Assembly: GCA_001896725.1 (NCBI GenBank)
Contig: MPPA01000001.1
Coordinates: 124,001 to 188,000, forward strand
Length of the DNA: 64,000 nt
Source of the DNA: Methanococcoides sp. EBM-47
GTDB lineage: Archaea; Halobacteriota; Methanosarcinia; Methanosarcinales; Methanosarcinaceae
Direction of reading: 5' to 3'
A program made the translations under genes and the position numbers. Within the stretch, counting starts at the first letter, position 1. Each line of letters opens with the position of its first letter. This document shows positions 1 to 64,000 of this stretch, one piece after another. Under the pieces are notes generated by a model. It saw only the letters and a list, made by a program, of their open reading frames with translations, did not search any database and had not been told where the DNA came from.

Positions 1-215
1 GTATCATTTCAAAAAGATCGTCTGTTGGAGAACCTACCCTTGATGAGATCGAAAAAGCCGCATTGAAACTTGGTCTGAATCCCGAAGTTGAAAAAGACAA
101 ATCCTACCCCCGGTCATGGTGGGAAAAGAGTGGCAGGGTCCTTATAGATAACATAGCTCCTAAAACCCATCTTTCAAGAAAGATAGCCGCAGCTATTAAA
201 GAAACACGCTCATGA
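1..215 (+). CDS. srp19: Signal recognition particle 19 kDa protein (SRP19), 3' part
   Basis: The gene enters from the left edge; reading from base 3 gives about 70 residues to a TGA at 213-215. SRP19 binds 7S SRP RNA and helps load SRP54, so that ribosomes making membrane or secreted proteins are targeted to the SecY translocon. The visible part carries the family's C-terminal core, including PTLDEIEKAALKLGLNPEVE and SYPRSWWEKSGRVL. The small Sec61beta gene lies just downstream on the opposite strand, so two protein-export genes are neighbours. The start and the first 20 or so residues lie outside the window. Confidence 0.93.
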   Translation, partial: IISKRSSVGEPTLDEIEKAALKLGLNPEVEKDKSYPRSWWEKSGRVLIDNIAPKTHLSRKIAAAIKETRS

Positions 216-259
216 CAAACAAAAGGCCCGGTCAGAAAAAAGGAACAATAAAAAAGGGG

Positions 260-433
260 TCACGGCCAAAGGCCATACAGACCATTGAGCATCAGAACAG
301 CAAAGCCTATGGCTACACCAAAAGCCAGCACGGTCTTTGGATCTATCTGAACTGCTTTTTTGTCTGCTTCATAGTATCGCATCAGTCCGGCCGATGACAT
401 CAACCCGCTACCACTTGAGCTTTTCTTGGACAT
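260..433 (-). CDS. Preprotein translocase subunit Sec61beta (SecG-type), 57 aa
   Basis: This is the small third subunit of the archaeal SecYEbeta translocon, a single tail-anchored membrane helix. The protein starts MSKKSSSGSG, followed by a short polar stretch with the family's GLMSSAGLMRYYE pattern, then the C-terminal membrane segment (VLAFGVAIGFAVLMLNGLY). The start at 433 is chosen because AGGAG sits five bases upstream of that ATG. An upstream in-frame ATG at 499 would add 22 residues not expected in this family. The length is normal for archaeal Sec61beta. It converges with srp19. Confidence 0.92.
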   Translation of the reverse strand: MSKKSSSGSGLMSSAGLMRYYEADKKAVQIDPKTVLAFGVAIGFAVLMLNGLYGLWP

Positions 434-523
434 ATTTTCTCCTGATAATAAATGAGTTACATTTACATTTGTTTTATGCAATGAATTGTATTCAATCATT
501 TAAAGCCTTATGGTGTTCATAGA

Positions 524-1543
524 TCATATGAATAGTTCATCCAGCAGGAATGGTGGATAATATATCCCTCTTTCTGTGATAAGCCCAGTGATATTCTCCA
601 TAGGTGTTGCATCGAATGCCGGGTTATATACCTTCACATCCTTTGGGGCCATTATCTTTCCATTACAGAAACGCAGTTCGTTCTCATCCCTTAATTCTAT
701 GGTCACTGATTCTTCCCATCCTTCAAGATCAAAGGTGGACAAAGGTGCAGCTACATAAAAAGGTATACCATGTTCTTTTGCAAGCACGGAGTGGGTATAT
801 GTTCCAATTTTGTTAAAAACCACGTCCTCTGTTATCCTGTCAGCTCCCACTATGACCTTGTTAATGACTCCCTTTCTCATCAAGTGCCCTGACATAGAAT
901 CCGCTATCAGAGTTACAGGGATATTGTCCTGCATCAGTTCCCAGGCAGTGATCCTGCTCCCCTGGTTAAGTGGCCGGGTCTCGCATGCTACCACTTGTAT
1001 TTGTTTACCGTCTTCAACTGCTGAGCGTATCACGCCAAGAGCCGTGCCCCAGTCCACACAAGCCATTCTGCCTGCATTGCAATGCGTAAGTACTACATCA
1101 CCATCTTCCAGCAATTTTGCACCGAATTCCCCCATTTTTCTGTTCTTTGTCACATCTTCGTCCGCCATCATTTTTGCCTCCGAGAGTGCTGTATTTTTTA
1201 TTCCTTTCAGATCATACGCATCATTGATGGCATGTAATACCCTATCAACCCCCCATGCAAGATTAACAGCGGTGGGCCTTGTACCCTTTATGGCTCTTGC
1301 AGCTATTTGCATGTCTTTTAGTAGTCCATCCATGTCCTTGGCACTACTAAGCCTGGCTGCAAGAGCCATACCATATCCACCTGCTGCTCCAAGAGCCGGA
1401 GCTCCACGTACCCTAAGTGACATGATGGCCTCGCATAAGGCTGCAAGGGTCTTACATTCTATCACTTTATACTCTGCTGGAAGCAGGGTCTGATCGATCA
1501 GCATTATTGAATCTGATTCATCATTCCAGTCTATTGTTCTCAT
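524..1543 (-). CDS. mtnA: MtnA-type S-methyl-5-thioribose-1-phosphate isomerase
   Basis: A 339-aa member of the eIF2B-like aldose-ketose isomerase family. MtnA converts 5-methylthioribose-1-phosphate to the ribulose form in methionine salvage; in methanogens it may act on 5-deoxyribose-1-phosphate from SAM-derived nucleosides. Family signatures are present: SLRVRGAPALGAAGGYGMAL near residue 42, TRPTAVNLAWGVDRVL, the catalytic-cysteine region THCNAG, VACETRPLNQGSR, and ADSMSGHLM with the catalytic Asp, then VGADRI. The start at 1543 gives the usual MRTIDW N-terminus; a further in-frame ATG at 1597 adds 18 unlikely residues. No other salvage gene is adjacent. The related ribose-1,5-bisphosphate isomerase is the main alternative. 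Confidence 0.86.
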   Translation of the reverse strand: MRTIDWNDESDSIMLIDQTLLPAEYKVIECKTLAALCEAIMSLRVRGAPALGAAGGYGMALAARLSSAKDMDGLLKDMQIAARAIKGTRPTAVNLAWGVDRVLHAINDAYDLKGIKNTALSEAKMMADEDVTKNRKMGEFGAKLLEDGDVVLTHCNAGRMACVDWGTALGVIRSAVEDGKQIQVVACETRPLNQGSRITAWELMQDNIPVTLIADSMSGHLMRKGVINKVIVGADRITEDVVFNKIGTYTHSVLAKEHGIPFYVAAPLSTFDLEGWEESVTIELRDENELRFCNGKIMAPKDVKVYNPAFDATPMENITGLITERGIYYPPFLLDELFI

Positions 1544-1896
1544 GGTATCTGCTCTGTAAAAGAGCAAAGGAGGATAAAAATATAGAGGTCGGGGCATTAG
1601 CAGATAAATCCGATGATCGTGCCAGCAAGCTGCTTAAGAAAAGCAATTTATTGGAGCAAGATACTCTTTTCGGAAAGTCTGCTCCGTGTTTCGTCTCTGC
1701 ATAACCACTTGTTTGAACAAATATGTAACCTTGATATACCTGCTAGGATTTTACACTAAAAGTTTTAATTTCTATAATAGAAAGTGATATTTTATAGACC
1801 GGTTTATTTTTACCTGTTAGATAAAAATAAGATCAAGAATATCTTTCCTACAAAGTAGAATATAAGAAGATCAAAATAAGGATTGGAACAACAGGA
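1544..1896. other. Intergenic region between divergent genes
   Basis: AT-rich, about 350 bases, holding the promoters of two divergent genes. At 1769-1783 there is a perfect 15-base palindrome (TTTCTAT-A-ATAGAAA), a plausible operator or small hairpin. No convincing gene is seen. Confidence 0.4.
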
Positions 1897-1905
1897 GTGG
1901 TAATA
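1893..1905 (+). promoter_or_regulatory. Strong SD followed by ATA: candidate non-canonical start
   Basis: AGGAG at 1893-1897 is followed by a five-base spacer and then ATA at 1903, in frame with the unknown coiled-coil gene. The GTG at 1897 shares its G with the SD itself and cannot use it. The frame is open back to 1831 without ATG, GTG or TTG apart from that GTG. The same SD-5 nt geometry precedes ATG in many genes here. Confidence 0.45.
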
Positions 1906-3231
1906 ACGATTGAAGAAGCAGACAAAGCAAAAAAAAGTGAAGCTTTAAAACAAAAAGAAGAAGAGGCTGCCGTTAAAGCCCAAGAACGGGCTATTACAGA
2001 GGCAGAAGCAGCAATTGCAGAAGCAAAGAAAGCTAAACTGAAAGCCGAGCAGCCAGAAGGGATCACAGCTATCCCATCTGGAGGAACCATCACTATCGAT
2101 GATAAGTTCGGCTATTTGGCAGAGCTGGTAGCCAACGATACTTTAATCCGCCAGGTGAAAAAATTGGTGAATAAACTATCGACTGCTGAGTTGCCAGTTA
2201 ATAGTAGAATTCTCTTGGTGGATGAGTTGAACATAGCAGCAAGAGATGTGCAATTGTTGCAAGTTAAAAGTAAGCTGGATATTTTAAAAAAAGGACTAAG
2301 CACTCAAATTGCAGTCAATGACATGTATATCCGACCTGGAGAAATCAAAAAAGATGCGAAAAAAGAAGAGGATATAGAATTAACAAAAGTGATGGCATCA
2401 ATATCTTCGTTGATAGCAATACCAGCTGTAGCATCAATAATAGGATCTGCAGCAGCAATACCGCCTTTATTGAAAGCAGCAGGGAGTGTCGTCGTTCCTG
2501 TGACCAATGTCGTCAGTATGTTCCGCAAGGATTATGCCATCAAAGGCAAAGCGATTTCCTTATCAGACATGGCCTTAAAGGCATTAATTGCAGGAGAATT
2601 GAGGGAAATCAAAGAAAAAAAGTATCTGGTCTATTTACCTGATTTCTACAGTATCACAGAGTCCAAGCTGATTGAGACTTTTGGATCTGTGGGCGAAAAA
2701 CGATGGGAATTAGAATATCAGGCGCAATTGCTGCAACGACAAATTGTGGAGCCGGCAAAGAAAGCTATAGCTGGGTTAGAAGCGGAGATCAAAAAGATAA
2801 AAGACATTTCTCTGCTTGAATGCAAGAAGAAAGAATTAAAAGATTTGACAATCTTTCAACAAGCTGCAGAAAAGGCTGTTTTGCAGTCAGAAAGTCTGAT
2901 GGAAGCTTATGATAGAATTAGTGAAGTACTGCTGACCGCAGCCGATGGTCAAAACGCTTCTCCAATGGCGACTGCTATTTCACAGGAGAAGATTTTAGAG
3001 TTACAGATCACCCATTTGCTTTATGCTAAAATTGTATCCAGTGGCGGTGAAGCGATCACCGGCAAAAAAATGATAGGGTCAGGGGAAACAGCTTATCTGG
3101 GCGGTAGTGTGGTCAGTTACATCCTAGCAAATGTGGAAGGAGACATTGTAGCTGCTGGTACCCTAGTAGAAGTAGGGGGATTGAACTATAAGTTGGGATC
3201 AAAGGAAATATCTGCTTTTGGAAATAAGTGA
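1897..3231 (+). CDS. Unrecognised coiled-coil protein with a hydrophobic central segment
   Basis: About 442-444 aa, no family recognised. The first ~55 residues are an almost pure K/E/A coiled coil. Around residues 167-205 there is a long small-residue hydrophobic stretch (SISSLIAIPAVASIIGSAAA) that could insert in a membrane. Residues 265-345 are again helical and charged. The C-terminus contains SSGGEAITGKKMIGSG and a Gly-rich beta-like tail ending EISAFGNK. The gene is monocistronic and flanked by AT-rich DNA. The listed GTG start overlaps the SD; an ATA at 1903 is the better ribosome-binding fit. Transfer from another organism is possible, but the sequence alone does not prove it. Confidence 0.72.
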   Translation: MVITIEEADKAKKSEALKQKEEEAAVKAQERAITEAEAAIAEAKKAKLKAEQPEGITAIPSGGTITIDDKFGYLAELVANDTLIRQVKKLVNKLSTAELPVNSRILLVDELNIAARDVQLLQVKSKLDILKKGLSTQIAVNDMYIRPGEIKKDAKKEEDIELTKVMASISSLIAIPAVASIIGSAAAIPPLLKAAGSVVVPVTNVVSMFRKDYAIKGKAISLSDMALKALIAGELREIKEKKYLVYLPDFYSITESKLIETFGSVGEKRWELEYQAQLLQRQIVEPAKKAIAGLEAEIKKIKDISLLECKKKELKDLTIFQQAAEKAVLQSESLMEAYDRISEVLLTAADGQNASPMATAISQEKILELQITHLLYAKIVSSGGEAITGKKMIGSGETAYLGGSVVSYILANVEGDIVAAGTLVEVGGLNYKLGSKEISAFGNK

Positions 3232-3497
3232 ACAATTAATAAATTAGCGCAATCCCCAGTTACTATTTTGATGGTTTCTAATAATAGCGGTTCTGTAGAA
3301 AGCTCATAATTACAGTGGCAACTGGCTAAGATGGCTCAACATCAACAAAGCATATAAAAATATTTGAAAATAAATATTAAATTGGAGAAGGTTTTCTGCT
3401 CAATGTATAAAATATTTATATATTCAATATATGTTACACATGTGCAAAAAACACATTTTCCTTTCATTTATATATTTTCTTTTCCTAATATCATCAA

Positions 3498-5321
3498 ATG
3501 CAAAAACCTCTCATAATACATGACCCTGTGCACAAGACCATCGTTCTTGATGAGTTTGAACAGATGCTCCTGAACACACGTCATGTCCAAAGGCTTAGGA
3601 ACATACAACAACTCGGATTAGTTGATCATGTCTATCCTGGTGCAAAACACACTCGTTTTGAACATAGTATCGGTACCATGCATGTGGCATCTGTTATCGG
3701 CCAGTCGCTTTCCCTTGAAGAGGAAGATATACGTAGAATAAGGATAGCTGGACTTTTACATGATGTGGGCCACTCAGCATTCTCCCATGCAGTCGAGAGC
3801 GTGCTTAAGCGCAATCCCCAGTTGCAGCCAGTGATCGAAGGCAGAAAATATATAGAACACGAAGCCTTCTCAAAGAATGTCATAAGGATGCTACCACAGG
3901 ACGATTTCATTGCAAGGTATACGGAATCGGAATTTGGCACTGATCCTTTTCATTTCTTTGATGAGATCGCAAAGATAGCAACAGGCGATGCATGTGCCAT
4001 ATCAAAACCATACCTTGCCCAAATAATAGCAGGTGATGTGGACGCTGACAGAATAGATTTTCTTCTGAGAGATTCCTACCATACAGGCGTATCCTTTGGG
4101 CTCATAGATGCTGATCAGATAATCGACAGCCTCATTATCAAGGATGGGAATATCGTATTAGGTAGCTCTGAAGGCTTGGAATATGGTAATGAGATGGCAC
4201 TCACTGCTGCAGAGTCCATGTTAATATCCCGAGCTCATCATTATACTGCCATCATACACAATCCAAAGACCCAAGCTGCCAGGGTGATGCTGTTATACGC
4301 CCTTGAGGATGCGCTTGAGCATTTCAGAAATGTGACCGGCACAGAAGCTGCAAAGGGTGAGATCGTTCGCTTTTTCACCGAATATAATGACAATGATCTG
4401 CTAGTTTTCATCAGGTTACATGCAGCTGAAAGATCTCTTCGGCTACTTGATAACCTCCAAAAAGGCAGAATATATGTACCGGTTGCAAGGTTCAGCCAAA
4501 AGGTGCTCAGACCTTCTACAAGGATGGCACTTGCAACCATTGCCCGCCATGGTGTGGCTAAAATGAAATTCGAATCACGTCTTGCCAGAGAACATGGAGA
4601 TGTGCTGGTGCATCTAGATGTAGCATCCGGCGTTCCCAAAAGTATGAGGATATCAATAGAGGATGAAGAAAGTTTCTTCTATGATGAATCAGCCCTGGCC
4701 AACGGACTTGTCAGATCTATCTCAAGACAGCTTTCCCTTACGACTTTTGTGCATCCCGATGCTGTTGCAGGGATGGATAGAACAGTGGTTTCCAATCGGA
4801 TGCATAGAGTTGTGGATGAGCTTTCTCCCAGACTTCTGGGCTTTATTCGTGCAGAACAGTATCTTCCAATAGAAGGTATAATATTACTTTTCTATGCAAT
4901 ATACAATATCTTTAAGAAGGAAGAAGCTGGTTTCATCTCAATGCCACGGCTCAGGCATATCACCTGGCTGTATCGTACCATACTTCAGTTCAGCGATCAT
5001 AATCTACTGAAGAACCTTTTCGAGTATAGTTTCCATGAAAGATATGGGTTCCCATATAGTGACAAAGTCTTTGAGGACATACAGGTACTTGTTGCTATGG
5101 GCATAGTAGATGAGGATCTGAGATACTATGAAAAGAATGGTAGATACAGGCAAAGATACGAGTACGTGCTCACATATGATGGTTCTGAATATGCCCGCAG
5201 GATTGCAGGGTCTTATGCTTCTGAGTTCAAACAGATAGAAAGCTATGTTTTGATCAATAAACATTCTATTCCCAAGGACATGGTTACCATGCCTTTGGCA
5301 AGATATGCGCCTTTAAAATAG
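3498..5321 (+). CDS. HD-domain phosphohydrolase (SAMHD1/dGTPase-like)
   Basis: 607 aa. HD-superfamily metal-dependent phosphohydrolases of this type (COG1078) are related to dNTP triphosphohydrolases. Metal-ligand motifs are visible: RFEHSIGTMHVA (His), GLLHDVGHSAFSHAVE (the HD doublet) and DVDADRIDFLLRDSYHTG (distal Asp). A TATA-like stretch lies at about 3410-3432. The gene ends with TAG at 5319-5321, and the next gene starts 16 bases later on the same strand, so the two are probably co-transcribed. The exact substrate cannot be read from sequence; a nucleotide such as dGTP is a family-level inference. The last ~250 residues form a long C-terminal region with few recognisable motifs. Confidence 0.88.
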   Translation: MQKPLIIHDPVHKTIVLDEFEQMLLNTRHVQRLRNIQQLGLVDHVYPGAKHTRFEHSIGTMHVASVIGQSLSLEEEDIRRIRIAGLLHDVGHSAFSHAVESVLKRNPQLQPVIEGRKYIEHEAFSKNVIRMLPQDDFIARYTESEFGTDPFHFFDEIAKIATGDACAISKPYLAQIIAGDVDADRIDFLLRDSYHTGVSFGLIDADQIIDSLIIKDGNIVLGSSEGLEYGNEMALTAAESMLISRAHHYTAIIHNPKTQAARVMLLYALEDALEHFRNVTGTEAAKGEIVRFFTEYNDNDLLVFIRLHAAERSLRLLDNLQKGRIYVPVARFSQKVLRPSTRMALATIARHGVAKMKFESRLAREHGDVLVHLDVASGVPKSMRISIEDEESFFYDESALANGLVRSISRQLSLTTFVHPDAVAGMDRTVVSNRMHRVVDELSPRLLGFIRAEQYLPIEGIILLFYAIYNIFKKEEAGFISMPRLRHITWLYRTILQFSDHNLLKNLFEYSFHERYGFPYSDKVFEDIQVLVAMGIVDEDLRYYEKNGRYRQRYEYVLTYDGSEYARRIAGSYASEFKQIESYVLINKHSIPKDMVTMPLARYAPLK

Positions 5322-5336
5322 ATCTTGGAGCTATTT

Positions 5337-6089
5337 ATGGAATATGGAGAAATGGTGCTGTTGAGGACATTCCTCAAAGAGAGGCAAAGAGAGTTCATAG
5401 TATGTGTATCTGAGGATGTGTTCCACAGCGATTTTGGTATTATCGAGCTCTCAGAGCTTGTTCGACTTTCCCCGGGTGATAGGATATATTCTCATAAGGG
5501 ACAGGAGTTCACTGTGCAGAAACCTCGTATGCCGGATATGTTCAGGCATGCACAGCGTTCCGGTGCACCCATGATGCCCAAGGATATAGGCATGGTAGTC
5601 GCGTATACCGGGCTTTGTAAAAATGATATGGTACTGGATGCAGGAACTGGTTCTGGTATCTTATCCATGTACCTTGGCTCCATAGCAAAGAAGGTCATTA
5701 CCTATGAAATAAAAGCGAATTTCGCAAACCTTGCACGCAATAATATCTCAAAAGCGGGGCTGGATAATATAGAAGTGCGCTGTGGCAACATTGTTGAAGA
5801 GATCGACAAAATAGAAGAAAAGTTCGATGTTGTTACCCTTGATACCATTAGTTCTCCGGAGGTCATCCCAAAAGTGCGAAGGGTGCTTGTACCCAGAGGT
5901 TTTGTAGTAACATATTCCCCTTTCATAGAACAGACCATTGCAATACGCAAAGCTTTGGATGTATCAGGTCCATGGGATATTATGACAATAGAATGTATCG
6001 AAAGACCACTATCAGTATCGGAGAGGGGTACAAGGCCAGGAACTGGTGGAGTAGGACATACAGGTTATATCACTATTGCCAGGATATGA
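5337..6089 (+). CDS. trmI: TrmI-type tRNA (adenine-N1)-methyltransferase
   Basis: 250 aa. TrmI methylates N1 of adenine 57/58 in the tRNA T-loop using SAM. It has an N-terminal small beta domain (residues 1-60), then the Rossmann methyltransferase with the SAM motif VLDAGTGSGILSMYL and the acidic motif YEIKANFANLARNN. The C-terminal part ends RPGTGGVGHTGYITIARI, typical of the family. The start at 5337 is chosen because GGAG lies six bases upstream; an in-frame TTG at 5325 overlaps the SD. It follows the HD-domain gene and converges with radB. Confidence 0.9.
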   Translation: MEYGEMVLLRTFLKERQREFIVCVSEDVFHSDFGIIELSELVRLSPGDRIYSHKGQEFTVQKPRMPDMFRHAQRSGAPMMPKDIGMVVAYTGLCKNDMVLDAGTGSGILSMYLGSIAKKVITYEIKANFANLARNNISKAGLDNIEVRCGNIVEEIDKIEEKFDVVTLDTISSPEVIPKVRRVLVPRGFVVTYSPFIEQTIAIRKALDVSGPWDIMTIECIERPLSVSERGTRPGTGGVGHTGYITIARI

Positions 6090-6106
6090 AGAAGTGTTCA
6101 GACAGG

Positions 6107-6775
6107 TCATTCAACACCTTTAGAAGTTATGGTAAACTCGCAACTTATACCTTCAGGAAGAGAACGATGTTTTCTAAGGACAGCACGCCGTTTTCCATCG
6201 CTTAGGCGCTCTAATTGTATAATGGTCTTGGATATGTGCTCGATTATATTACCACCCACAGGCCTCAGCACTCCTGAAAGAACATCTGTGTATACCTGAT
6301 TAGTTATGACAACCACCATGTTATATTTCCTTGCAAGGCTATGTAGAAAACCTATCTGACCGCCAAGTTCGCGTCTTGCCCTTAGGGCAGAATCGTCCTG
6401 TTCCAGTTCGAATCTGTAAAAGGCGGTGGCAGAGTCTACTATTATAAGGCCGATGTTCTCTTTGATGACCTTTTCAAGTTCTCTTACCGCTGCGTGCTGT
6501 TCTTCAAAACTATGAGGTTCATAGATTATTATCTGCTGAGCTATTTCCTTTGCTTTTTCTCCTGCCATTTGTCTGAACCTGCTGGGAGAAATACCTTCAG
6601 TATCGATGAATATGACCTTTTTGTCTTGCTCTACACACCTTATGGCAAGCTGAAGACACAGATTTGTTTTACCGCTGCCAGCTTCTCCAAAAAGCTGTGT
6701 CACAACTCCAGTTTCCAGCCCTCCTTCAAGGAGATTATCCAGTGATTTACAGCCTGATGCTAAATGTGGATCTAT
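6107..6775 (-). CDS. radB: DNA repair and recombination protein RadB (candidate ATA start)
   Basis: A RecA/RadA paralogue of archaea, a recombination mediator that modulates RadA. The core shows Walker A (GEAGSGKT), IFIDTEG, Walker B (GLIIVDSATAFYRFE) and the C-terminal SLPEGISCEFTITSKGVE. The first ATG/GTG/TTG in frame is a GTG at 6703, which puts Walker A five residues from the N-terminus and removes the conserved LASGCKSLDNLLEGGLE segment. Reading upstream restores that segment to an ATA at 6775-6773, preceded by AGAGGTG with a five-base spacer; beyond it the frame meets TAG. From ATA the protein is 222 aa, the normal RadB length. A second candidate is a start I cannot recognise; a sequencing error is possible. 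Confidence 0.9.
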   Translation of the reverse strand: MDPHLASGCKSLDNLLEGGLETGVVTQLFGEAGSGKTNLCLQLAIRCVEQDKKVIFIDTEGISPSRFRQMAGEKAKEIAQQIIIYEPHSFEEQHAAVRELEKVIKENIGLIIVDSATAFYRFELEQDDSALRARRELGGQIGFLHSLARKYNMVVVITNQVYTDVLSGVLRPVGGNIIEHISKTIIQLERLSDGKRRAVLRKHRSLPEGISCEFTITSKGVE

Positions 6776-6787
6776 GTGAACACCTCT
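6773..6787 (-). promoter_or_regulatory. SD (AGAGGTG) plus ATA start of radB
   Basis: On the minus strand AGAGGTG (6787-6781) is followed by TTCAC and ATA (6775-6773). The SD is fully complementary to the usual archaeal 16S rRNA 3' end. No ATG, GTG or TTG exists in this frame between the upstream TAG and position 6703. Confidence 0.65.
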
Positions 6788-7104
6788 TGAGATTACTTGC
6801 TATATGGGAATAGTTTATATCATCTTTTTGTACAGACGTATTGTGATCATATTTGATAACAATCCATTAATACTGGCCGTTCATACCTACCATATTTGTT
6901 ACCAAATACAGATCTTATGTATGTAAATGTGCTGTGAAAAACCATTATTAACCTCTAGGTCATTTGTATAAATTACCTTTAAACGAGAGATCAAATCAAT
7001 TGAGAAGGGGTTACCGATTGTGTTTTTGAAATGGACCCTGGGAACACCTGCTCATAAATTAATTATATATAAAAAGGATGATAAAAATTAATGGACGCGA
7101 GAAA
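6776..7104. promoter_or_regulatory. Intergenic region with the promoter of the nrd operon
   Basis: AT-rich spacer between radB and the glutaredoxin gene. A TATA-like box, aattatatataaaaa, lies at 7061-7075. Transcription starting ~25 bases downstream would begin after the ATG at 7078, which argues for the glutaredoxin start at 7105. The rest holds nothing I can name. Confidence 0.5.
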
Positions 7105-7356
7105 ATGTCTGAAATCACTATATATACAACAAGTACCTGTCCCAAATGTGAACTGCTCAAACAGGCCCTCAAAGAGAGCGGTGTTATTTTCAAGACCACT
7201 GATATGTCAACTCCTGAAGCTCTCACAGAACTGAGGGTCAATGGAGTGTTCACCCTTACAGCTCCTGTATTACAGATAGATGAAGAGTTCCTCACCCATG
7301 AAGAGCTGTTCAATGGGATGGAAGTAAAAAGAGAAGTGTTTGAAAATTTACTTTGA
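7105..7356 (+). CDS. NrdH-like glutaredoxin of the anaerobic RNR operon
   Basis: 83 aa with a thioredoxin/glutaredoxin fold. The active site is CPKC at residues 10-13 of MSEITIYTTSTCPKC, and the cis-Pro region is LTAPVLQIDE. Just downstream are nrdD and nrdG, so it most likely supplies electrons to the reductase. A NrdH-like redoxin fed by a ferredoxin-dependent disulfide reductase is, from memory, the system described for a Methanosarcina class III RNR. An in-frame ATG at 7078 would add nine residues but lies at or before the predicted transcription start. Its stop at 7354-7356 is 18 bases from the nrdD ATG. Confidence 0.85.
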   Translation: MSEITIYTTSTCPKCELLKQALKESGVIFKTTDMSTPEALTELRVNGVFTLTAPVLQIDEEFLTHEELFNGMEVKREVFENLL

Positions 7357-7374
7357 TTGGAGGGAGATAAGATA

Positions 7375-9756
7375 ATGGATACATGCATCATTGGTTCACA
7401 GGGTGAGAAGGAAGCAGTTCAGGGGAATGACAAAAGGCTTAAGTTCATAGATACTGTCCAGGAGGACATGACACTTCCTCAAAAGCAGGCCGTACAAAAG
7501 ACCCTTGATGGCCATTCCATATCTGTAATGCCAAAAGTCCGTACCACTGACGGGCACATGGTGGACTGGGATCGCAACATAGTGGTTAATCAGCTGATGA
7601 AGGAAACAGAGCTTGCCGCAAGGTTCCACAATAAATCAGGTATAAGCAGAGAGAAAGCCCAGGAGATCGCAAAGGATACTGAGAGGCGCATAAGGCAGCT
7701 GGACCTCAAGTTCCTTTCAGGCCCACTCATTAGGGAAATGGTCAATATGATCCTGCTGGAGCGTGGGCATGTGGAATGGAGGAATGTTTCCACCAGAGTG
7801 GGTACTCCTGTATATGATGCCTGCGAGATCGATCTTGGTTCAGGTTTTGAGGCAAAGGACAATGCAAATCTGCAGGAGAATGCCGAAACATCACATAAGA
7901 AGAAAGCAGACAAGATATCTAAAGAGCAGTATCTGCTGCTGTTACCACCTAAACTTGCAGACCTGCATCTTAATGGCGATCTGCATATCCATGATCTGGA
8001 ATATATGGGTACACGTGCCTTCTGCCAGGACTGGGACCTGAGGTATTTCTTCTACTATGGCCTCATGCCTGATGGGTCCGGTGCCAAGGCCAGTGTCGCA
8101 GGACCGGCCATGAAGGCAGAGGTTGCCATCCTGCATGCGGTAAAAGCGTTGGGTAGCGCCCAGACAAACTTTGCCGGTGGACAGGGGTTCTATAATTTTC
8201 TGACATTCCTTGCACCTTATTTCGAAGGCAAGAGCTACAATGATATAGAACAGCTTATGCAAATGTTCGTGTACGAGATGACACAGATGATGGTGGCCCG
8301 GGGGGGACAGGTTGTCTTCTCCTCGGTACAGTTGTCTCCCGGTGTACCAAAGCTCTGGAAGAATATCCCGGTAGTATACAAGGGTAAAGTACATGATGGG
8401 ACCAATGGCACTGTCAGACGTACTTATGGAGAGTTCGAACGTGAGGTGAGACTGGGGTTTGCAGCCCTCATGAACGTGATGCTTCAGGGAGATAATTGGG
8501 GTAAGCCGTTTAACTTCCCTAAACCTGAGGTTTCCATTGAACCGGATTTCATGCAGGAGGACGAGATGTTCAACCGTGCTCATCCTGAACTTCCTACATA
8601 TGATGGCCTTTACACTCTGGCATTCGAGCTGGCTGCAAAGTTCGGCACACCTTACTTTGATAATCAGCTTCCTGAGTACAGAGGAGCTGGAGAAGGGATT
8701 TCATGTTATCAGTGCTGTGCATATCAGTTCTCTGCTAATGCAGATGCTGATGCCAGTTTTGATGACAAACTCCATTTCAAGGACGGAAAGCATTTCTCCA
8801 TGGGCTCGTGGCAGGTGGTGACACTGAATTGTCCCAGAGCTGCATACAGAGCAAATGGTGATGATAAGGCCCTCTTTGCGGGTCTTAAGAACCTGATGGA
8901 CCAGGCGATCAAAATATTTGCAACCAAAAGGCAGTGGATGGATAACATCATAGAGAACAACAGGATGCCTTTTGCAACACAGCGCCCAAAGGACCCAATT
9001 ACCGGCATAAAGGGTTCAATAGCGGTGGATATAGATTCACTGGTATACACCATAGGTGTTGTAGGTATAAACGAGATGGTGCAATACCATACAGGCAACC
9101 AGATACATGAGTCAAAGGCTGCGTTCAAGTTCGCTATAAGGGTAATGACAGAACTTGAAATATATGCACGCGAGCTGGGACAGAAACATGGGATAGAGAT
9201 AGCACTTGCAAGAACACCAGCAGAGACCACAGGTCAGCGGTTCGCTGTATCCGATCTGCTGCATGAGGAATATGCAGATAGCGTAAAGCAGGTTGTACAG
9301 GGTGATCTGAAGAAGGCCTTGACAATGATAAAGGAAACCCATGATCTTCCCATCTATTACACCAATGGTACCCATGTTCCACCTGGAGCTGATATATCCC
9401 TTGCTGACAGGATAAAGATAGAACATGTGTTCTTCCCCATAGTGGATGGAGGCAATATTTGCCACATCTGGCTAGGAGAAGGCTCACCTGACCCTAAGGG
9501 CCTGAAGGAATTTGCCATGAACATAGCGAGGAACACACAGGTAGGATACTTTACCTTCACCAAGGATATGACGATCTGTCTGAACGATTTCCATATGATG
9601 TCAGATCTCAAGGATGTCTGTGAGAACTGTGGCTCTTCCAATGTTGAACAGATGTCTAGGGTCACAGGATATATACAATCTGTCAGTGGCTGGAATGCTG
9701 CAAAGAAGCAGGAACTGGCAGACAGGAAGAGATATAAAGTAACTGGTATAGCATGA
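7375..9756 (+). CDS. nrdD: Anaerobic (class III) ribonucleoside-triphosphate reductase with ATP-cone
   Basis: 793 aa. It reduces ribonucleotides to deoxyribonucleotides using a glycyl radical. An ATP-cone allosteric domain occupies about residues 45-140 (PKVRTTDGHMVDWDRNIVVN, then RGHVEWRNVSTRVGTPVYD). The catalytic barrel follows, with NGDLHIHDLEYMG, GISCYQCCAYQF and ETTGQRFAVSD. The C-terminus has a two-Cys zinc-type motif (CENCGSSNVEQM) and the glycyl radical site RVTGYIQSVSGWNAAK. The start at 7375 is chosen because GGAGG lies 11 bases upstream; a TTG at 7357 overlaps that SD. It forms an operon with the glutaredoxin and nrdG. A second, shorter NrdD is at 19954-21756. Confidence 0.95.
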   Translation: MDTCIIGSQGEKEAVQGNDKRLKFIDTVQEDMTLPQKQAVQKTLDGHSISVMPKVRTTDGHMVDWDRNIVVNQLMKETELAARFHNKSGISREKAQEIAKDTERRIRQLDLKFLSGPLIREMVNMILLERGHVEWRNVSTRVGTPVYDACEIDLGSGFEAKDNANLQENAETSHKKKADKISKEQYLLLLPPKLADLHLNGDLHIHDLEYMGTRAFCQDWDLRYFFYYGLMPDGSGAKASVAGPAMKAEVAILHAVKALGSAQTNFAGGQGFYNFLTFLAPYFEGKSYNDIEQLMQMFVYEMTQMMVARGGQVVFSSVQLSPGVPKLWKNIPVVYKGKVHDGTNGTVRRTYGEFEREVRLGFAALMNVMLQGDNWGKPFNFPKPEVSIEPDFMQEDEMFNRAHPELPTYDGLYTLAFELAAKFGTPYFDNQLPEYRGAGEGISCYQCCAYQFSANADADASFDDKLHFKDGKHFSMGSWQVVTLNCPRAAYRANGDDKALFAGLKNLMDQAIKIFATKRQWMDNIIENNRMPFATQRPKDPITGIKGSIAVDIDSLVYTIGVVGINEMVQYHTGNQIHESKAAFKFAIRVMTELEIYARELGQKHGIEIALARTPAETTGQRFAVSDLLHEEYADSVKQVVQGDLKKALTMIKETHDLPIYYTNGTHVPPGADISLADRIKIEHVFFPIVDGGNICHIWLGEGSPDPKGLKEFAMNIARNTQVGYFTFTKDMTICLNDFHMMSDLKDVCENCGSSNVEQMSRVTGYIQSVSGWNAAKKQELADRKRYKVTGIA

Positions 9757-9766
9757 TAGTGGTGTA

Positions 9767-10552
9767 ATGAAAGCCAATTACGGCTCATACATATCCATTT
9801 CGACGGTGGACTGGCATGGGAAAGCGGCAATAGTTCTCTTTTTAAGAGGATGCCCTTTCCGATGCCCCTACTGCCAGAACAGCGAGATCCTGACAGGGTC
9901 CGACCTTGTTGAAATAAAGACACTGCATGATAAAATTGAAGGCTCCATCCCATTTATAAGCAGTCTTGTGATCTCAGGTGGAGAGCCACTGATGCAGAAG
10001 GACGCTGTGAAGGAACTGGCAAGGTTTGCCAGAAAAAAGGGATTACTTGTCGGCATCCATACCAATGGTTTTTATCCACAGGTTATTGAAGAGCTCCTGC
10101 AAGGATCATTAGTGGACAGTTTTTTCCTGGATATCAAGGCTTCTGTGAACGACCCCATAACTTACTGTAAGGTCATCGGTTGCTATGAACATAGCCTTGC
10201 CTTGGAACCTAAAGAAGTTATAGAAAAGATCACAAAGAGCCTTGATCTCATTTCCAGAAGTGATGCTGATCTGGAAGTAAGAACTACCGTTATACCCGGT
10301 CTTGTGGGTAGCAAGGAAGATATTGCTGCAATAGGTCAGTTTTTATCGCCTTATCTCAAGGATAAAGATAAACCTTATGTGATACAACAAGGATTGCCTG
10401 AAAATGCCATGTCTGAAAACTTAAGGGAAATAAAACCATTTACAAGAGAAGAATTACTTGAGATGGCCAAAGCTGCATATCCGTTTTTACATAATGTATG
10501 GATCAGGACAAAAGAAGCGGGTAATGAAAGAGTTGATTTCGAACTCATTTGA
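9767..10552 (+). CDS. nrdG: Anaerobic RNR activating protein, radical SAM
   Basis: 261 aa. It generates the glycyl radical on NrdD from SAM and a [4Fe-4S] cluster. The cluster motif CPFRCPYC (CX3CX2C) follows LRGCPF near residue 29, then SGGEPLM for SAM binding near residue 67. IHTNGFYP and LDIKA match the activase family. It starts 10 bases after the nrdD stop, so the two are translationally close. It is longer than E. coli NrdG and resembles the archaeal/thermophile type. No other activase is in the window, so it may also serve the second NrdD. Confidence 0.92.
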   Translation: MKANYGSYISISTVDWHGKAAIVLFLRGCPFRCPYCQNSEILTGSDLVEIKTLHDKIEGSIPFISSLVISGGEPLMQKDAVKELARFARKKGLLVGIHTNGFYPQVIEELLQGSLVDSFFLDIKASVNDPITYCKVIGCYEHSLALEPKEVIEKITKSLDLISRSDADLEVRTTVIPGLVGSKEDIAAIGQFLSPYLKDKDKPYVIQQGLPENAMSENLREIKPFTREELLEMAKAAYPFLHNVWIRTKEAGNERVDFELI

Positions 10553-10858
10553 AGCTTACAAGAAACAGCACTTATCACTCATTCCTGTGGCATGAGGAAT
10601 GCCCTTTCCAGTTCAGTACAAGGCTTTGTGTAAACTGTCAGAGTTATGGTGGAATATTTTTCCAATTGTAATAGCGCTTTCAGTTATAATTACTATTGTT
10701 TTTGGAACAGGCTGCCGTGTACACAGGAAATGATAGCCTTGTAACCCATTTTATTGGAAGCCTTAAGTATTATATTGGATGAATGTCTATGACGCATACA
10801 ATTAAATAAAAGTTATTTGATTTGTTTATAATTTTTTTAAAATATTGAATGATATCCT
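10553..10858. other. Intergenic region after nrdG
   Basis: About 306 bases without a gene. A perfect 7-bp inverted repeat, CATTCCT...AGGAATG, with an 8-base loop lies at 10580-10601, 28 bases after the nrdG stop; it may be a 3' hairpin. The last ~60 bases are very AT-rich and probably hold the thiL promoter. Confidence 0.4.
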
Positions 10859-11857
10859 ATGAACTATATACCAGTTTCACAGCTTGGGGAAAGGCCCCTT
10901 ATATCCCTGATCTCGAACATATTCCTTGAATTGCCGGATGAGATAATTTTAGGCGCGGGCGCTGATGACTGTGCAGTTATCGATGTTAATGAAAGTTCAT
11001 ATCTTGTAGTTACCACGGATATGCTGCATCGTATGACCGATTTTCCCAAACAGATGAGTCCCTGGCAGATCGGATGGATGTCCGCAGCGGTCAACCTTAG
11101 TGATATTGCCGCTATGGGTGCCCGACCAACGGGTCTATTGGCTGCTATAGGTCTTCCACATGATATAGATGTCTCTTTTGTGAAAGAGATAGCAAGAGGT
11201 ATGAGAGACTGTACCAGGGAATATGATACAGCGGTCATAGGAGGAGATATCGATACTCATGACGAGCTTACTATTTGCGGCACTGCCCTTGGAACAGTAT
11301 CGAAAGGAGAACTGCTAACAAGAAAAGGTGCCCAGGCAGGGGATAAGGTGTGTGTTACAGGATACGCAGGTTCTGCGGGTGCTGCATTGCATGCCCTTGA
11401 AAATGATATTCCTGCGCCGGATAATGTCCTGAAGGCTTTGTTCGAACCAATACCCCGTATAAAAGAAGCCATGAAACTTGCATCAATGGGCCATGTGACA
11501 AGTATGATGGACACAAGTGATGGTATTGCACTGTCACTATATGATCTTTCCAAAGCCTCAGAGGTTGGGTTCAGGCTACAGGAAGAGGCACTGCCTTTGC
11601 AGCCAGAGGTGAAAGAACTAATGTCCTTCGACAGGACAACTCTAAGTTCCATGGCTCTTTATACTGGAGGCGACTTTGAACTTTTATTTACTGTAAGGCC
11701 CGAGGGCATTGAAGATGTACTGAAGCTGGGCAATATCAGTATGATAGGAGAGGTCTTGCCTCATGAGAGGTCGATCTCTATACAGAAGATGGATGGTACT
11801 GTGTTACAAGTAGAACGAAAAGGCTATGAACAGTTAAAGATAGCAGATAATACATAA
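10859..11857 (+). CDS. thiL: Thiamine-monophosphate kinase
   Basis: 332 aa of the PurM/AIR synthase-like fold. ThiL phosphorylates thiamine monophosphate to thiamine diphosphate. Motifs are GAGADDCAVID near residue 32, the metal-binding TTDMLHRMTDFP, AVNLSDIAAMGARPTGLL, GGDIDTHDELTICGTALG, and DTSDGIALSLYDL. The product is the cofactor used by the AlsS-like enzyme elsewhere in this window. The SD is weak. The large S-layer gene follows 46 bases later on the same strand. Confidence 0.93.
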   Translation: MNYIPVSQLGERPLISLISNIFLELPDEIILGAGADDCAVIDVNESSYLVVTTDMLHRMTDFPKQMSPWQIGWMSAAVNLSDIAAMGARPTGLLAAIGLPHDIDVSFVKEIARGMRDCTREYDTAVIGGDIDTHDELTICGTALGTVSKGELLTRKGAQAGDKVCVTGYAGSAGAALHALENDIPAPDNVLKALFEPIPRIKEAMKLASMGHVTSMMDTSDGIALSLYDLSKASEVGFRLQEEALPLQPEVKELMSFDRTTLSSMALYTGGDFELLFTVRPEGIEDVLKLGNISMIGEVLPHERSISIQKMDGTVLQVERKGYEQLKIADNT

Positions 11858-11903
11858 AGATGAAAGAAATCGAGCTAAAGAAGAAATAATGGTAGGTTAT
11901 ATT

Positions 11904-14900
11904 ATGAAAACCCGTTCAGGTTTTATTCTATATTTAGTATTGATCTTATTAGCAGGCGGAGCGATCGCGCTCCCGAGTATCTCAAATCCTGATCCGGCAA
12001 GCGATCCGACTTCCATAGTTGGAGAGGAACAAGCTTTCAGGATAACAGTGAATGAAACGTCCAATATAACTTGGTATTTAAACGATGCACCAGTACATGA
12101 AGATACATCAGTGCTCGCATCTGAATACTTAAATAATAGTGCGCCCGCAGGGAAATACAATGTAACAGCTATTGCAACGAATGTGAACGGTTCTGACCAG
12201 CAGACATGGAACTGGACGGTTTCAAATGCGACACTTGCTATAACAGATTTCAAACCCATCAGCATCACTCCTGGCTCAACGACAGGGGTTGCTCAGGAAT
12301 TCAACATTACACTAAATCAGGAAGCTACGATAAGATGGCTTATTGACGGTAAAGAAATAAGAACATCAACTGCCTCCTCTGATTCATACTCGAACAATAC
12401 TGCTCCTGCCGGGACCTACAATGTAACAGCTATTGCAGAGAATGTGAACGCTTCTGTCCAGCAGACATGGGAATGGACTGTTTCAGATGCACAAAATATG
12501 TCACTTGAGATCACAGAGTTCACTCCTGCAGACAATCCTTCAAGTGTATTGGGCGCTTACCAGAACTTCACAGTTAGAACTAATCAGAATGCAAAGATAG
12601 AGTGGTACATAGATGGTGATCTGGAAAAAACATACGAGGATGTATCATTTACAGCATTTAATGTTTCGGATAGGGGTATAGGTTCCTACAATGTAACAGC
12701 TATTGCATCAAATGTGAATGGGACAGACCAACAGAAATGGACATGGAAGGTAGCTTCTAAAACATACCTAAGTGGAGACCGTATATGGGATGCCAATGCA
12801 GATCAGTCCCTTGATTATACATGGACAGCTTTAAGCTATTCTGGTTTTTACTATGACCTTAATACCGGTGAAGGATCAGAAACAATGACGGTGCATCTTG
12901 ACAGCAGGTCAGACAGGTCGATCAATGAAGGAGATCTGCAATATGAGACTACACCCATAACTACGGAGTTCAAATATAGTAACTGGGGTGATTACCAGAT
13001 CATAGGCTTTATGGCTGAAAAGTATTTTGCTGGGTATCTTGATACTACTAAATTCACTAAGGAGAACAGTGTCATATCAGACGGTATTCTCTCAAAAATA
13101 CTTGTCGATGATGATAATAAAAAATCCCTATATGCAGGGTCAAGTCTCATACTTGAAGAAGGGTATGCTCTGAACATCGTAGAAGTAGATGTGAACGGGA
13201 ACAATGTTTATGTAACTCTTACTAAAGACGGTTCTCATGTTGATGAGACCATAGTAAAGAACGATGGAACCTATGTGTATGAAACCGAGCTTGGAAATAG
13301 CGATAAAATACCCATTATAGCTGTACACTTTGGTAATATCTTCCAGGGTACAGAGGCAAGTGCAATATTCATCAATGCGATCTTCCAGATATCGGATGAA
13401 TACATAACCATTGAATCCGGCGATACCTACGGTGTCATGAAACTAAAGACCGTAAGTGATGAAAGAATAACCATGGAAAACGATCGTTCTATTTCCCTTA
13501 CAAAGGGAAAGGTCACCACCATAATGGGCAAGCTGAAGTTCATCATTGCAGATTCTTCGACTTTAAGGTTTGCACCTTTTGTTGATATGTCAGAAGTTGG
13601 AACTTATGAGTTAAGAGGTACTGTTGCAGAAGGAGAGACCTTTGAGTGGACACCTCTGAACTTTGAGGGATTTTACTATAATATTGACGAAGGAATAGGT
13701 ACTGAAAAACTGAGGATCACTGGACTGTCAGGCAGGACCATTGACAGTGGCAATCTTGTATATACTTCGACCCCTGAAAATGTAAGCTTCCAATATGATG
13801 ATTGGGGAAGCTTCAATGTGATCGGGTTCATGGCTGATAAATACTTTGCAGGCTACCATAAGAATGAGTTCACTACAGATGTTAGCATAGTTTCCCAGGG
13901 TCAGCTGTCTAAAGTACTTCTTGATGAAAAGGATAAAAAATCCCTTGTATCAGGTTCAGCTTTGATATTAGAAGAGGGATATGCTTTGAACATTAAAGAA
14001 GTGGACATCAATGGGAAGAGGGTGCGCGTCAGCCTGACAAAGGATGGTACAGAAGTAGATGATGGCATTGTTGCTTCAGGTGAAACATATGCCTACAAAA
14101 CGGACCTGGGAGATGTTGATGATGTACCTGTAGTCGTTGTCCATTTCAAAGAAGTATTCCAAGGAGCTGAAAGTAGTGCCGTGTTCGTTGATGGGATATT
14201 CCAGATATCTGATGATTACGTATCCATAGAAAGTGATGACTCTTTTGGAAAGATGAAAGTGACCGGTATCGATGAAAGTGGCATCACTATGAAGAATAAG
14301 GATGCTATATCTCTTACAAAGGGTAAAGATATCTCAATTATGGGAGATATTAACTTTAAGGTGGCCGATAAAAGTAATACTGTCAGGTTCTATCCTTTTA
14401 TCGAAGTAAGAACATCCTCTTCCAATTCACTCAATATAGAGCATAGCGAACTAGTGGCGCAGGGCACAGCACTGAAAATAGCTGTGACTTCTAGAGGTAT
14501 GGCTGTAAGCAATGCGACACTTAAAATGGATAGTATGGTCATTGGTTCCACTTCTGCCGAGGGCACATTACAATATACACCGGATAAGATCGGAAACTTC
14601 ACCATAAGAGCAGAAAAGGAAGGATATGTTTCTGCAAGTTCCAATCTTGAGGTAATATCTCCCCAGGATGAATCAAGGAAGATGTCCATAGATATTGTTC
14701 CTGAAGAAGTATATGAGGGAACTACCGTTCAGTTCCTTGTTCTTAAGACTATGGGAAGAGAAGCTATTGAAGGTGCAGAGGTCGCTTTAGATGGAAAGGT
14801 CATAGGTAACACTTCAAAAGATGGGAACATTACCCATACTATGACAGAGGTGGGTATGCACAAGCTAATAGTTTCAAAGCCTGGGTTACTTGACACGGAA

Positions 14901-15338
14901 CTTAACTTTGAGGTAAAGGAACTTGCTGCCAAATTCACTTTCACGAACCTGCAGATATCACCACTTGAGATAAGAGCTGGGGATAAAGCAACTATTTCGG
15001 TCGATGTGGCAAATACCGGAACAGCACCTGGTAACTATACCGCTGAATTGAAGATCAATGGTACTGTTGTGGATTCCCAGGAAGTGGCACTTAACAATGG
15101 AAATTCCACCACATTGAAATTTGTCCATGTGGAAAAAGAGCCAGGCACATATGTAGTTTCAGTTCAGCAGCTGAGCGTTACCTATGAAGTACTGGAGAAA
15201 TCTGGTACCATCTGGTATATTCTCGGAGGTATCATCCTGCTGGCTGCAGCCGGAGTTGGTTATCTGTTCACGGCTGGTGGCTGGACAGTGGAAATGGCAA
15301 AGGAAAAAATAAATGAATTTATCGGTTCTATCCGATAA
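11904..15338 (+). CDS. S-layer-type surface protein with duplicated domains
   Basis: 1144 aa. An N-terminal signal peptide (MKTRSGFILYLVLILLAGGA) is followed by three ~85-residue Ig-like repeats each ending near YNVTAIA.NVN...W.WTV (to ~residue 285). Two tandem ~270-residue S-layer duplication domains follow (~290-560 and ~565-840), each with GFMA(E/D)KYFAGY, ALILEEGYALNI and FQISD. Then come two carboxypeptidase-regulatory-like segments (~850-1015), a CARDB-like domain (~1020-1110), and a C-terminal membrane helix (WYILGGIILLAAAGVGYLF). Many N-x-T/S sequons suggest glycosylation. The double domain is the form seen in Methanosarcina S-layer proteins; the extra repeats suggest an accessory rather than the main sheet protein. 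ATG 11904 is preferred over 11889 for its nearby AGGT. Confidence 0.88.
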   Translation: MKTRSGFILYLVLILLAGGAIALPSISNPDPASDPTSIVGEEQAFRITVNETSNITWYLNDAPVHEDTSVLASEYLNNSAPAGKYNVTAIATNVNGSDQQTWNWTVSNATLAITDFKPISITPGSTTGVAQEFNITLNQEATIRWLIDGKEIRTSTASSDSYSNNTAPAGTYNVTAIAENVNASVQQTWEWTVSDAQNMSLEITEFTPADNPSSVLGAYQNFTVRTNQNAKIEWYIDGDLEKTYEDVSFTAFNVSDRGIGSYNVTAIASNVNGTDQQKWTWKVASKTYLSGDRIWDANADQSLDYTWTALSYSGFYYDLNTGEGSETMTVHLDSRSDRSINEGDLQYETTPITTEFKYSNWGDYQIIGFMAEKYFAGYLDTTKFTKENSVISDGILSKILVDDDNKKSLYAGSSLILEEGYALNIVEVDVNGNNVYVTLTKDGSHVDETIVKNDGTYVYETELGNSDKIPIIAVHFGNIFQGTEASAIFINAIFQISDEYITIESGDTYGVMKLKTVSDERITMENDRSISLTKGKVTTIMGKLKFIIADSSTLRFAPFVDMSEVGTYELRGTVAEGETFEWTPLNFEGFYYNIDEGIGTEKLRITGLSGRTIDSGNLVYTSTPENVSFQYDDWGSFNVIGFMADKYFAGYHKNEFTTDVSIVSQGQLSKVLLDEKDKKSLVSGSALILEEGYALNIKEVDINGKRVRVSLTKDGTEVDDGIVASGETYAYKTDLGDVDDVPVVVVHFKEVFQGAESSAVFVDGIFQISDDYVSIESDDSFGKMKVTGIDESGITMKNKDAISLTKGKDISIMGDINFKVADKSNTVRFYPFIEVRTSSSNSLNIEHSELVAQGTALKIAVTSRGMAVSNATLKMDSMVIGSTSAEGTLQYTPDKIGNFTIRAEKEGYVSASSNLEVISPQDESRKMSIDIVPEEVYEGTTVQFLVLKTMGREAIEGAEVALDGKVIGNTSKDGNITHTMTEVGMHKLIVSKPGLLDTELNFEVKELAAKFTFTNLQISPLEIRAGDKATISVDVANTGTAPGNYTAELKINGTVVDSQEVALNNGNSTTLKFVHVEKEPGTYVVSVQQLSVTYEVLEKSGTIWYILGGIILLAAAGVGYLFTAGGWTVEMAKEKINEFIGSIR

Positions 15339-15344
15339 ATTCAA

Positions 15345-15866
15345 TTAACTTATTTTTCTTGATACTCTTTCTATAGCTTCTATCAAGCTGTTCCTTGGCA
15401 TGATCGTGGCCACTGGGATTCTCAGTATTTTTTCCACGGTAGGACTTACAATAGGTGCGCATACCAAAGCACGTGCCCCTTCCCGTTCTGCTCTAACCGC
15501 AGCAATAATGGCCTCTTCTATGGAGGTGGCAGAATATTCCCTTATAGTACAGAGATTTCCTCCTATCTTTTTCTTTGTTTCTCTTATATTGTCAAGCACT
15601 GGCCTTGCAGCAATGACAGCTATAAAATTTCCCTTTTCGGCATTTTGCAGTCTCTTTATGGTTTTAATTATCTGCCTCAAGGTTTTCATATTAGGCTCCC
15701 TTTTGTCTGACATTATCTTGTATAAAGTGCTCGCAGGTATGTTCGCCTCCTGTGCAAATTCCACTGCGGTCAGACCAAGATCTTCTTTCAATATTAAAGA
15801 AAATGTTCTCTGGAACTCTTCATAAGAATCGATAATAGCATCCATCACCCTATCTGATGGTTCCAT
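15345..15866 (-). CDS. Archaeal HTH (XRE-like) transcriptional regulator
   Basis: 173 aa. Residues ~30-70 form a Cro/C1-type helix-turn-helix (LTAVEFAQEANIPASTLYKI with recognition helix and KREPNMKTLRQI). The C-terminal domain (ARPVLDNIRETKKKIGGNL onward) resembles a PrpR-like sensor domain found with HTHs in archaea. The start at 15866 is chosen because GGAGG lies four bases upstream; the ATG at 15884 overlaps that SD. It is divergent from the ABC transporter operon, which it probably controls (inference). Confidence 0.8.
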   Translation of the reverse strand: MEPSDRVMDAIIDSYEEFQRTFSLILKEDLGLTAVEFAQEANIPASTLYKIMSDKREPNMKTLRQIIKTIKRLQNAEKGNFIAVIAARPVLDNIRETKKKIGGNLCTIREYSATSIEEAIIAAVRAEREGARALVCAPIVSPTVEKILRIPVATIMPRNSLIEAIERVSRKIS

Positions 15867-16015
15867 ACTTCCTCCATATATCAAATATAGTGTCCTTAAG
15901 CGGAAATGATAGAGCTTATATTTATACTTTCAGGAAAATCACTTTATACTCTATGGGAAACATTAAATATAGCTCAGATGAACGATTCCATTATTGAGAA
16001 AGGAGGTATAACGAT
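15867..16015. promoter_or_regulatory. Divergent promoter of regulator and ABC transporter
   Basis: Contains TATA-like boxes for both directions (tatatttatac; attaaatata) and matched half-sites ATAGAG at 15909-15914 and CTCTAT at 15949-15954, extended by AT-rich symmetry. This suits an operator read in both directions. Confidence 0.4.
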
Positions 16016-17035
16016 ATGAACAGCAAAAGTATTAACAGGATCATGGGTGCCATATTTGTCGTTACCGCTATGATGGCCATTGCATTTATTTCAGGTTGTA
16101 CTGGACCTGAACAAAATAAAAATCAGACAGGGGATCTCACAGAGATACACTTTGGATACCAACCCAGTACTCATCAGATAACATATCTCACAGCAAAGGA
16201 TAAAGGCTGGTGGGACAAGAACCTGGCGCCTTTGGGTATAGTAAAAACTACAGACAATCTCTTCCCAAGTGGAGCACCAGAAATGAATTCTATGCTTGCA
16301 GGGGACATCGATGTAGCATATGTAGGGGCAGCACCATTCATAGCAGCTTTGGGTAGTGGCATTGATGCCAAGATCGTGGCTGCTGTCCAGGTACAGGGTT
16401 CTGATATCTCAGTGCGCACAGGAGTGCCTTATGAAAAGCCTGAAGATCTCAAAGGTCTGAAGATAGCTACGTTCCCACCAGGTACCATCCAGGACACTCT
16501 GCTTAGGAGCTGGCTTAAAACGAATAATATCGACCCAGACAAAGATGTGACCATTCTGCCCATGACACCGGCAGACGCTGTGACAGCCATCTCGGCCAGC
16601 AAGGTTGATGCTACCTTCCTTCCGCACCCAGCACCAACTGAAATAAAGGAAAAGGGGTATGGTCGTACAGTGGTTCAGTCAGGAGAGATCATGCCTAACC
16701 ATGCATGCTGTGTGGTAGTTGTAAGTGGAAAACTCATCAGGAACCACCCTGAAGTGGTTGCAAAAATTGTTGAAACACATGTAGATGCTACAGAGTACAA
16801 TAATGCACATCCTGATGAAGCCGCACAGATCTATGCAGCTGATCAAGGAATGGACCTGAAAATTGTCCAGGATTCTATTAATGAGTGGGATGGTAGATGG
16901 GTGGCGGATCCACATCTGATCGTGAACTCAACTGTAGATTATGCAAATATACAGTATGAACTGGGGTATATAAGCAAACCACTTACAGAAAAAGATATAT
17001 TTGATACATCTTTTTATGATTCCTTGCAAAAGTAA
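16016..17035 (+). CDS. ABC transporter substrate-binding lipoprotein (SsuA/TauA/NMT1-like)
   Basis: 339 aa. A lipoprotein signal (AFISGCTGP, lipobox Cys near residue 28) anchors it to the membrane. The mature protein is a type II periplasmic-binding fold of the NMT1/ThiY/SsuA kind: IHFGYQPSTHQITYLTAKDKG, AGDIDVAYVGAAPFIAAL, LKGLKIATFPPGT and KVDATFLPHPAP. A strong SD (AAGGAGG) lies upstream. It is the first gene of a three-gene transporter. Relatives carry aliphatic sulfonates, taurine, nitrate or pyrimidine precursors; the sequence does not decide which. Confidence 0.88.
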   Translation: MNSKSINRIMGAIFVVTAMMAIAFISGCTGPEQNKNQTGDLTEIHFGYQPSTHQITYLTAKDKGWWDKNLAPLGIVKTTDNLFPSGAPEMNSMLAGDIDVAYVGAAPFIAALGSGIDAKIVAAVQVQGSDISVRTGVPYEKPEDLKGLKIATFPPGTIQDTLLRSWLKTNNIDPDKDVTILPMTPADAVTAISASKVDATFLPHPAPTEIKEKGYGRTVVQSGEIMPNHACCVVVVSGKLIRNHPEVVAKIVETHVDATEYNNAHPDEAAQIYAADQGMDLKIVQDSINEWDGRWVADPHLIVNSTVDYANIQYELGYISKPLTEKDIFDTSFYDSLQK

Positions 17036-17085
17036 GTATATTAACAATAACTTACATGAATGAGCAAGGAGCTCTGTAAGCGGAC

Positions 17086-17913
17086 ATGATGAATAAAATA
17101 ATACATGTGGTCAAGGGCAGGACAGTGGAGATCATCTCCATTATATCTGCCCTTTTGCTGTGGCAATTGGTCGCAGAGTTCATAGTTCGTAACAAGTTCT
17201 TTCTGCCAAGTATCGTTGATGTCATTTCGGCCTTTGTAACGATATTCCAGAGGCCATCTACTCTAGAACTTGGGTCATTAGCAATAGAAATGCCAGTGAT
17301 CTTAGTTGACATTTTGCGCAGTTTGTTACATTTTTCCATTGGTATGGGGGCTGCCCTGATCATAGGAATACCCATAGGTATGATGATGGGCTGGTTCACA
17401 ACATTTAACAGGATGTTCGATCCTATTATTGAGATGTTCCGGCCGATCCCTCCACTTGCTTGGATACCCTTTGCCATCATATGGTTGGGACTCACACCTG
17501 CATCGGCCGGTTTTCTGATCTTCATAGGAGCTGTGTTTCCCATTATAATTAATACTTTCACAGGTCTTAAGAACGTACCAAAGGTCTATGTAGAAGCAGC
17601 CAAGGTACTGGGATGCAAAAAAGACAGAGATCTTATAAGATATATTGCAATGCCATCTGCTCTTCCTTCCATAGCTGCAGGCATAAGAATAGCTATCGGT
17701 GTGGGATGGATGTGTCTGGTAGCTGCGGAAATGTTCGGAGTGAGCAAGTATGGATTAGGTTTTAAGATATGGCATCATTACTATCTCCACCAGATGGATA
17801 TGGTTCTTGTATACATGGTGGTTCTGGGTCTTTTAGGTCTTTTGATCGATAAGTTCCTGAGATATGTTATCGATGAACATCTGCTCAAGTGGCAGGCAGG
17901 AGTTGTAAGATAA
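17086..17913 (+). CDS. ABC transporter permease (SsuC/TauC-like)
   Basis: 275 aa, about six membrane helices. The ATPase-contact loop is present as EAAKVLGCKKDRDLIRY...PSALP. The block RPIPPLAWIPFAIIWLGLTP is characteristic of the SsuC/TauC permeases. A double ATG (17086, 17089) allows two starts. The stop TAA overlaps the ATG of the ATPase by one base. It forms the membrane channel of the transporter encoded here. Confidence 0.92.
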   Translation: MMNKIIHVVKGRTVEIISIISALLLWQLVAEFIVRNKFFLPSIVDVISAFVTIFQRPSTLELGSLAIEMPVILVDILRSLLHFSIGMGAALIIGIPIGMMMGWFTTFNRMFDPIIEMFRPIPPLAWIPFAIIWLGLTPASAGFLIFIGAVFPIIINTFTGLKNVPKVYVEAAKVLGCKKDRDLIRYIAMPSALPSIAAGIRIAIGVGWMCLVAAEMFGVSKYGLGFKIWHHYYLHQMDMVLVYMVVLGLLGLLIDKFLRYVIDEHLLKWQAGVVR

Positions 17914-18680
17914 TGGGAAAGGTCGAAATAAAGAACATCACCCGCATTTTCAGAAAGGAAGATGCACCTGAAGTCCTTGCATTGGATAATGTGAGCCTTC
18001 ATGTAGATGACAAGGAGTTTGTATGTTTTTTAGGTCCTTCCGGCTGTGGCAAGACCACCCTTTTGCGTATCATTGCGGGGCTTGATACTCCTGATTCTGG
18101 GGAAATACTACTGGACGGAGATAAAATAACCATACCTGATCCAAAGAGAGGTATGGTATTCCAGGAGTATTCGCTTTTCCCTTGGAGGAATGTCACCGAT
18201 AACATAATCTTTGGCCTGGAAATGAAAGGTGTTACCCGAAAAAAAGCAATAGAGGATGCTGAGAAATATCTTGAGCTGGTGGGCCTAACACAGTTCAAGG
18301 ATAGCTACCCGTATGAACTTTCTGGAGGTATGAGACAAAGAGTTGCCATTGCACGTGCACTTGCCAATGAACCGGAAGTATTGCTCATGGACGAACCTTT
18401 TGGTGCACTGGATGCCCAGACCCGGAATTCTTTGCAACATCAACTCCTTGAAATTTGGAATAAAAAACATATAACCGTCCTGTTCGTTACCCACAGTGTG
18501 GACGAAGCTGTATTCCTGGCTGACAGGATAGTAGTTATGAGCGCACGCCCGGGGAAAATAAAGGAGATCATAAAAGTAGATCTCCCACGACCGAGAATAC
18601 GGACAAGTCCAGAAGTTAACAAGCTACGGACAACTGTGCTGCAGTTGCTTTCAGAAGAGAGGAAAGAAAGGATCGATTAG
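17913..18680 (+). CDS. ABC transporter ATPase (SsuB/TauB-like)
   Basis: 255 aa. Walker A GPSGCGKTT, Q-loop VFQEYSLFPW, signature ELSGGMRQRVAIARAL, Walker B LLMDEPFGALD and H-loop VTHSVDEA are all intact. The start at 17913 (TAATG overlap with the permease) is preferred over an upstream ATG at 17889 because AGGAG precedes it. It powers the importer with the two preceding genes. The stop is TAG, showing that TAG acts as a normal terminator here. Confidence 0.93.
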   Translation: MGKVEIKNITRIFRKEDAPEVLALDNVSLHVDDKEFVCFLGPSGCGKTTLLRIIAGLDTPDSGEILLDGDKITIPDPKRGMVFQEYSLFPWRNVTDNIIFGLEMKGVTRKKAIEDAEKYLELVGLTQFKDSYPYELSGGMRQRVAIARALANEPEVLLMDEPFGALDAQTRNSLQHQLLEIWNKKHITVLFVTHSVDEAVFLADRIVVMSARPGKIKEIIKVDLPRPRIRTSPEVNKLRTTVLQLLSEERKERID

Positions 18681-18711
18681 TCACCTTTTCAAAAATAAGA
18701 TAATGCTCAAT

Positions 18712-19143
18712 TCATTCGGAACGTACGATCACTTTAGTTCCGGCCTCTACATCTTTTATGCTGACCTTACCCACAAGCTCCAGCACTTTTTCAGCCCTTA
18801 CAAAACCCATAGAACAACCCGGCCGCACAAGCATCTGTCCGCCACATGTAGCAGAACCTGCGATAGTGGCATCATCCATCAATGTGAGATCATTGTCCAC
18901 TTGTAAGTCACCCCTTATATCACAATATGGGCCAATGATCGCATTGTGTGCCTGTACATTCCCTTTGACCAGGGAGTTCTTTCCAAGTTCAAGATTTCCT
19001 TCAACTCTCAGCTCCTGCCAGAAATTACATCCTGCCCCTACTATCAGATTACCCTTGAGAAGAACACTTTTCTCAAAGTATGCTTTTTTTTGAATGATAT
19101 AGGTGTTGGAACCGGCATGATACTTGATAAATTCGGTATTCAT
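18712..19143 (-). CDS. Polymer-forming (bactofilin-like) beta-helix protein
   Basis: 143 aa with a short-repeat beta-helix pattern: ...LLKGNLIVGAGCNFWQELRV, EGNLELGKNSLVKGNVQAHN, IIGPYCDIRGDLQVDNDL, and so on. This pattern fits bactofilin-like polymer-forming proteins or hexapeptide-type folds. No catalytic residues are recognised. The start at 19143 is chosen because a GTGAT-type SD lies just upstream; the longer frame to 19242 overlaps the neighbouring gene and has an unlikely N-terminus. It lies downstream of, and likely with, the toroid gene. Confidence 0.72.
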   Translation of the reverse strand: MNTEFIKYHAGSNTYIIQKKAYFEKSVLLKGNLIVGAGCNFWQELRVEGNLELGKNSLVKGNVQAHNAIIGPYCDIRGDLQVDNDLTLMDDATIAGSATCGGQMLVRPGCSMGFVRAEKVLELVGKVSIKDVEAGTKVIVRSE

Positions 19144-19210
19144 TTTATCACTGGTACAAGATGATATAATAAAACGTATCTTATACGCTGGCCTCTCATA
19201 TATATTAGTT

Positions 19211-19918
19211 TTACAGGTTTCCTTTATGCTCCCATAACGCAAGAGTGATCAGCGACAGGGAAGTAGCAACAATATTATCTTCCCCTGCACCCCAGAAGCC
19301 TTCAGAGCTCTGTGCTTTCATGAGCCAGTCTATGGAGACTTTAAGTTCTTTCCTCAAACCTAACATTAAAAGAGACTGCATGACTATATTGCTGGTTGCT
19401 ATGTTCTTCCATCCACCATCCAATCCACGTTTCTCAAGCAACCAAAGAGCTCTCTCTTTAACAAGGTCATGATATTCATCCTGCATAGTAGTGTCCTGCT
19501 TTGCTAATGCCATGATCACAAGTGCAGTGGTTCCAGGATGTTCCCATTCAGGTCCATAGTTGCCTAATAACCACTGATATCCAGCAGGGTCCTGGATATC
19601 CATATCCGCTAATGCAATGAGAGAATAGGCAGTATCATACACGTTATCGTTCCAGGCATCCCCCTTTTTTTGCGAAAGAAGCCATTGCCCTGCATCCGGG
19701 AAGATCAGACCCATGTGAGAAAGGGAAGAGATCGCTCTGGCAGTCTCCCTTACATTTCCCCCCCAAGGGGGGTAGCCTTTAAGACATATAAGATGAGCAG
19801 TATGCAGACTGGGCAGTTTCCATGCCCCACGAGCCCAGACCACCCGTGAGATCCTCTTGATGGAGTCCGGCTGCTGCATCTCGATCCAATCAAGCGCTTT
19901 TTTGATCATGGGGTCCAT
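19211..19918 (-). CDS. Terpenoid-cyclase/prenyltransferase-like alpha-alpha toroid protein
   Basis: 235 aa built of repeated helix pairs with a QW-like pattern: WLLSQKKGDAWNDNVYDTAY, WLLEKRGLDGGWKNIATSNI and WLMKAQSSEGFWGAGEDNIV. This is the six-hairpin toroid seen in squalene-hopene cyclases and prenyltransferase beta subunits. The protein is about a third of a full cyclase and lacks a DXDD motif, so an enzymatic role is not supported; binding is more likely. It lies 35 bases after nrdD2 on the same strand. Confidence 0.72.
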   Translation of the reverse strand: MDPMIKKALDWIEMQQPDSIKRISRVVWARGAWKLPSLHTAHLICLKGYPPWGGNVRETARAISSLSHMGLIFPDAGQWLLSQKKGDAWNDNVYDTAYSLIALADMDIQDPAGYQWLLGNYGPEWEHPGTTALVIMALAKQDTTMQDEYHDLVKERALWLLEKRGLDGGWKNIATSNIVMQSLLMLGLRKELKVSIDWLMKAQSSEGFWGAGEDNIVATSLSLITLALWEHKGNL

Positions 19919-19953
19919 ACAATATAATATGCTGGTCTGTATTTAGTGTTTTT

Positions 19954-21756
19954 CTAGCAACGCATCCTATACCTGTATCTCTGAGCATACTCCGCTTGTT
20001 TACCAGGATTCCACTGGTTCACACGACCATAGTAACCTGTTATCCTAGAGATGTGATCAGTTACTGGGCCTGAGCACAATGGGCATATCTCATTTACACC
20101 TCTGGACGTATGTCCTTTATCACATATAGAAAAATCAGGTGAGAAACAAAAATAAGCAAGCTTTGTTTTCGCCAGCTTCCTGACAAACTCATTAAGCCCA
20201 GCAGGGTCCGGACAACTTTCACCCATCCATATATGACAGATAGTACCGCCAGTAAAAAATGGATGGAACTCCGATTCGATGCTTATCCTATCTGTAAGAG
20301 GGATGCTTGCATGATAAGGCAAGTGAGTGGAATTGGTGTAATAGTATGCTCCTTCGATGCCCTGAACTTTAGATCTTTTCCCAAAGTTCTCTCGGTCGAG
20401 CATTGCAAGCCTGTGTGCAGTGCTTTCTGCAGGAGTTTGCTCCAAAGTGTATTCTATACCGTCCTCGTTGGAGAACTGCTTTATCCTCTTAAGCACATGG
20501 GCAATGATCTCTATACCAATCCCTGTTTTTTTGTCGATACCATCTCCAGTGAGGTCCAAAAGGCATTCGTTCATACCTACAATACCAAATGTAAGGTGGC
20601 GTTCCTTAAAGTCAAAATATGGTACATCATCATCTGTTCTATTGAGCAGCCATGGCAGAAGCTTCCACTCACAGAGTGACCTTTTGACGATATTCTGACC
20701 TTCCAGCAGTGCCTTGCGAGCAATGTCAAGGCTATTATCCAGCTGCACAATAAAATCATCTTCATCCGCTGATCGGAGAGCCACCCCGGGTAGGTTGATG
20801 GTCACAACCTTATTAGAACCTGTACCCATGCCACCAGCAGTCCAGATACCCCCTGCATGCCGGCTCAGCAATCTGCAGCACATGGCATGTACCGTATCCT
20901 CTTCCAGATAAGGAGCTGCGAGGTTCAGGAAATAAGGTGCACCTGTAACCGAAGTGGTATGCATGGTCTCCATCCATAAGGGATCATTGAAATCATGGTC
21001 CTTAGTGATGGCCGTGGTAATCAGAGGGAATGTGAAGGGAGCACCTGTGGGATCGCCATCTGCTGAAACTCTCATGAAAGCGCTATATATTCGCCGTGCC
21101 TCATCTTCGAATTCTGAATACGTTGCATTGAGTGTTTTACCTCCGTATATCACTCTTTCATCTTTCAGTGCCTGAGGGCATTTCAATCTCAGGCCGATAT
21201 TGGTAAAAGCGCTCTGCGTCCCTATCCTGTTAGACAGGTTCATCTGGAACATGAAACTTTGTACTGTCTGGTATATCATGGGATCGTCCATTCTCTCATA
21301 ATACAGGTATGGAGCCAACAGCCAGTTAAGCATGTCCACGGCCTGGGCTCCTGCGAAGAATTGCTGAGAATGTATCATAAATGACATAACATGGAGCAAT
21401 GCAGAATCCAGTCTTTTTGCAGGCAGGCTACGTATATCAGGGAACTTCAGTCCGTCCATGAGGATGATACGCCCATCAATGCCATTGCAATAGGGCATGA
21501 AAGGGCTATGCAGGTCATGTATATGTATCAGACCTTCCAGATGAGCTGCTGCCACATCCTTAGAGTAAAGTTTTTCCAGAGCATATCGTTTTTTGATCTG
21601 GGATGCAATATGCAGATCTATCAACGAAGGACTGTTCCTGGTGTTCGAGTTCTCGGTAAGCAACCAGTTCTTTTTGAAAAGCACATCGTCTATGAGCTCC
21701 ACAGGATCCCTGAAATCAAGCCTGTCCACATTACCCCCACTTGATATCTGTGTCAT
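19954..21756 (-). CDS. nrdD: Second anaerobic RNR-like glycyl radical enzyme (no ATP-cone)
   Basis: 600 aa. It has the NrdD core (LEGLIHIHDLHSPFMPYCNG near residue 74, TPAESTAHRLAM, YYTNSTHLPYHASIPLTDR, GGTICHIWMGE) and the C-terminal glycyl radical site RITGYYGRVNQWNPGK. The zinc region reads CDKGH...CPLC, with the usual second Cys replaced by Gly-His, so ligation may be C/H/C/C. There is no ATP-cone, so activity control must differ from the 793-aa paralogue. No activase lies beside it; nrdG at 9767-10552 is the only one in the window. Substrate specificity as a ribonucleotide reductase is inferred from family. Confidence 0.87.
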   Translation of the reverse strand: MTQISSGGNVDRLDFRDPVELIDDVLFKKNWLLTENSNTRNSPSLIDLHIASQIKKRYALEKLYSKDVAAAHLEGLIHIHDLHSPFMPYCNGIDGRIILMDGLKFPDIRSLPAKRLDSALLHVMSFMIHSQQFFAGAQAVDMLNWLLAPYLYYERMDDPMIYQTVQSFMFQMNLSNRIGTQSAFTNIGLRLKCPQALKDERVIYGGKTLNATYSEFEDEARRIYSAFMRVSADGDPTGAPFTFPLITTAITKDHDFNDPLWMETMHTTSVTGAPYFLNLAAPYLEEDTVHAMCCRLLSRHAGGIWTAGGMGTGSNKVVTINLPGVALRSADEDDFIVQLDNSLDIARKALLEGQNIVKRSLCEWKLLPWLLNRTDDDVPYFDFKERHLTFGIVGMNECLLDLTGDGIDKKTGIGIEIIAHVLKRIKQFSNEDGIEYTLEQTPAESTAHRLAMLDRENFGKRSKVQGIEGAYYYTNSTHLPYHASIPLTDRISIESEFHPFFTGGTICHIWMGESCPDPAGLNEFVRKLAKTKLAYFCFSPDFSICDKGHTSRGVNEICPLCSGPVTDHISRITGYYGRVNQWNPGKQAEYAQRYRYRMRC

Positions 21757-21795
21757 AAATAAAAATCTGTGATGCTGGTTTATATAGTTATTTCA

Positions 21796-21932
21796 TTTCG
21801 GCTCTGTAGAAAATCATTAAGCTCAATATCTTCAGCCTGAAATACCTCCTATAGAGCGGGATACATGAACACATTCAGATAAATGTCAATTTGATATGTT
21901 CCCAAGAGAAAGTATTTCTACAGAGGCCAAAG
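21796..21932. repeat. MITE-like element, copy 1
   Basis: Ends are imperfect terminal inverted repeats: GGCTCTGTAGAAAATC at 21800-21815, and the reverse complement of GGCCTCTGTAGAAATAC near 21912-21928. Read on the minus strand, the interior aligns along its length with the element at 53452-53594 (shared blocks ATCAAATTGA, AATGTGT, TATTTCAGGC, GATATTGA). It carries no gene and sits between nrdD2 and the flippase-like gene. Confidence 0.65.
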
Positions 21933-21960
21933 ACCCAAGATAGAATGGATGTTTGTCTTT

Positions 21961-23028
21961 TTAATTCAATTCATCATTTTGTTTAATTTTTAGTGCCAGC
22001 CGTTGTAGATAAAAGGCTACTGGAAATCCCAAGATACTGGGTATCCAGAAAGATACAATGCGGTAGATCAATATCACCACTACAGTTATAGGAATTGGCA
22101 CCCCCATGACGTTATAAAGTGCAGCCATCGACCCTTCTACTACCCCTACTCCACCTGGGATTAAAAAAGCCATCTTTCCAAAAAAAATGGGTAGACCATA
22201 ACCGGCAATTAATATGCCAATGCTCACTTTGTACCCAGCTGCTAGGAATATCAAGTATAGTGTCATTATGTCAAACCCTATGCTTAGAGCTGAGTTAAAA
22301 GCTGGTAGTTTCCAGCCATCCCCTTTTAACCTGTCCAACGAACCAAACAGACGCTGGAATGTTTCAGATGAAGTGAAAGTATATTGTTTTCCGTTCAATT
22401 TTTTCCATGAGGTGAAAACTTTGCTCACTGCTGAGATGAGCTGCACACGGTGGGTATTTCCCCATAGAACTATGATAATTAAAGCTCCAATAAATATCAG
22501 TATCATGATGAAGGCAATTATTTGTGCTTTTGAGAGTTCATGTATGATCAACAGATACGCGCCCCCAAGAAAAGCTACAAACAAAAGTATTGCATTGTTA
22601 AATACTGTAGGCAAGGTTCCTGCCTGGACTGCCCCCTGCCGATTCACACCCAGAGCACGGGTCCAGTGATATGTGGCTGCTGAGTTCCCCAGCGTGCCTC
22701 CGGCTATCAATCCTATACTGGAAGCGGCTAGTGCGATCAACGTTCCCCATAATATGGAAAGTTCCTGTCGTGCGATCGCTACACATGCCCTTAGAAGATA
22801 ACCGTATTCCAGATAGCTGGCTATTTGGGCCACAATGGCCAGCATAAAGATCCATATATTCATTGAACTGATGACTTTAAATGAGTTTTCTAAAGCTGTA
22901 AGTTGTGGTAAGATCAGATGCACTGCAAGACCTAATATAAGCAGTTCCAAAAGGTAGTGGCCAGCTCGCAAAGTAAGAGGGGGAAATAATTCCTGATTAG
23001 AGCTGCCGTTTTTTTCTTTGGGGGCCAT
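21961..23028 (-). CDS. Flippase-like/LPG-synthase-TM family membrane protein
   Basis: 355 aa, about eight membrane helices, of the UPF0104/lysylphosphatidylglycerol synthase TM family. The signature regions are GLIAGGTLGNSAATYHWTRA and, near the C-terminus, GKMAFLIPGGVGVVEGSMAAL, both typical. In archaea some members (AglD/AglR-like) act in lipid-linked glycan handling, but function is not settled from sequence. The start at 23028 gives a charged N-terminal leader MAPKEKNGSSNQ. It is monocistronic, divergent from the P-type ATPase gene. Confidence 0.8.
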   Translation of the reverse strand: MAPKEKNGSSNQELFPPLTLRAGHYLLELLILGLAVHLILPQLTALENSFKVISSMNIWIFMLAIVAQIASYLEYGYLLRACVAIARQELSILWGTLIALAASSIGLIAGGTLGNSAATYHWTRALGVNRQGAVQAGTLPTVFNNAILLFVAFLGGAYLLIIHELSKAQIIAFIMILIFIGALIIIVLWGNTHRVQLISAVSKVFTSWKKLNGKQYTFTSSETFQRLFGSLDRLKGDGWKLPAFNSALSIGFDIMTLYLIFLAAGYKVSIGILIAGYGLPIFFGKMAFLIPGGVGVVEGSMAALYNVMGVPIPITVVVILIYRIVSFWIPSILGFPVAFYLQRLALKIKQNDELN

Positions 23029-23388
23029 TTTGATTATCTCGACTCTGCTTATTAAGGAAATAAATCAAATTTTAATCTTTTTTACTTCAATTCTCGTTTT
23101 AGGCAATTAAACTAATCTGCGTAGACAGACTCATTAAATAGCTATTGATTTCAACTAAAGGACCTCAAGTTATAAATATAAACTCAAATTTTGACGATTT
23201 TATTTTTAACAGTTGAATATATATCTTTCTTCGTTCTAACCACAATCTAATTAGTTCTGTTTCTTTTAGCTGATTGGTAATCTTTTTACTTTCACTTATA
23301 TTGGTTTTTACATTTTTCTCCCAAAACTCCTGCTTAATTTGCGAGCCTTTAAAGTTATCTTACGATTGTATTATATTGATTGAGGATT
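23029..23388. other. Intergenic region before the P-type ATPase
   Basis: About 360 AT-rich bases between divergent membrane-protein genes. It must hold both promoters and perhaps a long ATPase leader. I see no strong hairpin or conserved riboswitch pattern and no gene. Confidence 0.35.
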
Positions 23389-25932
23389 ATGTTCTTCATT
23401 AGTTTTTCAGGTATGAACAATCACACTCTCCCATTTTGGAGTTTACAGACTTCAGAGATGCTTCAAAAACTTGAAGCAACATCTAAAGGTTTGACCAGTG
23501 AGCAAGCTCAGCAGCGCCTATCGCTTTATGGTTCCAACATATTGAAGCCTTCAAAAAAGTCTGACTCTTTAACGATCCTACTCGGTCAATTCAGAAGTCC
23601 CATTGTACTCATCCTTCTGTTTGCATCTGGCCTATCGTTTTTCCTTCATGATTCTGCAGATGCTCTAATCATTTTTATTATTGTATTGATCAGCGGTCTT
23701 CTGGGCTTCTGGCAGGAAAAAGGTGCAGCAAATATTTTTGATAAATTGGTTGCTACGGTACAAATAAAATCCACTGTTTTACGTGATGCGAAAGAAACTG
23801 ATGTTCCAATAGATATGATAGTACCTGGAGACATTGTGGTCCTAAATGCTGGAGATATAATTCCTGCTGACTGCCTTATAATAGAATCAAGAGATATGTT
23901 TGTCAATGAAGCAGCCCTTACAGGTGAAACCTTTCCAGTAGAAAAAGAGGTAAAGATATTGGAAGCAATAACTCCTCTTGGTCAACGTGTGAACTCTCTA
24001 TGGATGGGAACAAATGTGATCAGTGGAAGTGCGAATGCGCTGGTCGTGCGCACTGGCAAGGAAACAGAGTTCGGTAAAGTTTCCGAAAGACTGAAATTAA
24101 GACCGGATGAAACAGAATTTGAAAAAGGTGTTATGAGATTTGGCTATTTCCTTATGGAAGTTACCCTTCTAATGGTCATATCCATCTTTGCTATTAATGT
24201 TTATCTGGCGCGTCCTATTCTGGATTCCTTTCTATTTTCACTAGCTCTTGCTGTGGGGCTGACTCCACAATTATTACCGGCTATCATCAGTGTTAATCTT
24301 TCTCATGGAGCTAAGCGCATGGCGCACAGGAAGGTCATAGTCAAAAGGCTTTCCTCCATAGAGAATTTGGGTAGTATGAACTTGCTTTGTTGCGATAAGA
24401 CTGGAACATTGACCTCAGGGGTACTAAAAGTACACTCAGCTTGTGATATAGATGGATATGAAAGCGACAAGGTATTCTTATATGCCTATATAAATGCTTA
24501 TTATCAAACAGGTTTTGATAATCCTATTGACCAGGCTATCATTGACGCACGTCAGTTCGACCTTGCGGGCTATCAGAAGCTTGATGAAGTGCCCTATGAT
24601 TTTATCCGTAAGCGTTTGAGTGTGCTATTCACAAAGGGCAGCACACATCATATAGTCACCAAAGGTGCGCTTGAGAACATACTTGAAGTCTGTTCCTCAG
24701 CTGAAGTTGTTGATGGCAGCATTGTAGAGATCTCAGAAGTGCGTAGCAAACTTCAAAAAAAATATGAAGAATTTAGCAATAAGGGCCTGCGAACACTGGG
24801 TCTTGCTTATAGGAATTTGGGTTCAGAGTCAGTTATTAGTAAAGACAGCGAAGCTGAAATGACATTTTTAGGATTCATATTCCTTTTTGATCCTCCAAAA
24901 TCTAACATCAGTGAAACTATTAAGAGCATGGAACAGCTTGGTATTGAATTGAAGTTGATCACAGGAGACAATAAACTGGTAGCGGGTAATGTGGGCCAGC
25001 AAATAGGACTATCAAGTTCTAAGATTGTTACTGGTACTGAACTTCGGCAAATGAGCGATGAAGCTCTTATCAAACAAGTCAATGGTGTAAATATCTTTGT
25101 TGAGGTAGATCCTAATCAGAAAGAGCGTATCATTCTTGCTCTACGGAAAAATGGAAATGTTGTGGGGTATATTGGTGATGGTATTAATGATGCCTCGGCA
25201 CTCCATGCTGCAGATGTTGGAATATCCGTGGATCGTGCTGTTGATGTTGCTAAAGAAGCAGCGACTATTGTTCTTTTGGAAAAGGACCTTGGTGTTCTCG
25301 TTGAAGGTGTGAAAGAAGGAAGGGTTACTTTTGCCAACACTCAGAAATATGTATTCATGGCAACAAGTGCAAATTTCGGGAATATGTTTAGCATGGCGGG
25401 AATATCCGTTTTTCTTCCTTTTCTCCCTTTATTGCCAAAGCAGATCCTTCTCATCAATCTGTTAACTGATCTTCCTGAAATGACAATTGCTGCTGATAGC
25501 GTAGATATTGAAATGGTGAAATTTCCACGGCGCTGGGATGTTGTTTTTATTCGTAAGTTCATGTTAATATTTGGGTTTGTAAGTTCGGTGTTCGATTATC
25601 TTACTTTTGGCGTACTTCTTTTGTTGTTGCCGGGAATGATCGGTCAGTTCAGAACAGGCTGGTTTTTAGAGTCAGTCGTTTCTGCTTCATTAATCGTGCT
25701 TGTTATTAGAAGTCGTAAGCCTTTCTTCAAGAGCGAACCTGGGAAATATCTATCAATTGCCACACTTCTAACGATTGTAACTGCATTGCTTTTCCCCCTT
25801 ACTCCTTTAGCGGTACTCTTTGGTTTTGAGCCACTGTCCTTTTCCACGGTATTTATAATTGCAATTATTGTGTTCTTATATATTGTAACAGCAGAAGTGA
25901 TAAAAAGATTCTTTTACAGCAGGGTGAAATAA
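23389..25932 (+). CDS. mgtA: MgtA-type P3B magnesium-transporting ATPase
   Basis: 847 aa. The N-terminal cation-ATPase domain (LTSEQAQQRLSLYGSN) is followed by the actuator motif ALTGE, the phosphorylation site CCDKTGTLTSG, the nucleotide domain, the hinge GDGINDASALHAADVGISVD, and about ten membrane helices with a six-helix C-terminal bundle. Close spacing of motifs and NLSHGAKRMAHRKVIVKRL fit the Mg2+ importers MgtA/MgtB. GAGG lies just upstream of the ATG at 23389; an ATG at 23413 is possible. Its 3' end directly abuts the decayed transposase. Confidence 0.88.
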   Translation: MFFISFSGMNNHTLPFWSLQTSEMLQKLEATSKGLTSEQAQQRLSLYGSNILKPSKKSDSLTILLGQFRSPIVLILLFASGLSFFLHDSADALIIFIIVLISGLLGFWQEKGAANIFDKLVATVQIKSTVLRDAKETDVPIDMIVPGDIVVLNAGDIIPADCLIIESRDMFVNEAALTGETFPVEKEVKILEAITPLGQRVNSLWMGTNVISGSANALVVRTGKETEFGKVSERLKLRPDETEFEKGVMRFGYFLMEVTLLMVISIFAINVYLARPILDSFLFSLALAVGLTPQLLPAIISVNLSHGAKRMAHRKVIVKRLSSIENLGSMNLLCCDKTGTLTSGVLKVHSACDIDGYESDKVFLYAYINAYYQTGFDNPIDQAIIDARQFDLAGYQKLDEVPYDFIRKRLSVLFTKGSTHHIVTKGALENILEVCSSAEVVDGSIVEISEVRSKLQKKYEEFSNKGLRTLGLAYRNLGSESVISKDSEAEMTFLGFIFLFDPPKSNISETIKSMEQLGIELKLITGDNKLVAGNVGQQIGLSSSKIVTGTELRQMSDEALIKQVNGVNIFVEVDPNQKERIILALRKNGNVVGYIGDGINDASALHAADVGISVDRAVDVAKEAATIVLLEKDLGVLVEGVKEGRVTFANTQKYVFMATSANFGNMFSMAGISVFLPFLPLLPKQILLINLLTDLPEMTIAADSVDIEMVKFPRRWDVVFIRKFMLIFGFVSSVFDYLTFGVLLLLLPGMIGQFRTGWFLESVVSASLIVLVIRSRKPFFKSEPGKYLSIATLLTIVTALLFPLTPLAVLFGFEPLSFSTVFIIAIIVFLYIVTAEVIKRFFYSRVK

Positions 25933-25935
25933 GAG

Positions 25936-26867
25936 GCAGGTCTGTTTTTTTACTTGATCAGGTATTGAATCTCCTGTTTCCTTTAACTTCTGTCTTAACT
26001 TCCATTCCGCCACAGAATAAACCATCTGGGCCAAGACCATTACCATTGTTAATGCTTCAATTCGTTCTGGTTTTTTCAAATACACTTCAGAAGCTCTAAA
26101 ATTCCCATATTTTAGAAATCTGAACCCTTGCTCCACCTTACTCTGTTTTTTGTAATAGTTCAGCATCTGTTCAGCACTGATATTCAGATAATTGCTAGCG
26201 ATAATGAATCTTCCAAGGTATTAGGCTTCATGTTGTATGAATTCTTCATTCCTGGATACTTCAGCATCGATAACATAGTATTTGATGACTTTTTCATCTT
26301 TTCTCGGTCTTCCTCTTTTGAAATTTTCTTTTTTGGAAACTTCAGATATCTGCACATTTTCCAGTGAACAGTAAGGATTCTCTTGCTTTCATTTTTCTAC
26401 AAAAGATCTTGCATCATCCTCACATACAAAATCTATGTTCTTAAGATGTTTAAGTTCTTTTAGAGCTTGCTGTAAGTGCTTTTCAACCTTCTTATCAAAA
26501 GATGTATCCTTTCTCTTCTGCATTTCAGTAGAATGAACAACAACCCACTTTTGCTCTACATCAGCGTAGTTAATACAAGTTTCATAGAAAGAGTATCGAG
26601 GATCTTCTCCTGTTGTGAATTTCAGATCAGAACTTAATAGCCCCTTAGAAAGAGTGAGTGTTTGAGGAACTCTGGTGATCCACTTCATATCTTCCCCCAT
26701 TGATCTTATGTTCTCCTCAGAATACAGATCACTGTCAGCAATGTAATAAACATCATCGGGAAAAGTTATGTTATCCTAAAGTCGTTTCATGGCTTCGATT
26801 ATAGTCTCCTTGTCTGAAGTGTTACCAGAATAAGCCTTTGCGAACAATGGTATCCCACACTAAAAGC
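25936..26867 (-). pseudogene. Decayed IS1634/IS4-type transposase fragment
   Basis: One minus-strand frame reads continuously from 26867 to about 25936 with three in-frame stops: TAG at 26776-26778, TGA at 26389-26391 and TAA at 26221-26223. The fragments read GIPLFAKAYSGNTSDKETI, YYIADSDLYSEENI (second acidic residue of the DDE set), and VEQGFRFLKYGNFRASEVYL (catalytic Glu region). The N-terminus with the first Asp is missing, and no terminal repeats remain. The ends abut mgtA and mrp, so both boundaries look deleted. No frameshift is needed, indicating decay by point mutation. Confidence 0.85.
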
Positions 26868-26876
26868 GTACAAAAA

Positions 26877-27716
26877 TTACACCTGTTTTTTAAATCCAAC
26901 AACAGAATCCACTATCTTTGTAAATTCCTTTGACCACTCAGTGGCATTGGCATCCAGGATATGCACTTTTCCACTATCCTCTATCTCAGCAAGCTCGGGA
27001 TCCATGGGTAATGATGCAAGTACTGGCACACCAAAGTCCCTAGATGCTTTTTCGACTCCGCCTTTGCTGAAAAGATAGACCTTCTCATCGCAATGGGGAC
27101 AAGTGATCACGCTCATATTCTCCACTATGCCGATCACAGGAACTTTTAGCATATGGGCAAAAGTAATTGACTTGCGCACACTTACCAGCGCCATGTCCTG
27201 GGGTGTAGTAACGACCACAGCGCCATCGATCACTTCAATGAGCTGGGCAATGCTGAGAGGCTCATCACCTGTTCCTGGTGGCAGGTCAACTATCAGATAA
27301 TCGAGCTTTCCCCATGAAACATCTTCCAGGAACTGTTTGATAGCCGCCATCTTAGCCGGTCCCCTCCATATCACCGGGGAATCCTTATCCTCAATAAGTA
27401 AGGCGATGGACATGACTTTGAGGTTATCTGTCACGGATACAGGAACAATACCTTTCTCGTCCACTTCAGGCCTTTTATCCTCTATTCCGAACATCTTGGG
27501 TATGCTTGGCCCATGAATGTCACTATCAAGGAGACCCACTTTGAATCCCTTTCTGGCAAGCTGGGCTGCAAGATTGGCCGCAACTGTGCTTTTACCTACT
27601 CCTCCCTTTCCGCTCATTATCATTATCTTGTTCTTAATGGCCCTCATATTGGCAACTAATTTTGATTCCTGTGGCTTCTGGAGCAGATCCTGTGGCTTTT
27701 GAACTTTTGTGTCCAT
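26877..27716 (-). CDS. Mrp/ApbC/NBP35 Fe-S cluster carrier ATPase
   Basis: 279 aa. The deviant Walker A SGKGGVGKST begins near residue 35, with DSDIHGPSIPKMFG, DYLIVDLPPGTGDEPL and the CPHC cluster-binding motif (VENMSVITCPHCDEKV). Such proteins carry and transfer [4Fe-4S] clusters to apo-enzymes. The start at 27716 is chosen because AGGTGA lies five bases upstream; the GTG at 27725 is part of that SD. It lies 56 bases downstream of the DUF134 gene on the same strand, a frequent pairing. Confidence 0.92.
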   Translation of the reverse strand: MDTKVQKPQDLLQKPQESKLVANMRAIKNKIMIMSGKGGVGKSTVAANLAAQLARKGFKVGLLDSDIHGPSIPKMFGIEDKRPEVDEKGIVPVSVTDNLKVMSIALLIEDKDSPVIWRGPAKMAAIKQFLEDVSWGKLDYLIVDLPPGTGDEPLSIAQLIEVIDGAVVVTTPQDMALVSVRKSITFAHMLKVPVIGIVENMSVITCPHCDEKVYLFSKGGVEKASRDFGVPVLASLPMDPELAEIEDSGKVHILDANATEWSKEFTKIVDSVVGFKKQV

Positions 27717-27772
27717 ATTTTTCACCTGACAAATAATTCAAATTTTCAAAATATGTAATATATGCATTTGGC

Positions 27773-28108
27773 TTATATTGGCCTTCCGCAGCTTTTGTTC
27801 TCCTCTTCGATAGTGACATAATCCCCACCCGAGATCTCTATAGCTCTGCCGGTAGTGAGAGCAAAAGTAACTTTTCTTCTGGCACTTTGCAAGTCCTCCC
27901 AAAAGGCTCTCCTTGATATCCCCATTTTAAAGGATGCCTCTTCCTGTGTGAGGTCCTCAAGGTCCACAAGACGCAAAGCCTCAAGTTCTTCCATTGCAAT
28001 GCAAACTACCTCCAGTTCCTGCAAAGGCACTCCTCTGGGTTTAAAATATATCACTTCCGGAGTAAGTTCCACACGTCGTGGACATTTAGGACGTCCTCGC
28101 TCTTTCAT
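27773..28108 (-). CDS. DUF134 (UPF0251) predicted DNA-binding protein
   Basis: 111 aa. The N-terminus [15 protein letters not shown] and [14 protein letters not shown] are typical of DUF134. A sigma-like helix-turn-helix follows ([20 protein letters not shown] with [11 protein letters not shown]). Cys residues at position 9 and near the end (SCGRPI) might bind metal (inference). It precedes the Mrp gene and probably regulates local Fe-S or metal genes; this is family association, not proven. Confidence 0.85.
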
Positions 28109-28221
28109 AGTGTTTTCTCACATCGGATATTAAATATATATAGTTTGCCATGATCGATATTATATGCCCTGAACATTTTCAAATGCGCTTCTATACATTG
28201 GCCGTATTTACGGAATAAACT

Positions 28222-28258
28222 TGATGACAGTGATTTTATGAGCATTTCTATAGAGCCA
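28222..28258. repeat. Possible degenerate MITE end
   Basis: TGATTTTATGAGCATTTCTATAGAGCC-like sequence aligns with the right end of the 53.5-kb element (TGATTTTAATAGGATTTC then TACAGAGCC), with several mismatches. The other end is not clear. It lies in the spacer between DUF134 and the MBL-fold gene. Confidence 0.3.
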
Positions 28259-28273
28259 TATTATTGGCTGTGC

Positions 28274-28984
28274 CTAAAGTTCCACAGAATATCCTGCAAA
28301 AATGTCAACAAAAGCATCTGGGTATTTCATCCTGATATCTTCCTTATGGGCCGTACAATGGCCAGCACCTATTAATTTCATGCCTTTGAAGAGATCATGT
28401 TCCTGGCTGTCGTGCAGACCACCTACTATACCGATCACCATACCAAACGAAGACGCTGCATCCAAAATTGCAGAAAGCCCAGGGTGCGCGCAGCCAGTGA
28501 CAACATAAAGACCTTCACTGGATTCCAGTATCAAAGATTGTTCTTTTATTTCTTTTCCAAGTTCGCCTGTCGTGTATATCCCCTTGCATATCTCTTGGGG
28601 GTTTTTTATCTCAAACAGCCTGGGATTCCTGGATATATCTATTTCCTTAAGAAAAGTGAGGCCACCTGCCTGTTTCCCTCTTGTAGATATCTCTTTTTTC
28701 AGGTTAGCTGAAAAACTTGCCGGTATAAAGACATCCACATCTGGATTCATATTAAGAAAAGTTGGTACACCGCCAATGTGGTCCCAATGCTGATGAGATA
28801 GCACCAGAATGTCTATCTCTTCTGGTGAAAATCCAAGTTTGTCCATATTTGCCAGAAGGATATGAGCATCCCATCCAGTATCAAAGAGAATTTTGTGCCC
28901 TACGGTTTCGATAAGGCAAGAAAATCCCCATCCCTTATTCAAACTTTTTTTTGCCTCATTATCGTAAATGACAGTAAGCTTCAT
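28274..28984 (-). CDS. MBL-fold metallo-hydrolase
   Basis: 236 aa. Metallo-beta-lactamase fold with the metal motif LSHQHWDHIGG (HxHxDH) near residue 68, then VVTGCAHPGL (His), GIVGGLHDSQ, and the distal His region GAGHCTAH. This C-terminal pattern matches the archaeal group related to MptA-type/dihydropterin phosphate synthases, but the substrate is unknown. The start at 28984 gives MKLTVIYDNEA, the usual N-terminus. It is divergent from the hydantoinase-like gene. Confidence 0.85.
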   Translation of the reverse strand: MKLTVIYDNEAKKSLNKGWGFSCLIETVGHKILFDTGWDAHILLANMDKLGFSPEEIDILVLSHQHWDHIGGVPTFLNMNPDVDVFIPASFSANLKKEISTRGKQAGGLTFLKEIDISRNPRLFEIKNPQEICKGIYTTGELGKEIKEQSLILESSEGLYVVTGCAHPGLSAILDAASSFGMVIGIVGGLHDSQEHDLFKGMKLIGAGHCTAHKEDIRMKYPDAFVDIFAGYSVEL

Positions 28985-29052
28985 ACTGATGTTCCAGAAC
29001 TGCATTTATATTTTTTCTCGAAACGTATTTAACACATGTGAGAATAAATATA

Positions 29053-29074
29053 TAACACTATCCGGTGAGTGTTA
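29053..29074. promoter_or_regulatory. Perfect palindrome in the hydantoinase-like promoter
   Basis: TAACACT (29053-29059) and AGTGTTA (29068-29074) form an inverted repeat with an 8-base spacer. It overlaps the downstream edge of a TATA-like box (aaatatataa, 29046-29055), 50-70 bases before the TTG start. The position suits a repressor operator. Confidence 0.5.
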
Positions 29075-29123
29075 AATATGAACTCTTATGTAGAACCAAT
29101 AGGAAAAGGAAGGAGAGTTATTT

Positions 29124-31058
29124 TTGCATTACGGTCTTGGTATTGACACAGGTGGGACCTATACAGATGCTGTCCTTTTGAGAGGAACGGACGGTGTGAT
29201 CGTAGATTCCAAAAAAGCGCTTACTACATACCCTGACCTTCATACTGGCATAAGTGCAGTTCTGGACGCGATTGACCAAGAGCTACTTAGCCAGGTCAAC
29301 CTCGTATCGGTTTCTACCACCCTTTCTACTAATTCTTTGCTGGAGGGTACTGGTACTCCTGTAGGACTTGTACTTATAGGCCAGCATCCGGCTGAACAGG
29401 AGTTCCCTACCCCGGACCTCATAGTTGTGTCTGGTGGCCATGGTCCAAGTGGTGAGGAAGAGATGTCTCTAGATACCGAAGCTATCAAAGAGTTTGGTAA
29501 AAGGACAAAAGACAAAGTGTCAGCATACGCAATCTCCGCTTTTTTTGGTACAAGGAACCCTGAACATGAACTACGGGCCAAATCCCTTATCCAGAAGGTT
29601 ACTGGAAAACCTGTCGTATGCGGTCATGAACTTTCCCAGGAGCTAGGTGCCTATGAAAGGGCAGTGACTGCTGTTCTTAATGCCCAGTTGATACCTATTA
29701 CACATCACTTTGTTAGTGCTGTTATAGCAGACATCAAGAAAAGAGGCATTAATGCAAGGATGCTTATGTTGAAATGTGATGGTTCTGTATATAATCTTGA
29801 GGATGCTCTGGAAAAACCCATTGAGACCATTTTTTCCGGCCCAGCTGCAAGTCTTCTTGGAGCATCGTATCTTGCAAAACTGGACACATGTGCTGCCATA
29901 GATGTAGGTGGTACCAGCACTGACGTATCTGCTATGTACCAGGGGATTCCCGAAATAAGTGATTCGGGATCTGTAGTGGGAGGCTGGAAGACCAGGGTCA
30001 GGGCCATGAAAATGGAAACTTCGGCCACAGGTGGGGACAGCCATGTATGGATCACCGATGGGAAGCTGAAGATAGGTCCCAGACGTGTTATTCCTCTTTG
30101 TGTAGCTGCTACTGAGTATCCCAGCCTGTTACAGAAGCTCAATATTATGAAACCTCTATCTCGTAAATTACTGAATGAGAACTATCAACCCACCAAGTTT
30201 TTATTAAGGACAGGTTATTCCAGCAATTGGCTGAGCAGCGAAGAAGCTGAAATGCTAAAGCATATAGAAGGTGACCCGATCAGTATACATGATCTCTATA
30301 CTGCTATGCATGCCATGCCGTCCGGAAAAGTGATCGATTCACTTATAAATAAAAGGCTGGTGCAAGCTATTGGTTTCACACCCACCGATGCTTTGCATGT
30401 AAGAGGGGAATACACTGCTTGGAACCAAGATGCTTCCCATGCAGGTGCTGAACTCCTTTCTCGCTATAACGGCAGTAAGAAGTATGAGTTCTGCACCCTT
30501 GTGAAAGAAACTGTGGCAAGGAATATGGCCTATAGCCAGATGGCTTTCCTTTTGCCTGAAAGGACCAGACCCCTCTTGGAAGAACTGCTTAGTGGCCTAT
30601 ATCCGGCAAAGTTCAGTTTGAAATTGCCTATCGTATTATTGGGAGGGCCTGTAAAAGCATATTCAGAAGAGATGTCTGCGCTTTTAGATGCTGATATTAT
30701 AGTCCCGGAACATGCAGAAGTGGGAAATGCCGTAGGGGCTCTTGCCGGAAGGGGTGTCAAGAAAGTTGAGATATTGATCATACCAATGTCCATAGAAAAA
30801 CCTGCAAAGGATTTCCTTATCTTCTATCCAGGTGGAAGGGAACATATTGTGGACTACAGAGAAGCTTTTGAGAAAGCAAGGCAGATAGGGCTCGAGATGG
30901 TGTTCGATTATGAGAACAGATGTGGAGTAAGCAAGGAAGAGACCCAGACAAATATATCGGTGAAGAACATCTCTCCCGAGAACTGGCCTTACCCACCTCT
31001 GGAAACCAGGATCACCATTGTGGGCGTAGGCAATCCTATGATGATCATAAAGGAATGA
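29124..31058 (+). CDS. Hydantoinase/oxoprolinase-type (HyuA-like) protein
   Basis: 644 aa. The N-terminal ASKHA-type ATPase has GIDTGGTYTDAVLL, TTLSTNSLLEGTGTPVGLVL and AIDVGGTSTDVSAM. The family includes ATP-dependent hydantoinases, 5-oxoprolinase and acetone carboxylase subunits. No HyuB-like partner is adjacent, so the catalysed reaction is uncertain; it may be an ATPase that activates another protein. Start is TTG at 29124 with GGAAGGAGAG upstream; no ATG fits. It is monocistronic, upstream of the NifX/MinD operon. Confidence 0.85.
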   Translation: MHYGLGIDTGGTYTDAVLLRGTDGVIVDSKKALTTYPDLHTGISAVLDAIDQELLSQVNLVSVSTTLSTNSLLEGTGTPVGLVLIGQHPAEQEFPTPDLIVVSGGHGPSGEEEMSLDTEAIKEFGKRTKDKVSAYAISAFFGTRNPEHELRAKSLIQKVTGKPVVCGHELSQELGAYERAVTAVLNAQLIPITHHFVSAVIADIKKRGINARMLMLKCDGSVYNLEDALEKPIETIFSGPAASLLGASYLAKLDTCAAIDVGGTSTDVSAMYQGIPEISDSGSVVGGWKTRVRAMKMETSATGGDSHVWITDGKLKIGPRRVIPLCVAATEYPSLLQKLNIMKPLSRKLLNENYQPTKFLLRTGYSSNWLSSEEAEMLKHIEGDPISIHDLYTAMHAMPSGKVIDSLINKRLVQAIGFTPTDALHVRGEYTAWNQDASHAGAELLSRYNGSKKYEFCTLVKETVARNMAYSQMAFLLPERTRPLLEELLSGLYPAKFSLKLPIVLLGGPVKAYSEEMSALLDADIIVPEHAEVGNAVGALAGRGVKKVEILIIPMSIEKPAKDFLIFYPGGREHIVDYREAFEKARQIGLEMVFDYENRCGVSKEETQTNISVKNISPENWPYPPLETRITIVGVGNPMMIIKE

Positions 31059-31223
31059 AATGGATAGTTTTCATGCTTTCATCCCTTATTCTTATATTAA
31101 GTTGTGTCTCAGATCTATTATATTAAGTTTTTGAGATAATTATTTATATTTCATCTCATATTAGAGTAATTGTCGATCAAGATCATACTTGAAAAGACTT
31201 ACTATAAGTAGGCTGTGAGCACA

Positions 31224-31550
31224 ATGATAATATGTGTTACAACAAAAGATAACGGTCCTGAGGCGAAAATCGATCCACATTTTGGAAGATGTGCATATTT
31301 TATGTTCGTGGATACGGATTCCATGCAGGAGCATGAATTTGTGAAAAACCCCTACGCTGCTGAGTCCCAGGGTGCTGGTGTGAAGGCTGCACAGTATATT
31401 ACAGACCACGGAGCAGACGTGCTGATCAGCGGGAACCCTGGTCCACATGCTACTTCAGTGATGGAAACTGCAGGAATAAAGATAGTGAAATATCCTGAAA
31501 TGAGCGCTATGGAAGCTGTGCAGAAATTCCTTGGAACAAATGATCTTTAA
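31224..31550 (+). CDS. NifX/NafY-fold protein 1
   Basis: 108 aa of the dinitrogenase iron-molybdenum cofactor biosynthesis fold (IPR003731-type): IICVTTKDNGPEAKIDPHFGRCAYF at the N-terminus, GAGVKAAQYI, and GADVLISGNPGPHA. In nifless organisms these proteins are thought to bind Fe-S or metal clusters. An in-frame GTG at 31215 is the alternative start. A 6-bp inverted repeat, TGAGAT/ATCTCA, lies at 31132-31158 upstream. It is the first of four genes on one strand. Confidence 0.88.
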   Translation: MIICVTTKDNGPEAKIDPHFGRCAYFMFVDTDSMQEHEFVKNPYAAESQGAGVKAAQYITDHGADVLISGNPGPHATSVMETAGIKIVKYPEMSAMEAVQKFLGTNDL

Positions 31551-31562
31551 AAGGTGAAAAAT

Positions 31563-31958
31563 ATGAAGATATGTGTACCATCTATGGGTAAAACCGGTTT
31601 GGAAGACCAGGTCGGACAGCATTTTGGAAAGGTTTTGAACTATATCATGTACGATACAGAGAGCAGTGAGGTCACAGTAATACCTAATACCAGCGAGCAC
31701 AATGGCGGAGTAGGACTACCTCCTGAACTGATGTCCCAAAATGGTGTCAATGTTATGCTTTGTGGGGGTCTTGGGAAGAAAGCTGTTGCTATGTTCGAGA
31801 AGTATGGTATAGAAGTATTTGTGGGGGCACAGGGTACTATCTGGGATGCCCTGAAAGCATGGGAAACAGGAAAATTACAAAAAGCAACCATGGACAATGC
31901 ATGCAGTTCTCATGAGCATCACGATCACCAACATAGCCATGACCATCACCACCACTAA
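31563..31958 (+). CDS. NifX/NafY-fold protein 2 with His-rich tail
   Basis: 131 aa. The same fold as its neighbour (MKICVPSMGKTGLEDQVGQHFG, GVNVMLCGGLGKKAVAMF) plus a C-terminal tail of 15 residues, HEHHDHQHSHDHHHH, which should bind Ni, Zn or Co ions. The start at 31563 is preceded by AGGTGA with a five-base spacer; a GTG at 31554 lies in the SD. A metal sink or chaperone role beside Fe-S ATPases is inferred. Confidence 0.9.
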   Translation: MKICVPSMGKTGLEDQVGQHFGKVLNYIMYDTESSEVTVIPNTSEHNGGVGLPPELMSQNGVNVMLCGGLGKKAVAMFEKYGIEVFVGAQGTIWDALKAWETGKLQKATMDNACSSHEHHDHQHSHDHHHH

Positions 31959-32010
31959 TGTTTGCACCCTCTGTGAGATGATAATAGCGTAAAAGAATAT
32001 CAGAGGTTTC

Positions 32011-32856
32011 ATGAAAATAGCAGTAGCAAGCGGGAAAGGGGGTACAGGTAAGACCACAGTGTCCCTTAACCTTGCATTATCCCTTGAAAATGTCCAGCTC
32101 CTTGACTGTGATGTAGAAGAACCGAACTGCAATCTGTTCCTGGACCATGAGCTTGAAAAAGTGAGGGATGTGCAGGTACAGGTACCTGTCATTTCCAAGG
32201 AGAGGTGTGATCTATGCATGAAATGTGTAGATGCCTGCCGTTTCAACGCACTTGCTAAACTACTTAAAAGTGTCATGTTCTTTCCCAAGCTATGCCATGG
32301 TTGCGGAGCATGTTCCCTTGTATGTCCATTGGGTGCCATCCATGAAGAAGGTAGATCGATAGGGATCATTGAACGGTCTGCTTCAAGTAGTAGTGGTACA
32401 GAGCTCTATCAGGGTCTGTTAAGTATCGGAGAGCCTATGGCATCTCCTATAATCCATGCGCTTAAAACATATATTGATGATACAAGGACAGTGATCATAG
32501 ATTCCCCACCAGGTCTTGCATGCCCGGCCATTTCTGCTATAACCGGGACAGATTACTGTGTGCTTGTTACTGAGCCCACACCTTTTGGATTACATGACCT
32601 GTCACTTGCTGTTGAACTATTAAAAGAACTGCACATTCCCTATGGAGTGGTGATCAATAGATATGGCATAGGTGATGAACGGGTGGATAGGTATTGCTCT
32701 GAGAACAATATCCCGGTGCTTATGAAGATACCAAATGAACTGAAAATAGCTGAACTATATTCCCAAGGTATTCCTTTTGTGCTGAAGATGCCACAGTGGA
32801 AAGCAAATTTCCTTGATATGTTCAGCCAAATCCAAAAGCTGACAGGAAGGTGCTGA
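32011..32856 (+). CDS. MinD-family ATPase with inserted 2[4Fe-4S] ferredoxin domain, 1
   Basis: 281 aa. Deviant Walker A SGKGGTGKTT near residue 8, then DVEEPNCNLFL. A ferredoxin domain is inserted near residues 60-110: CDLCMKCVDAC and CHGCGACSLVCPLGAI. The P-loop core resumes (VIIDSPPGLACPAISAI, VTEPTPFGLHDL). These Mrp/NBP35-like ATPases are linked to Fe-S cluster or electron delivery. It overlaps the SD of its paralogue and is likely an obligate partner, perhaps forming a heterodimer. Confidence 0.92.
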   Translation: MKIAVASGKGGTGKTTVSLNLALSLENVQLLDCDVEEPNCNLFLDHELEKVRDVQVQVPVISKERCDLCMKCVDACRFNALAKLLKSVMFFPKLCHGCGACSLVCPLGAIHEEGRSIGIIERSASSSSGTELYQGLLSIGEPMASPIIHALKTYIDDTRTVIIDSPPGLACPAISAITGTDYCVLVTEPTPFGLHDLSLAVELLKELHIPYGVVINRYGIGDERVDRYCSENNIPVLMKIPNELKIAELYSQGIPFVLKMPQWKANFLDMFSQIQKLTGRC

Positions 32857-32858
32857 AA

Positions 32859-33725
32859 ATGCCAAAACTGATCACTGTGATCAGTGGGAAAGGTGGTACT
32901 GGCAAGACCACTCTTACAGCAGCTTTTGCTTCCCTCGCTAACAATGCCCTGATAGGGGATTGTGATGTGGATGCTGCTGATATCCATCTGATACTGAAAC
33001 CAGAGTTGACCAGCAAACAGGATTTCTATGGTATGGAAGTAGCTTCCATTAACAGGGATAATTGTTCTGCTTGTGGCTTGTGTGCAGAAAGATGCAGATT
33101 TGGTGCTATTTCAAAAGAATTAGTTATCACTGCACATATCTGTGAAGGGTGTGGTGTATGTTCTCTTGTCTGTCCTGAAAATGCCATAACAATGAAGGAA
33201 CATAAAGCTGGGGAAATATTCAGGTCCGTAACAAGGTTTGGTCCTTTAGTCCATGCAAAGTTAGGAATAGGGGAAGAAACAAGTGGAAAACTGGTATCGA
33301 TGGTTAGGAAGATCTCCAGCGAAATGGCTGTGGAGAATGGCATTGATCTTATCATTGTAGACGGACCCCCCGGAACCGGATGCTCTGTGATCGCGTCCAT
33401 AACTGGCGGGGACCTTGTATTAATAGTTACAGAGCCAAGTGTAGCAGGGATACATGATCTTAAGAGGGTATTTGAGGTTACCGCTCATTTTGGGATAAAG
33501 GCAGTGGTTTGTATCAACAAATATAATATCAACGAAGAAAAAACAGCAGATATAGAAAAATTCTGTCAAATTAAAGGTATCGATGTAGTAGGCAAGCTTC
33601 CTCTGAGCGATATCCCTGTTAAAGCAATGATTAAAGGTCAAACGGTTATAGAATATGATGATGGTACTTTTTCAGGGGCAGTTAGGGATATGTGGGATAA
33701 GATAATGGCAGGTTCGTGTGGGTGA
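32859..33725 (+). CDS. MinD-family ATPase with inserted 2[4Fe-4S] ferredoxin domain, 2
   Basis: 288 aa. SGKGGTGKTT, then CDVDAADIHLILKP, ferredoxin motifs CSACGLCAERC and CEGCGVCSLVCPENAI, and VDGPPGTGCSVIAS. Its pairing with the preceding gene is a conserved arrangement in many anaerobes. The start at 32859 is chosen because AGGTG lies six bases upstream, inside the end of the previous gene; the GTG at 32850 is part of that SD. The two genes are separated by two bases. Confidence 0.92.
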   Translation: MPKLITVISGKGGTGKTTLTAAFASLANNALIGDCDVDAADIHLILKPELTSKQDFYGMEVASINRDNCSACGLCAERCRFGAISKELVITAHICEGCGVCSLVCPENAITMKEHKAGEIFRSVTRFGPLVHAKLGIGEETSGKLVSMVRKISSEMAVENGIDLIIVDGPPGTGCSVIASITGGDLVLIVTEPSVAGIHDLKRVFEVTAHFGIKAVVCINKYNINEEKTADIEKFCQIKGIDVVGKLPLSDIPVKAMIKGQTVIEYDDGTFSGAVRDMWDKIMAGSCG

Positions 33726-33993
33726 TCACATCGTCAATTTTTCATCAACCTTAAATGATCTTTTATAAATAAGAAGGGACGCTATTTTATTCCAAATATA
33801 CATTCCAATATGCTCAATGCCGTGAGAATCAACCATTAAAATTATAATAACCACTGAAATTCCCAATAACATCTGTATTTTTTTGACTATTATTAAATTC
33901 TTTATCACAAGATAAAGCTAAATTAACCTTGCTAAGAATTTATCTCTCTCAGCAAAAAATAAAACCCGAAAAATAGAGAATGGAAGAGATAAA

Positions 33994-35271
33994 TTAGAGC
34001 TGCACGTATCTGGCAATGTCCCCAAGGTCTTCTTCGATCCTTAGCAACTGATTATATTTTGCAGTACGCTCGCTGCGCGCAGGAGCTCCCGTCTTAATAA
34101 GATCTGCCCCTATGGCCACAGAAATATCTGAGATGGCAGTATCTTCGGTCTCTGCAGAGCGATGACTGACCACTACAGCATATCCGTTGCGGTTTGCAAG
34201 CATCGCTGCATCGAAAGCTTCAGAAATAGTGCCTATCTGATTCACTTTCAGCAGCAAAGCATTAGCAGCACACATCTCGATACCGTTTGCAAGACGGTTA
34301 GTGTTTGTTACGAACAGATCATCACCCACAATAAGAGTCTCCCAAGCCTCAGTGGTCAGGTTTGCGAAATCCTCAAAAGCCTCTTCGTGGAAAGGATCTT
34401 CTATATAAATGATCGGATAAGTGTCTATCAATTCAAGATAAAGATCAGTGAGTTCCCCTGCATCCAGTAACTTACCATCGATAGAATATGTTTCCCCGTC
34501 AAAGAACTCTGAAGCTGCAGCGTCAATACCAACGGTGATATCCGATTCTGTATAACCCGCTTCTTCTATTGCGCTCATCAGGGCATCAAGGGCATCCGTG
34601 GTCATGGCCAATGGTGGAGCATATCCTCCCTCATACCCTACATTCGTTGCTGAGGCACCATATTTATCTTCAAGCACCTTACGCAAGACGTGATATGTCT
34701 CAGCTCCCATCCTAAGTGCTTCCGTATAAGTATCAGATCCCTTTGGCTGTATCATGAACTCCTGGATAGCAAGATCATTGCCAGCGTGTTTACCACCATT
34801 TATAACGTTCATTGTAGGAACAGGAAGGGTATGTGCATTCGTACCTCCAAGATATCTATACAATGGGATGTTCAGAGAATCTGCAGCTGCCTTTGCAACC
34901 GCTATTGAAACACCTAAAATAGCATTGGCACCTAACATCATCTTGTTATCAGTACCATCCATAGCTATCATAAGAGCATCAATACCTCGCTGATGACGGA
35001 CATCCATCCCCACAAGGTCACCTTCAAGAGTGGTGTTCACGTTGTCCACTGCATCGAGGACACCTTTTCCCCTGTAGCGATCTGCCTCGTTATCCCTTAA
35101 CTCAATAGCCTCATGGGTACCGGTGGAAGCACCTGAAGGAACACTGGCGCGCCCAAAACCACATCCGGTATACACATCCACTTCTACCGTGGGATTGCCC
35201 CGTGAATCAAGGATCTCTCTCGCATGCACTTTTTCAATCTTGTACTTACGTTCATCAGCAATGTAAACCAT
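33994..35271 (-). CDS. eno: Enolase
   Basis: 425 aa. It interconverts 2-phosphoglycerate and phosphoenolpyruvate. Metal and active-site motifs are present: AREILDSRGNPTVEVDV, SGASTGTHEAIELRD, the second-metal region GIDAAASEFFDG, YIEDPFHEEAFEDF, VGDDLFVTN, LLKVNQIGTISEA and SHRSAETEDTAISD. The ATG at 35271 has GGTGG upstream. It is divergent from a regulator gene, sharing a 140-base AT-rich spacer. Confidence 0.97.
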   Translation of the reverse strand: MVYIADERKYKIEKVHAREILDSRGNPTVEVDVYTGCGFGRASVPSGASTGTHEAIELRDNEADRYRGKGVLDAVDNVNTTLEGDLVGMDVRHQRGIDALMIAMDGTDNKMMLGANAILGVSIAVAKAAADSLNIPLYRYLGGTNAHTLPVPTMNVINGGKHAGNDLAIQEFMIQPKGSDTYTEALRMGAETYHVLRKVLEDKYGASATNVGYEGGYAPPLAMTTDALDALMSAIEEAGYTESDITVGIDAAASEFFDGETYSIDGKLLDAGELTDLYLELIDTYPIIYIEDPFHEEAFEDFANLTTEAWETLIVGDDLFVTNTNRLANGIEMCAANALLLKVNQIGTISEAFDAAMLANRNGYAVVVSHRSAETEDTAISDISVAIGADLIKTGAPARSERTAKYNQLLRIEEDLGDIARYVQL

Positions 35272-35412
35272 CCTGTTCCACCTCCATGTTCTAACCCATA
35301 GAAGGCGATTAGTGTATATATTATTTATTCTTAGCGTTTTGTTTGGAAAGAAAAAAGAGACCAGATCATATTTACATAAATTATATAATATTTAAGAATA
35401 ATGTTATTCTAT

Positions 35413-35793
35413 ATGACAATAGAATATACTGATATCCTAGATGAGCAAAGTAAAGAAATAATTGAATTACTCCAAAACCTTGGAGTTGGCAGAACAGAGG
35501 CTATTTCTATTGCTTGTCTTTCTTGTGGAAAAGAAATTACTTCTCAAGATATAGAACAAGCTTCGGGGATGAGGCAACCCGAAGTAAGTGTTTCCATGAG
35601 ACCATTACGTAAAAATGGATGGATAGAAGAACGCAATGAGAAAAAGAACTCTGAAAAAGGCAGGCCTGTCAAATACTATAAACTGATAGTCCCCCTTAGG
35701 GAGATAATTGAAACTTTCGAAGAAGATATACAGCAAAAGAACAAAGAAATGGAAGAGATCCTTAGACATTTAAAAGATTTTGGAACAAACTGA
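35413..35793 (+). CDS. Winged-helix transcriptional regulator (TrmB/ArsR-like)
   Basis: 126 aa. A winged helix spans ~15-85 (LGVGRTEAISIACLSCGKEI, RQPEVSVSMRPLRKNGWI, then the GRPVKYYKL wing), and a C-terminal coiled coil (EEDIQQKNKEMEEILRHLK) likely dimerises. The pattern is that of archaeal predicted regulators. An in-frame start at 35401 is possible. It is divergent from enolase; whether it regulates eno is an inference. Confidence 0.82.
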   Translation: MTIEYTDILDEQSKEIIELLQNLGVGRTEAISIACLSCGKEITSQDIEQASGMRQPEVSVSMRPLRKNGWIEERNEKKNSEKGRPVKYYKLIVPLREIIETFEEDIQQKNKEMEEILRHLKDFGTN

Positions 35794-35939
35794 GCTCAAA
35801 GTATATTTCAAATGTTTTCAAATGTAACTGATTAACAAACCTTCAGATAATAATTTATTCGCACTGTAATGCGGAAAAAAGGCAGATCTCACGCATCCTT
35901 GTACTCGAATGTCCTGCCATCCACTAGAAAATCCCGTCC

Positions 35940-36779
35940 TTACAATGACAAACCCTGCTCTAAGAACTCCATACTAATGTCTATCCATCTTGCGGCATGA
36001 ATGAGCGAGCCCATGGAAATGATATCAACACCCGTCTTAGCATATTCTTCAAGGTTTCCGATATTAATATTACCAGATACTTCGATGAAAACATGCTCTT
36101 TTAAACCTGCTTTTTTAAGCGTTTGTACTGTTCTTAAGACCTCACCAGGACTCATGTTATCGAGCATGATGATATCCACTTCCATACCAGCCACCAGCAA
36201 AGCATCTTCTAGACTTTCCACTTCTACTTCTATCTTCTGAGTGAAACTGGCTCTTTTTTTTGCCTCCTTTATGGCTGCTTCAAACCCCATTAGCTTGATA
36301 TGATTATCCTTAAGCATGATACAATCTGACAGACCGAACCTATGAGGGTCCCCACCTCCTGCCACCACAGCCTGTTTTTCTAAGCTCCGCATACCAGGTA
36401 TTGTCTTACGAGTGCAGGCAATTCGTGCATCTGAAAACTTTCGCACGATCTGCACGCATTTATTAGTCATGGTGGCAATGCCGCTAAGATGACCCAAGAA
36501 GTTCAAAGAGAGTCTCTCTGCCCTCAGCATTGATACAGAACTTCCTTTTAAAGACAATATGGCTTCTCCTGCCAATATCTGATCACCATCTTGATGCATG
36601 GCCACTGCCTGCAGATCAAAGTACTTGAAAATAGACATTGCAACATCAATGCCTGCAAGAGTACATTCCTCCTTGCTGATAATGATCGCTTCAACCTGTC
36701 GCTCCGGAACAAGGATACATGAAAGATCATAAGGACCAAGGTCTTCCTGAATGAAATGTTCTAATTCACTATTGAGCAT
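35940..36779 (-). CDS. nadC: Nicotinate-nucleotide pyrophosphorylase (carboxylating)
   Basis: 279 aa. NadC makes nicotinate mononucleotide from quinolinate and PRPP. Motifs: EDLGPYDLSCILVP, AERLSLNFLGHLSGIAT, TRKTIPGMRSLEKQAV, GGGDPHRFGLSDCIMLKDNH, EVEVES, MLDNMSP, and EVSGNI. The start at 36779 uses the GGTGGT a few bases upstream; a further ATG at 36794 overlaps it. No other nad gene is adjacent. ModD is a related alternative but fits less well. Confidence 0.9.
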   Translation of the reverse strand: MLNSELEHFIQEDLGPYDLSCILVPERQVEAIIISKEECTLAGIDVAMSIFKYFDLQAVAMHQDGDQILAGEAILSLKGSSVSMLRAERLSLNFLGHLSGIATMTNKCVQIVRKFSDARIACTRKTIPGMRSLEKQAVVAGGGDPHRFGLSDCIMLKDNHIKLMGFEAAIKEAKKRASFTQKIEVEVESLEDALLVAGMEVDIIMLDNMSPGEVLRTVQTLKKAGLKEHVFIEVSGNINIGNLEEYAKTGVDIISMGSLIHAARWIDISMEFLEQGLSL

Positions 36780-37211
36780 TTTTGACCACCACATATTTCA
36801 ATGTTCTTTATGTAAATTGTAATAGATATTCTTAATTTCCTAGCCTTACTTTGAGCGTAACATAAAATAGCAGGGCAATAAATAAAGACAGCACACTCAT
36901 TTAACCTTAATGCAAGCGACTAAAGTAGCTAAAAATAAGATTATGACCATTAAGTTATTACATTACAGTATTTATTATCCAATGTTCTTGGATGCATTAT
37001 CTATAGCTACGATGATCTTCATGGCCATTCTTCTATCGATATAGAAGGCATTATAAATATTATATAAAATCACACTCAATTCAGTAATCAAAACTATTTA
37101 AGGTAGAATACAAAGGATAAAATTTATAGAGAAGGAAATATTATCCCTCTCTAAGCGAAGGTACCATAAGGACCCTATATAAGGAACCCGTCAATAAACT
37201 TTCACAGTCAA
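36780..37211. other. Intergenic region between nadC and usp
   Basis: About 430 AT-rich bases. A perfect stem CTTCTAT-cgat-ATAGAAG lies at 37030-37047. A short open minus-strand frame around 36980-37080 (ending MKIIVAIDNASKNIG) is too small to call. Confidence 0.4.
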
Positions 37212-37652
37212 TTATGGGATGATCAGCACAGGCCTTTTTGAGTACCGCACCACGTTCTCCGCAACGCTTCCAAGGAGAATATGATTGAGTCCAGTGAGTC
37301 CCAAAGTTCCCATCACTATAAGATCAATATCGTTCTCAGCAGCAAAATCTACTATTCCGTTTCCAGGAGTTTTGCCATCAATGATCGCGCAGTCTACCTT
37401 AACCCCTTCTTTGTTGCCTATGTCCATCACATATGCAGTGGCTTTCTCACCCTGTTCCTTCAGATGTCCCTCTAGCGCCTTTGCCCACATCTGACCACGC
37501 ATAGCAGAACCTACCCCTGCGGGAGGTACGACATAAAGGGCTGTAACCTTGGCATCATTTGCTTTTGCCAATCCTATACCCCAATTCACTGCATTTTTCA
37601 CATTGTCAGACCCATCCGTGGCTATTAGTATCGATCTTATATTTAAGCTCAT
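37212..37652 (-). CDS. Universal stress protein (UspA family)
   Basis: 146 aa. It has the Usp alpha/beta fold with ILIATDGSDNVKNAVNWG at the N-terminus and the ATP-binding type motif GTLGLTGLNHILLGSVAENVV near the C-terminus (G-2x-G-9x-G-S/T). GAGGTGG lies five bases upstream of the ATG at 37652. It sits downstream of the KefB-type antiporter on the same strand; Usp proteins often accompany cation transporters. Confidence 0.92.
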   Translation of the reverse strand: MSLNIRSILIATDGSDNVKNAVNWGIGLAKANDAKVTALYVVPPAGVGSAMRGQMWAKALEGHLKEQGEKATAYVMDIGNKEGVKVDCAIIDGKTPGNGIVDFAAENDIDLIVMGTLGLTGLNHILLGSVAENVVRYSKRPVLIIP

Positions 37653-37806
37653 AATTACCACCTCAATATAGAGTTGAGATTAGTGTATAATATATCTATT
37701 GGTTGAATCCATATCTACAGAACTGATAGATAAAGATAACATTAGGGATATTTTACTAAATAAAAGATAGTAATGAAGCGCGTGTTAAAATCCAATCGGT
37801 ATTTAA

Positions 37807-37855
<49 letters not shown>

Positions 37856-37881
37856 CGAACTATTTTATGATAAGAACTATT

Positions 37882-39939
37882 TTATGCTTCTTCATACGGA
37901 CAGTTTTCAGAAAGAATACCACTAAAGTCTGCTTCAAGAAAATTTCTTAGTTGGCATAATTTTTCCGGTTTGCCAAGTACTGTGAGCATATCACCTGATA
38001 GAAGTTGTGTGTTACCTGTAGGATTCTCTATTATCTGTTCCCCTCTGCGGATGGCCAGTACCGTTGTGCCATGAATATTTCTTAAATCAATGTCCTTGAG
38101 TGTGCTTCCGTGAATGGAACTACCTTCCTCTATCTTAAAAGATGTTACATCCAGTCCGGGCAGTTCATCTTTCAGACTGAAAGTATCCTTTTTAGCATCA
38201 ATTGAGTGTCTTCTCAGCATTGAATAACCATTTGCACGTATTTCTTTTGTGAATGCATGAATTTTTTCATCTGACACAAGATATTTTTTAAGCAAACGGC
38301 TGAATATTTCCACGGATGTTTCATATTCCTCAGGAATTACTTCATCTGCACCCAGTTGGCTGAGGGTTTTGACCTCCCTCATGTATCGCGTCCTTGCAAT
38401 AATATATATCTTCGGATTCATTCTTCTTGCTATATCAGTTATTGCCCTTGTAGCAATGAAATCAGATATGCCAACCACAAGTACCCTAGCAGATTTTATG
38501 TTAGCAGAATCAAGGACTACCTCGTGAGTTGCATCCCCATAATATATCCTTTCTCCTTTTTTTCTTTCATTACGCACGGTCTCTGGATTTGTTTCTATGA
38601 TGACATAAGAAATGCCTGCGGTCTTCGCAGCATTAGAAACTGTCTTTCCATTGAATCCATAACCTACAATAATAAGATGATCGTGCATTTCCTTATTTTC
38701 GTCTCCAGGCATTTCGTCAGCTGAATATATACCCATGCTCTTTGCATACAGACCATTGATCAATATAGGATTCTTAGTCATATTGAGTACCTTTCGCGAG
38801 AATTTATGTGAAAAATTCATCACAAAAGGGGTAGCTGCCATAGTAAGTATGGAAACAGAGAGAAAAGACTGATAAAGACCTTCATCAAGAAGTCCATAAG
38901 ACATTCCAAAGTTTGAAAGGACAAATGAGAACTCTCCAACCTGGGCTAGTGTCAACCCTGTTATGATAGTGGTCCTCAGGGGATATCCCAATATGAATGT
39001 GACAAGTCCTGCAGCCATAGATTTTACAATTATGACCAATGCAGCTAGTGCCAGAAGAATCATCACATTCTCCAAGAAAAAGCTGACATTCATTAACATT
39101 CCGATGGACACGAAAAAGAAGCTTATAAAGACGTCCTTAAAAGGCATCATATTGCCAACAGCCTGGTGACTGTACTCAGATTCGGATATGATCAAACCTG
39201 CCAGGAATGCCCCAAGAGCCAGTGACAATCCTGCTCTGGAAGTCAGCCACGCTGTACCAAACACCGTGAATATAATGGTCAAAAGGAAAAGTTCCCTACT
39301 TTTTGTCTTAGTGATCCTGAAGAGCAGTGCAGGCATTACCCATCTTGCATTGATGATTACGAATAACATTATCCCAAGACCTTTCAAAAGGAAGGTTACA
39401 GAACTGTCCCCAGAAGTGGAAGGCACGCCTGCAAGTATAGGAGTAAGGAGTATCATAGGAACAATAACGATATCCTGAAATATGAGCACTCCAAGGGATA
39501 TTTTACCATAAGTTGTGTAGGTTTCTCCTTTTTCCTGAAACAGTTTCAGCACTATGGCGGTACTGCTTAGGGATACCAGGAACCCGAGGAAAAGAGCAGT
39601 ATTTGGGCTGGAGCCTATGTAAAGGGAAATATAGTAGACTAACACTGTAGTAATAGCTACCTGTAAACCACCACCCACCAGCACGAACCTTTTGATGTCC
39701 CAAAGCTCTTTGATAGACATCTCAACCCCTATTGTGAACAATAACAGAATTATTCCTATCTCTGAAAGTACCTCTACCTGCTCAACTTCACGAATAATAC
39801 CAAGTACATAAGGACCTGCTACAATACCTGTGACAAGAAAACCAAGTATAGGTGATAATCTGACCTTATGGAACAGTAACAGAATAAGTATTGACAAACC
39901 AAAAATTATTTCAACATCAGTGAACAGTGTCAGATCCAT
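37882..39939 (-). CDS. KefB-type K+/H+ (CPA2) antiporter with RCK domain
   Basis: 685 aa. A ~12-helix Na+/H+-exchanger domain (residues 1-385, with LGFLVTGIVAGPYVLGI and LGAFLAGLIISESEYSHQA) is followed by a TrkA-N NAD-binding domain (VGYGFNGKTVSNAAK, residues ~410-530) and a TrkA-C domain (to ~675). This arrangement is that of KefB/C-like and archaeal cation antiporters. Ion specificity is inferred. The ATG at 39939 gives MDLTLFTDVEIIFGL; no strong SD is seen. Confidence 0.9.
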   Translation of the reverse strand: MDLTLFTDVEIIFGLSILILLLFHKVRLSPILGFLVTGIVAGPYVLGIIREVEQVEVLSEIGIILLLFTIGVEMSIKELWDIKRFVLVGGGLQVAITTVLVYYISLYIGSSPNTALFLGFLVSLSSTAIVLKLFQEKGETYTTYGKISLGVLIFQDIVIVPMILLTPILAGVPSTSGDSSVTFLLKGLGIMLFVIINARWVMPALLFRITKTKSRELFLLTIIFTVFGTAWLTSRAGLSLALGAFLAGLIISESEYSHQAVGNMMPFKDVFISFFFVSIGMLMNVSFFLENVMILLALAALVIIVKSMAAGLVTFILGYPLRTTIITGLTLAQVGEFSFVLSNFGMSYGLLDEGLYQSFLSVSILTMAATPFVMNFSHKFSRKVLNMTKNPILINGLYAKSMGIYSADEMPGDENKEMHDHLIIVGYGFNGKTVSNAAKTAGISYVIIETNPETVRNERKKGERIYYGDATHEVVLDSANIKSARVLVVGISDFIATRAITDIARRMNPKIYIIARTRYMREVKTLSQLGADEVIPEEYETSVEIFSRLLKKYLVSDEKIHAFTKEIRANGYSMLRRHSIDAKKDTFSLKDELPGLDVTSFKIEEGSSIHGSTLKDIDLRNIHGTTVLAIRRGEQIIENPTGNTQLLSGDMLTVLGKPEKLCQLRNFLEADFSGILSENCPYEEA

Positions 39940-40328
39940 AACGTAGCCGGTCAGTTCTAATGAAACCTAATCTATAAAGATGTTTTGACCTCTACAAGTC
40001 ATAAAAGAAATGGTTCTAAGTATATTGGCTTTTTTAGATCTTTATAGCATTAAGCTGGGGATTTGTAAGTTACTTGGAATAAAACAGTGATCTTCTTTAC
40101 TGGCCAAGTATTGGTATCTCCTGGACAACCCTTTCACTTGATGATGATCATAATTCAGCAAATATTCAGTATATAATGATTTGTCATTTTTATTGGAAAT
40201 AGAGATGGTGGAGCAATTATCTACAGAATATTGAAGGGACCCACATTCTTTGATACAATACGGCCATAGGTATAGAAAGTAAATGCCTACTACCGATAAA
40301 GAAAGCTCAAAGAAGAACAGTAACCTAT
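39940..40328. other. Intergenic region
   Basis: About 390 AT-rich bases upstream of the antiporter gene. It must hold the antiporter promoter and the 3' end of the next gene's transcript. I see no gene, tRNA or clear repeat. Confidence 0.35.
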
Positions 40329-41462
40329 TTACTCTACGTTCAGTATGCTTGCCAGTTCAAGCCCCTCACTGCCAAGTTCAGCCAGCTTGTTAAAAAGTTC
40401 TTCTTTTGCTACATATTTTTCTGTTCTTGTACCATCGGTACGCTCAACCTTTATAGTTATCTCGTTCTTAACAATTCCTCTGTCAGTGCATTCCCGAACA
40501 ATATCACCATATCTTTCCATGATAATCTTAAAACAATCAAAAACTTCATTGTTACGGACTGCATCTTTACCATCGAGCATGACCTTCTTTAGTTGCTGGG
40601 ACATAATGGACATTTCAAGGAATCTATTGATCTCTAAGCCCAATGACCTCACCCTATCTATTTCAATGGACTGCGAGAGGATCTTGTCTGCAGTGATATC
40701 GTTGTTCCCATGAAAAATCTGAATGGCCTGTGGATTAAACATTATCTTGAACTGCTGATCCTGTTTCTTGTTCCAAAAGGTCAGTTCAAGATGGGAATCA
40801 CCGTTTAGATCAATGTTAGTGATCATAAAATCGCTTACATCGATCATCCTTATTTTGTTTTCCTTGTGTATTATCCCAGTTTTTGCCCACACAGGTAGCT
40901 GGATATTTCCATACACTTCCCGCATAAGTAATGGCCCATTCTTATAAAGTATCTCACTTTCATATTCCACACCGTATATAGAGGCCTTAAGCTCTCCTTT
41001 CATACTGCCATTATCAAAACGAACCGAATACGTTTTAATAGCTCCGTATATACCATCCTCAAAAAGAGGATTGAGCGTAGGGAACATCTTCTTTTCCAGT
41101 TCATTGATATGCAGCTCATGTTCCCTCTTTTTTTGATCGAGCTCTTTGTTGAGATCGTGAAGACCAATTCCGACACTTGTATCACACGCATCCATGATGG
41201 CATTATGACAATCAAGGATCTCTACATTATCTACATTGAAAGAAATTGATCTTACGTACGTTTTTACATCGTTCGCGAAATTTTCAAGTTCTATGATCCT
41301 ATTCTCCAGAGAAGAAATATCTCTCATATCAATTTCATTTACTTCGATAGCATCATTTTCTAGGGAGAGAGCCTTACTTGCTATTTCAATTAGATCCTTG
41401 ATGTCCTGAATAAAGTCACGCTGTATAGGCAGGTCTGTAGAATCCTGATAGGTATACCTCAT
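40329..41462 (-). CDS. Unrecognised protein with N-terminal coiled coil
   Basis: 377 aa, no family recognised. The first ~125 residues are helical and charged (KKREHELHINELEKKMFPTL), followed by a beta-rich middle (~140-260; MKGELKASIYGVEYES, SHLELTFWNKKQDQQFKIMF) and a helical C-terminus ending EGLELASILNVE. No signal peptide or membrane segment. The ATG at 41462 has GGAGG five bases upstream. It follows tyrS on the same strand with a 78-base gap. Confidence 0.8.
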   Translation of the reverse strand: MRYTYQDSTDLPIQRDFIQDIKDLIEIASKALSLENDAIEVNEIDMRDISSLENRIIELENFANDVKTYVRSISFNVDNVEILDCHNAIMDACDTSVGIGLHDLNKELDQKKREHELHINELEKKMFPTLNPLFEDGIYGAIKTYSVRFDNGSMKGELKASIYGVEYESEILYKNGPLLMREVYGNIQLPVWAKTGIIHKENKIRMIDVSDFMITNIDLNGDSHLELTFWNKKQDQQFKIMFNPQAIQIFHGNNDITADKILSQSIEIDRVRSLGLEINRFLEMSIMSQQLKKVMLDGKDAVRNNEVFDCFKIIMERYGDIVRECTDRGIVKNEITIKVERTDGTRTEKYVAKEELFNKLAELGSEGLELASILNVE

Positions 41463-41540
41463 GCGATCCTCCGCCTGAATGAATATTCTAACTATTTGTA
41501 GTATGTAACCAGTTAAATATGTTGCGACTTTTGAAGAGAC

Positions 41541-42500
41541 TCAGTTCGTTTCCAAAACCTTTCTTACAGGCTCAAGTATCATGTTCATGTACTTAGTAGC
41601 ACCTTTCTTGAGGTCCATAGGATGCAATTGCCCCTCCAAAAAGACTTTCATGAGCTCCTCATAACCTCTGCATACAAGTTCACCTCCATATTTCTCCGGC
41701 CTTTCGAATATAATTTCTTCATATCGAGGACAAATATGGTATCTGAACAATTCCAATACAGGATTCTCGTTTACCTGACCTGCTGGACAGAAAGCTTTTT
41801 TCATTTTTTGATCGATATCTTCTTTTGAATCATCTACAGAAATAAAATTATCACTTGATGAGGACATCTTTTTTCCGTCCAGACCCAGAAGTATAGGCGT
41901 ATGTATACAAAGAGGAGACTTGAAGCCCAAAGCTGGCAGCCCTTCTCTGGCAAGCATATGTATCTTACGCTGATCAATACCTCCCACGGCTATGTCCACA
42001 CCAAGCAGTGCGATGTCAATTGCCTGCATCATAGGGTACACCATTTGGGAAACCTTAGGATCGTCCATCTTTCTTCCAACCTCATCCATACTTCTCCTTG
42101 CCCTGTTAAGAGATGCAGTGGTCGTAAGCTTGAGCACATTGAGCATATAATCAGATGTCAATTGAAAATCAGAACCATATACAAATTTTGTCTTTTCTGG
42201 ATCAAGCCCAAGGGCAATGAAACAATCCCTGTTGTAATCAGCGATCTCACGCACCTCTTCCAGAGTACCTTTCTGGTTAAGGTATGCATGCACATCGGCA
42301 AGCAGGACTATGATTTGGAAACCTGCATTCTGCAGATCGAGGAGTTTATTGACCGTAAGTACATGACCCAGATGGATCTTGCCACTGGGCTCATAACCCA
42401 CATACGCAACAGGGGCATTCTTCTTTTTTAGAAGTTCTTCCAGTTCTTCCTCTGTAACAATTTCCTGCACGTTCCTTTTTATAAGCTCCAGTCTGTCCAT
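41541..42500 (-). CDS. tyrS: Tyrosyl-tRNA synthetase
   Basis: 319 aa, archaeal/eukaryal-type TyrRS. Class I signatures KIHLGHV (HIGH) near residue 40 and KKMSSSSDNFIS (KMSKS) are present, with tyrosine-pocket residues in VAYVGYEPSGKIHLG and MQAIDIALLGVDIAVGGIDQRK. It charges tRNA-Tyr. GGTGA lies just upstream of the ATG at 42500. It follows thg1 and PRC-barrel genes on the same strand, so two tRNA-related genes are grouped. Confidence 0.95.
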   Translation of the reverse strand: MDRLELIKRNVQEIVTEEELEELLKKKNAPVAYVGYEPSGKIHLGHVLTVNKLLDLQNAGFQIIVLLADVHAYLNQKGTLEEVREIADYNRDCFIALGLDPEKTKFVYGSDFQLTSDYMLNVLKLTTTASLNRARRSMDEVGRKMDDPKVSQMVYPMMQAIDIALLGVDIAVGGIDQRKIHMLAREGLPALGFKSPLCIHTPILLGLDGKKMSSSSDNFISVDDSKEDIDQKMKKAFCPAGQVNENPVLELFRYHICPRYEEIIFERPEKYGGELVCRGYEELMKVFLEGQLHPMDLKKGATKYMNMILEPVRKVLETN

Positions 42501-42554
42501 AAGTTCACCATTGATAAATAATGGTTGGTATAAAAACCCTTTCTGCTTATATTG

Positions 42555-43286
42555 TTAACTGTTACCGACCAATGCATCAATGAAAGATCTTCCTTCAGGG
42601 GAAGTGAATTGGGGTATATCCCAGTTCTGCACAACTCTGGTACGGATACTGCTGGTATTTTCTTGCATCAAAGGATTATAACCTACAATAGAGTACTGCT
42701 CTTTATGGACAAGCATTCCTTTCCTCTGCCACGCAGGTACTTTAGCAATGTTGATACCATACCTGAAAAGCAACTCATGGATATCTGATGACCTTTTTTT
42801 TTTAAGGGTAATAGCCGCTTCTTTTTCCCTATAGCCTTTTGAAACAAGCACATAAAAAGCATAGGAGTTGATACAATTCCTCCAGGCCTCCTTTTGCCTC
42901 CAGGACAGATAATCCATTATCTGGTCTTTGCATAAAGGGACAATGCGGGAATCAAATGCCAGTGGTTCCTGCACCTTTAGACATAAGGTAAGCGCACTGC
43001 TCAAAAAACTGGGAACAACGGAATTTAGTTTTTCTACTCTTCCGTCAAATGGTGCGTATTTGAACAATAGATTGATTTCATCTGAAAAAATATAGCCGAA
43101 AACAGGTGATATGCCACTTTTCTTAAATAGCATCTCTACAGCATTACCCATAGAGATCGCAAACCTGCTATCAAAGGGTTTTTGGAAGTTCAAACGTAAC
43201 AATGAATTTCTAAAGGCCCTGCCGTCTACACGGATGATAAAAGGAAGTGTACAGCGCAGATCACTGTAGATCTCTCGCTCCTTCAT
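42555..43286 (-). CDS. tRNA(His) guanylyltransferase-like (Thg1/TLP)
   Basis: 243 aa. Thg1 adds G to the 5' end of tRNA-His or repairs tRNA 5' ends. Conserved parts: FIIRVDGRAFRNS (metal Asp), GYIFSDEINLLFK (second acidic site), SWRQKEAWRNCINSYAF and AWQRKGMLVHKE. In some Methanosarcina the gene carries an in-frame UAG for pyrrolysine; this copy is a continuous frame ending in TAA. The start at 43286 is chosen to keep the normal length; the frame upstream overlaps the PRC-barrel gene. Eight bases separate the two genes. Confidence 0.85.
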   Translation of the reverse strand: MKEREIYSDLRCTLPFIIRVDGRAFRNSLLRLNFQKPFDSRFAISMGNAVEMLFKKSGISPVFGYIFSDEINLLFKYAPFDGRVEKLNSVVPSFLSSALTLCLKVQEPLAFDSRIVPLCKDQIMDYLSWRQKEAWRNCINSYAFYVLVSKGYREKEAAITLKKKRSSDIHELLFRYGINIAKVPAWQRKGMLVHKEQYSIVGYNPLMQENTSSIRTRVVQNWDIPQFTSPEGRSFIDALVGNS

Positions 43287-43293
43287 ATGCTTT

Positions 43294-43560
43294 TTACTCT
43301 TCTTCTTTTTCTTTCTTTTTCTTGAACTTGCTAACAATACTCCTTATTATGACAATGTCTCCGGTGGTCACTACCCATCTATATGGAATGATGGCACCTC
43401 TTGTAGGAACATCGAATATATCCCTGTTGATATCAGTTATGGCTATCCCTTTAACATTCCTTTCTTCAACATTCAATACAAGGTCAGCCACTTTTCCAAC
43501 ATATGTGCCGGCATCTGTATAAACATTAAGCCCGAAAAGTGATGTCAAATCCATACGCAT
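43294..43560 (-). CDS. PRC-barrel domain protein
   Basis: 88 aa. A PRC-barrel of about 75 residues (LFGLNVYTDAGTYVGKVADL, then GIAITDINRD and RGAIIPYRWVV) with a lysine/glutamate-rich tail (KKKKEKEEE). Such small archaeal proteins are common; some help cell division (CdpB-type), but the role here is unknown. GGAGA precedes the ATG at 43560. It is probably co-transcribed with thg1 and tyrS. Confidence 0.88.
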   Translation of the reverse strand: MRMDLTSLFGLNVYTDAGTYVGKVADLVLNVEERNVKGIAITDINRDIFDVPTRGAIIPYRWVVTTGDIVIIRSIVSKFKKKKEKEEE

Positions 43561-43642
43561 ACTATCTCTCCTTTATTTAAGAGTACTTATATATGAACAT
43601 TCGTATGTAAAAGCACTATAATACAAATGTTTTTTCATATAC

Positions 43643-44566
43643 TCAAATATCTAGTTTTTCTATACCAGACCTTACAGCCCCCTCAGAGATCGAAAGTGAT
43701 GCTTTCTGTTCAGGTGTGAGGTCTATCTCAATGATCTTTTCAACACCAATCTTCCCCAGTTTTATAGGTACACCCAGACAAACATCATTGAACCCGTACT
43801 CCCCTTCAAGATAAACGGATGCCGGCATCATTCTTCCGGAATCGTTTATAATAGCATCTACCATGGATGCAACCGCTGCTGACGGAGCATAGAAAGCACT
43901 TCCTTCCATAAGAAAGCTGACGATCTCGGCTCCGGCATTAATTGTCCTTTTGATAAGCCTGTCAATGGTTTCCTGTGGCAGGAACTCGGATATGGGAATG
44001 CCTGATACTGTTGTATACTGTGGAAGAGGGACCATATTATCACCATGTCCACCTAGTACCATGGCATCTACATCCTTTACGGAACATCCTACCTCCTTAG
44101 CCACAAAAGAGGCGAATCTACTAGAATCCAATAACCCGCTCATACCAAACACCTTTTTCTTTTCAAATCCGGTGTACTTGTATACAGCATAAGTGATAAT
44201 GTCCAATGGATTTGTTACTGTGAGCACTATGCTCTTTGGTGCATATTGTTTGATATTGCCGCATACATCCCTTGTGATCTTTGCATTGATGTTCAGCAGA
44301 TCATCTCTTGTCATACCCGGTTTGCGTGCTATGCCCGCGGTTATGATCACAATATCGGAATCCTCTATGTCAGCATAATCATTGGTTCCTTTTATGTTCA
44401 CATCATAGCCCATCAAAGGTGCTGCCTGCATAAGATCGAGTGCCTTTCCCTGCGGAAGACCAGGTATCACATCCAGTAGAACAATATCACCGAATTTGCC
44501 CTCTGCCAGCCTCTGTGCAGTAGAAGCACCCACATTACCTGCACCTACCACTGAAATTTTATTCAT
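43643..44566 (-). CDS. mdh: Malate dehydrogenase
   Basis: 307 aa of the LDH-like MDH type. NAD-binding GAGNVGAS near residue 8, DVIPGLPQGKALDL with the acidic residue for NAD, the catalytic region VTNPLDIITY, GMSGLLDSSRF (substrate Arg), and the active-site His in GGHGDNMVPL. It interconverts malate and oxaloacetate. The ATG at 44566 is preferred over 44572 because AGGGG sits eight bases upstream rather than two. It is monocistronic or heads the PRC-thg1 group. Confidence 0.94.
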   Translation of the reverse strand: MNKISVVGAGNVGASTAQRLAEGKFGDIVLLDVIPGLPQGKALDLMQAAPLMGYDVNIKGTNDYADIEDSDIVIITAGIARKPGMTRDDLLNINAKITRDVCGNIKQYAPKSIVLTVTNPLDIITYAVYKYTGFEKKKVFGMSGLLDSSRFASFVAKEVGCSVKDVDAMVLGGHGDNMVPLPQYTTVSGIPISEFLPQETIDRLIKRTINAGAEIVSFLMEGSAFYAPSAAVASMVDAIINDSGRMMPASVYLEGEYGFNDVCLGVPIKLGKIGVEKIIEIDLTPEQKASLSISEGAVRSGIEKLDI

Positions 44567-44744
44567 GCCCATTTCCCCTAATAAGATATTCTTTGGTATT
44601 CACATTATAATATATATATTGCCCATATATAATCATGGCTATGATCCCTCATTAGACCTATCCTCATATAGACATATAACGCCATGGTTATTAATCAATA
44701 ATCCATACTAATATGACCTATACTTAGGGGAAAGAGGACGTTCA

Positions 44745-45515
44745 ATGCTAGAAAGTACTTATATCCACATGCCTATGATAGGCACCGCTATAGAGAAGCG
44801 CATATGGACCTGTGGTGTGAGAAAGTGGGAAGAGTTCCTTTGTGAAAAGGACAGTGTGCCTATTCCTGATAAAAAGAAAAGCCTCATCTGTGCAGGCATA
44901 GTAGATTCCCTGGACCGGCTCAAAGCCAAAGATCATACATTCTTTGCTTGTTCTCTTCCTTCTTCTGAACACTGGAGGGCCTACAGACATTTTTCTGATG
45001 ATGTGGCATGTGTGGACATCGAGACCACAGGTCTTTCCCCCTGCCACGATAGTATTACAGTAGTAGGCATATATAACGGAAAGGAGGCAAAGACGTACAT
45101 CAAAGGCATCAATCTTGAAGAGATCGTTGAAGAGCTGCCCAAATACAAAGCACTCATTACTTTTAATGGTGCCCGCTTTGATCTGCCTTTCATCAAAAGA
45201 GAATTCCCTGAGATCAAAATTGACCAGTTGCACATCGATCTAATGTACCCTTTGCGCCGTATCGGTCTTTCAGGAGGGCTGAAAAAGATAGAACAAGTAC
45301 TTGGCCTCTCCCGAAGCGAAGGGACGACGGGTCTTTCAGGCTTTGATGCAGTACGGCTCTGGCGGGAATACGAGCGCGGTAATAGCAGGTCCCTTGATCT
45401 TTTGATCAAGTACAATCATGAAGATATAAAGAACCTTAGATATATCATCGATATGGTATATGATAGGTTAGTGGAGAATAAATTTGGACAAGCTGAGACC
45501 TCTTGTAAAAAGTAG
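44745..45515 (+). CDS. RNase H-like (DEDD/YprB-type) exonuclease
   Basis: 256 aa. The DnaQ-like exonuclease domain starts near residue 88: VDIETTGLSPCHDSITVVG (DxE), TFNGARFDLPFI and NHEDIKNLRYIIDM (final Asp). This is the YprB-ribonuclease-H-like family, predicted to degrade nucleic acids; the exact substrate is unknown. The N-terminal ~85 residues are of unclear fold. GAGGACG lies upstream of the ATG at 44745. Confidence 0.85.
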   Translation: MLESTYIHMPMIGTAIEKRIWTCGVRKWEEFLCEKDSVPIPDKKKSLICAGIVDSLDRLKAKDHTFFACSLPSSEHWRAYRHFSDDVACVDIETTGLSPCHDSITVVGIYNGKEAKTYIKGINLEEIVEELPKYKALITFNGARFDLPFIKREFPEIKIDQLHIDLMYPLRRIGLSGGLKKIEQVLGLSRSEGTTGLSGFDAVRLWREYERGNSRSLDLLIKYNHEDIKNLRYIIDMVYDRLVENKFGQAETSCKK

Positions 45516-45829
45516 TTCCTATGGGCTTTTATCAGAAATGCAAAGGACCCATCTTCAGAATGAACTAGGGGTCCAATTGATGGACCTTTATATGTATATG
45601 AGTCTATTTTGATCAAAGGATCCAAACCTGTAGCTCAGATAATGGTCGTTCATAACACAACCACGATAACTTGATTACTTCATGCATTTAAAAATACATA
45701 ATCGAATATACAATTTAATAAATGATATATTATAATATAGGGATTCTAAACGTCTGAAACAAGAGTCCATATATCCATGATGATGGATGGAAGTTTCAAA
45801 GTGACCTGTGAAGTTAAAAAGGTGAGCAG
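45516..45829. promoter_or_regulatory. Intergenic region with the trkH promoter
   Basis: About 314 bases. GGACCC/GGGTCC inverted segments follow the exonuclease stop near 45546-45575. A TATA-like box lies about 45722-45740, and a perfect 6-bp hairpin ATCCAT-gatg-ATGGAT at 45773-45788, likely inside the trkH leader. Confidence 0.4.
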
Positions 45830-47263
45830 ATGAACTTAGCTATCGTCCTTAGCGTACTTGGCACTCTCCTGCGCTTTCAAGGATATATAATGCTAATACC
45901 CCTTTTAGTAGCACTATACTATCACGAATCTACGATCCCTTTTCTTATTGGTATTATCCTGACCGAAATAACTGGAACGTTCCTCTGGTTACGCTATAAG
46001 TCTGATGATGAATGGAAACACAAGGAAGCTTTTGCTATCGTAGCTTTTGGCTGGTTAACAGCTACGGTCTTTGGCACCATACCTTTTATTGCCAGCGGCA
46101 TATCTCCTGTTAATGCTTTATTTGAATCCATGGCGGGATTCACGGCTACTGGTGCAACTATTCTCGATGATATCGAAAGCCATTCGAAAAGCATCCTGTT
46201 CTGGCGCAGCATGATCCAATGGATAGGAGGCATGGGGATCATTGTGCTGTTCATTGCCATTCTCCCTAAATTAAGCATTGCTGGCAGGCATCTGTTCCGT
46301 GCAGAAGCCCCTGTGCTCAAAGAAGAAAAGTTAAGGCCCAGGATAAGAGGTACGGCAAAAATCCTCTGGATGGTCTACTTAGTGATATCATCTTTACAGA
46401 TCACAATGTTGCACTTGGCTGGTATGTCATTATATGACGCTATCGTTCATACGTTCACTACCATAGGCAGTGCAGGTTTCTCACCTTACGGTCAAAGTAT
46501 AGTTGTTTTTAATAGTCCTTTGATAGAGGCAATACTCACACTTTTCATGTTCATAGCAGGGGCTAACTTTGCACTGTTGTACAGGACGGTCTACTTGGAC
46601 CATACAAGTATTTTCAGAGATGAAGAGTTCAAGTTCTACACTGCTATAGTTTTAGTAGCTGCTGCTGTGCTTACTCTCACATTGAGATATGACATATATG
46701 CAGATACATTCACTTGCTTACGTTATGCTATGTTCCAAGTTGTATCTATCATTACTACTACTGGTTTTGCCAGTGTGGATTTTAATCTATGGCCTGATTC
46801 TTCTAGGATCGTCCTATTGGTCCTGATGTTTATTGGAGGATGTGCTGGGTCCACCTCAGGTGGTCCAAAGGTAGTGAGAGTTCTATTGTTATTGAAATAT
46901 GCTAACAGAGAACTATTTAGATCTATTCATCCTAGAGCAGTTAAAAATGTCAAGTTCAACGGGAAAATAGTCCCTGACGATATAATACATCAAACGATAT
47001 CATTTATGATCATCTATTTCCTTATATTCATCACCAGTACTTTCATTGTTTCTCTTATGGATGTTGATATCATTACTGCTTTTACAGCATCTATTGCAAC
47101 CTTGGGCAACATTGGCCCGGGTTTCAATATTGTAGGGCCAATGTCAAGTTACAATAGTATGCCATCCTTAGCTAAACTGGTAATGATAGCAAATATGTGG
47201 ATAGGAAGACTTGAAGTATTCACAGTGATAGTGTTATTCACACCTGAGTTCTGGAAAAAGTAA
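45830..47263 (+). CDS. trkH: TrkH-type potassium uptake membrane protein
   Basis: 477 aa with about ten membrane helices in four pore repeats. The four filter loops are visible: AGFTATGATIL, TIGSAGFSPYG, TTTGFASVDFN and LGNIGPGFN. It takes up K+ together with a TrkA protein, but no trkA lies beside it. AGGTGA precedes the ATG at 45830. Together with the KefB-type antiporter and the Usp protein, the window is rich in K+ handling. Confidence 0.93.
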   Translation: MNLAIVLSVLGTLLRFQGYIMLIPLLVALYYHESTIPFLIGIILTEITGTFLWLRYKSDDEWKHKEAFAIVAFGWLTATVFGTIPFIASGISPVNALFESMAGFTATGATILDDIESHSKSILFWRSMIQWIGGMGIIVLFIAILPKLSIAGRHLFRAEAPVLKEEKLRPRIRGTAKILWMVYLVISSLQITMLHLAGMSLYDAIVHTFTTIGSAGFSPYGQSIVVFNSPLIEAILTLFMFIAGANFALLYRTVYLDHTSIFRDEEFKFYTAIVLVAAAVLTLTLRYDIYADTFTCLRYAMFQVVSIITTTGFASVDFNLWPDSSRIVLLVLMFIGGCAGSTSGGPKVVRVLLLLKYANRELFRSIHPRAVKNVKFNGKIVPDDIIHQTISFMIIYFLIFITSTFIVSLMDVDIITAFTASIATLGNIGPGFNIVGPMSSYNSMPSLAKLVMIANMWIGRLEVFTVIVLFTPEFWKK

Positions 47264-47402
47264 TAGCATTGGAAGATGTGATAAATGTTCATAAACGTAA
47301 AACTGTATGACCAACGAGGTTTTCTACAGAACCGATAGTATATTGAAATTATCATTAAGTACAAAATGATCACAAACCACTATTATATGAAAAGGAGATG
47401 GC

Positions 47403-47834
47403 ATGCAGGGTAGAAGTCCCATAGATGATGATTCGGTCCTCATGAGATGGATGAGAACAGAGATGAACAAATTGAACGATGGTATTGTTTCTGAAAGAAA
47501 AAGTCTCGCTCAGCTCCTGCTGGAAGAAAGGCCCAAAGCAAAAACAAAAGCAGGTAAGGACCATTTTTTTGATGTAGTAGCTCTCAGAAACCTTAGCGAA
47601 AATTTGCCAAAAAACCTTTACGATAGACTGAAACTGCCCATACTGTTCTTTTTTGACAGCCAGGTACTGGATAGTTGCTACCTCAATGACATATATGCAT
47701 TGGAAGCCTTACAGACCCTGGGAGAGATCAGCCACCTGCGCAAAATGCAGCAGGGAAGAATGTGGGTTGGCAGGTCCATTGCATACTCCATCATGAAAAA
47801 ATATCCAACCGTGGTGCAGATAGTGATGGGATGA
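47403..47834 (+). CDS. UPF0216 (DUF61) family protein
   Basis: 143 aa of a small archaeal family of unknown function. Typical segments are MRWMRTEMNKLNDGIVSERKSL, LPILFFFDSQVLDSCYLND and GRMWVGRSIAYSIMKKYPTV. GGAG lies five bases before the ATG. The upstream 47305-47330 bases contain GGTTCTGTAGAAA in reverse, one of the solo repeat ends. It is monocistronic. Confidence 0.88.
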   Translation: MQGRSPIDDDSVLMRWMRTEMNKLNDGIVSERKSLAQLLLEERPKAKTKAGKDHFFDVVALRNLSENLPKNLYDRLKLPILFFFDSQVLDSCYLNDIYALEALQTLGEISHLRKMQQGRMWVGRSIAYSIMKKYPTVVQIVMG

Positions 47835-47945
47835 TATGGAATGAAATAAGCAATTATTGTGGAACCATACCAATAGATTGCTAAAGCCTTCATAATATGG
47901 GATATTGGCAACAGGATTTTATGGAGAGGTAATAATTGTCATATT

Positions 47946-48842
47946 ATGACGATTCCGGACTTCCAATCATTAATGCTCCCGCTCTTAGAATATTTAAACG
48001 ATGAGAAAGAGCATAGCCATAGAGAAACCATTGATCATATTTGCTCTGAGTTTAAGCTCACAGAAAAAGAAAAACAAGAAACATTGCAAAATGGGCAATC
48101 AATTATAGGTAACAGAATAAGTTGGGCTAAAGTCTATATGTCGAAAGCTGGTTTGATCGAATCTACGAGAAGAGGATTTTATAGAATAAGCCAAAGAGGA
48201 AAAAAAGTATTAAATGAAAAACCTGTAGAAATAAATATTAGATACCTCAAACAATTTCCAGAGTTTTTGGAGTTCCAAGCAATCAAATATACAAACATAA
48301 AAAAAGATCGGGATGAAACAGAAGCCGAAAGTATAACTCCTGATGAATTAATGGAAAATGGTTTTAATTCAATTCAAGCAAGTTTGGGTCAGGAGCTTTT
48401 GATAAAGTTGAGATCCAACAGCCCATCCTTCTTTGAAAAAGTTGTACTTGACCTATTGTCTAATATGGGATACGGAGAGGGGAAGGTAACAGGAAAAACA
48501 GGGGATGGTGGCGTTGATGGGCTCATTAATCAAGATCGTTTGGGGCTGGATAAAATATTCTTTCAAGCTAAAAGGTTTGGAGAGGATACACCTGTTTCAG
48601 CTTCTATGTTAAGAGATTTTGTGGGTACCCTCGAAGTTAATGGAATAAGTAAAGGTGTGTTTATGACAACTTCCAGATTTCCAAAGGATGCTGAAAATGT
48701 GATCTCTAGGAGTCAAAAATCAATTGTCCTGGTTGATGGTCCGAAGCTCGCTAAACTATTGATAGACTTTAACATAGGGGTTTCAACCACCAAAACCTAT
48801 GAGATAAAAAGAATAGATTCGGATTACTTCATAGAAGAATAA
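47946..48842 (+). CDS. mrr: Mrr-type restriction endonuclease (type IV)
   Basis: 298 aa. The N-terminal Mrr_N winged helix (residues ~1-95, with GNRISWAKVYMSKAGLIEST and RGFYRISQRGKKVL) precedes the Mrr catalytic domain: FFEKVVLDLLSNMGYGEG, TGKTGDGGVDGLI (Asp) and KIFFQAKRF (Q-x-K). It likely cuts methylated foreign DNA. No modification enzyme is adjacent, as is normal for type IV. The region is AT-rich, consistent with recent gain. Confidence 0.9.
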   Translation: MTIPDFQSLMLPLLEYLNDEKEHSHRETIDHICSEFKLTEKEKQETLQNGQSIIGNRISWAKVYMSKAGLIESTRRGFYRISQRGKKVLNEKPVEINIRYLKQFPEFLEFQAIKYTNIKKDRDETEAESITPDELMENGFNSIQASLGQELLIKLRSNSPSFFEKVVLDLLSNMGYGEGKVTGKTGDGGVDGLINQDRLGLDKIFFQAKRFGEDTPVSASMLRDFVGTLEVNGISKGVFMTTSRFPKDAENVISRSQKSIVLVDGPKLAKLLIDFNIGVSTTKTYEIKRIDSDYFIEE

Positions 48843-48939
48843 ATGCTTTTTCTGACATTCACATATCCCCAATAAAATTTATACTACACCTATTACTTTT
48901 TTCTATAATAAGAAGCAATCAGATATAGGAAATATCACT

Positions 48940-50307
48940 ATGACCCACATATCATCCATCGATCCAACTACAGGAAAGATCATAAAACAATTTAAACCCC
49001 ATTCCAGAGAGCAAATAAATGTATCTCTCAGGAAAGCTGATGCTGCTTTCCATAAGTGGAAAGAGATCGACGTATCCGAACGCAGCAAACTTTTAAGCGA
49101 TCTTTCACAACTACTGCGCAGCAGAAAGCAGGAGCTTGGGGAACTTATCACTCAGGAGATGGGGAAGGTCATAAAACAATCCCAGGCTGAGGTCCTTAAG
49201 TGTGCCGATACGTTAGGCTATTTTGCTGTGCATGCAGAGGAACTTATGCGGCCAGAAGATACAAGAACGGATGCTGCTCTCTCAATGGTGTCCTATGAAC
49301 CCATGGGACCGGTATTGGCCATCAAACCCTGGAACTTCCCTTTCTGGCAGGTACTAAGCGCAGCTTCTCACATCCTGGCAGCAGGCAATGTGATACTGCT
49401 CAAACATTCCAGCTATGTGCCTATGTGCGCCCTGATGATGGAAGAACTGTTCCTGGAAGCAGGATTTCCTGATGGTGTTTTTCAAACATTGCTGACCGAT
49501 GGTCCCACAGCTTCCTCGCTCATCACAAGGGATGAGATCAAAGCGGTTTCCTTTACAGGTGGGAATGCTACCGGAAAAAAAGTTGCAGAAATTGCAGCCC
49601 GCAATATGAAGAAGTTCGTGCTGGAACTTGGGGGCAGTGACCCTTTCATAGTGCTGGATGATGCCGATGTAAATAAAGCAGCAGCTGTGGCTGTTCCCAG
49701 CAGATACATCAATACAGGACAAACATGCATAGCTGCCAAGAGGTTCATAGTGGCACAGGATGTTGCAGGAGAGTTCACTGCCAAGTTCGTGGAGCTTACA
49801 GAGAAACTCAAACTGGGAGATCCAATGGACAAGAACACGGATATTGGGCCACTGGTGCGGGAAGAACAAATATCGACCCTTGAACAGCAGGTGGAAGATG
49901 CCATCTCAAAAGGAGCAAAATCACTTATACCAGGAGGAAAAATGGAAAGAGAAGGGTTCTTCTACTCCCCTACAGTACTTGAGAATGTAAACCTTCATAT
50001 GAAAGTGGTGAACGAAGAGACCTTCGGTCCTGTGGCACCGATAATCACTGTCAAGAACGAAAAGGAAGCCATCCGTATTGCCAACAGTACTCAGTTCGGC
50101 CTGGGTGCAAGCATCTGGACAGAAGATAGGGAAAAAGGAGCTTTGCTTGCCAGACAGCTTGAGGCAGGAATGGTGGCTGTTAATGCCTTCTTCCGACCAG
50201 AGGCATGCATGCCTTTTGGAGGCATAAAGGAAAGCGGAATGGGCAGAGAAATGGCAAAACACGGATTCTATGAGTTCATACACCCTAAATCAATAAAAAT
50301 ATACTGA
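48940..50307 (+). CDS. Aldehyde dehydrogenase (succinate-semialdehyde DH-like) 1
   Basis: 455 aa. NAD(P)-dependent ALDH with GPVLAIKPWNFPFWQV, SFTGGNATGKKVAE, the general base region LELGGSDPFIVLDDAD (Glu), catalytic Cys in GQTCIAAKRF, and EETFGPVAPI. It resembles GabD-type enzymes. The next gene, a close paralogue, starts 113 bases downstream, followed directly by an AlsS-like gene. The true aldehyde is unknown. Confidence 0.92.
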   Translation: MTHISSIDPTTGKIIKQFKPHSREQINVSLRKADAAFHKWKEIDVSERSKLLSDLSQLLRSRKQELGELITQEMGKVIKQSQAEVLKCADTLGYFAVHAEELMRPEDTRTDAALSMVSYEPMGPVLAIKPWNFPFWQVLSAASHILAAGNVILLKHSSYVPMCALMMEELFLEAGFPDGVFQTLLTDGPTASSLITRDEIKAVSFTGGNATGKKVAEIAARNMKKFVLELGGSDPFIVLDDADVNKAAAVAVPSRYINTGQTCIAAKRFIVAQDVAGEFTAKFVELTEKLKLGDPMDKNTDIGPLVREEQISTLEQQVEDAISKGAKSLIPGGKMEREGFFYSPTVLENVNLHMKVVNEETFGPVAPIITVKNEKEAIRIANSTQFGLGASIWTEDREKGALLARQLEAGMVAVNAFFRPEACMPFGGIKESGMGREMAKHGFYEFIHPKSIKIY

Positions 50308-50420
50308 ACATCAGAAGACTGAAAAATATAATTGCACATATGTTAGCGAACCAGTACTGGTTTATATTTAATTGATTATTTTATAAAAGTAAATCGATAT
50401 ATTTATAGGAGAGATAAAGA

Positions 50421-51788
50421 ATGAAAATGATGAGGTCTGTAAATCCTGCTACAGGAGAACTAAATGGGGAATATGAACTGTATTCATCGCAAAGGATCGA
50501 AGAATCCTTCAAAAAGTCAAGAACGGCCTACAAAATATGGAAAGATACTGAGATTTTTAACCGTGAGCACTATCTTGCCAATGCAGCAGGAGTGCTCCGG
50601 GAAAGGGCACAAGAACTTGCCCATATCATTACTATTGAAATGGGAAAACCCATCAGAGAATCGATGGATGAGATCGAAAAATGTGCAAAGGTCTTTGATT
50701 ACTTTTCTGACAGGACTGAAATGTTCCTCTCTCCGGAATTCGTGGAAACTGAGGCCGAAGCATCTGGTATAGTACTCGAGCCTCTGGGAACGATCCTTAG
50801 CATCATGCCATGGAACGCACCATTCTGGCAAGCGTTACGCTTTGCTGCTCCGGCACTGGCTGGTGGAAACGTGATATTGCTCAAACATGCAAGCTATGTA
50901 CCAAAGTGTGCCCTGGCAATTGAAAACATATTCAAGGAGGCAGAGTTCCCAGAAGGTGTATACCAGACCCTGTTAATAGGCGGGCCTACCGCGTTGTCCC
51001 TTATACCCAGAAATGAGATCAATGCCGTATCTTTCACTGGAGGTCGGCAGGCTGGACAGAAGGTGGCCGCTGCTGCAGGTGGCAGTATCAAGAAATGCAT
51101 ACTGGAACTTGGAGGCAGCGATCCTTTCATTGTACTGGATGATGCAGATATCGAAAAAGCTGCGAAAGTGGGAACTTTGAGCAGATTCCAGAATGCAGGG
51201 CAGAGATGTACGGCTGCCAAGAGGTTCATTGTGGATGCCACCATTGCTGAAGAATTTACCTCAAAGTTCGTGGAACATGTCCGCGATCTGAAGATAGGTG
51301 ATCCCCTTGATACGAACAACGATATGGGACCTTTGGTCAACTCCGAACAGGCCGACTATGTGCAGGACCAGGTGAACAGAACACTTAAAACCGGAGCAGA
51401 TGTGTTGCTAGATGGCGGAAAACAAGAAGAGAACAGCAGTTTCTTCTATCCGATGGTGCTTGGTAACATAACCGAAGATGCACCTGTGCTTACCGAAGAG
51501 ACCTTCGGGCCGGTTGCGCCAATAGTAACATTCAGGAACGAAGAAGAGGCTATAAAGATAGCTAATAGCACGGAATTCGGTCTGGGTGCAAGTATATGGA
51601 GCAAGGACCGTGAAAGGGCCATAAGGTTTTCAAGGGAGATCGAAGCCGGGCTCGTAGCCATTAACAATAGTGTATCTTCAGATGCCCGCCTGCCACTTGG
51701 AGGTTTCAAGAAAAGCGGGTTTGGCAGGGAGTTGCATCGGACAGGCATGTATGAATTCTTAGGAACAAAATCAATGAAGGTGTTCTGA
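50421..51788 (+). CDS. Aldehyde dehydrogenase (succinate-semialdehyde DH-like) 2
   Basis: 455 aa, the same length as and collinear with the previous gene. Conserved sites: GTILSIMPWNAPFWQA, SFTGGRQAGQKVA, LELGGSDPFIVLDDAD, catalytic Cys in GQRCTAAKRF, EETFGPVAPIVTF. AGGAGAG lies upstream of the ATG at 50421. The TGA at 51786-51788 shares its A with the ATA start proposed for the next gene, so the two are probably translationally coupled. It looks like a tandem duplicate that has diverged. Confidence 0.92.
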   Translation: MKMMRSVNPATGELNGEYELYSSQRIEESFKKSRTAYKIWKDTEIFNREHYLANAAGVLRERAQELAHIITIEMGKPIRESMDEIEKCAKVFDYFSDRTEMFLSPEFVETEAEASGIVLEPLGTILSIMPWNAPFWQALRFAAPALAGGNVILLKHASYVPKCALAIENIFKEAEFPEGVYQTLLIGGPTALSLIPRNEINAVSFTGGRQAGQKVAAAAGGSIKKCILELGGSDPFIVLDDADIEKAAKVGTLSRFQNAGQRCTAAKRFIVDATIAEEFTSKFVEHVRDLKIGDPLDTNNDMGPLVNSEQADYVQDQVNRTLKTGADVLLDGGKQEENSSFFYPMVLGNITEDAPVLTEETFGPVAPIVTFRNEEEAIKIANSTEFGLGASIWSKDRERAIRFSREIEAGLVAINNSVSSDARLPLGGFKKSGFGRELHRTGMYEFLGTKSMKVF

Positions 51789-51790
51789 TA
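51777..51790 (+). promoter_or_regulatory. SD (AAGGTG) plus ATA start of the AlsS-like gene
   Basis: AAGGTG at 51777-51782 is followed by TTCTG and ATA at 51788. The ATA overlaps the upstream TGA by one base, the same arrangement as a TGATG coupling. No ATG, GTG or TTG lies in this frame before 51917. Confidence 0.65.
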
Positions 51791-53431
51791 GTAAAAGCAA
51801 GTGATCTACTGATACAATGCCTGGAGAATGAGGGTGTAGAATATATTTTTGGGATACCAGGTGAAGAGACCCTGGATCTGACCGATTCACTTTCCAGGTC
51901 CAAAATAAAGTTCATAGTGACGCGACATGAACAATCTGCAGCCTTCATGGCCGATGTCTATGGAAGGCTCACCCGCAAACCAGGGGTTTGTCTTTCAACC
52001 TTAGGCCCGGGTGCGACCAACCTCATTACAGGTGTGGCGAATGCGCATCTGGACAGAGCGCCCTTAGTAGCTATTACTGGGCAGGCAGGGCTTGAAAAGA
52101 CCCATAAGGAAGCCCATCAGTACCTGAACATAGTGGAAGCTTTCCGGGAGTTCACCAAATGGAATTCCAGTGTGACCAGAGCGGATTTCATACCTGAGAT
52201 CGTGAGCAAAGCTTTTGAGATCGCTAGGATAAGGCCAGGAGCAACACATATCGAGCTGCCTGAAGACATTGCTGCAGAGCAAACGGACAAAGTACCTCTT
52301 GTGAAAAAACCATATTCTCATATACATATGCCTGAAGAGGATGAACTGCGGCGTTCATCTATGCTTATAGAAGCTGCTGAGATGCCTGTAATTTTGGCTG
52401 GTAATGGAGTGATAAGGGATGATGCTTCTGAAGAATTAAGAAAATTTGTGAGAGACACCGGGATCCCGATAGCTACGACTTTTATGGGAAAAGGTGCTTT
52501 TCCGGCTGATGATGAACATTATATAGGGTCCATGGGCATCAAGGATAGGGACCACATAATGTGTGGTTTTGCAAGAGCAGATCTGGTCATATGCATTGGA
52601 TTCGATCACATAGAATATAGCCCCAGATTCTGGAATCCGGATGGGTCAAAAAATATAATACATATTCACTCTGACCAGCACGAAGTAGATGAAAAATATA
52701 TTCCTGATCTGTCCCTTGTAGGGAATATCCGTGTCTCTCTTAAACGCCTTATACCATTCAGCAAGAGAAGGGAAATACCAGAGTATTTCTCAAAGATCCG
52801 CAAGAACATGGAAAAAGAGCTTCTTGATCTCATGGAGGACGCGTCCTTTCCCATGAAACCCCAAAAGATCATATACGATATCAGACAGGCATTGGAAAGA
52901 GAAGATATAGTTATCAGTGATGTAGGCGCTCACAAGCTCTGGATAGGACGTCTTTATCCGGCCTATGAACCCAATACAGTACAGATGTCCAATGGTTTGG
53001 CATCTATGGGATTCGCACTTCCCGGAGCTATTACAGCAAAACTGTTAAGACCGGAACATAAGGTGGTGGCAGTAGTCGGAGATGGTGGGTTCCTTATGAA
53101 CGTTCAGGAACTGGAAACTGCGGTACGTCTCAGATGTGACATAGTGATAGTGATATTCAATGATGCAAAATTCGGACTTATAGAATGGCATGAAAAGAAG
53201 AAGTTCGATGCAAGCTTTGGAATCGACTTTCTGAACCCAGACTTTGTAAAACTTGCAGAGAGCTTTGGAGCACATGGAGTACGCATAGAAAAGGCACAAG
53301 ACTTCAGACCACAGCTGCAAAATGCACTAAATGCGGGTGGGGTGTGGCTCATGGACGTTAGAGTGGATTATTCAGAAAATATGAAGCTCACGGAGAAGCT
53401 GAGCAATAGTTTCTGTGGAGAAATTCGATAG
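51788..53431 (+). CDS. Acetolactate synthase-like ThDP enzyme (AlsS-like; candidate ATA start)
   Basis: 547 aa from ATA. It carries the full ThDP enzyme plan: N-terminal VKASDLLIQCLENEGVEYIF with GIPGE, the catalytic Glu in TRHEQSAAFMADVYGR, STLGPGATNLITG, and the ThDP motif GDGGFLMNVQELETA...IFND. The tail RVDYSENMKLTEKL resembles catabolic AlsS. The first ATG/GTG/TTG, a GTG at 51917, would put the catalytic Glu at residue 5 and drop the GIPGE strand, so it is very unlikely. No small regulatory subunit is adjacent. Acetolactate formation is inferred; another 2-oxoacid reaction is possible. Confidence 0.9.
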   Translation: MVKASDLLIQCLENEGVEYIFGIPGEETLDLTDSLSRSKIKFIVTRHEQSAAFMADVYGRLTRKPGVCLSTLGPGATNLITGVANAHLDRAPLVAITGQAGLEKTHKEAHQYLNIVEAFREFTKWNSSVTRADFIPEIVSKAFEIARIRPGATHIELPEDIAAEQTDKVPLVKKPYSHIHMPEEDELRRSSMLIEAAEMPVILAGNGVIRDDASEELRKFVRDTGIPIATTFMGKGAFPADDEHYIGSMGIKDRDHIMCGFARADLVICIGFDHIEYSPRFWNPDGSKNIIHIHSDQHEVDEKYIPDLSLVGNIRVSLKRLIPFSKRREIPEYFSKIRKNMEKELLDLMEDASFPMKPQKIIYDIRQALEREDIVISDVGAHKLWIGRLYPAYEPNTVQMSNGLASMGFALPGAITAKLLRPEHKVVAVVGDGGFLMNVQELETAVRLRCDIVIVIFNDAKFGLIEWHEKKKFDASFGIDFLNPDFVKLAESFGAHGVRIEKAQDFRPQLQNALNAGGVWLMDVRVDYSENMKLTEKLSNSFCGEIR

Positions 53432-53451
53432 ATCTATTCTCTCCAGCATCA

Positions 53452-53592
53452 TATTTTGGCTATGTAGAAATCCTCTTTTTTGAGGAAATAATCAAATTGA
53501 GATTTCTACTAAATGTGTCTGCATCTATCGTTCAACAATGGATATTTCAGGCAAATGATATTGATTTTAATAGGATTTCTACAGAGCCAAAA

Positions 53593-53594
<2 letters not shown>
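53452..53594. repeat. MITE-like element, copy 2
   Basis: 143 bp with 23-bp terminal inverted repeats at 53452-53474 and 53572-53594 that match at 22 of 23 positions; the core is GGCTCTGTAGAAATCCT (A for C at one place in the left end). It has no open frame. Its interior aligns with the element at 21796-21932. It lies just downstream of the AlsS-like gene. Confidence 0.8.
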
Positions 53595-53651
<57 letters not shown>

Positions 53652-53846
53652 CAATGAGGAATGAGAGTTCCAATTTGGTCCCCTTTCCAATTATAGGATT
53701 GCAAAATATATATTTAAATGATTAATAAATAATGGTAACAATAAGTTACAGAGGGGTCTAAAAAAAAATATGGGGTTCAAAAAATACACAAAGAGTTAAA
53801 TAGAAAGATAATAGTCTTTAATTTATACAAAGGAACATCCAATTAC

Positions 53847-54743
53847 ATGTACACTGGAAAAAAAAGAATTGAGACCGCCATAAAAGTGACTGTGAATGGG
53901 ATGATAGTAAACATCATCCTGACCATTTTTAAGTTCATTGCTGGGATCTTAGGGAACAGTGCAGCGATGGTAGCAGATGCAGTCCACTCTTTTTCTGACT
54001 TTGTAACTGATATTGTGGTGATAGTGGGATTAAAAGCCGCTGAAAAGCCTGCTGATCATAATCACCAGTATGGCCACGGCAAGATAGAAACACTATGTGC
54101 GGCTTTTGTGGGCATTGTGCTTTTTATCATAGGTATGAAGATCTTTCTGAGTGGTATGGGAAAGATCCATGTTGCAATTAGTGGAGGCAGCTTGGAACAA
54201 CCAGAAACCATAGCTTTTATTGCTGCAGTGGTTTCTGTCATTACAAAGGAACTGTTGTATAGATATACCCTAAATTACGCCAAAATGGTGAAAAGTGATG
54301 CTATGGAAGCAAATGCATGGCATCACCGCTCAGATGCGGTCTCCTCTGTGGGAACAATGCTAGGGATCGGCGGGGCAATAGCGCTTGGGGGCAAATGGGT
54401 TGTCCTTGATCCGATTGCAGCGGTCATACTGAGCTTATTCATATTTAAAGTGGCAATTGAGATCACCTACAAAAATGCCAATGAACTTACTGAAGCTGCT
54501 CTTGAAAAAGACATCATTGAAGATATACAACATGCTATTATATCGACCGAAGGCGTTAAAGATTTCCATAAGCTCAAAACAAGAAGAATAGGTAATAATA
54601 TTGCCACCGATGTACATATACAGGTAGATAGGGAACTAAGCCTTGTAGAAGCCCACAATATCTGTACTGAAATAGAAGATAAGTTACGTGAGAAATACGG
54701 TAAAGAAGCTATCCTTTACATTCATTGTGAACCCTACACCTGA
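53847..54743 (+). CDS. Cation diffusion facilitator (CDF) efflux protein
   Basis: 298 aa. About six membrane helices with the metal-site motifs MVADAVHSFSDFVTD (helix 2) and HHRSDAVSSVGTMLG (helix 5), the DHNHQYGHGKIET loop, and a C-terminal ZT-dimer domain (~210-295, with TDVHIQVDRELSLVEAH). CDF proteins expel Zn2+, Fe2+, Mn2+ or Co2+; which one is not decided. It is monocistronic. Confidence 0.92.
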   Translation: MYTGKKRIETAIKVTVNGMIVNIILTIFKFIAGILGNSAAMVADAVHSFSDFVTDIVVIVGLKAAEKPADHNHQYGHGKIETLCAAFVGIVLFIIGMKIFLSGMGKIHVAISGGSLEQPETIAFIAAVVSVITKELLYRYTLNYAKMVKSDAMEANAWHHRSDAVSSVGTMLGIGGAIALGGKWVVLDPIAAVILSLFIFKVAIEITYKNANELTEAALEKDIIEDIQHAIISTEGVKDFHKLKTRRIGNNIATDVHIQVDRELSLVEAHNICTEIEDKLREKYGKEAILYIHCEPYT

Positions 54744-54763
54744 CCTAAACTGTTTATTGATGA

Positions 54764-55081
54764 TTAATCTGTACAGACACAGGGGTTTTTGCCACATGAG
54801 GGACATGTGAGCGGATACTTTTCAAGAAAAGCAGTTTCAAGGTCCACATTGTAGAGATTTGCCAAGGCTCCTACCCAGGCAAAACAATCAGCAAGTTCTT
54901 CTTTTATGTTCTCTGCATCGTGCCTGCGCACAGCCTCCGCTAGCTCACCCACTTCTTCCACAAGCCACAGCATGGTGGCAGTAGCGCCACGTCTTCTATC
55001 ATTATGCCCATATAGGTCGGACATGAACTGCTGGAACTCCTTGATCTCCAGAATAACATCTTCGGAATTATAGCCTGACAG
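54764..55081 (-). CDS. MazG-like nucleotide pyrophosphohydrolase (candidate CTG start)
   Basis: 105 aa from CTG. MazG-like motif [17 protein letters not shown] (EExxE) and [15 protein letters not shown] (ExxD), ending with a Cys cluster [11 protein letters not shown]. It probably hydrolyses abnormal NTPs. The first ATG (55024) omits the N-terminal helix [11 protein letters not shown], which this family has. The frame is open upstream only to a TAA at 55097-55099, and contains no ATG/GTG/TTG before 55024. A CTG at 55081-55079 is preceded by AAAGGAG with a five-base spacer. It would overlap the end of hisF by 14 bases. An ATT further in is the alternative. Confidence 0.82.
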
Positions 55082-55889
55082 GGATGCTCCTTTCCCTTAG
55101 ATATGCTTTAACATCCTGCACAGTATATTCCCCAAAATGGAAGATACTTGCTGCAAGTGCAGCATCTGCCTTGCCTTTGATAAATCCCTCATATATGTGT
55201 TGTGGGTTGCCTACACCTCCGGATGCTATCACAGGAATGCCCAGTTCCTCAGAGAGCTTTCTGGTGATTGGAATATCGAACCCGTCATGTGTCCCATCCC
55301 GATCCATACTTGTCAGCAGTATCTCACCCGAACCAAGCTCTTCTACTTTTTTCGCCCACTGTACTGCATCGATACCCGTGGGTTTCCTACCACCATAGAT
55401 AACAACTTCGTACCATGCAGGAGTACTATCCTCAAGATCCAAAACGGTCTTATCGGGATTGTTGGCAACATCCAGATTGCGTTTGCAATCAATGGCAGTT
55501 ACAATGCACTGAGAACCGAATACCTGTGATGAGCGTCGGATGAGATCTGGGTCCTTAACTGCTGCGGTGTTGATAGAGACCTTATCTGCACCTGCCCTGA
55601 GCACTTGCCTGATGTCCTCGATTGAATTGATACCGCCCCCCACAGTAAGGGGAATGAATACCTCATCGGCTGTCCTTTCTATGACATTGACCATGGTACC
55701 CCTACCCTCATGGGAAGCAGTAATATCAAGGAACACAAGTTCATCGGCACCCTGTTCATTGTAGCGTTTGGCAAGTTCTACAGGGTCGCCTGCTTTTTTC
55801 AGGTCAGTGAACTCTATACCTTTAACAACGGTGCCTCCGGCTTCATTTAATGTAACGTCAAGACAGGGTATGATCCTTTTTGTGAGCAT
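55068..55889 (-). CDS. hisF: Imidazole glycerol phosphate synthase, cyclase subunit
   Basis: 273 aa, (beta/alpha)8 barrel. HisF joins the HisH ammonia with PRFAR to make IGP and AICAR in histidine synthesis. Phosphate and catalytic motifs: RIIPCLDV (Asp11), [35 protein letters not shown] (Asp130), [19 protein letters not shown] and AASIFH. A minor feature is the ~20-residue longer loop [22 protein letters not shown], common in archaea. HisH is not adjacent. The 3' end overlaps the mazG-like gene. Confidence 0.96.
55079..55093 (-). promoter_or_regulatory. SD (AAAGGAG) plus CTG: candidate mazG-like start
   Basis: On the minus strand AAAGGAG is followed by CATCC and CTG (55081-55079), inside the 3' end of hisF. 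The geometry is the same as for the two ATA starts at 6.8 and 51.8 kb. Confidence 0.5.
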
Positions 55890-55938
55890 GATGGATATTC
55901 ATGGAAAACTTATATTAATAGGTTATGAACCTGAACCC

Positions 55939-56646
55939 TCACACCAAAAGCACAGCTATAACGCCCGCAAGGAAGACACCATCAAAAGTGCCTGCTCCAC
56001 CGATACTTACCACCGGTGCACCTATTTTGGTAATACCACTTAGGTTGAGGAGGTCCGCACCGACCAACGTGCCCAGGGTACCGCCAATATATGCAATTAT
56101 AAAAATGAACTCATGATCTGACGGAAATTGAGATATTATTAGTATAGAGCTTAATGCTGCGATCAGCGGAGGTACCAGTGCAGGTGTCACTATACCCACA
56201 CCTTTTACAGGGCGTGCTACCATTTTAGTAATTGCTGCTACGGCCAATATCCCATACAGAGAATAAGTTATCGCTCCAGGATATACATAAAGAAGATAGA
56301 CCGATACAAGGATAGGTATCACTGCTCCTCCTACATTAATGGCCACTGTGGTCTTTCTGATAAAACTACCCTTGAAAGGTACATGGTACTTTACGCCAAA
56401 GACCCTGACGAAATCCCCTTCGGGAATGTATACCTTTGTTTCCAGTGTTGTGAGAGGGATATTGATGTAACTGCCGATCAGGCAGAGAAAAAGAAGCAGG
56501 AATGCATCATCCCATGAAAAGCCCAGTTTTGCAAAAGCTGAGCTCACAAGCCCAAAAAAGAGAAGTGATACAACAAGCGAGAGCAGAAGCAATAACACAA
56601 AGGTAAAGACAAATGTGAATGGATTGTAGAATATCCTGTGCCTCAT
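55939..56646 (-). CDS. DUF1614 family integral membrane protein
   Basis: 235 aa with about seven membrane helices. The family signatures are SYINIPLTTLETKVYIPEGD, the region INVGGAVIPILVSVYLL, and the end GTLVGADLLNLSGITKIGAP...GGAGTFDGVFLAGVIAVLL. Function unknown. The start at 56646 (MRHRIFYNPF) is the usual N-terminus; the frame runs to an ATG at 56670. It lies between hisF and the DUF151 gene on the same strand. Confidence 0.88.
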   Translation of the reverse strand: MRHRIFYNPFTFVFTFVLLLLLSLVVSLLFFGLVSSAFAKLGFSWDDAFLLLFLCLIGSYINIPLTTLETKVYIPEGDFVRVFGVKYHVPFKGSFIRKTTVAINVGGAVIPILVSVYLLYVYPGAITYSLYGILAVAAITKMVARPVKGVGIVTPALVPPLIAALSSILIISQFPSDHEFIFIIAYIGGTLGTLVGADLLNLSGITKIGAPVVSIGGAGTFDGVFLAGVIAVLLV

Positions 56647-56693
56647 ATAGAGGCATCGACCGGACACCATATAAGTTTTTCTAAATTTTTTTA

Positions 56694-57149
56694 TCAGTAA
56701 AGAGAAAGGGAGCGTGATCCCTTGAGCAGGTCCTTGCTCACAGCATCACTGATGATCAAGTCCTCAGATATCATTATGCGAGCACCTGTTCTCAAGGCCA
56801 TGGCAATACAGTCGCTGGGCCTGGCATCAAATTCCATATGTCTTCTGCCATCGTTGAGCACAAGGCGGGCATAATAGACATTGTCTATCTTCTCATCAAT
56901 GAACACACGGTCGATTTCAACTTCCATGCGCTCAAGGATAGATACCAAAAGATCATGGGTCATGGGGCGTGGAAGGGTCTCATTGCGCATCACCGTATCG
57001 ATCGATAATGCTTCAGCCTGGCCTATGTGAATGGGCAATACTAAACCATCCTCATCCTCCAACAATACTGCAGGAGATGTACCGCCCAACATATTTACCA
57101 GAAAAATACCCTTTACGAAAACTTCTCTGAGCCCTTCTTCACTTGTCAT
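56694..57149 (-). CDS. Bifunctional nuclease (DUF151) domain protein
   Basis: 151 aa. The BFN domain is shown by PAVLLEDEDGLVLPIHIGQAEA, RPMTHDLLVSILERMEVEID, ARLVLNDGRRHMEFDARPSD and CIAMALRTGARI. Relatives have dual RNase/DNase activity in plants; archaeal function is untested. It precedes the DUF1614 gene on the same strand with a 47-base gap. Confidence 0.88.
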   Translation of the reverse strand: MTSEEGLREVFVKGIFLVNMLGGTSPAVLLEDEDGLVLPIHIGQAEALSIDTVMRNETLPRPMTHDLLVSILERMEVEIDRVFIDEKIDNVYYARLVLNDGRRHMEFDARPSDCIAMALRTGARIMISEDLIISDAVSKDLLKGSRSLSLY

Positions 57150-57271
57150 GACTGAAACACTTTCCTTAACAATCGATTATTGTATGGCATATCTCATATA
57201 GATATGCTATCAAAAGTTTACCATAGAATATGCAATCATATGAATAGCGAACTATTCCAAAAATGACAATT

Positions 57272-57940
57272 TCAATGGCGTCTGTAAGGTTTCTGCTTGG
57301 AATGGAAACCATATTCTCCTATCAGAGGCACAAAAGCTACGCTGCCCCATTCTTTAGTGACCACATTACCATCATTCTCTTTTATAACAATGTAGAGGGA
57401 CTGGAACGCATCCCCTATAGGAATAACCATTCTCCCCCCTGAACCTAGCTGCTCCACCAGAGGTCCGGGGATAGAGGGAGCTGATGCGGTTACACATATC
57501 CTGTCATAAGGAGCATGTTCAGGCAGGCCTATAGACCCATCAGAAAGAAAAACATCTACATTATGATAGCCAGCTGCCTTAAGATTGTTTTTTGAAGAAC
57601 TGGCAAGTTCTGGTATCCTTTCAGTAGAATATACTGTACCCGTACTTCCTACAAGCTCGGCAATGACTGCAGCATTATATCCTGAGCCCGTACCTACTTC
57701 CAGAACCTTATGGCCTTCCTGAAGATCGAGTAGGTCGCACATGATAGCTACCATGTGGGGTGCAGATATGGTCTGACCATACCCTATATTAAGCGGTGTG
57801 TCTACGTAAGCGGCCGATACTTGCACAGATGGAACAAAGAGATGCCGAGGCACCTTAAGCATCGCTCTCCCAACTTTCTCACTTATACCATGAACCTTAA
57901 GATGAGTTACCAGCTCTGCTCTCTCTTTCGAGAACTCCAT
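57272..57940 (-). CDS. pcm: Protein-L-isoaspartate O-methyltransferase
   Basis: 222 aa. It repairs damaged aspartyl residues using SAM. The family motifs are PRHLFVP, the active-site-like GYGQTISAPHMVAIM, SAM-binding VLEVGTGSGYNAAVIAELVG, and the late motif LVEQLGSGGRMVIPIG. The start at 57940 is chosen because a GTGGT-like SD precedes it; an ATG at 57958 adds six residues. Its start lies inside the upstream zinc-finger gene (34-base overlap), so the two are coupled. Confidence 0.94.
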   Translation of the reverse strand: MEFSKERAELVTHLKVHGISEKVGRAMLKVPRHLFVPSVQVSAAYVDTPLNIGYGQTISAPHMVAIMCDLLDLQEGHKVLEVGTGSGYNAAVIAELVGSTGTVYSTERIPELASSSKNNLKAAGYHNVDVFLSDGSIGLPEHAPYDRICVTASAPSIPGPLVEQLGSGGRMVIPIGDAFQSLYIVIKENDGNVVTKEWGSVAFVPLIGEYGFHSKQKPYRRH

Positions 57941-58557
57941 GAAGTACCACTTCCCCATGCTTTTCTGTGAACAGGGTTCGCAAATATACGTTTTATATTT
58001 TTTGCTTCAATGACAACACCATCACGGGACTTGAAACTTCCATCCCTTTCCTTGACCCTTATGACCTTGAACTCATCCGGACCAACCTTTTCAGTCGAAC
58101 CAATAGTGAACTGATAACCTCCTGGGACCCTCTTGATCACAGATCTTGTGGTAGTACCTTCATGGATAGCTATCTTCACACATACTTCGTCGATAGCCCT
58201 GCCCCAGAGAGAGCTGATATCCGCAACTTTGGCCGCTTCTGGCCTTTTTTGACCAGATTCGATCGCTGTAATTACTACTGGATACACCTCATCAGAGGAA
58301 TCATCATCGATGAACATCTCATCACCAACACGAATGATCTCGTTCTCCTGCATGTGAGTATGCATGGGAAAAGAAGCTTCACCCCTGCTTACTATAACCC
58401 TGACATCAACGGTCCTGGGGGTTTCCATAACTGTAGGGTGAACTGTGCCACATTCCGAACATTTTACCACAGGATTTATTCCTGATTTAAGGACCTTATG
58501 CAGCACCGGATGACGTGGTGAGCAAGAAGGACATATAACTTCGGCTTCTTCGTTCAT
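57907..58557 (-). CDS. Archaeal zinc-finger protein (HVO_0476-like)
   Basis: 216 aa. Two CxxC knuckles near the N-terminus (CPSC...CSEC) form a zinc finger, followed by a conserved archaeal domain (SRGEASFPMHTHMQENEIIRVGD, SSLWGRAIDEVCVKIAIHEG, RVPGGYQFTIGS, ...RKAWGSGTSWSSRKRE). It may bind nucleic acid; function unknown. The start at 58557 begins MNEEAEVICPSC; a longer frame to 58620 is unlikely. Overlaps pcm. Confidence 0.85.
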   Translation of the reverse strand: MNEEAEVICPSCSPRHPVLHKVLKSGINPVVKCSECGTVHPTVMETPRTVDVRVIVSRGEASFPMHTHMQENEIIRVGDEMFIDDDSSDEVYPVVITAIESGQKRPEAAKVADISSLWGRAIDEVCVKIAIHEGTTTRSVIKRVPGGYQFTIGSTEKVGPDEFKVIRVKERDGSFKSRDGVVIEAKNIKRIFANPVHRKAWGSGTSWSSRKREQSW

Positions 58558-58663
58558 AATCTGCTTATTTATGGAAGAGAAGAGTAAATATTTAACCCTA
58601 AGGAAAGTCCAAAGCTTCAAAATGAACAGATGAAAATAAGAAGGTAAAAATTAATTTGACATC

Positions 58664-59533
58664 TCACCTGTTCGCTGCAGCGTGTGCTGCTATGAACTCA
58701 CGAAGTAACTTCGTGCCTAAAAGAGCAGCCTGACCACCATCGTACTCTGGAGAAATCTCCACCACATCAAAGCCTACAGACATAGGAGCAAGGCTGCGGA
58801 TAATATCCCTTACTTCCACATCCGTCAGACCGAATGGTTCAGGTGTTCCAAGACCCGGAGCGAACGAGGGGTCAAGGGCATCCATATCCAATGATAGATA
58901 TATCTTGTCACATCCAAGATGTTCAAGTGCTTCTGCAATAACTGCTTTAACACCTTTTTCCCTTAAATTGTCAGGAGTGTAGTAGCAGATGCCATTATCT
59001 TTTACAAATTCCCATTCTTCCCTGGGACCGCTGCGCACGCCAATTGTCACATACTTGTCAGTGATGTCGTTTAGAATATGTCTGGAAACACAGGCATGAT
59101 TGAATTTTACACCACCATACTCTTCACGCAGATCAAAATGAGCATCCATCACCACAAATCCAATATCTTCACTGATATGCTTTGCACATGCTTTCACACA
59201 AGGATATGTAAGAGAGTGTTCTCCACCCATCATTATTGGGACCTTGCCATCCTTCACTATTGGTTCCACTGCGAAGAAAAGCTCTTCTAATGTCTTCTCA
59301 ACATCCAAGTACGGCTCGAAGTTACCTGCATCATGGATCAACAGATCTTCAAAATCTATATCAAAATATGCATTATAGGTCTCAAAATTAGCAGATGCCT
59401 TGCGCATAACATCAGGAGCCCATCTGCTCCCTGCGCGGAAAGAAGATGTACCATCAAAGGGAACACCAAAGAGTACATATCTGGCAGATGAATAATCTGA
59501 CAGAGAATCCATCATACAAAGATCGTGGAACAT
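58664..59533 (-). CDS. speB: Agmatinase (ureohydrolase)
   Basis: 289 aa. It hydrolyses agmatine to putrescine and urea. Mn-binding motifs: GGEHSLTYP, DAHFDLREEYGG, and SLDMDALDPSFAPGLGTPEPFGL. It lies 54 bases after the eIF5A gene on the same strand. Putrescine leads to the polyamine that modifies the eIF5A lysine, so the pairing makes biochemical sense. Confidence 0.95.
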   Translation of the reverse strand: MFHDLCMMDSLSDYSSARYVLFGVPFDGTSSFRAGSRWAPDVMRKASANFETYNAYFDIDFEDLLIHDAGNFEPYLDVEKTLEELFFAVEPIVKDGKVPIMMGGEHSLTYPCVKACAKHISEDIGFVVMDAHFDLREEYGGVKFNHACVSRHILNDITDKYVTIGVRSGPREEWEFVKDNGICYYTPDNLREKGVKAVIAEALEHLGCDKIYLSLDMDALDPSFAPGLGTPEPFGLTDVEVRDIIRSLAPMSVGFDVVEISPEYDGGQAALLGTKLLREFIAAHAAANR

Positions 59534-59587
59534 TTAACCGGATTAACGTGTTTTGTATATATCTATAGAAAAAGGTAAGGTATGAAT

Positions 59588-59971
59588 TTACCTCATATCT
59601 ATCCTCATCTTACCCATAGCAACAAGATAGGTAAGTTCTTCCCCTTCCTTTACTCTTTCCTTATACTCTTCGGGTATAGGAAGCTCAAAGTTCGAGTAAT
59701 CGGCCATGTCCATAAGCATAGCAACATCGCCTGCAATAGTAATGACCTGGGCGCTCTTTCTTTCAACCAGAGGGACATATATCTTGTCAGACACTGGTCC
59801 TACAATAGACCTTTTCTGGTTATCGAAGATCCCAATAGCATCGATCCTTGCCTTTGCTGAACCATGTTTGCCTGGCTTGGATTTAGAAATGCTCTTAATG
59901 ACACAGGGCTCTTCATCGATTAGAACGTATTTACCCTCTTTGAGTTCTTTTATCTCTACTTGCTGTTTCAT
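59588..59971 (-). CDS. eif5A: Translation initiation factor 5A
   Basis: 127 aa. The hypusine or deoxyhypusine site lies in SKSKPGKHGSAKARIDAIG, where the lysine of PGKHG is modified. The protein helps the ribosome pass difficult peptides such as polyproline. The N-terminal SH3-like domain (EGKYVLIDEEPCVIKSI) and the C-terminal OB fold (QVITIAGDVAMLMDMADYS) are both complete. It precedes agmatinase. Confidence 0.96.
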   Translation of the reverse strand: MKQQVEIKELKEGKYVLIDEEPCVIKSISKSKPGKHGSAKARIDAIGIFDNQKRSIVGPVSDKIYVPLVERKSAQVITIAGDVAMLMDMADYSNFELPIPEEYKERVKEGEELTYLVAMGKMRIDMR

Positions 59972-60151
59972 TTATAAATTCTCCAGAACGGTCTATTAAA
60001 TAAGTGATCAAATTGAATATAGCTGCACTATAATTTACCATTCCATATAACCATTCCATATATCAAGTTATCTATATGAGAAGCATATATTCCAGTAAAA
60101 TAGAAAGAATATCATTAAAATAAATCACTTCAAACAATGGAACAATGAACG

Positions 60152-61858
60152 CTAAAATACTATTCCAAGTTGTTCAAGCTTGCTTGTGGTTGGAACTCCT
60201 AGATTGTCCCAACCTCGAAGCTGATAATACTCTGAAATAGCCTTTTTAAGATCTTCTTCAGAAATACCACCATTTGAAAACATTCTTTCAGGTAAGGCGT
60301 CATCCTCATGAGTAAAACCAGCCCTGAGATTGAACAATCTTTCAAGGTTCCATATCCTCTCACCCACCCTCAGCAAGTCCTCAGAGGAATAAGATACTCC
60401 GGTTGCAGCACTGACCAAAGAAGCAATCTCCCCTTCACCCAGAGCAAAGCTCACGAACGGACACAGAACAATAGAATCAATAACTGCTGCCAGATCCTGG
60501 AGCAACTTGACAAAGCCGGCTTTTCCTTGTAATACAAATCTGTCAAGCACCACCGGTTTACCCAATAATTCGGGCCCTGCCATAAATGCACTCATATGAC
60601 ATGCCCCTCTGTTAGAAGTGGCATATGCAAGAGCAAAACCTGAAATGTCCCTTGGATCATAGCCAGGCATTTCCAGACCTTTGGAACTCATGCTAAGTTC
60701 TTTTGCACCCTGAGTGATCATATAGGATAAAGAACCTTCACTCAGTGAACTGATACCTTGTGAGACATCAGAGACTGTTTGCAACAACCGTGCATGGTCT
60801 ATTTTCTCACCCGACATTTCAAGATATGATGCAATGGTAGCTCCACATGAAATAGGATCCACCCCATTAACATAACAAAGGTCATTGGCCTTTATAATGG
60901 ATTCCATATCAACGTTATCCACAGCTGGACCAAAAGCCCATAAGGCATCATAGTCAGGTAGCAGGCTGCCATTTTCAAGCAACCTTATGCATCCAAGAGG
61001 ACAGTTATCACATGGCATGCTCTTACCCTTATAAGTCGCTGAGAGTTTTTCCGCAGAGATATTGTCACCATGATGAAAACCTCGTTCCCTGAAATTCAGG
61101 GAAGGGAGGATATCAAGATGGTCCATGACATTGATCATAAAAGAAGTACCATACACAGATAAACCTTTGGAAGTTACTGGATTTGCTAACAGTAACCTTT
61201 GTGCACTGGTTATGGCCTTTTCAAATGATCTCGGTTCTGCTATTAGAGGATCGTTAGTGCCCTTTACCACTATTGCTTTCAGATTCTTGGAGCCTGCTAC
61301 AGCCCCATGACCGCCCCGACCACTTGAATAAAGATCGTCGTTCACAAAGTTTGCAAAGCGTACTTTTTTCTCACCAGCCCTGCCAATACAGGTCACACTT
61401 CCCTTATCTTTCAACGCCAAAGTTGTTTCCCTTACATCCTTGCCCCAAAGATGTTCTGCAGAGATAAGTTCTACATCTTCATCGAATATGGACAGATAAA
61501 TAGGGATATCGGAACTTCCTGTAATAACCAGGGCATCTATCCCTGCATATTTCATTGCCTTTCCAAAGTGTCCTCCGGCATTAGAATCAAATATAGTATG
61601 AGTAAGTGGGGATTTAGTGATAATTGAATAATGCCCAGACATTGGAGCCATGGTCCCTGTTATCGGACCTGTGGCGAACACCAGCGGATTGTCAGATGAT
61701 AAGGGGTCCACGCCAGGGTCAGCAAAGTCATGCATCAACTTTATACCAAAGCCCCGACCCCCCAGATATTCTCTGGCTTGCTTTACACCCGTTCTTGACT
61801 CAGTGACCGAATGTGAGCTAAGGTCAACAATGATGGTTCTTCCTGACCAGCCGAACAT
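60152..61858 (-). CDS. Aldehyde:ferredoxin oxidoreductase (tungsten-type)
   Basis: 568 aa. A tungsten/molybdenum-pterin enzyme that oxidises aldehydes to acids and reduces ferredoxin. The N-terminal AOR domain has YLGGRGFGIKLM, FATGPITGTMAPMSGHYSI and GRGGHGAVAGSKNLKAIVVKG; cluster-binding cysteines include CDNCPLGC near residue 285 and CHMSAFMAGPELLG. It is shorter than many AORs (about 600-650 aa). The ATG at 61858 lies 13 bases after the ogt stop. Confidence 0.92.
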   Translation of the reverse strand: MFGWSGRTIIVDLSSHSVTESRTGVKQAREYLGGRGFGIKLMHDFADPGVDPLSSDNPLVFATGPITGTMAPMSGHYSIITKSPLTHTIFDSNAGGHFGKAMKYAGIDALVITGSSDIPIYLSIFDEDVELISAEHLWGKDVRETTLALKDKGSVTCIGRAGEKKVRFANFVNDDLYSSGRGGHGAVAGSKNLKAIVVKGTNDPLIAEPRSFEKAITSAQRLLLANPVTSKGLSVYGTSFMINVMDHLDILPSLNFRERGFHHGDNISAEKLSATYKGKSMPCDNCPLGCIRLLENGSLLPDYDALWAFGPAVDNVDMESIIKANDLCYVNGVDPISCGATIASYLEMSGEKIDHARLLQTVSDVSQGISSLSEGSLSYMITQGAKELSMSSKGLEMPGYDPRDISGFALAYATSNRGACHMSAFMAGPELLGKPVVLDRFVLQGKAGFVKLLQDLAAVIDSIVLCPFVSFALGEGEIASLVSAATGVSYSSEDLLRVGERIWNLERLFNLRAGFTHEDDALPERMFSNGGISEEDLKKAISEYYQLRGWDNLGVPTTSKLEQLGIVF

Positions 61859-61870
61859 TTATTCTCACCT

Positions 61871-62233
61871 TCACAATTTAATTCCTTCAAGTTCCAGTAG
61901 CTTACGTTTCAGCGATACATTTCCAGGATCATTACCTCCGCAAAATCCCCCAATGCCTTTACTTGACACTACTCTGTGGCATGGAATGATTATAGGGTAT
62001 GGATTTTTAGATAAAGCACTTCCCACCGCTCTGGAAGCCCCTCTTCTGCCTACTAGCATGGCCAGTTCTCCATAAGTAATTGTATGCCCATAGGGAATGC
62101 GTCTTGTCTGCTCAAGCACATCTTTCTCAAAGTCGGACAAATGAGAAAGGTCCACTTTACACCATGAGAAATCTACTTGTTCACCTTTAAGATATCTTAA
62201 CATCTCACGACACAGGAGTTCAAGGTCTTCCAT
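61871..62233 (-). CDS. ogt: Methylated-DNA--[protein]-cysteine S-methyltransferase
   Basis: 120 aa. The short form lacks the N-terminal domain. The acceptor cysteine is in PYPIIIPCHRVVSS (PCHRV), with the recognition helix GRRGASRAVGSALSKNP and the clasp GGFCGGNDPG. It removes alkyl groups from O6-guanine. The start at 62233 is chosen because AGGTGG lies five bases upstream; a GTG at 62242 is part of that SD. Confidence 0.93.
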   Translation of the reverse strand: MEDLELLCREMLRYLKGEQVDFSWCKVDLSHLSDFEKDVLEQTRRIPYGHTITYGELAMLVGRRGASRAVGSALSKNPYPIIIPCHRVVSSKGIGGFCGGNDPGNVSLKRKLLELEGIKL

Positions 62234-62256
62234 GTTTGCCACCTATGAGTTCATTT

Positions 62257-62544
62257 TCAATATAACATCCTTTTCCACGATATCGTAACCAATTGATTGC
62301 GGATAATGATGATATAGCTATGGAAGGAACTGGGACCAAGAGCAGATCCCAGCTCATGTTTTATCAGTTCACGCATATTGACATAACTATATTTATCTTC
62401 ACCCATGACCTTCGTAATTGCCCACCTCATAACGACATTCGCCCACATATACTTCCCACTAATTTCATAAGTCCTTGCAAAACCTGCAAAACCTTTTTCA
62501 ACACCTGTACCGTTTTCCAGATTCCTCACTAATCTAAACACCAT
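62257..62544 (-). CDS. Small unrecognised protein
   Basis: 95 aa beginning MVFRLVRNLENGTGVEKGFA. Mixed hydrophobic and charged residues with no membrane segment of clear length; no family recognised. Weak GTGG precedes ATG 62544; an upstream frame reaches 62586. It sits 23 bases before ogt on the same strand, so it may lead that operon. The absence of motifs makes it a moderate call. Confidence 0.5.
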   Translation of the reverse strand: MVFRLVRNLENGTGVEKGFAGFARTYEISGKYMWANVVMRWAITKVMGEDKYSYVNMRELIKHELGSALGPSSFHSYIIIIRNQLVTISWKRMLY

Positions 62545-62710
62545 GGACCCACTGAAATAAAAAAGCAGGTAACGAATAATGGTCATATGAAAGCAGGATA
62601 TTTTGAAACATTGAGCATCATGTGAACATACATTACGTAATACAAATAGTTAATTAATCAATAAATATGAGCTGCATAACGATAAATACTAGGAGGCACA
62701 AACCGGCACT

Positions 62711-63529
62711 ATGAAAAAAAAGATAGCAGTGGTATTTGATAGCGCGGGAACACTGCTACGTATGTACCGTGTGGCAAAAGAAACATCAACAGGCAATATC
62801 CTCGAAAATATTGAAAGTACCCTGCTGGTAGCAAAGAGACCCAGAAGAGCTCTTGTGGTAATACATGCTGAGCCTGTATCCGTTACGAGCACTGATCCAA
62901 GAACAGAGCTTCGAAAGTTCATAGCTGATAATAGATTAAAAATAGACATCAGTTGTTCCAGTGGGCCGATAAGTACAGAAGAAGCAATGAAAATAATCAA
63001 TGAGCAAAACGTCTTAGTTGGAGACGTGATAGAAGTTATAGATTTGGTACACAGAAGTTGTCCTGAAAACTACTATATTGCAGCGGGTCTGATCGTGGAC
63101 GGGCAGTTGCAGTTCATCCCATATGTACTGAGCACAGCAGGAAAATTATACTCCAATGCTTTCAGAACAATAAAGATCCTACACAGCAGAGATATCGATA
63201 CATACATAGCATCTGGGGACACCATGCGCTCACTTAGGAAAGTGGCTGAAAAGCTCTGTATCCCGCTTACAAATGTTTTCGATATAGCCACTACACATGA
63301 AAAGGCCAACATTGTTCTGGCCCTTAAAGAGAAATATGAGATAGTACTGATGATAGGCGATGGTCTCAACGATATTCGGGCCTTGGAAGTTGCTGATGTG
63401 GGCATAGTCACCACCCAGCAAGGAGATAAAAGACCACAAAGATTGTTAGAAGCTGCTGATCATGTGATATGTGATATCATAGAGGTTATAGATATTGTAG
63501 ACTCATTGAGCGCTTATGACCATAGGTAA
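62711..63529 (+). CDS. HAD-superfamily, soluble P-type-ATPase-like protein
   Basis: 272 aa. The N-terminal FDSAGTLLRM resembles the P-type ATPase phosphorylation site (DKTGTLT), with Ala at the +2 place. A ~120-residue insert follows, then the C-terminal core IASGDTMRSLRKVAEKL, HEKANIVLALKEKYE (Lys) and the Mg-binding hinge MIGDGLNDIRALEVADVGIV. Members of this COG4087-like group are soluble; their substrate is unknown. AGGAGG lies 14 bases before the ATG. It precedes atwA on the same strand and may share a role with it, but the 231-base gap speaks against an operon. Confidence 0.85.
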   Translation: MKKKIAVVFDSAGTLLRMYRVAKETSTGNILENIESTLLVAKRPRRALVVIHAEPVSVTSTDPRTELRKFIADNRLKIDISCSSGPISTEEAMKIINEQNVLVGDVIEVIDLVHRSCPENYYIAAGLIVDGQLQFIPYVLSTAGKLYSNAFRTIKILHSRDIDTYIASGDTMRSLRKVAEKLCIPLTNVFDIATTHEKANIVLALKEKYEIVLMIGDGLNDIRALEVADVGIVTTQQGDKRPQRLLEAADHVICDIIEVIDIVDSLSAYDHR

Positions 63530-63760
63530 GGGCAGGGGACAGTTTTTTATTGTTAACGGCGAAAATAATATGCGTTATGTTTATGTATAATTTTACATAA
63601 TGCAGATGATACTCTACAAAAGGGAATTTAAAAAGTAATATCAAATGTCTGGCAGAAGTTGTTAGCAGTTTAGTACATACCATACAATACCATTAAGTAA
63701 TTTGAAATGGTAGTCAAAGACTATAATAAATCCAGCCGGCATATAAACGGAGGAACATAA

Positions 63761-64000
63761 ATGGCAGCGTTCATCGAGGTAAAAAACCTTAATGTGGATT
63801 TTGACGGCTTTAAAGTTCTGAAGGACATAAACCTCACTATTAATGAGGGAGAGGTCATCGGCATTTTGGGAAGGAGCGGAGCAGGCAAAACGGTATTGAT
63901 GCATGTACTTCGCGGTGTAGAAGAATATGAAAGTATCAGTGGACATGTTATATACCACCTTGCAGCCTGTAAAAAATGTGGTCATGTCGAACCTCCAAGC
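63761..64000 (+). CDS. atwA: Methyl-coenzyme M reductase system component A2 (AtwA), 5' part
   Basis: 80 residues before the window edge. An ABC-type ATPase with Walker A GRSGAGKTVLMHVLRGVEEY and a Cys-rich insertion just after (CKKCGHVEPPS), which together are diagnostic of AtwA. It helps the ATP-dependent reduction of Ni in coenzyme F430 that activates methyl-coenzyme M reductase, the key methane-forming enzyme. GGAGG lies seven bases before the ATG. This identifies the organism as a methanogen or relative. Confidence 0.93.
   Translation, partial: MAAFIEVKNLNVDFDGFKVLKDINLTINEGEVIGILGRSGAGKTVLMHVLRGVEEYESISGHVIYHLAACKKCGHVEPPS

What the first reader, a model, noticed from the sequence alone, without database searches (positions are those of the whole stretch)
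6773..6787. radB appears to start at an AUA codon behind a near-perfect SD
The conserved RadB N-terminus (LASGCKSLDNLLEGG) lies upstream of every ATG/GTG/TTG in the frame. The only position with a matched SD (AGAGGTG, 5-nt spacer) is ATA at 6775-6773; a TAG closes the frame further up. The same 5-nt spacing precedes many ATG starts here (Sec61beta, mrp, usp, ogt). AUA initiation is rare in native genes.
Basis: partly seen in the sequence, partly recalled or inferred. Interest (0 to 1): 0.72.

Follow-up and report, generated by a model that had tools for sequence, protein, structure and literature searches.

The report
Conserved AUA start codon of radB
In a whole family of methane-producing archaea the DNA-repair gene radB has kept the very rare and probably inefficient start signal AUA instead of AUG, most likely to hold the amount of RadB low, and a few other genes there do something similar.

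Summary
The window (Methanomethylovorans, Methanosarcinaceae) has radB at 6107-6775(-). No ATG/GTG/TTG lies in frame between the TAG at 6802-6800 and the conserved RadB N-terminus; ATA 6775-6773 follows AGAGGTG with a 5-nt spacer. It is not an error: of 84 distinct radB starts from the family, 79 are ATA and 5 (Methanimicrococcus) are ATC; none is ATG, GTG or TTG. The third base changed once on the radB tree, against a median of 16.5 changes at 84 other conserved codons (minimum 3). In 45 of 84 no standard start exists in frame upstream. RadA starts with ATG in all 27 loci where it was read. Methanoperedenaceae radB mostly shows ATA/ATT/ATC where a few relatives have ATG; Methanotrichaceae and most other lineages have ATG. 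Other AUH starts exist in the family: a TrkA_N-DHH protein (AUU/AUA in five genera, including this genome), an HTH protein and a thermosome subunit in Methanococcoides-type genomes. Best reading: selected non-AUG initiation driven by a strong SD, most likely a throttle on RadB, like bacterial infC, pcnB and ccpN. Use of the start is inferred from conservation; the throttle is untested. I found no archaeal precedent in the papers held.

The parts
6107..6775 (-). radB coding sequence, AUA start to TGA stop (222 residues)
6773..6775 (-). AUA start codon of radB
6781..6787 (-). Shine-Dalgarno sequence AGAGGTG, 5 nt before the AUA
6800..6802 (-). in-frame TAG closing the frame 9 codons before the AUA; no ATG/GTG/TTG between
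6701..6703 (-). first in-frame standard start codon (GTG); starting here would remove 24 residues including the conserved LASGCKSLDNLLEGG

Best explanation
radB is translated from AUA by the ordinary initiator tRNA, paired at two of three codon bases and placed by the strong Shine-Dalgarno sequence GAGGTG 5-7 nt upstream. Start-codon proofreading (aIF1/aIF1A/aIF2) should make this inefficient, and selection has kept it so: the AUA is a fixed translational throttle that holds RadB, a RadA accessory protein, low relative to RadA, which starts with AUG behind a GGAG-type SD. Shown by sequence: codon, SD, conservation and absence of other starts. Inferred: use of the start, the tRNA, low efficiency and the purpose.
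For: Frame and SD in the window. ATA at the aligned codon in every Methanosarcinaceae genus sampled, ATC in Methanimicrococcus: 79 ATA and 5 ATC of 84 distinct starts. 45/84 have no ATG/GTG/TTG in frame between the upstream stop and the start, and in 17 more the only one is the GTG inside the SD; some have a stop one or two codons before the ATA (L035 GAGGTG TAG TAA ATA). Third base: 1 parsimony change versus 10-23 at ten conserved Ile columns and median 16.5, minimum 3, at 84 conserved codons, so it is not read as plain Ile and not neutral. SD GAGGTG-type in nearly all. RadA control: ATG in 27/27 read. AUH-to-AUG interchange at one aligned codon in an HTH gene and in Methanoperedenaceae radB. 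Precedents: S. aureus infC AUA; ccpN and citZ AUA and cvfC1 AUU reporters gave about 10% of AUG expression in poor medium (PMC13009471); E. coli infC and pcnB AUU (PMC9410913). Changes towards AUG normally exceed changes away from it (PMC5622118).
Against: No protein or ribosome-profiling data were available. In a minority of genomes an upstream in-frame ATG/TTG or the GTG in the SD could serve instead. Low expression as the selected trait is by analogy with bacteria, not measured in an archaeon.
Confidence: 0.7

Rival explanations
1. The AUA is a regulated start, not a fixed throttle: its use rises or falls with initiation stringency (aIF1 level, Met-tRNAi supply, growth rate), linking repair capacity to physiology, as infC AUU senses IF3.
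For: S. aureus ccpN AUA shows medium-dependent efficiency (PMC13009471); several genes here share AUH starts.
Against: RadB is not an initiation factor, so there is no obvious feedback loop. Local folding shows no conserved structure (mean z 0.28).
Confidence: 0.17
2. Translation really begins elsewhere: at the GTG inside the SD, an upstream ATG/TTG, or downstream GTG 6703.
For: A GTG in frame inside the SD is the only alternative in 17 distinct starts, and further upstream in-frame starts exist in 22 others. The GTG 6703 ORF is what mechanical calling lists.
Against: 45/84 have no such codon upstream. The alternatives are not conserved, while ATA is fixed behind the SD. GTG 6703 would cut off conserved residues.
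Confidence: 0.05
3. The AUA is a relic tolerated because the SD is strong, with no selection for it.
For: Strong SDs do accompany non-AUG starts in general (PMC5622118).
Against: AUG is one transition away, yet none of 84 has it, while other conserved third bases changed a median of 16.5 times.
Confidence: 0.05
4. The adenine is kept for another overlapping element (RNA- or DNA-binding site) and initiation there is incidental.
For: The SD and ATA together form a conserved block.
Against: Flanking bases vary, the SD-to-ATA distance varies, and no structure is seen. Methanimicrococcus has ATC.
Confidence: 0.02
5. A dedicated initiator tRNA with anticodon UAU reads AUA.
For: None found.
Against: No UAU anticodon among the tRNAs called in 30 of 42 tRNA loci of this genome; Ile is GAU, CAU tRNAs are present (12 loci not read).
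Confidence: 0.01
6. Sequencing error or private mutation of this genome.
For: None.
Against: Same codon in dozens of independent genomes.
Confidence: 0.002

Closest known systems
infC (IF3) with AUU/AUA start, bacteria
   Same: A gene kept on an AUH start behind an SD over long evolutionary spans
   Different: IF3 represses its own non-AUG start; RadB is a recombinase paralogue with no known role in initiation; archaeal initiation has aIF1/aIF1A/aIF2 instead of IF3
pcnB (poly(A) polymerase) of E. coli, AUU start
   Same: Nucleic-acid enzyme whose expression is described as limited by a poor start codon
   Different: A single bacterial gene; here a whole archaeal family, mostly AUA
ccpN (AUA), cvfC1 (AUU), citZ (AUA) of Staphylococcus aureus
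   Same: AUH starts with an extended SD; those of ccpN and cvfC1 are conserved; measured at roughly 10% of AUG
   Different: Bacterial, other functions, experimentally mapped
RadB with AUG start in other archaea (e.g. Methanotrichaceae)
   Same: Same protein family; N-terminus begins 3-9 codons before the SGxxxLDxLLGGG motif
   Different: AUG instead of AUA at the start

Membership tests
RadB (archaeal RecA/Rad51 paralogue) | Score above the curated cut-off of the RadB model | tested here: met
   TIGR02237 266.9 bits, cut-off 172.4; a second RadB model, NF006861, stays below its own cut-off (232.9 vs 278)
RadB (archaeal RecA/Rad51 paralogue) | Short protein without the N-terminal domain of RadA; Walker A close to the N-terminus | tested here: met
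   222 residues; closest solved chain 2cvf RadB, aligned from its residue 2
Conserved non-AUG (AUH) start gene | AUH codon behind an SD, conserved across genera | tested here: met
   84 distinct starts, 79 ATA and 5 ATC
Conserved non-AUG (AUH) start gene | No alternative standard start in frame | tested here: met
   True for the window and 45/84; in 17 more only the GTG inside the SD; 22 have some other upstream standard codon
Conserved non-AUG (AUH) start gene | Initiation at the AUH codon shown by ribosome profiling or N-terminal peptide | not testable with these tools
Conserved non-AUG (AUH) start gene | Lower yield than AUG | not testable with these tools
   Needs a reporter or chromosomal edit
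infC-type autoregulation | Gene product is the factor that discriminates against its own start | tested here: not met
   Product is RadB by family models, not an initiation factor

The most novel reading that the evidence does not exclude
Methanosarcinaceae (and Methanoperedenaceae) have an unannotated class of AUH-start genes (radB, TrkA_N-DHH protein, HTH regulator, a thermosome subunit and others) whose output is set together by start-codon stringency, i.e. a translational regulon in an archaeon.
Probability: 0.15. Interest if true: 0.85.

Novelty: new variant of a known kind. Interest (0 to 1): 0.62.

Why it matters
AUH starts kept by selection are known for a handful of bacterial genes. 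A 2021 review states that non-canonical translation events in archaea have been demonstrated only in elongation and termination (PMC8211752). A family-wide AUA start on a recombination gene, plus other AUH genes, would extend the phenomenon to archaeal initiation and give natural substrates for testing aIF1-dependent start selection. It would also mean that start-calling limited to ATG/GTG/TTG misplaces or truncates these genes, and that RadB dosage is likely under selection.

Tried and rejected
A first scan for conserved coding upstream of any standard start gave mainly shadow ORFs and conserved leaders and was replaced by an SD-aware version. Two early motif patterns missed most loci or hit a neighbouring KaiC-like gene in L027/L030; both corrected. 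Search for 5'-leader structure: none. Special initiator tRNA: none in the part read. Literature for radB or archaea with AUA starts: nothing relevant. GTG starts inside the SD region for Methanoperedenaceae and the f18 lineage cannot be excluded, so AUH there is less certain, apart from four Methanoperedenaceae loci (L137, L141, L143, L147) with no standard start in frame.

Full report
Observation. On the minus strand the radB frame runs from the TAG at 6802-6800 to the TGA at 6109-6107. It contains no ATG, GTG or TTG before GTG 6703-6701, which lies inside the conserved N-terminus. ATA 6775-6773 follows AGAGGTG (6787-6781) with a 5-nt spacer. The protein is RadB: TIGR02237 266.9 bits against a cut-off of 172.4. 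Its nearest solved relative is the RadB chain 2cvf, which aligns from its residue 2 to query residue 5, so an AUA start gives an N-terminus of normal length while GTG 6703 removes 24 residues.

Relatives. The genome's own radB is single copy; the next match is RadA. All radB genes of the family that were read carry the codon: Methanomethylovorans, Methanolobus, Methanococcoides, Methanohalophilus, Methanosalsum, Methanohalobium (shifted by one codon), Methanosarcina and unnamed genera have ATA; Methanimicrococcus has ATC. After removing identical start windows there are 84: 79 ATA, 5 ATC, none standard; nearly all sit behind a GAGGTG-type SD. In 45 no ATG/GTG/TTG exists in frame between the upstream stop and the start; in 17 more the only one is the GTG of the SD itself; in 22 there is some further upstream standard codon. 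At several loci a stop lies one or two codons before the ATA.

Constraint. On a tree of 71 full genes the third base of the start changed once. Ten conserved Ile columns changed 10-23 times, 29 conserved fourfold columns at least 11 times, and 84 conserved codons a median of 16.5 (minimum 3). The codon therefore behaves neither as an ordinary Ile codon nor as a neutral site. AUG is one transition away, and in other prokaryotes changes towards AUG exceed changes away from it (PMC5622118). Parsimony counts depend on the radB tree itself and are a comparison, not a formal test.

Outside the family. Methanotrichaceae (f7), Methanocellaceae (f15), f10 and most other families have ATG, a few GTG or TTG, 3-9 codons before the motif. 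In the f5 family (Methanoperedens) the same column shows ATA, ATT or ATC in most genomes and ATG in a few; L137, L141, L143 and L147 have no standard start in frame, many others have a GTG in the SD region. The f18 lineage (L200-L202) may use ATC where f22 (L204) has ATG, but a GTG is possible there. Family names for f-numbers come from named loci and are partly my inference.

Controls and other genes. RadA starts with ATG behind GGAG-type SDs at all 27 loci where the start was read. Comparing syntenic stretches, 67 orthologous genes around the window gave radB plus one shadow ORF. In 283 genes of two Methanococcoides-type genomes five were flagged: radB, three convincing others, and one internal ATT. 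The three: a TrkA_N-DHH-DHHA1 protein with ATA there, ATT or ATA in Methanohalophilus, Methanolobus, Methanosalsum and Methanomethylovorans (including this genome, L410), TTG in Methanosarcina, ATG in g4; an HTH protein with ATT/ATA in that genus and ATG at the same codon in other genera, including the window gene at 15345-15866; a thermosome subunit with ATC in that genus and TTG in most others. These show AUH and AUG exchanging at one aligned position, as expected of true starts.

Mechanism. Local folding shows no conserved structure (mean z 0.28; start mostly unpaired). No UAU-anticodon tRNA appeared in the 30 tRNA loci read of 42. The simplest mechanism is initiation by the usual initiator tRNA with a mismatch at the third base, helped by the SD and opposed by aIF1-dependent proofreading (PMC6412873). 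In S. aureus such starts gave about 10% of AUG expression (PMC13009471). I infer a throttle on RadB, which in Haloferax acts as a recombination mediator for RadA (PMC5480776). The need for little RadB is not shown.

Novelty. Conserved AUH starts are known in bacteria: infC and pcnB, ccpN and cvfC1. The archaeal review read here reports non-canonical events demonstrated only in elongation and termination (PMC8211752). Literature searches found no report of radB with AUA, but the library holds only open-licence papers, and how public annotations place this start was not checked.

Verdict. A real, strongly conserved AUA start: probability about 0.93 by my judgement. The throttle mechanism is less certain, and the combined statement is scored 0.7.

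Noticed in passing
L389-L410 (TrkA_N-DHH-DHHA1 protein; own genome G000:C44 about 107650, L410): Start codon appears to be AUU or AUA behind GGAGGT in five genera, TTG in Methanosarcina, ATG in g4; some loci have no standard start in frame.
   Followed up: partly
L359-L363; window gene 15345-15866 (-) as ATG counterpart: HTH protein with AUU/AUA start in Methanococcoides-type genomes and ATG at the same codon in the other genera read.
   Followed up: yes
L419-L423: Thermosome subunit whose start appears to be AUC behind GGAGG in Methanococcoides-type genomes; TTG or ATG in other genera.
   Followed up: partly
L337 13632-14513 (-): Bactofilin-like protein whose conserved N-terminus lies upstream of the first ATG; possible AUC start.
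   Followed up: no
L319-L338 joined, about 331758-332316 (-), against its G088 orthologue: Small protein with ATG in G007 but ATA at the aligned codon in G088.
   Followed up: no
L058 (G014:C48): radB of this genome matches in two pieces within a 334-residue open frame, as if it carried a long insertion after about residue 58.
   Followed up: no
L200-L202 (f18): radB with ATC at the codon where the f22 relative has ATG; an in-frame GTG in the SD leaves it open.
   Followed up: partly
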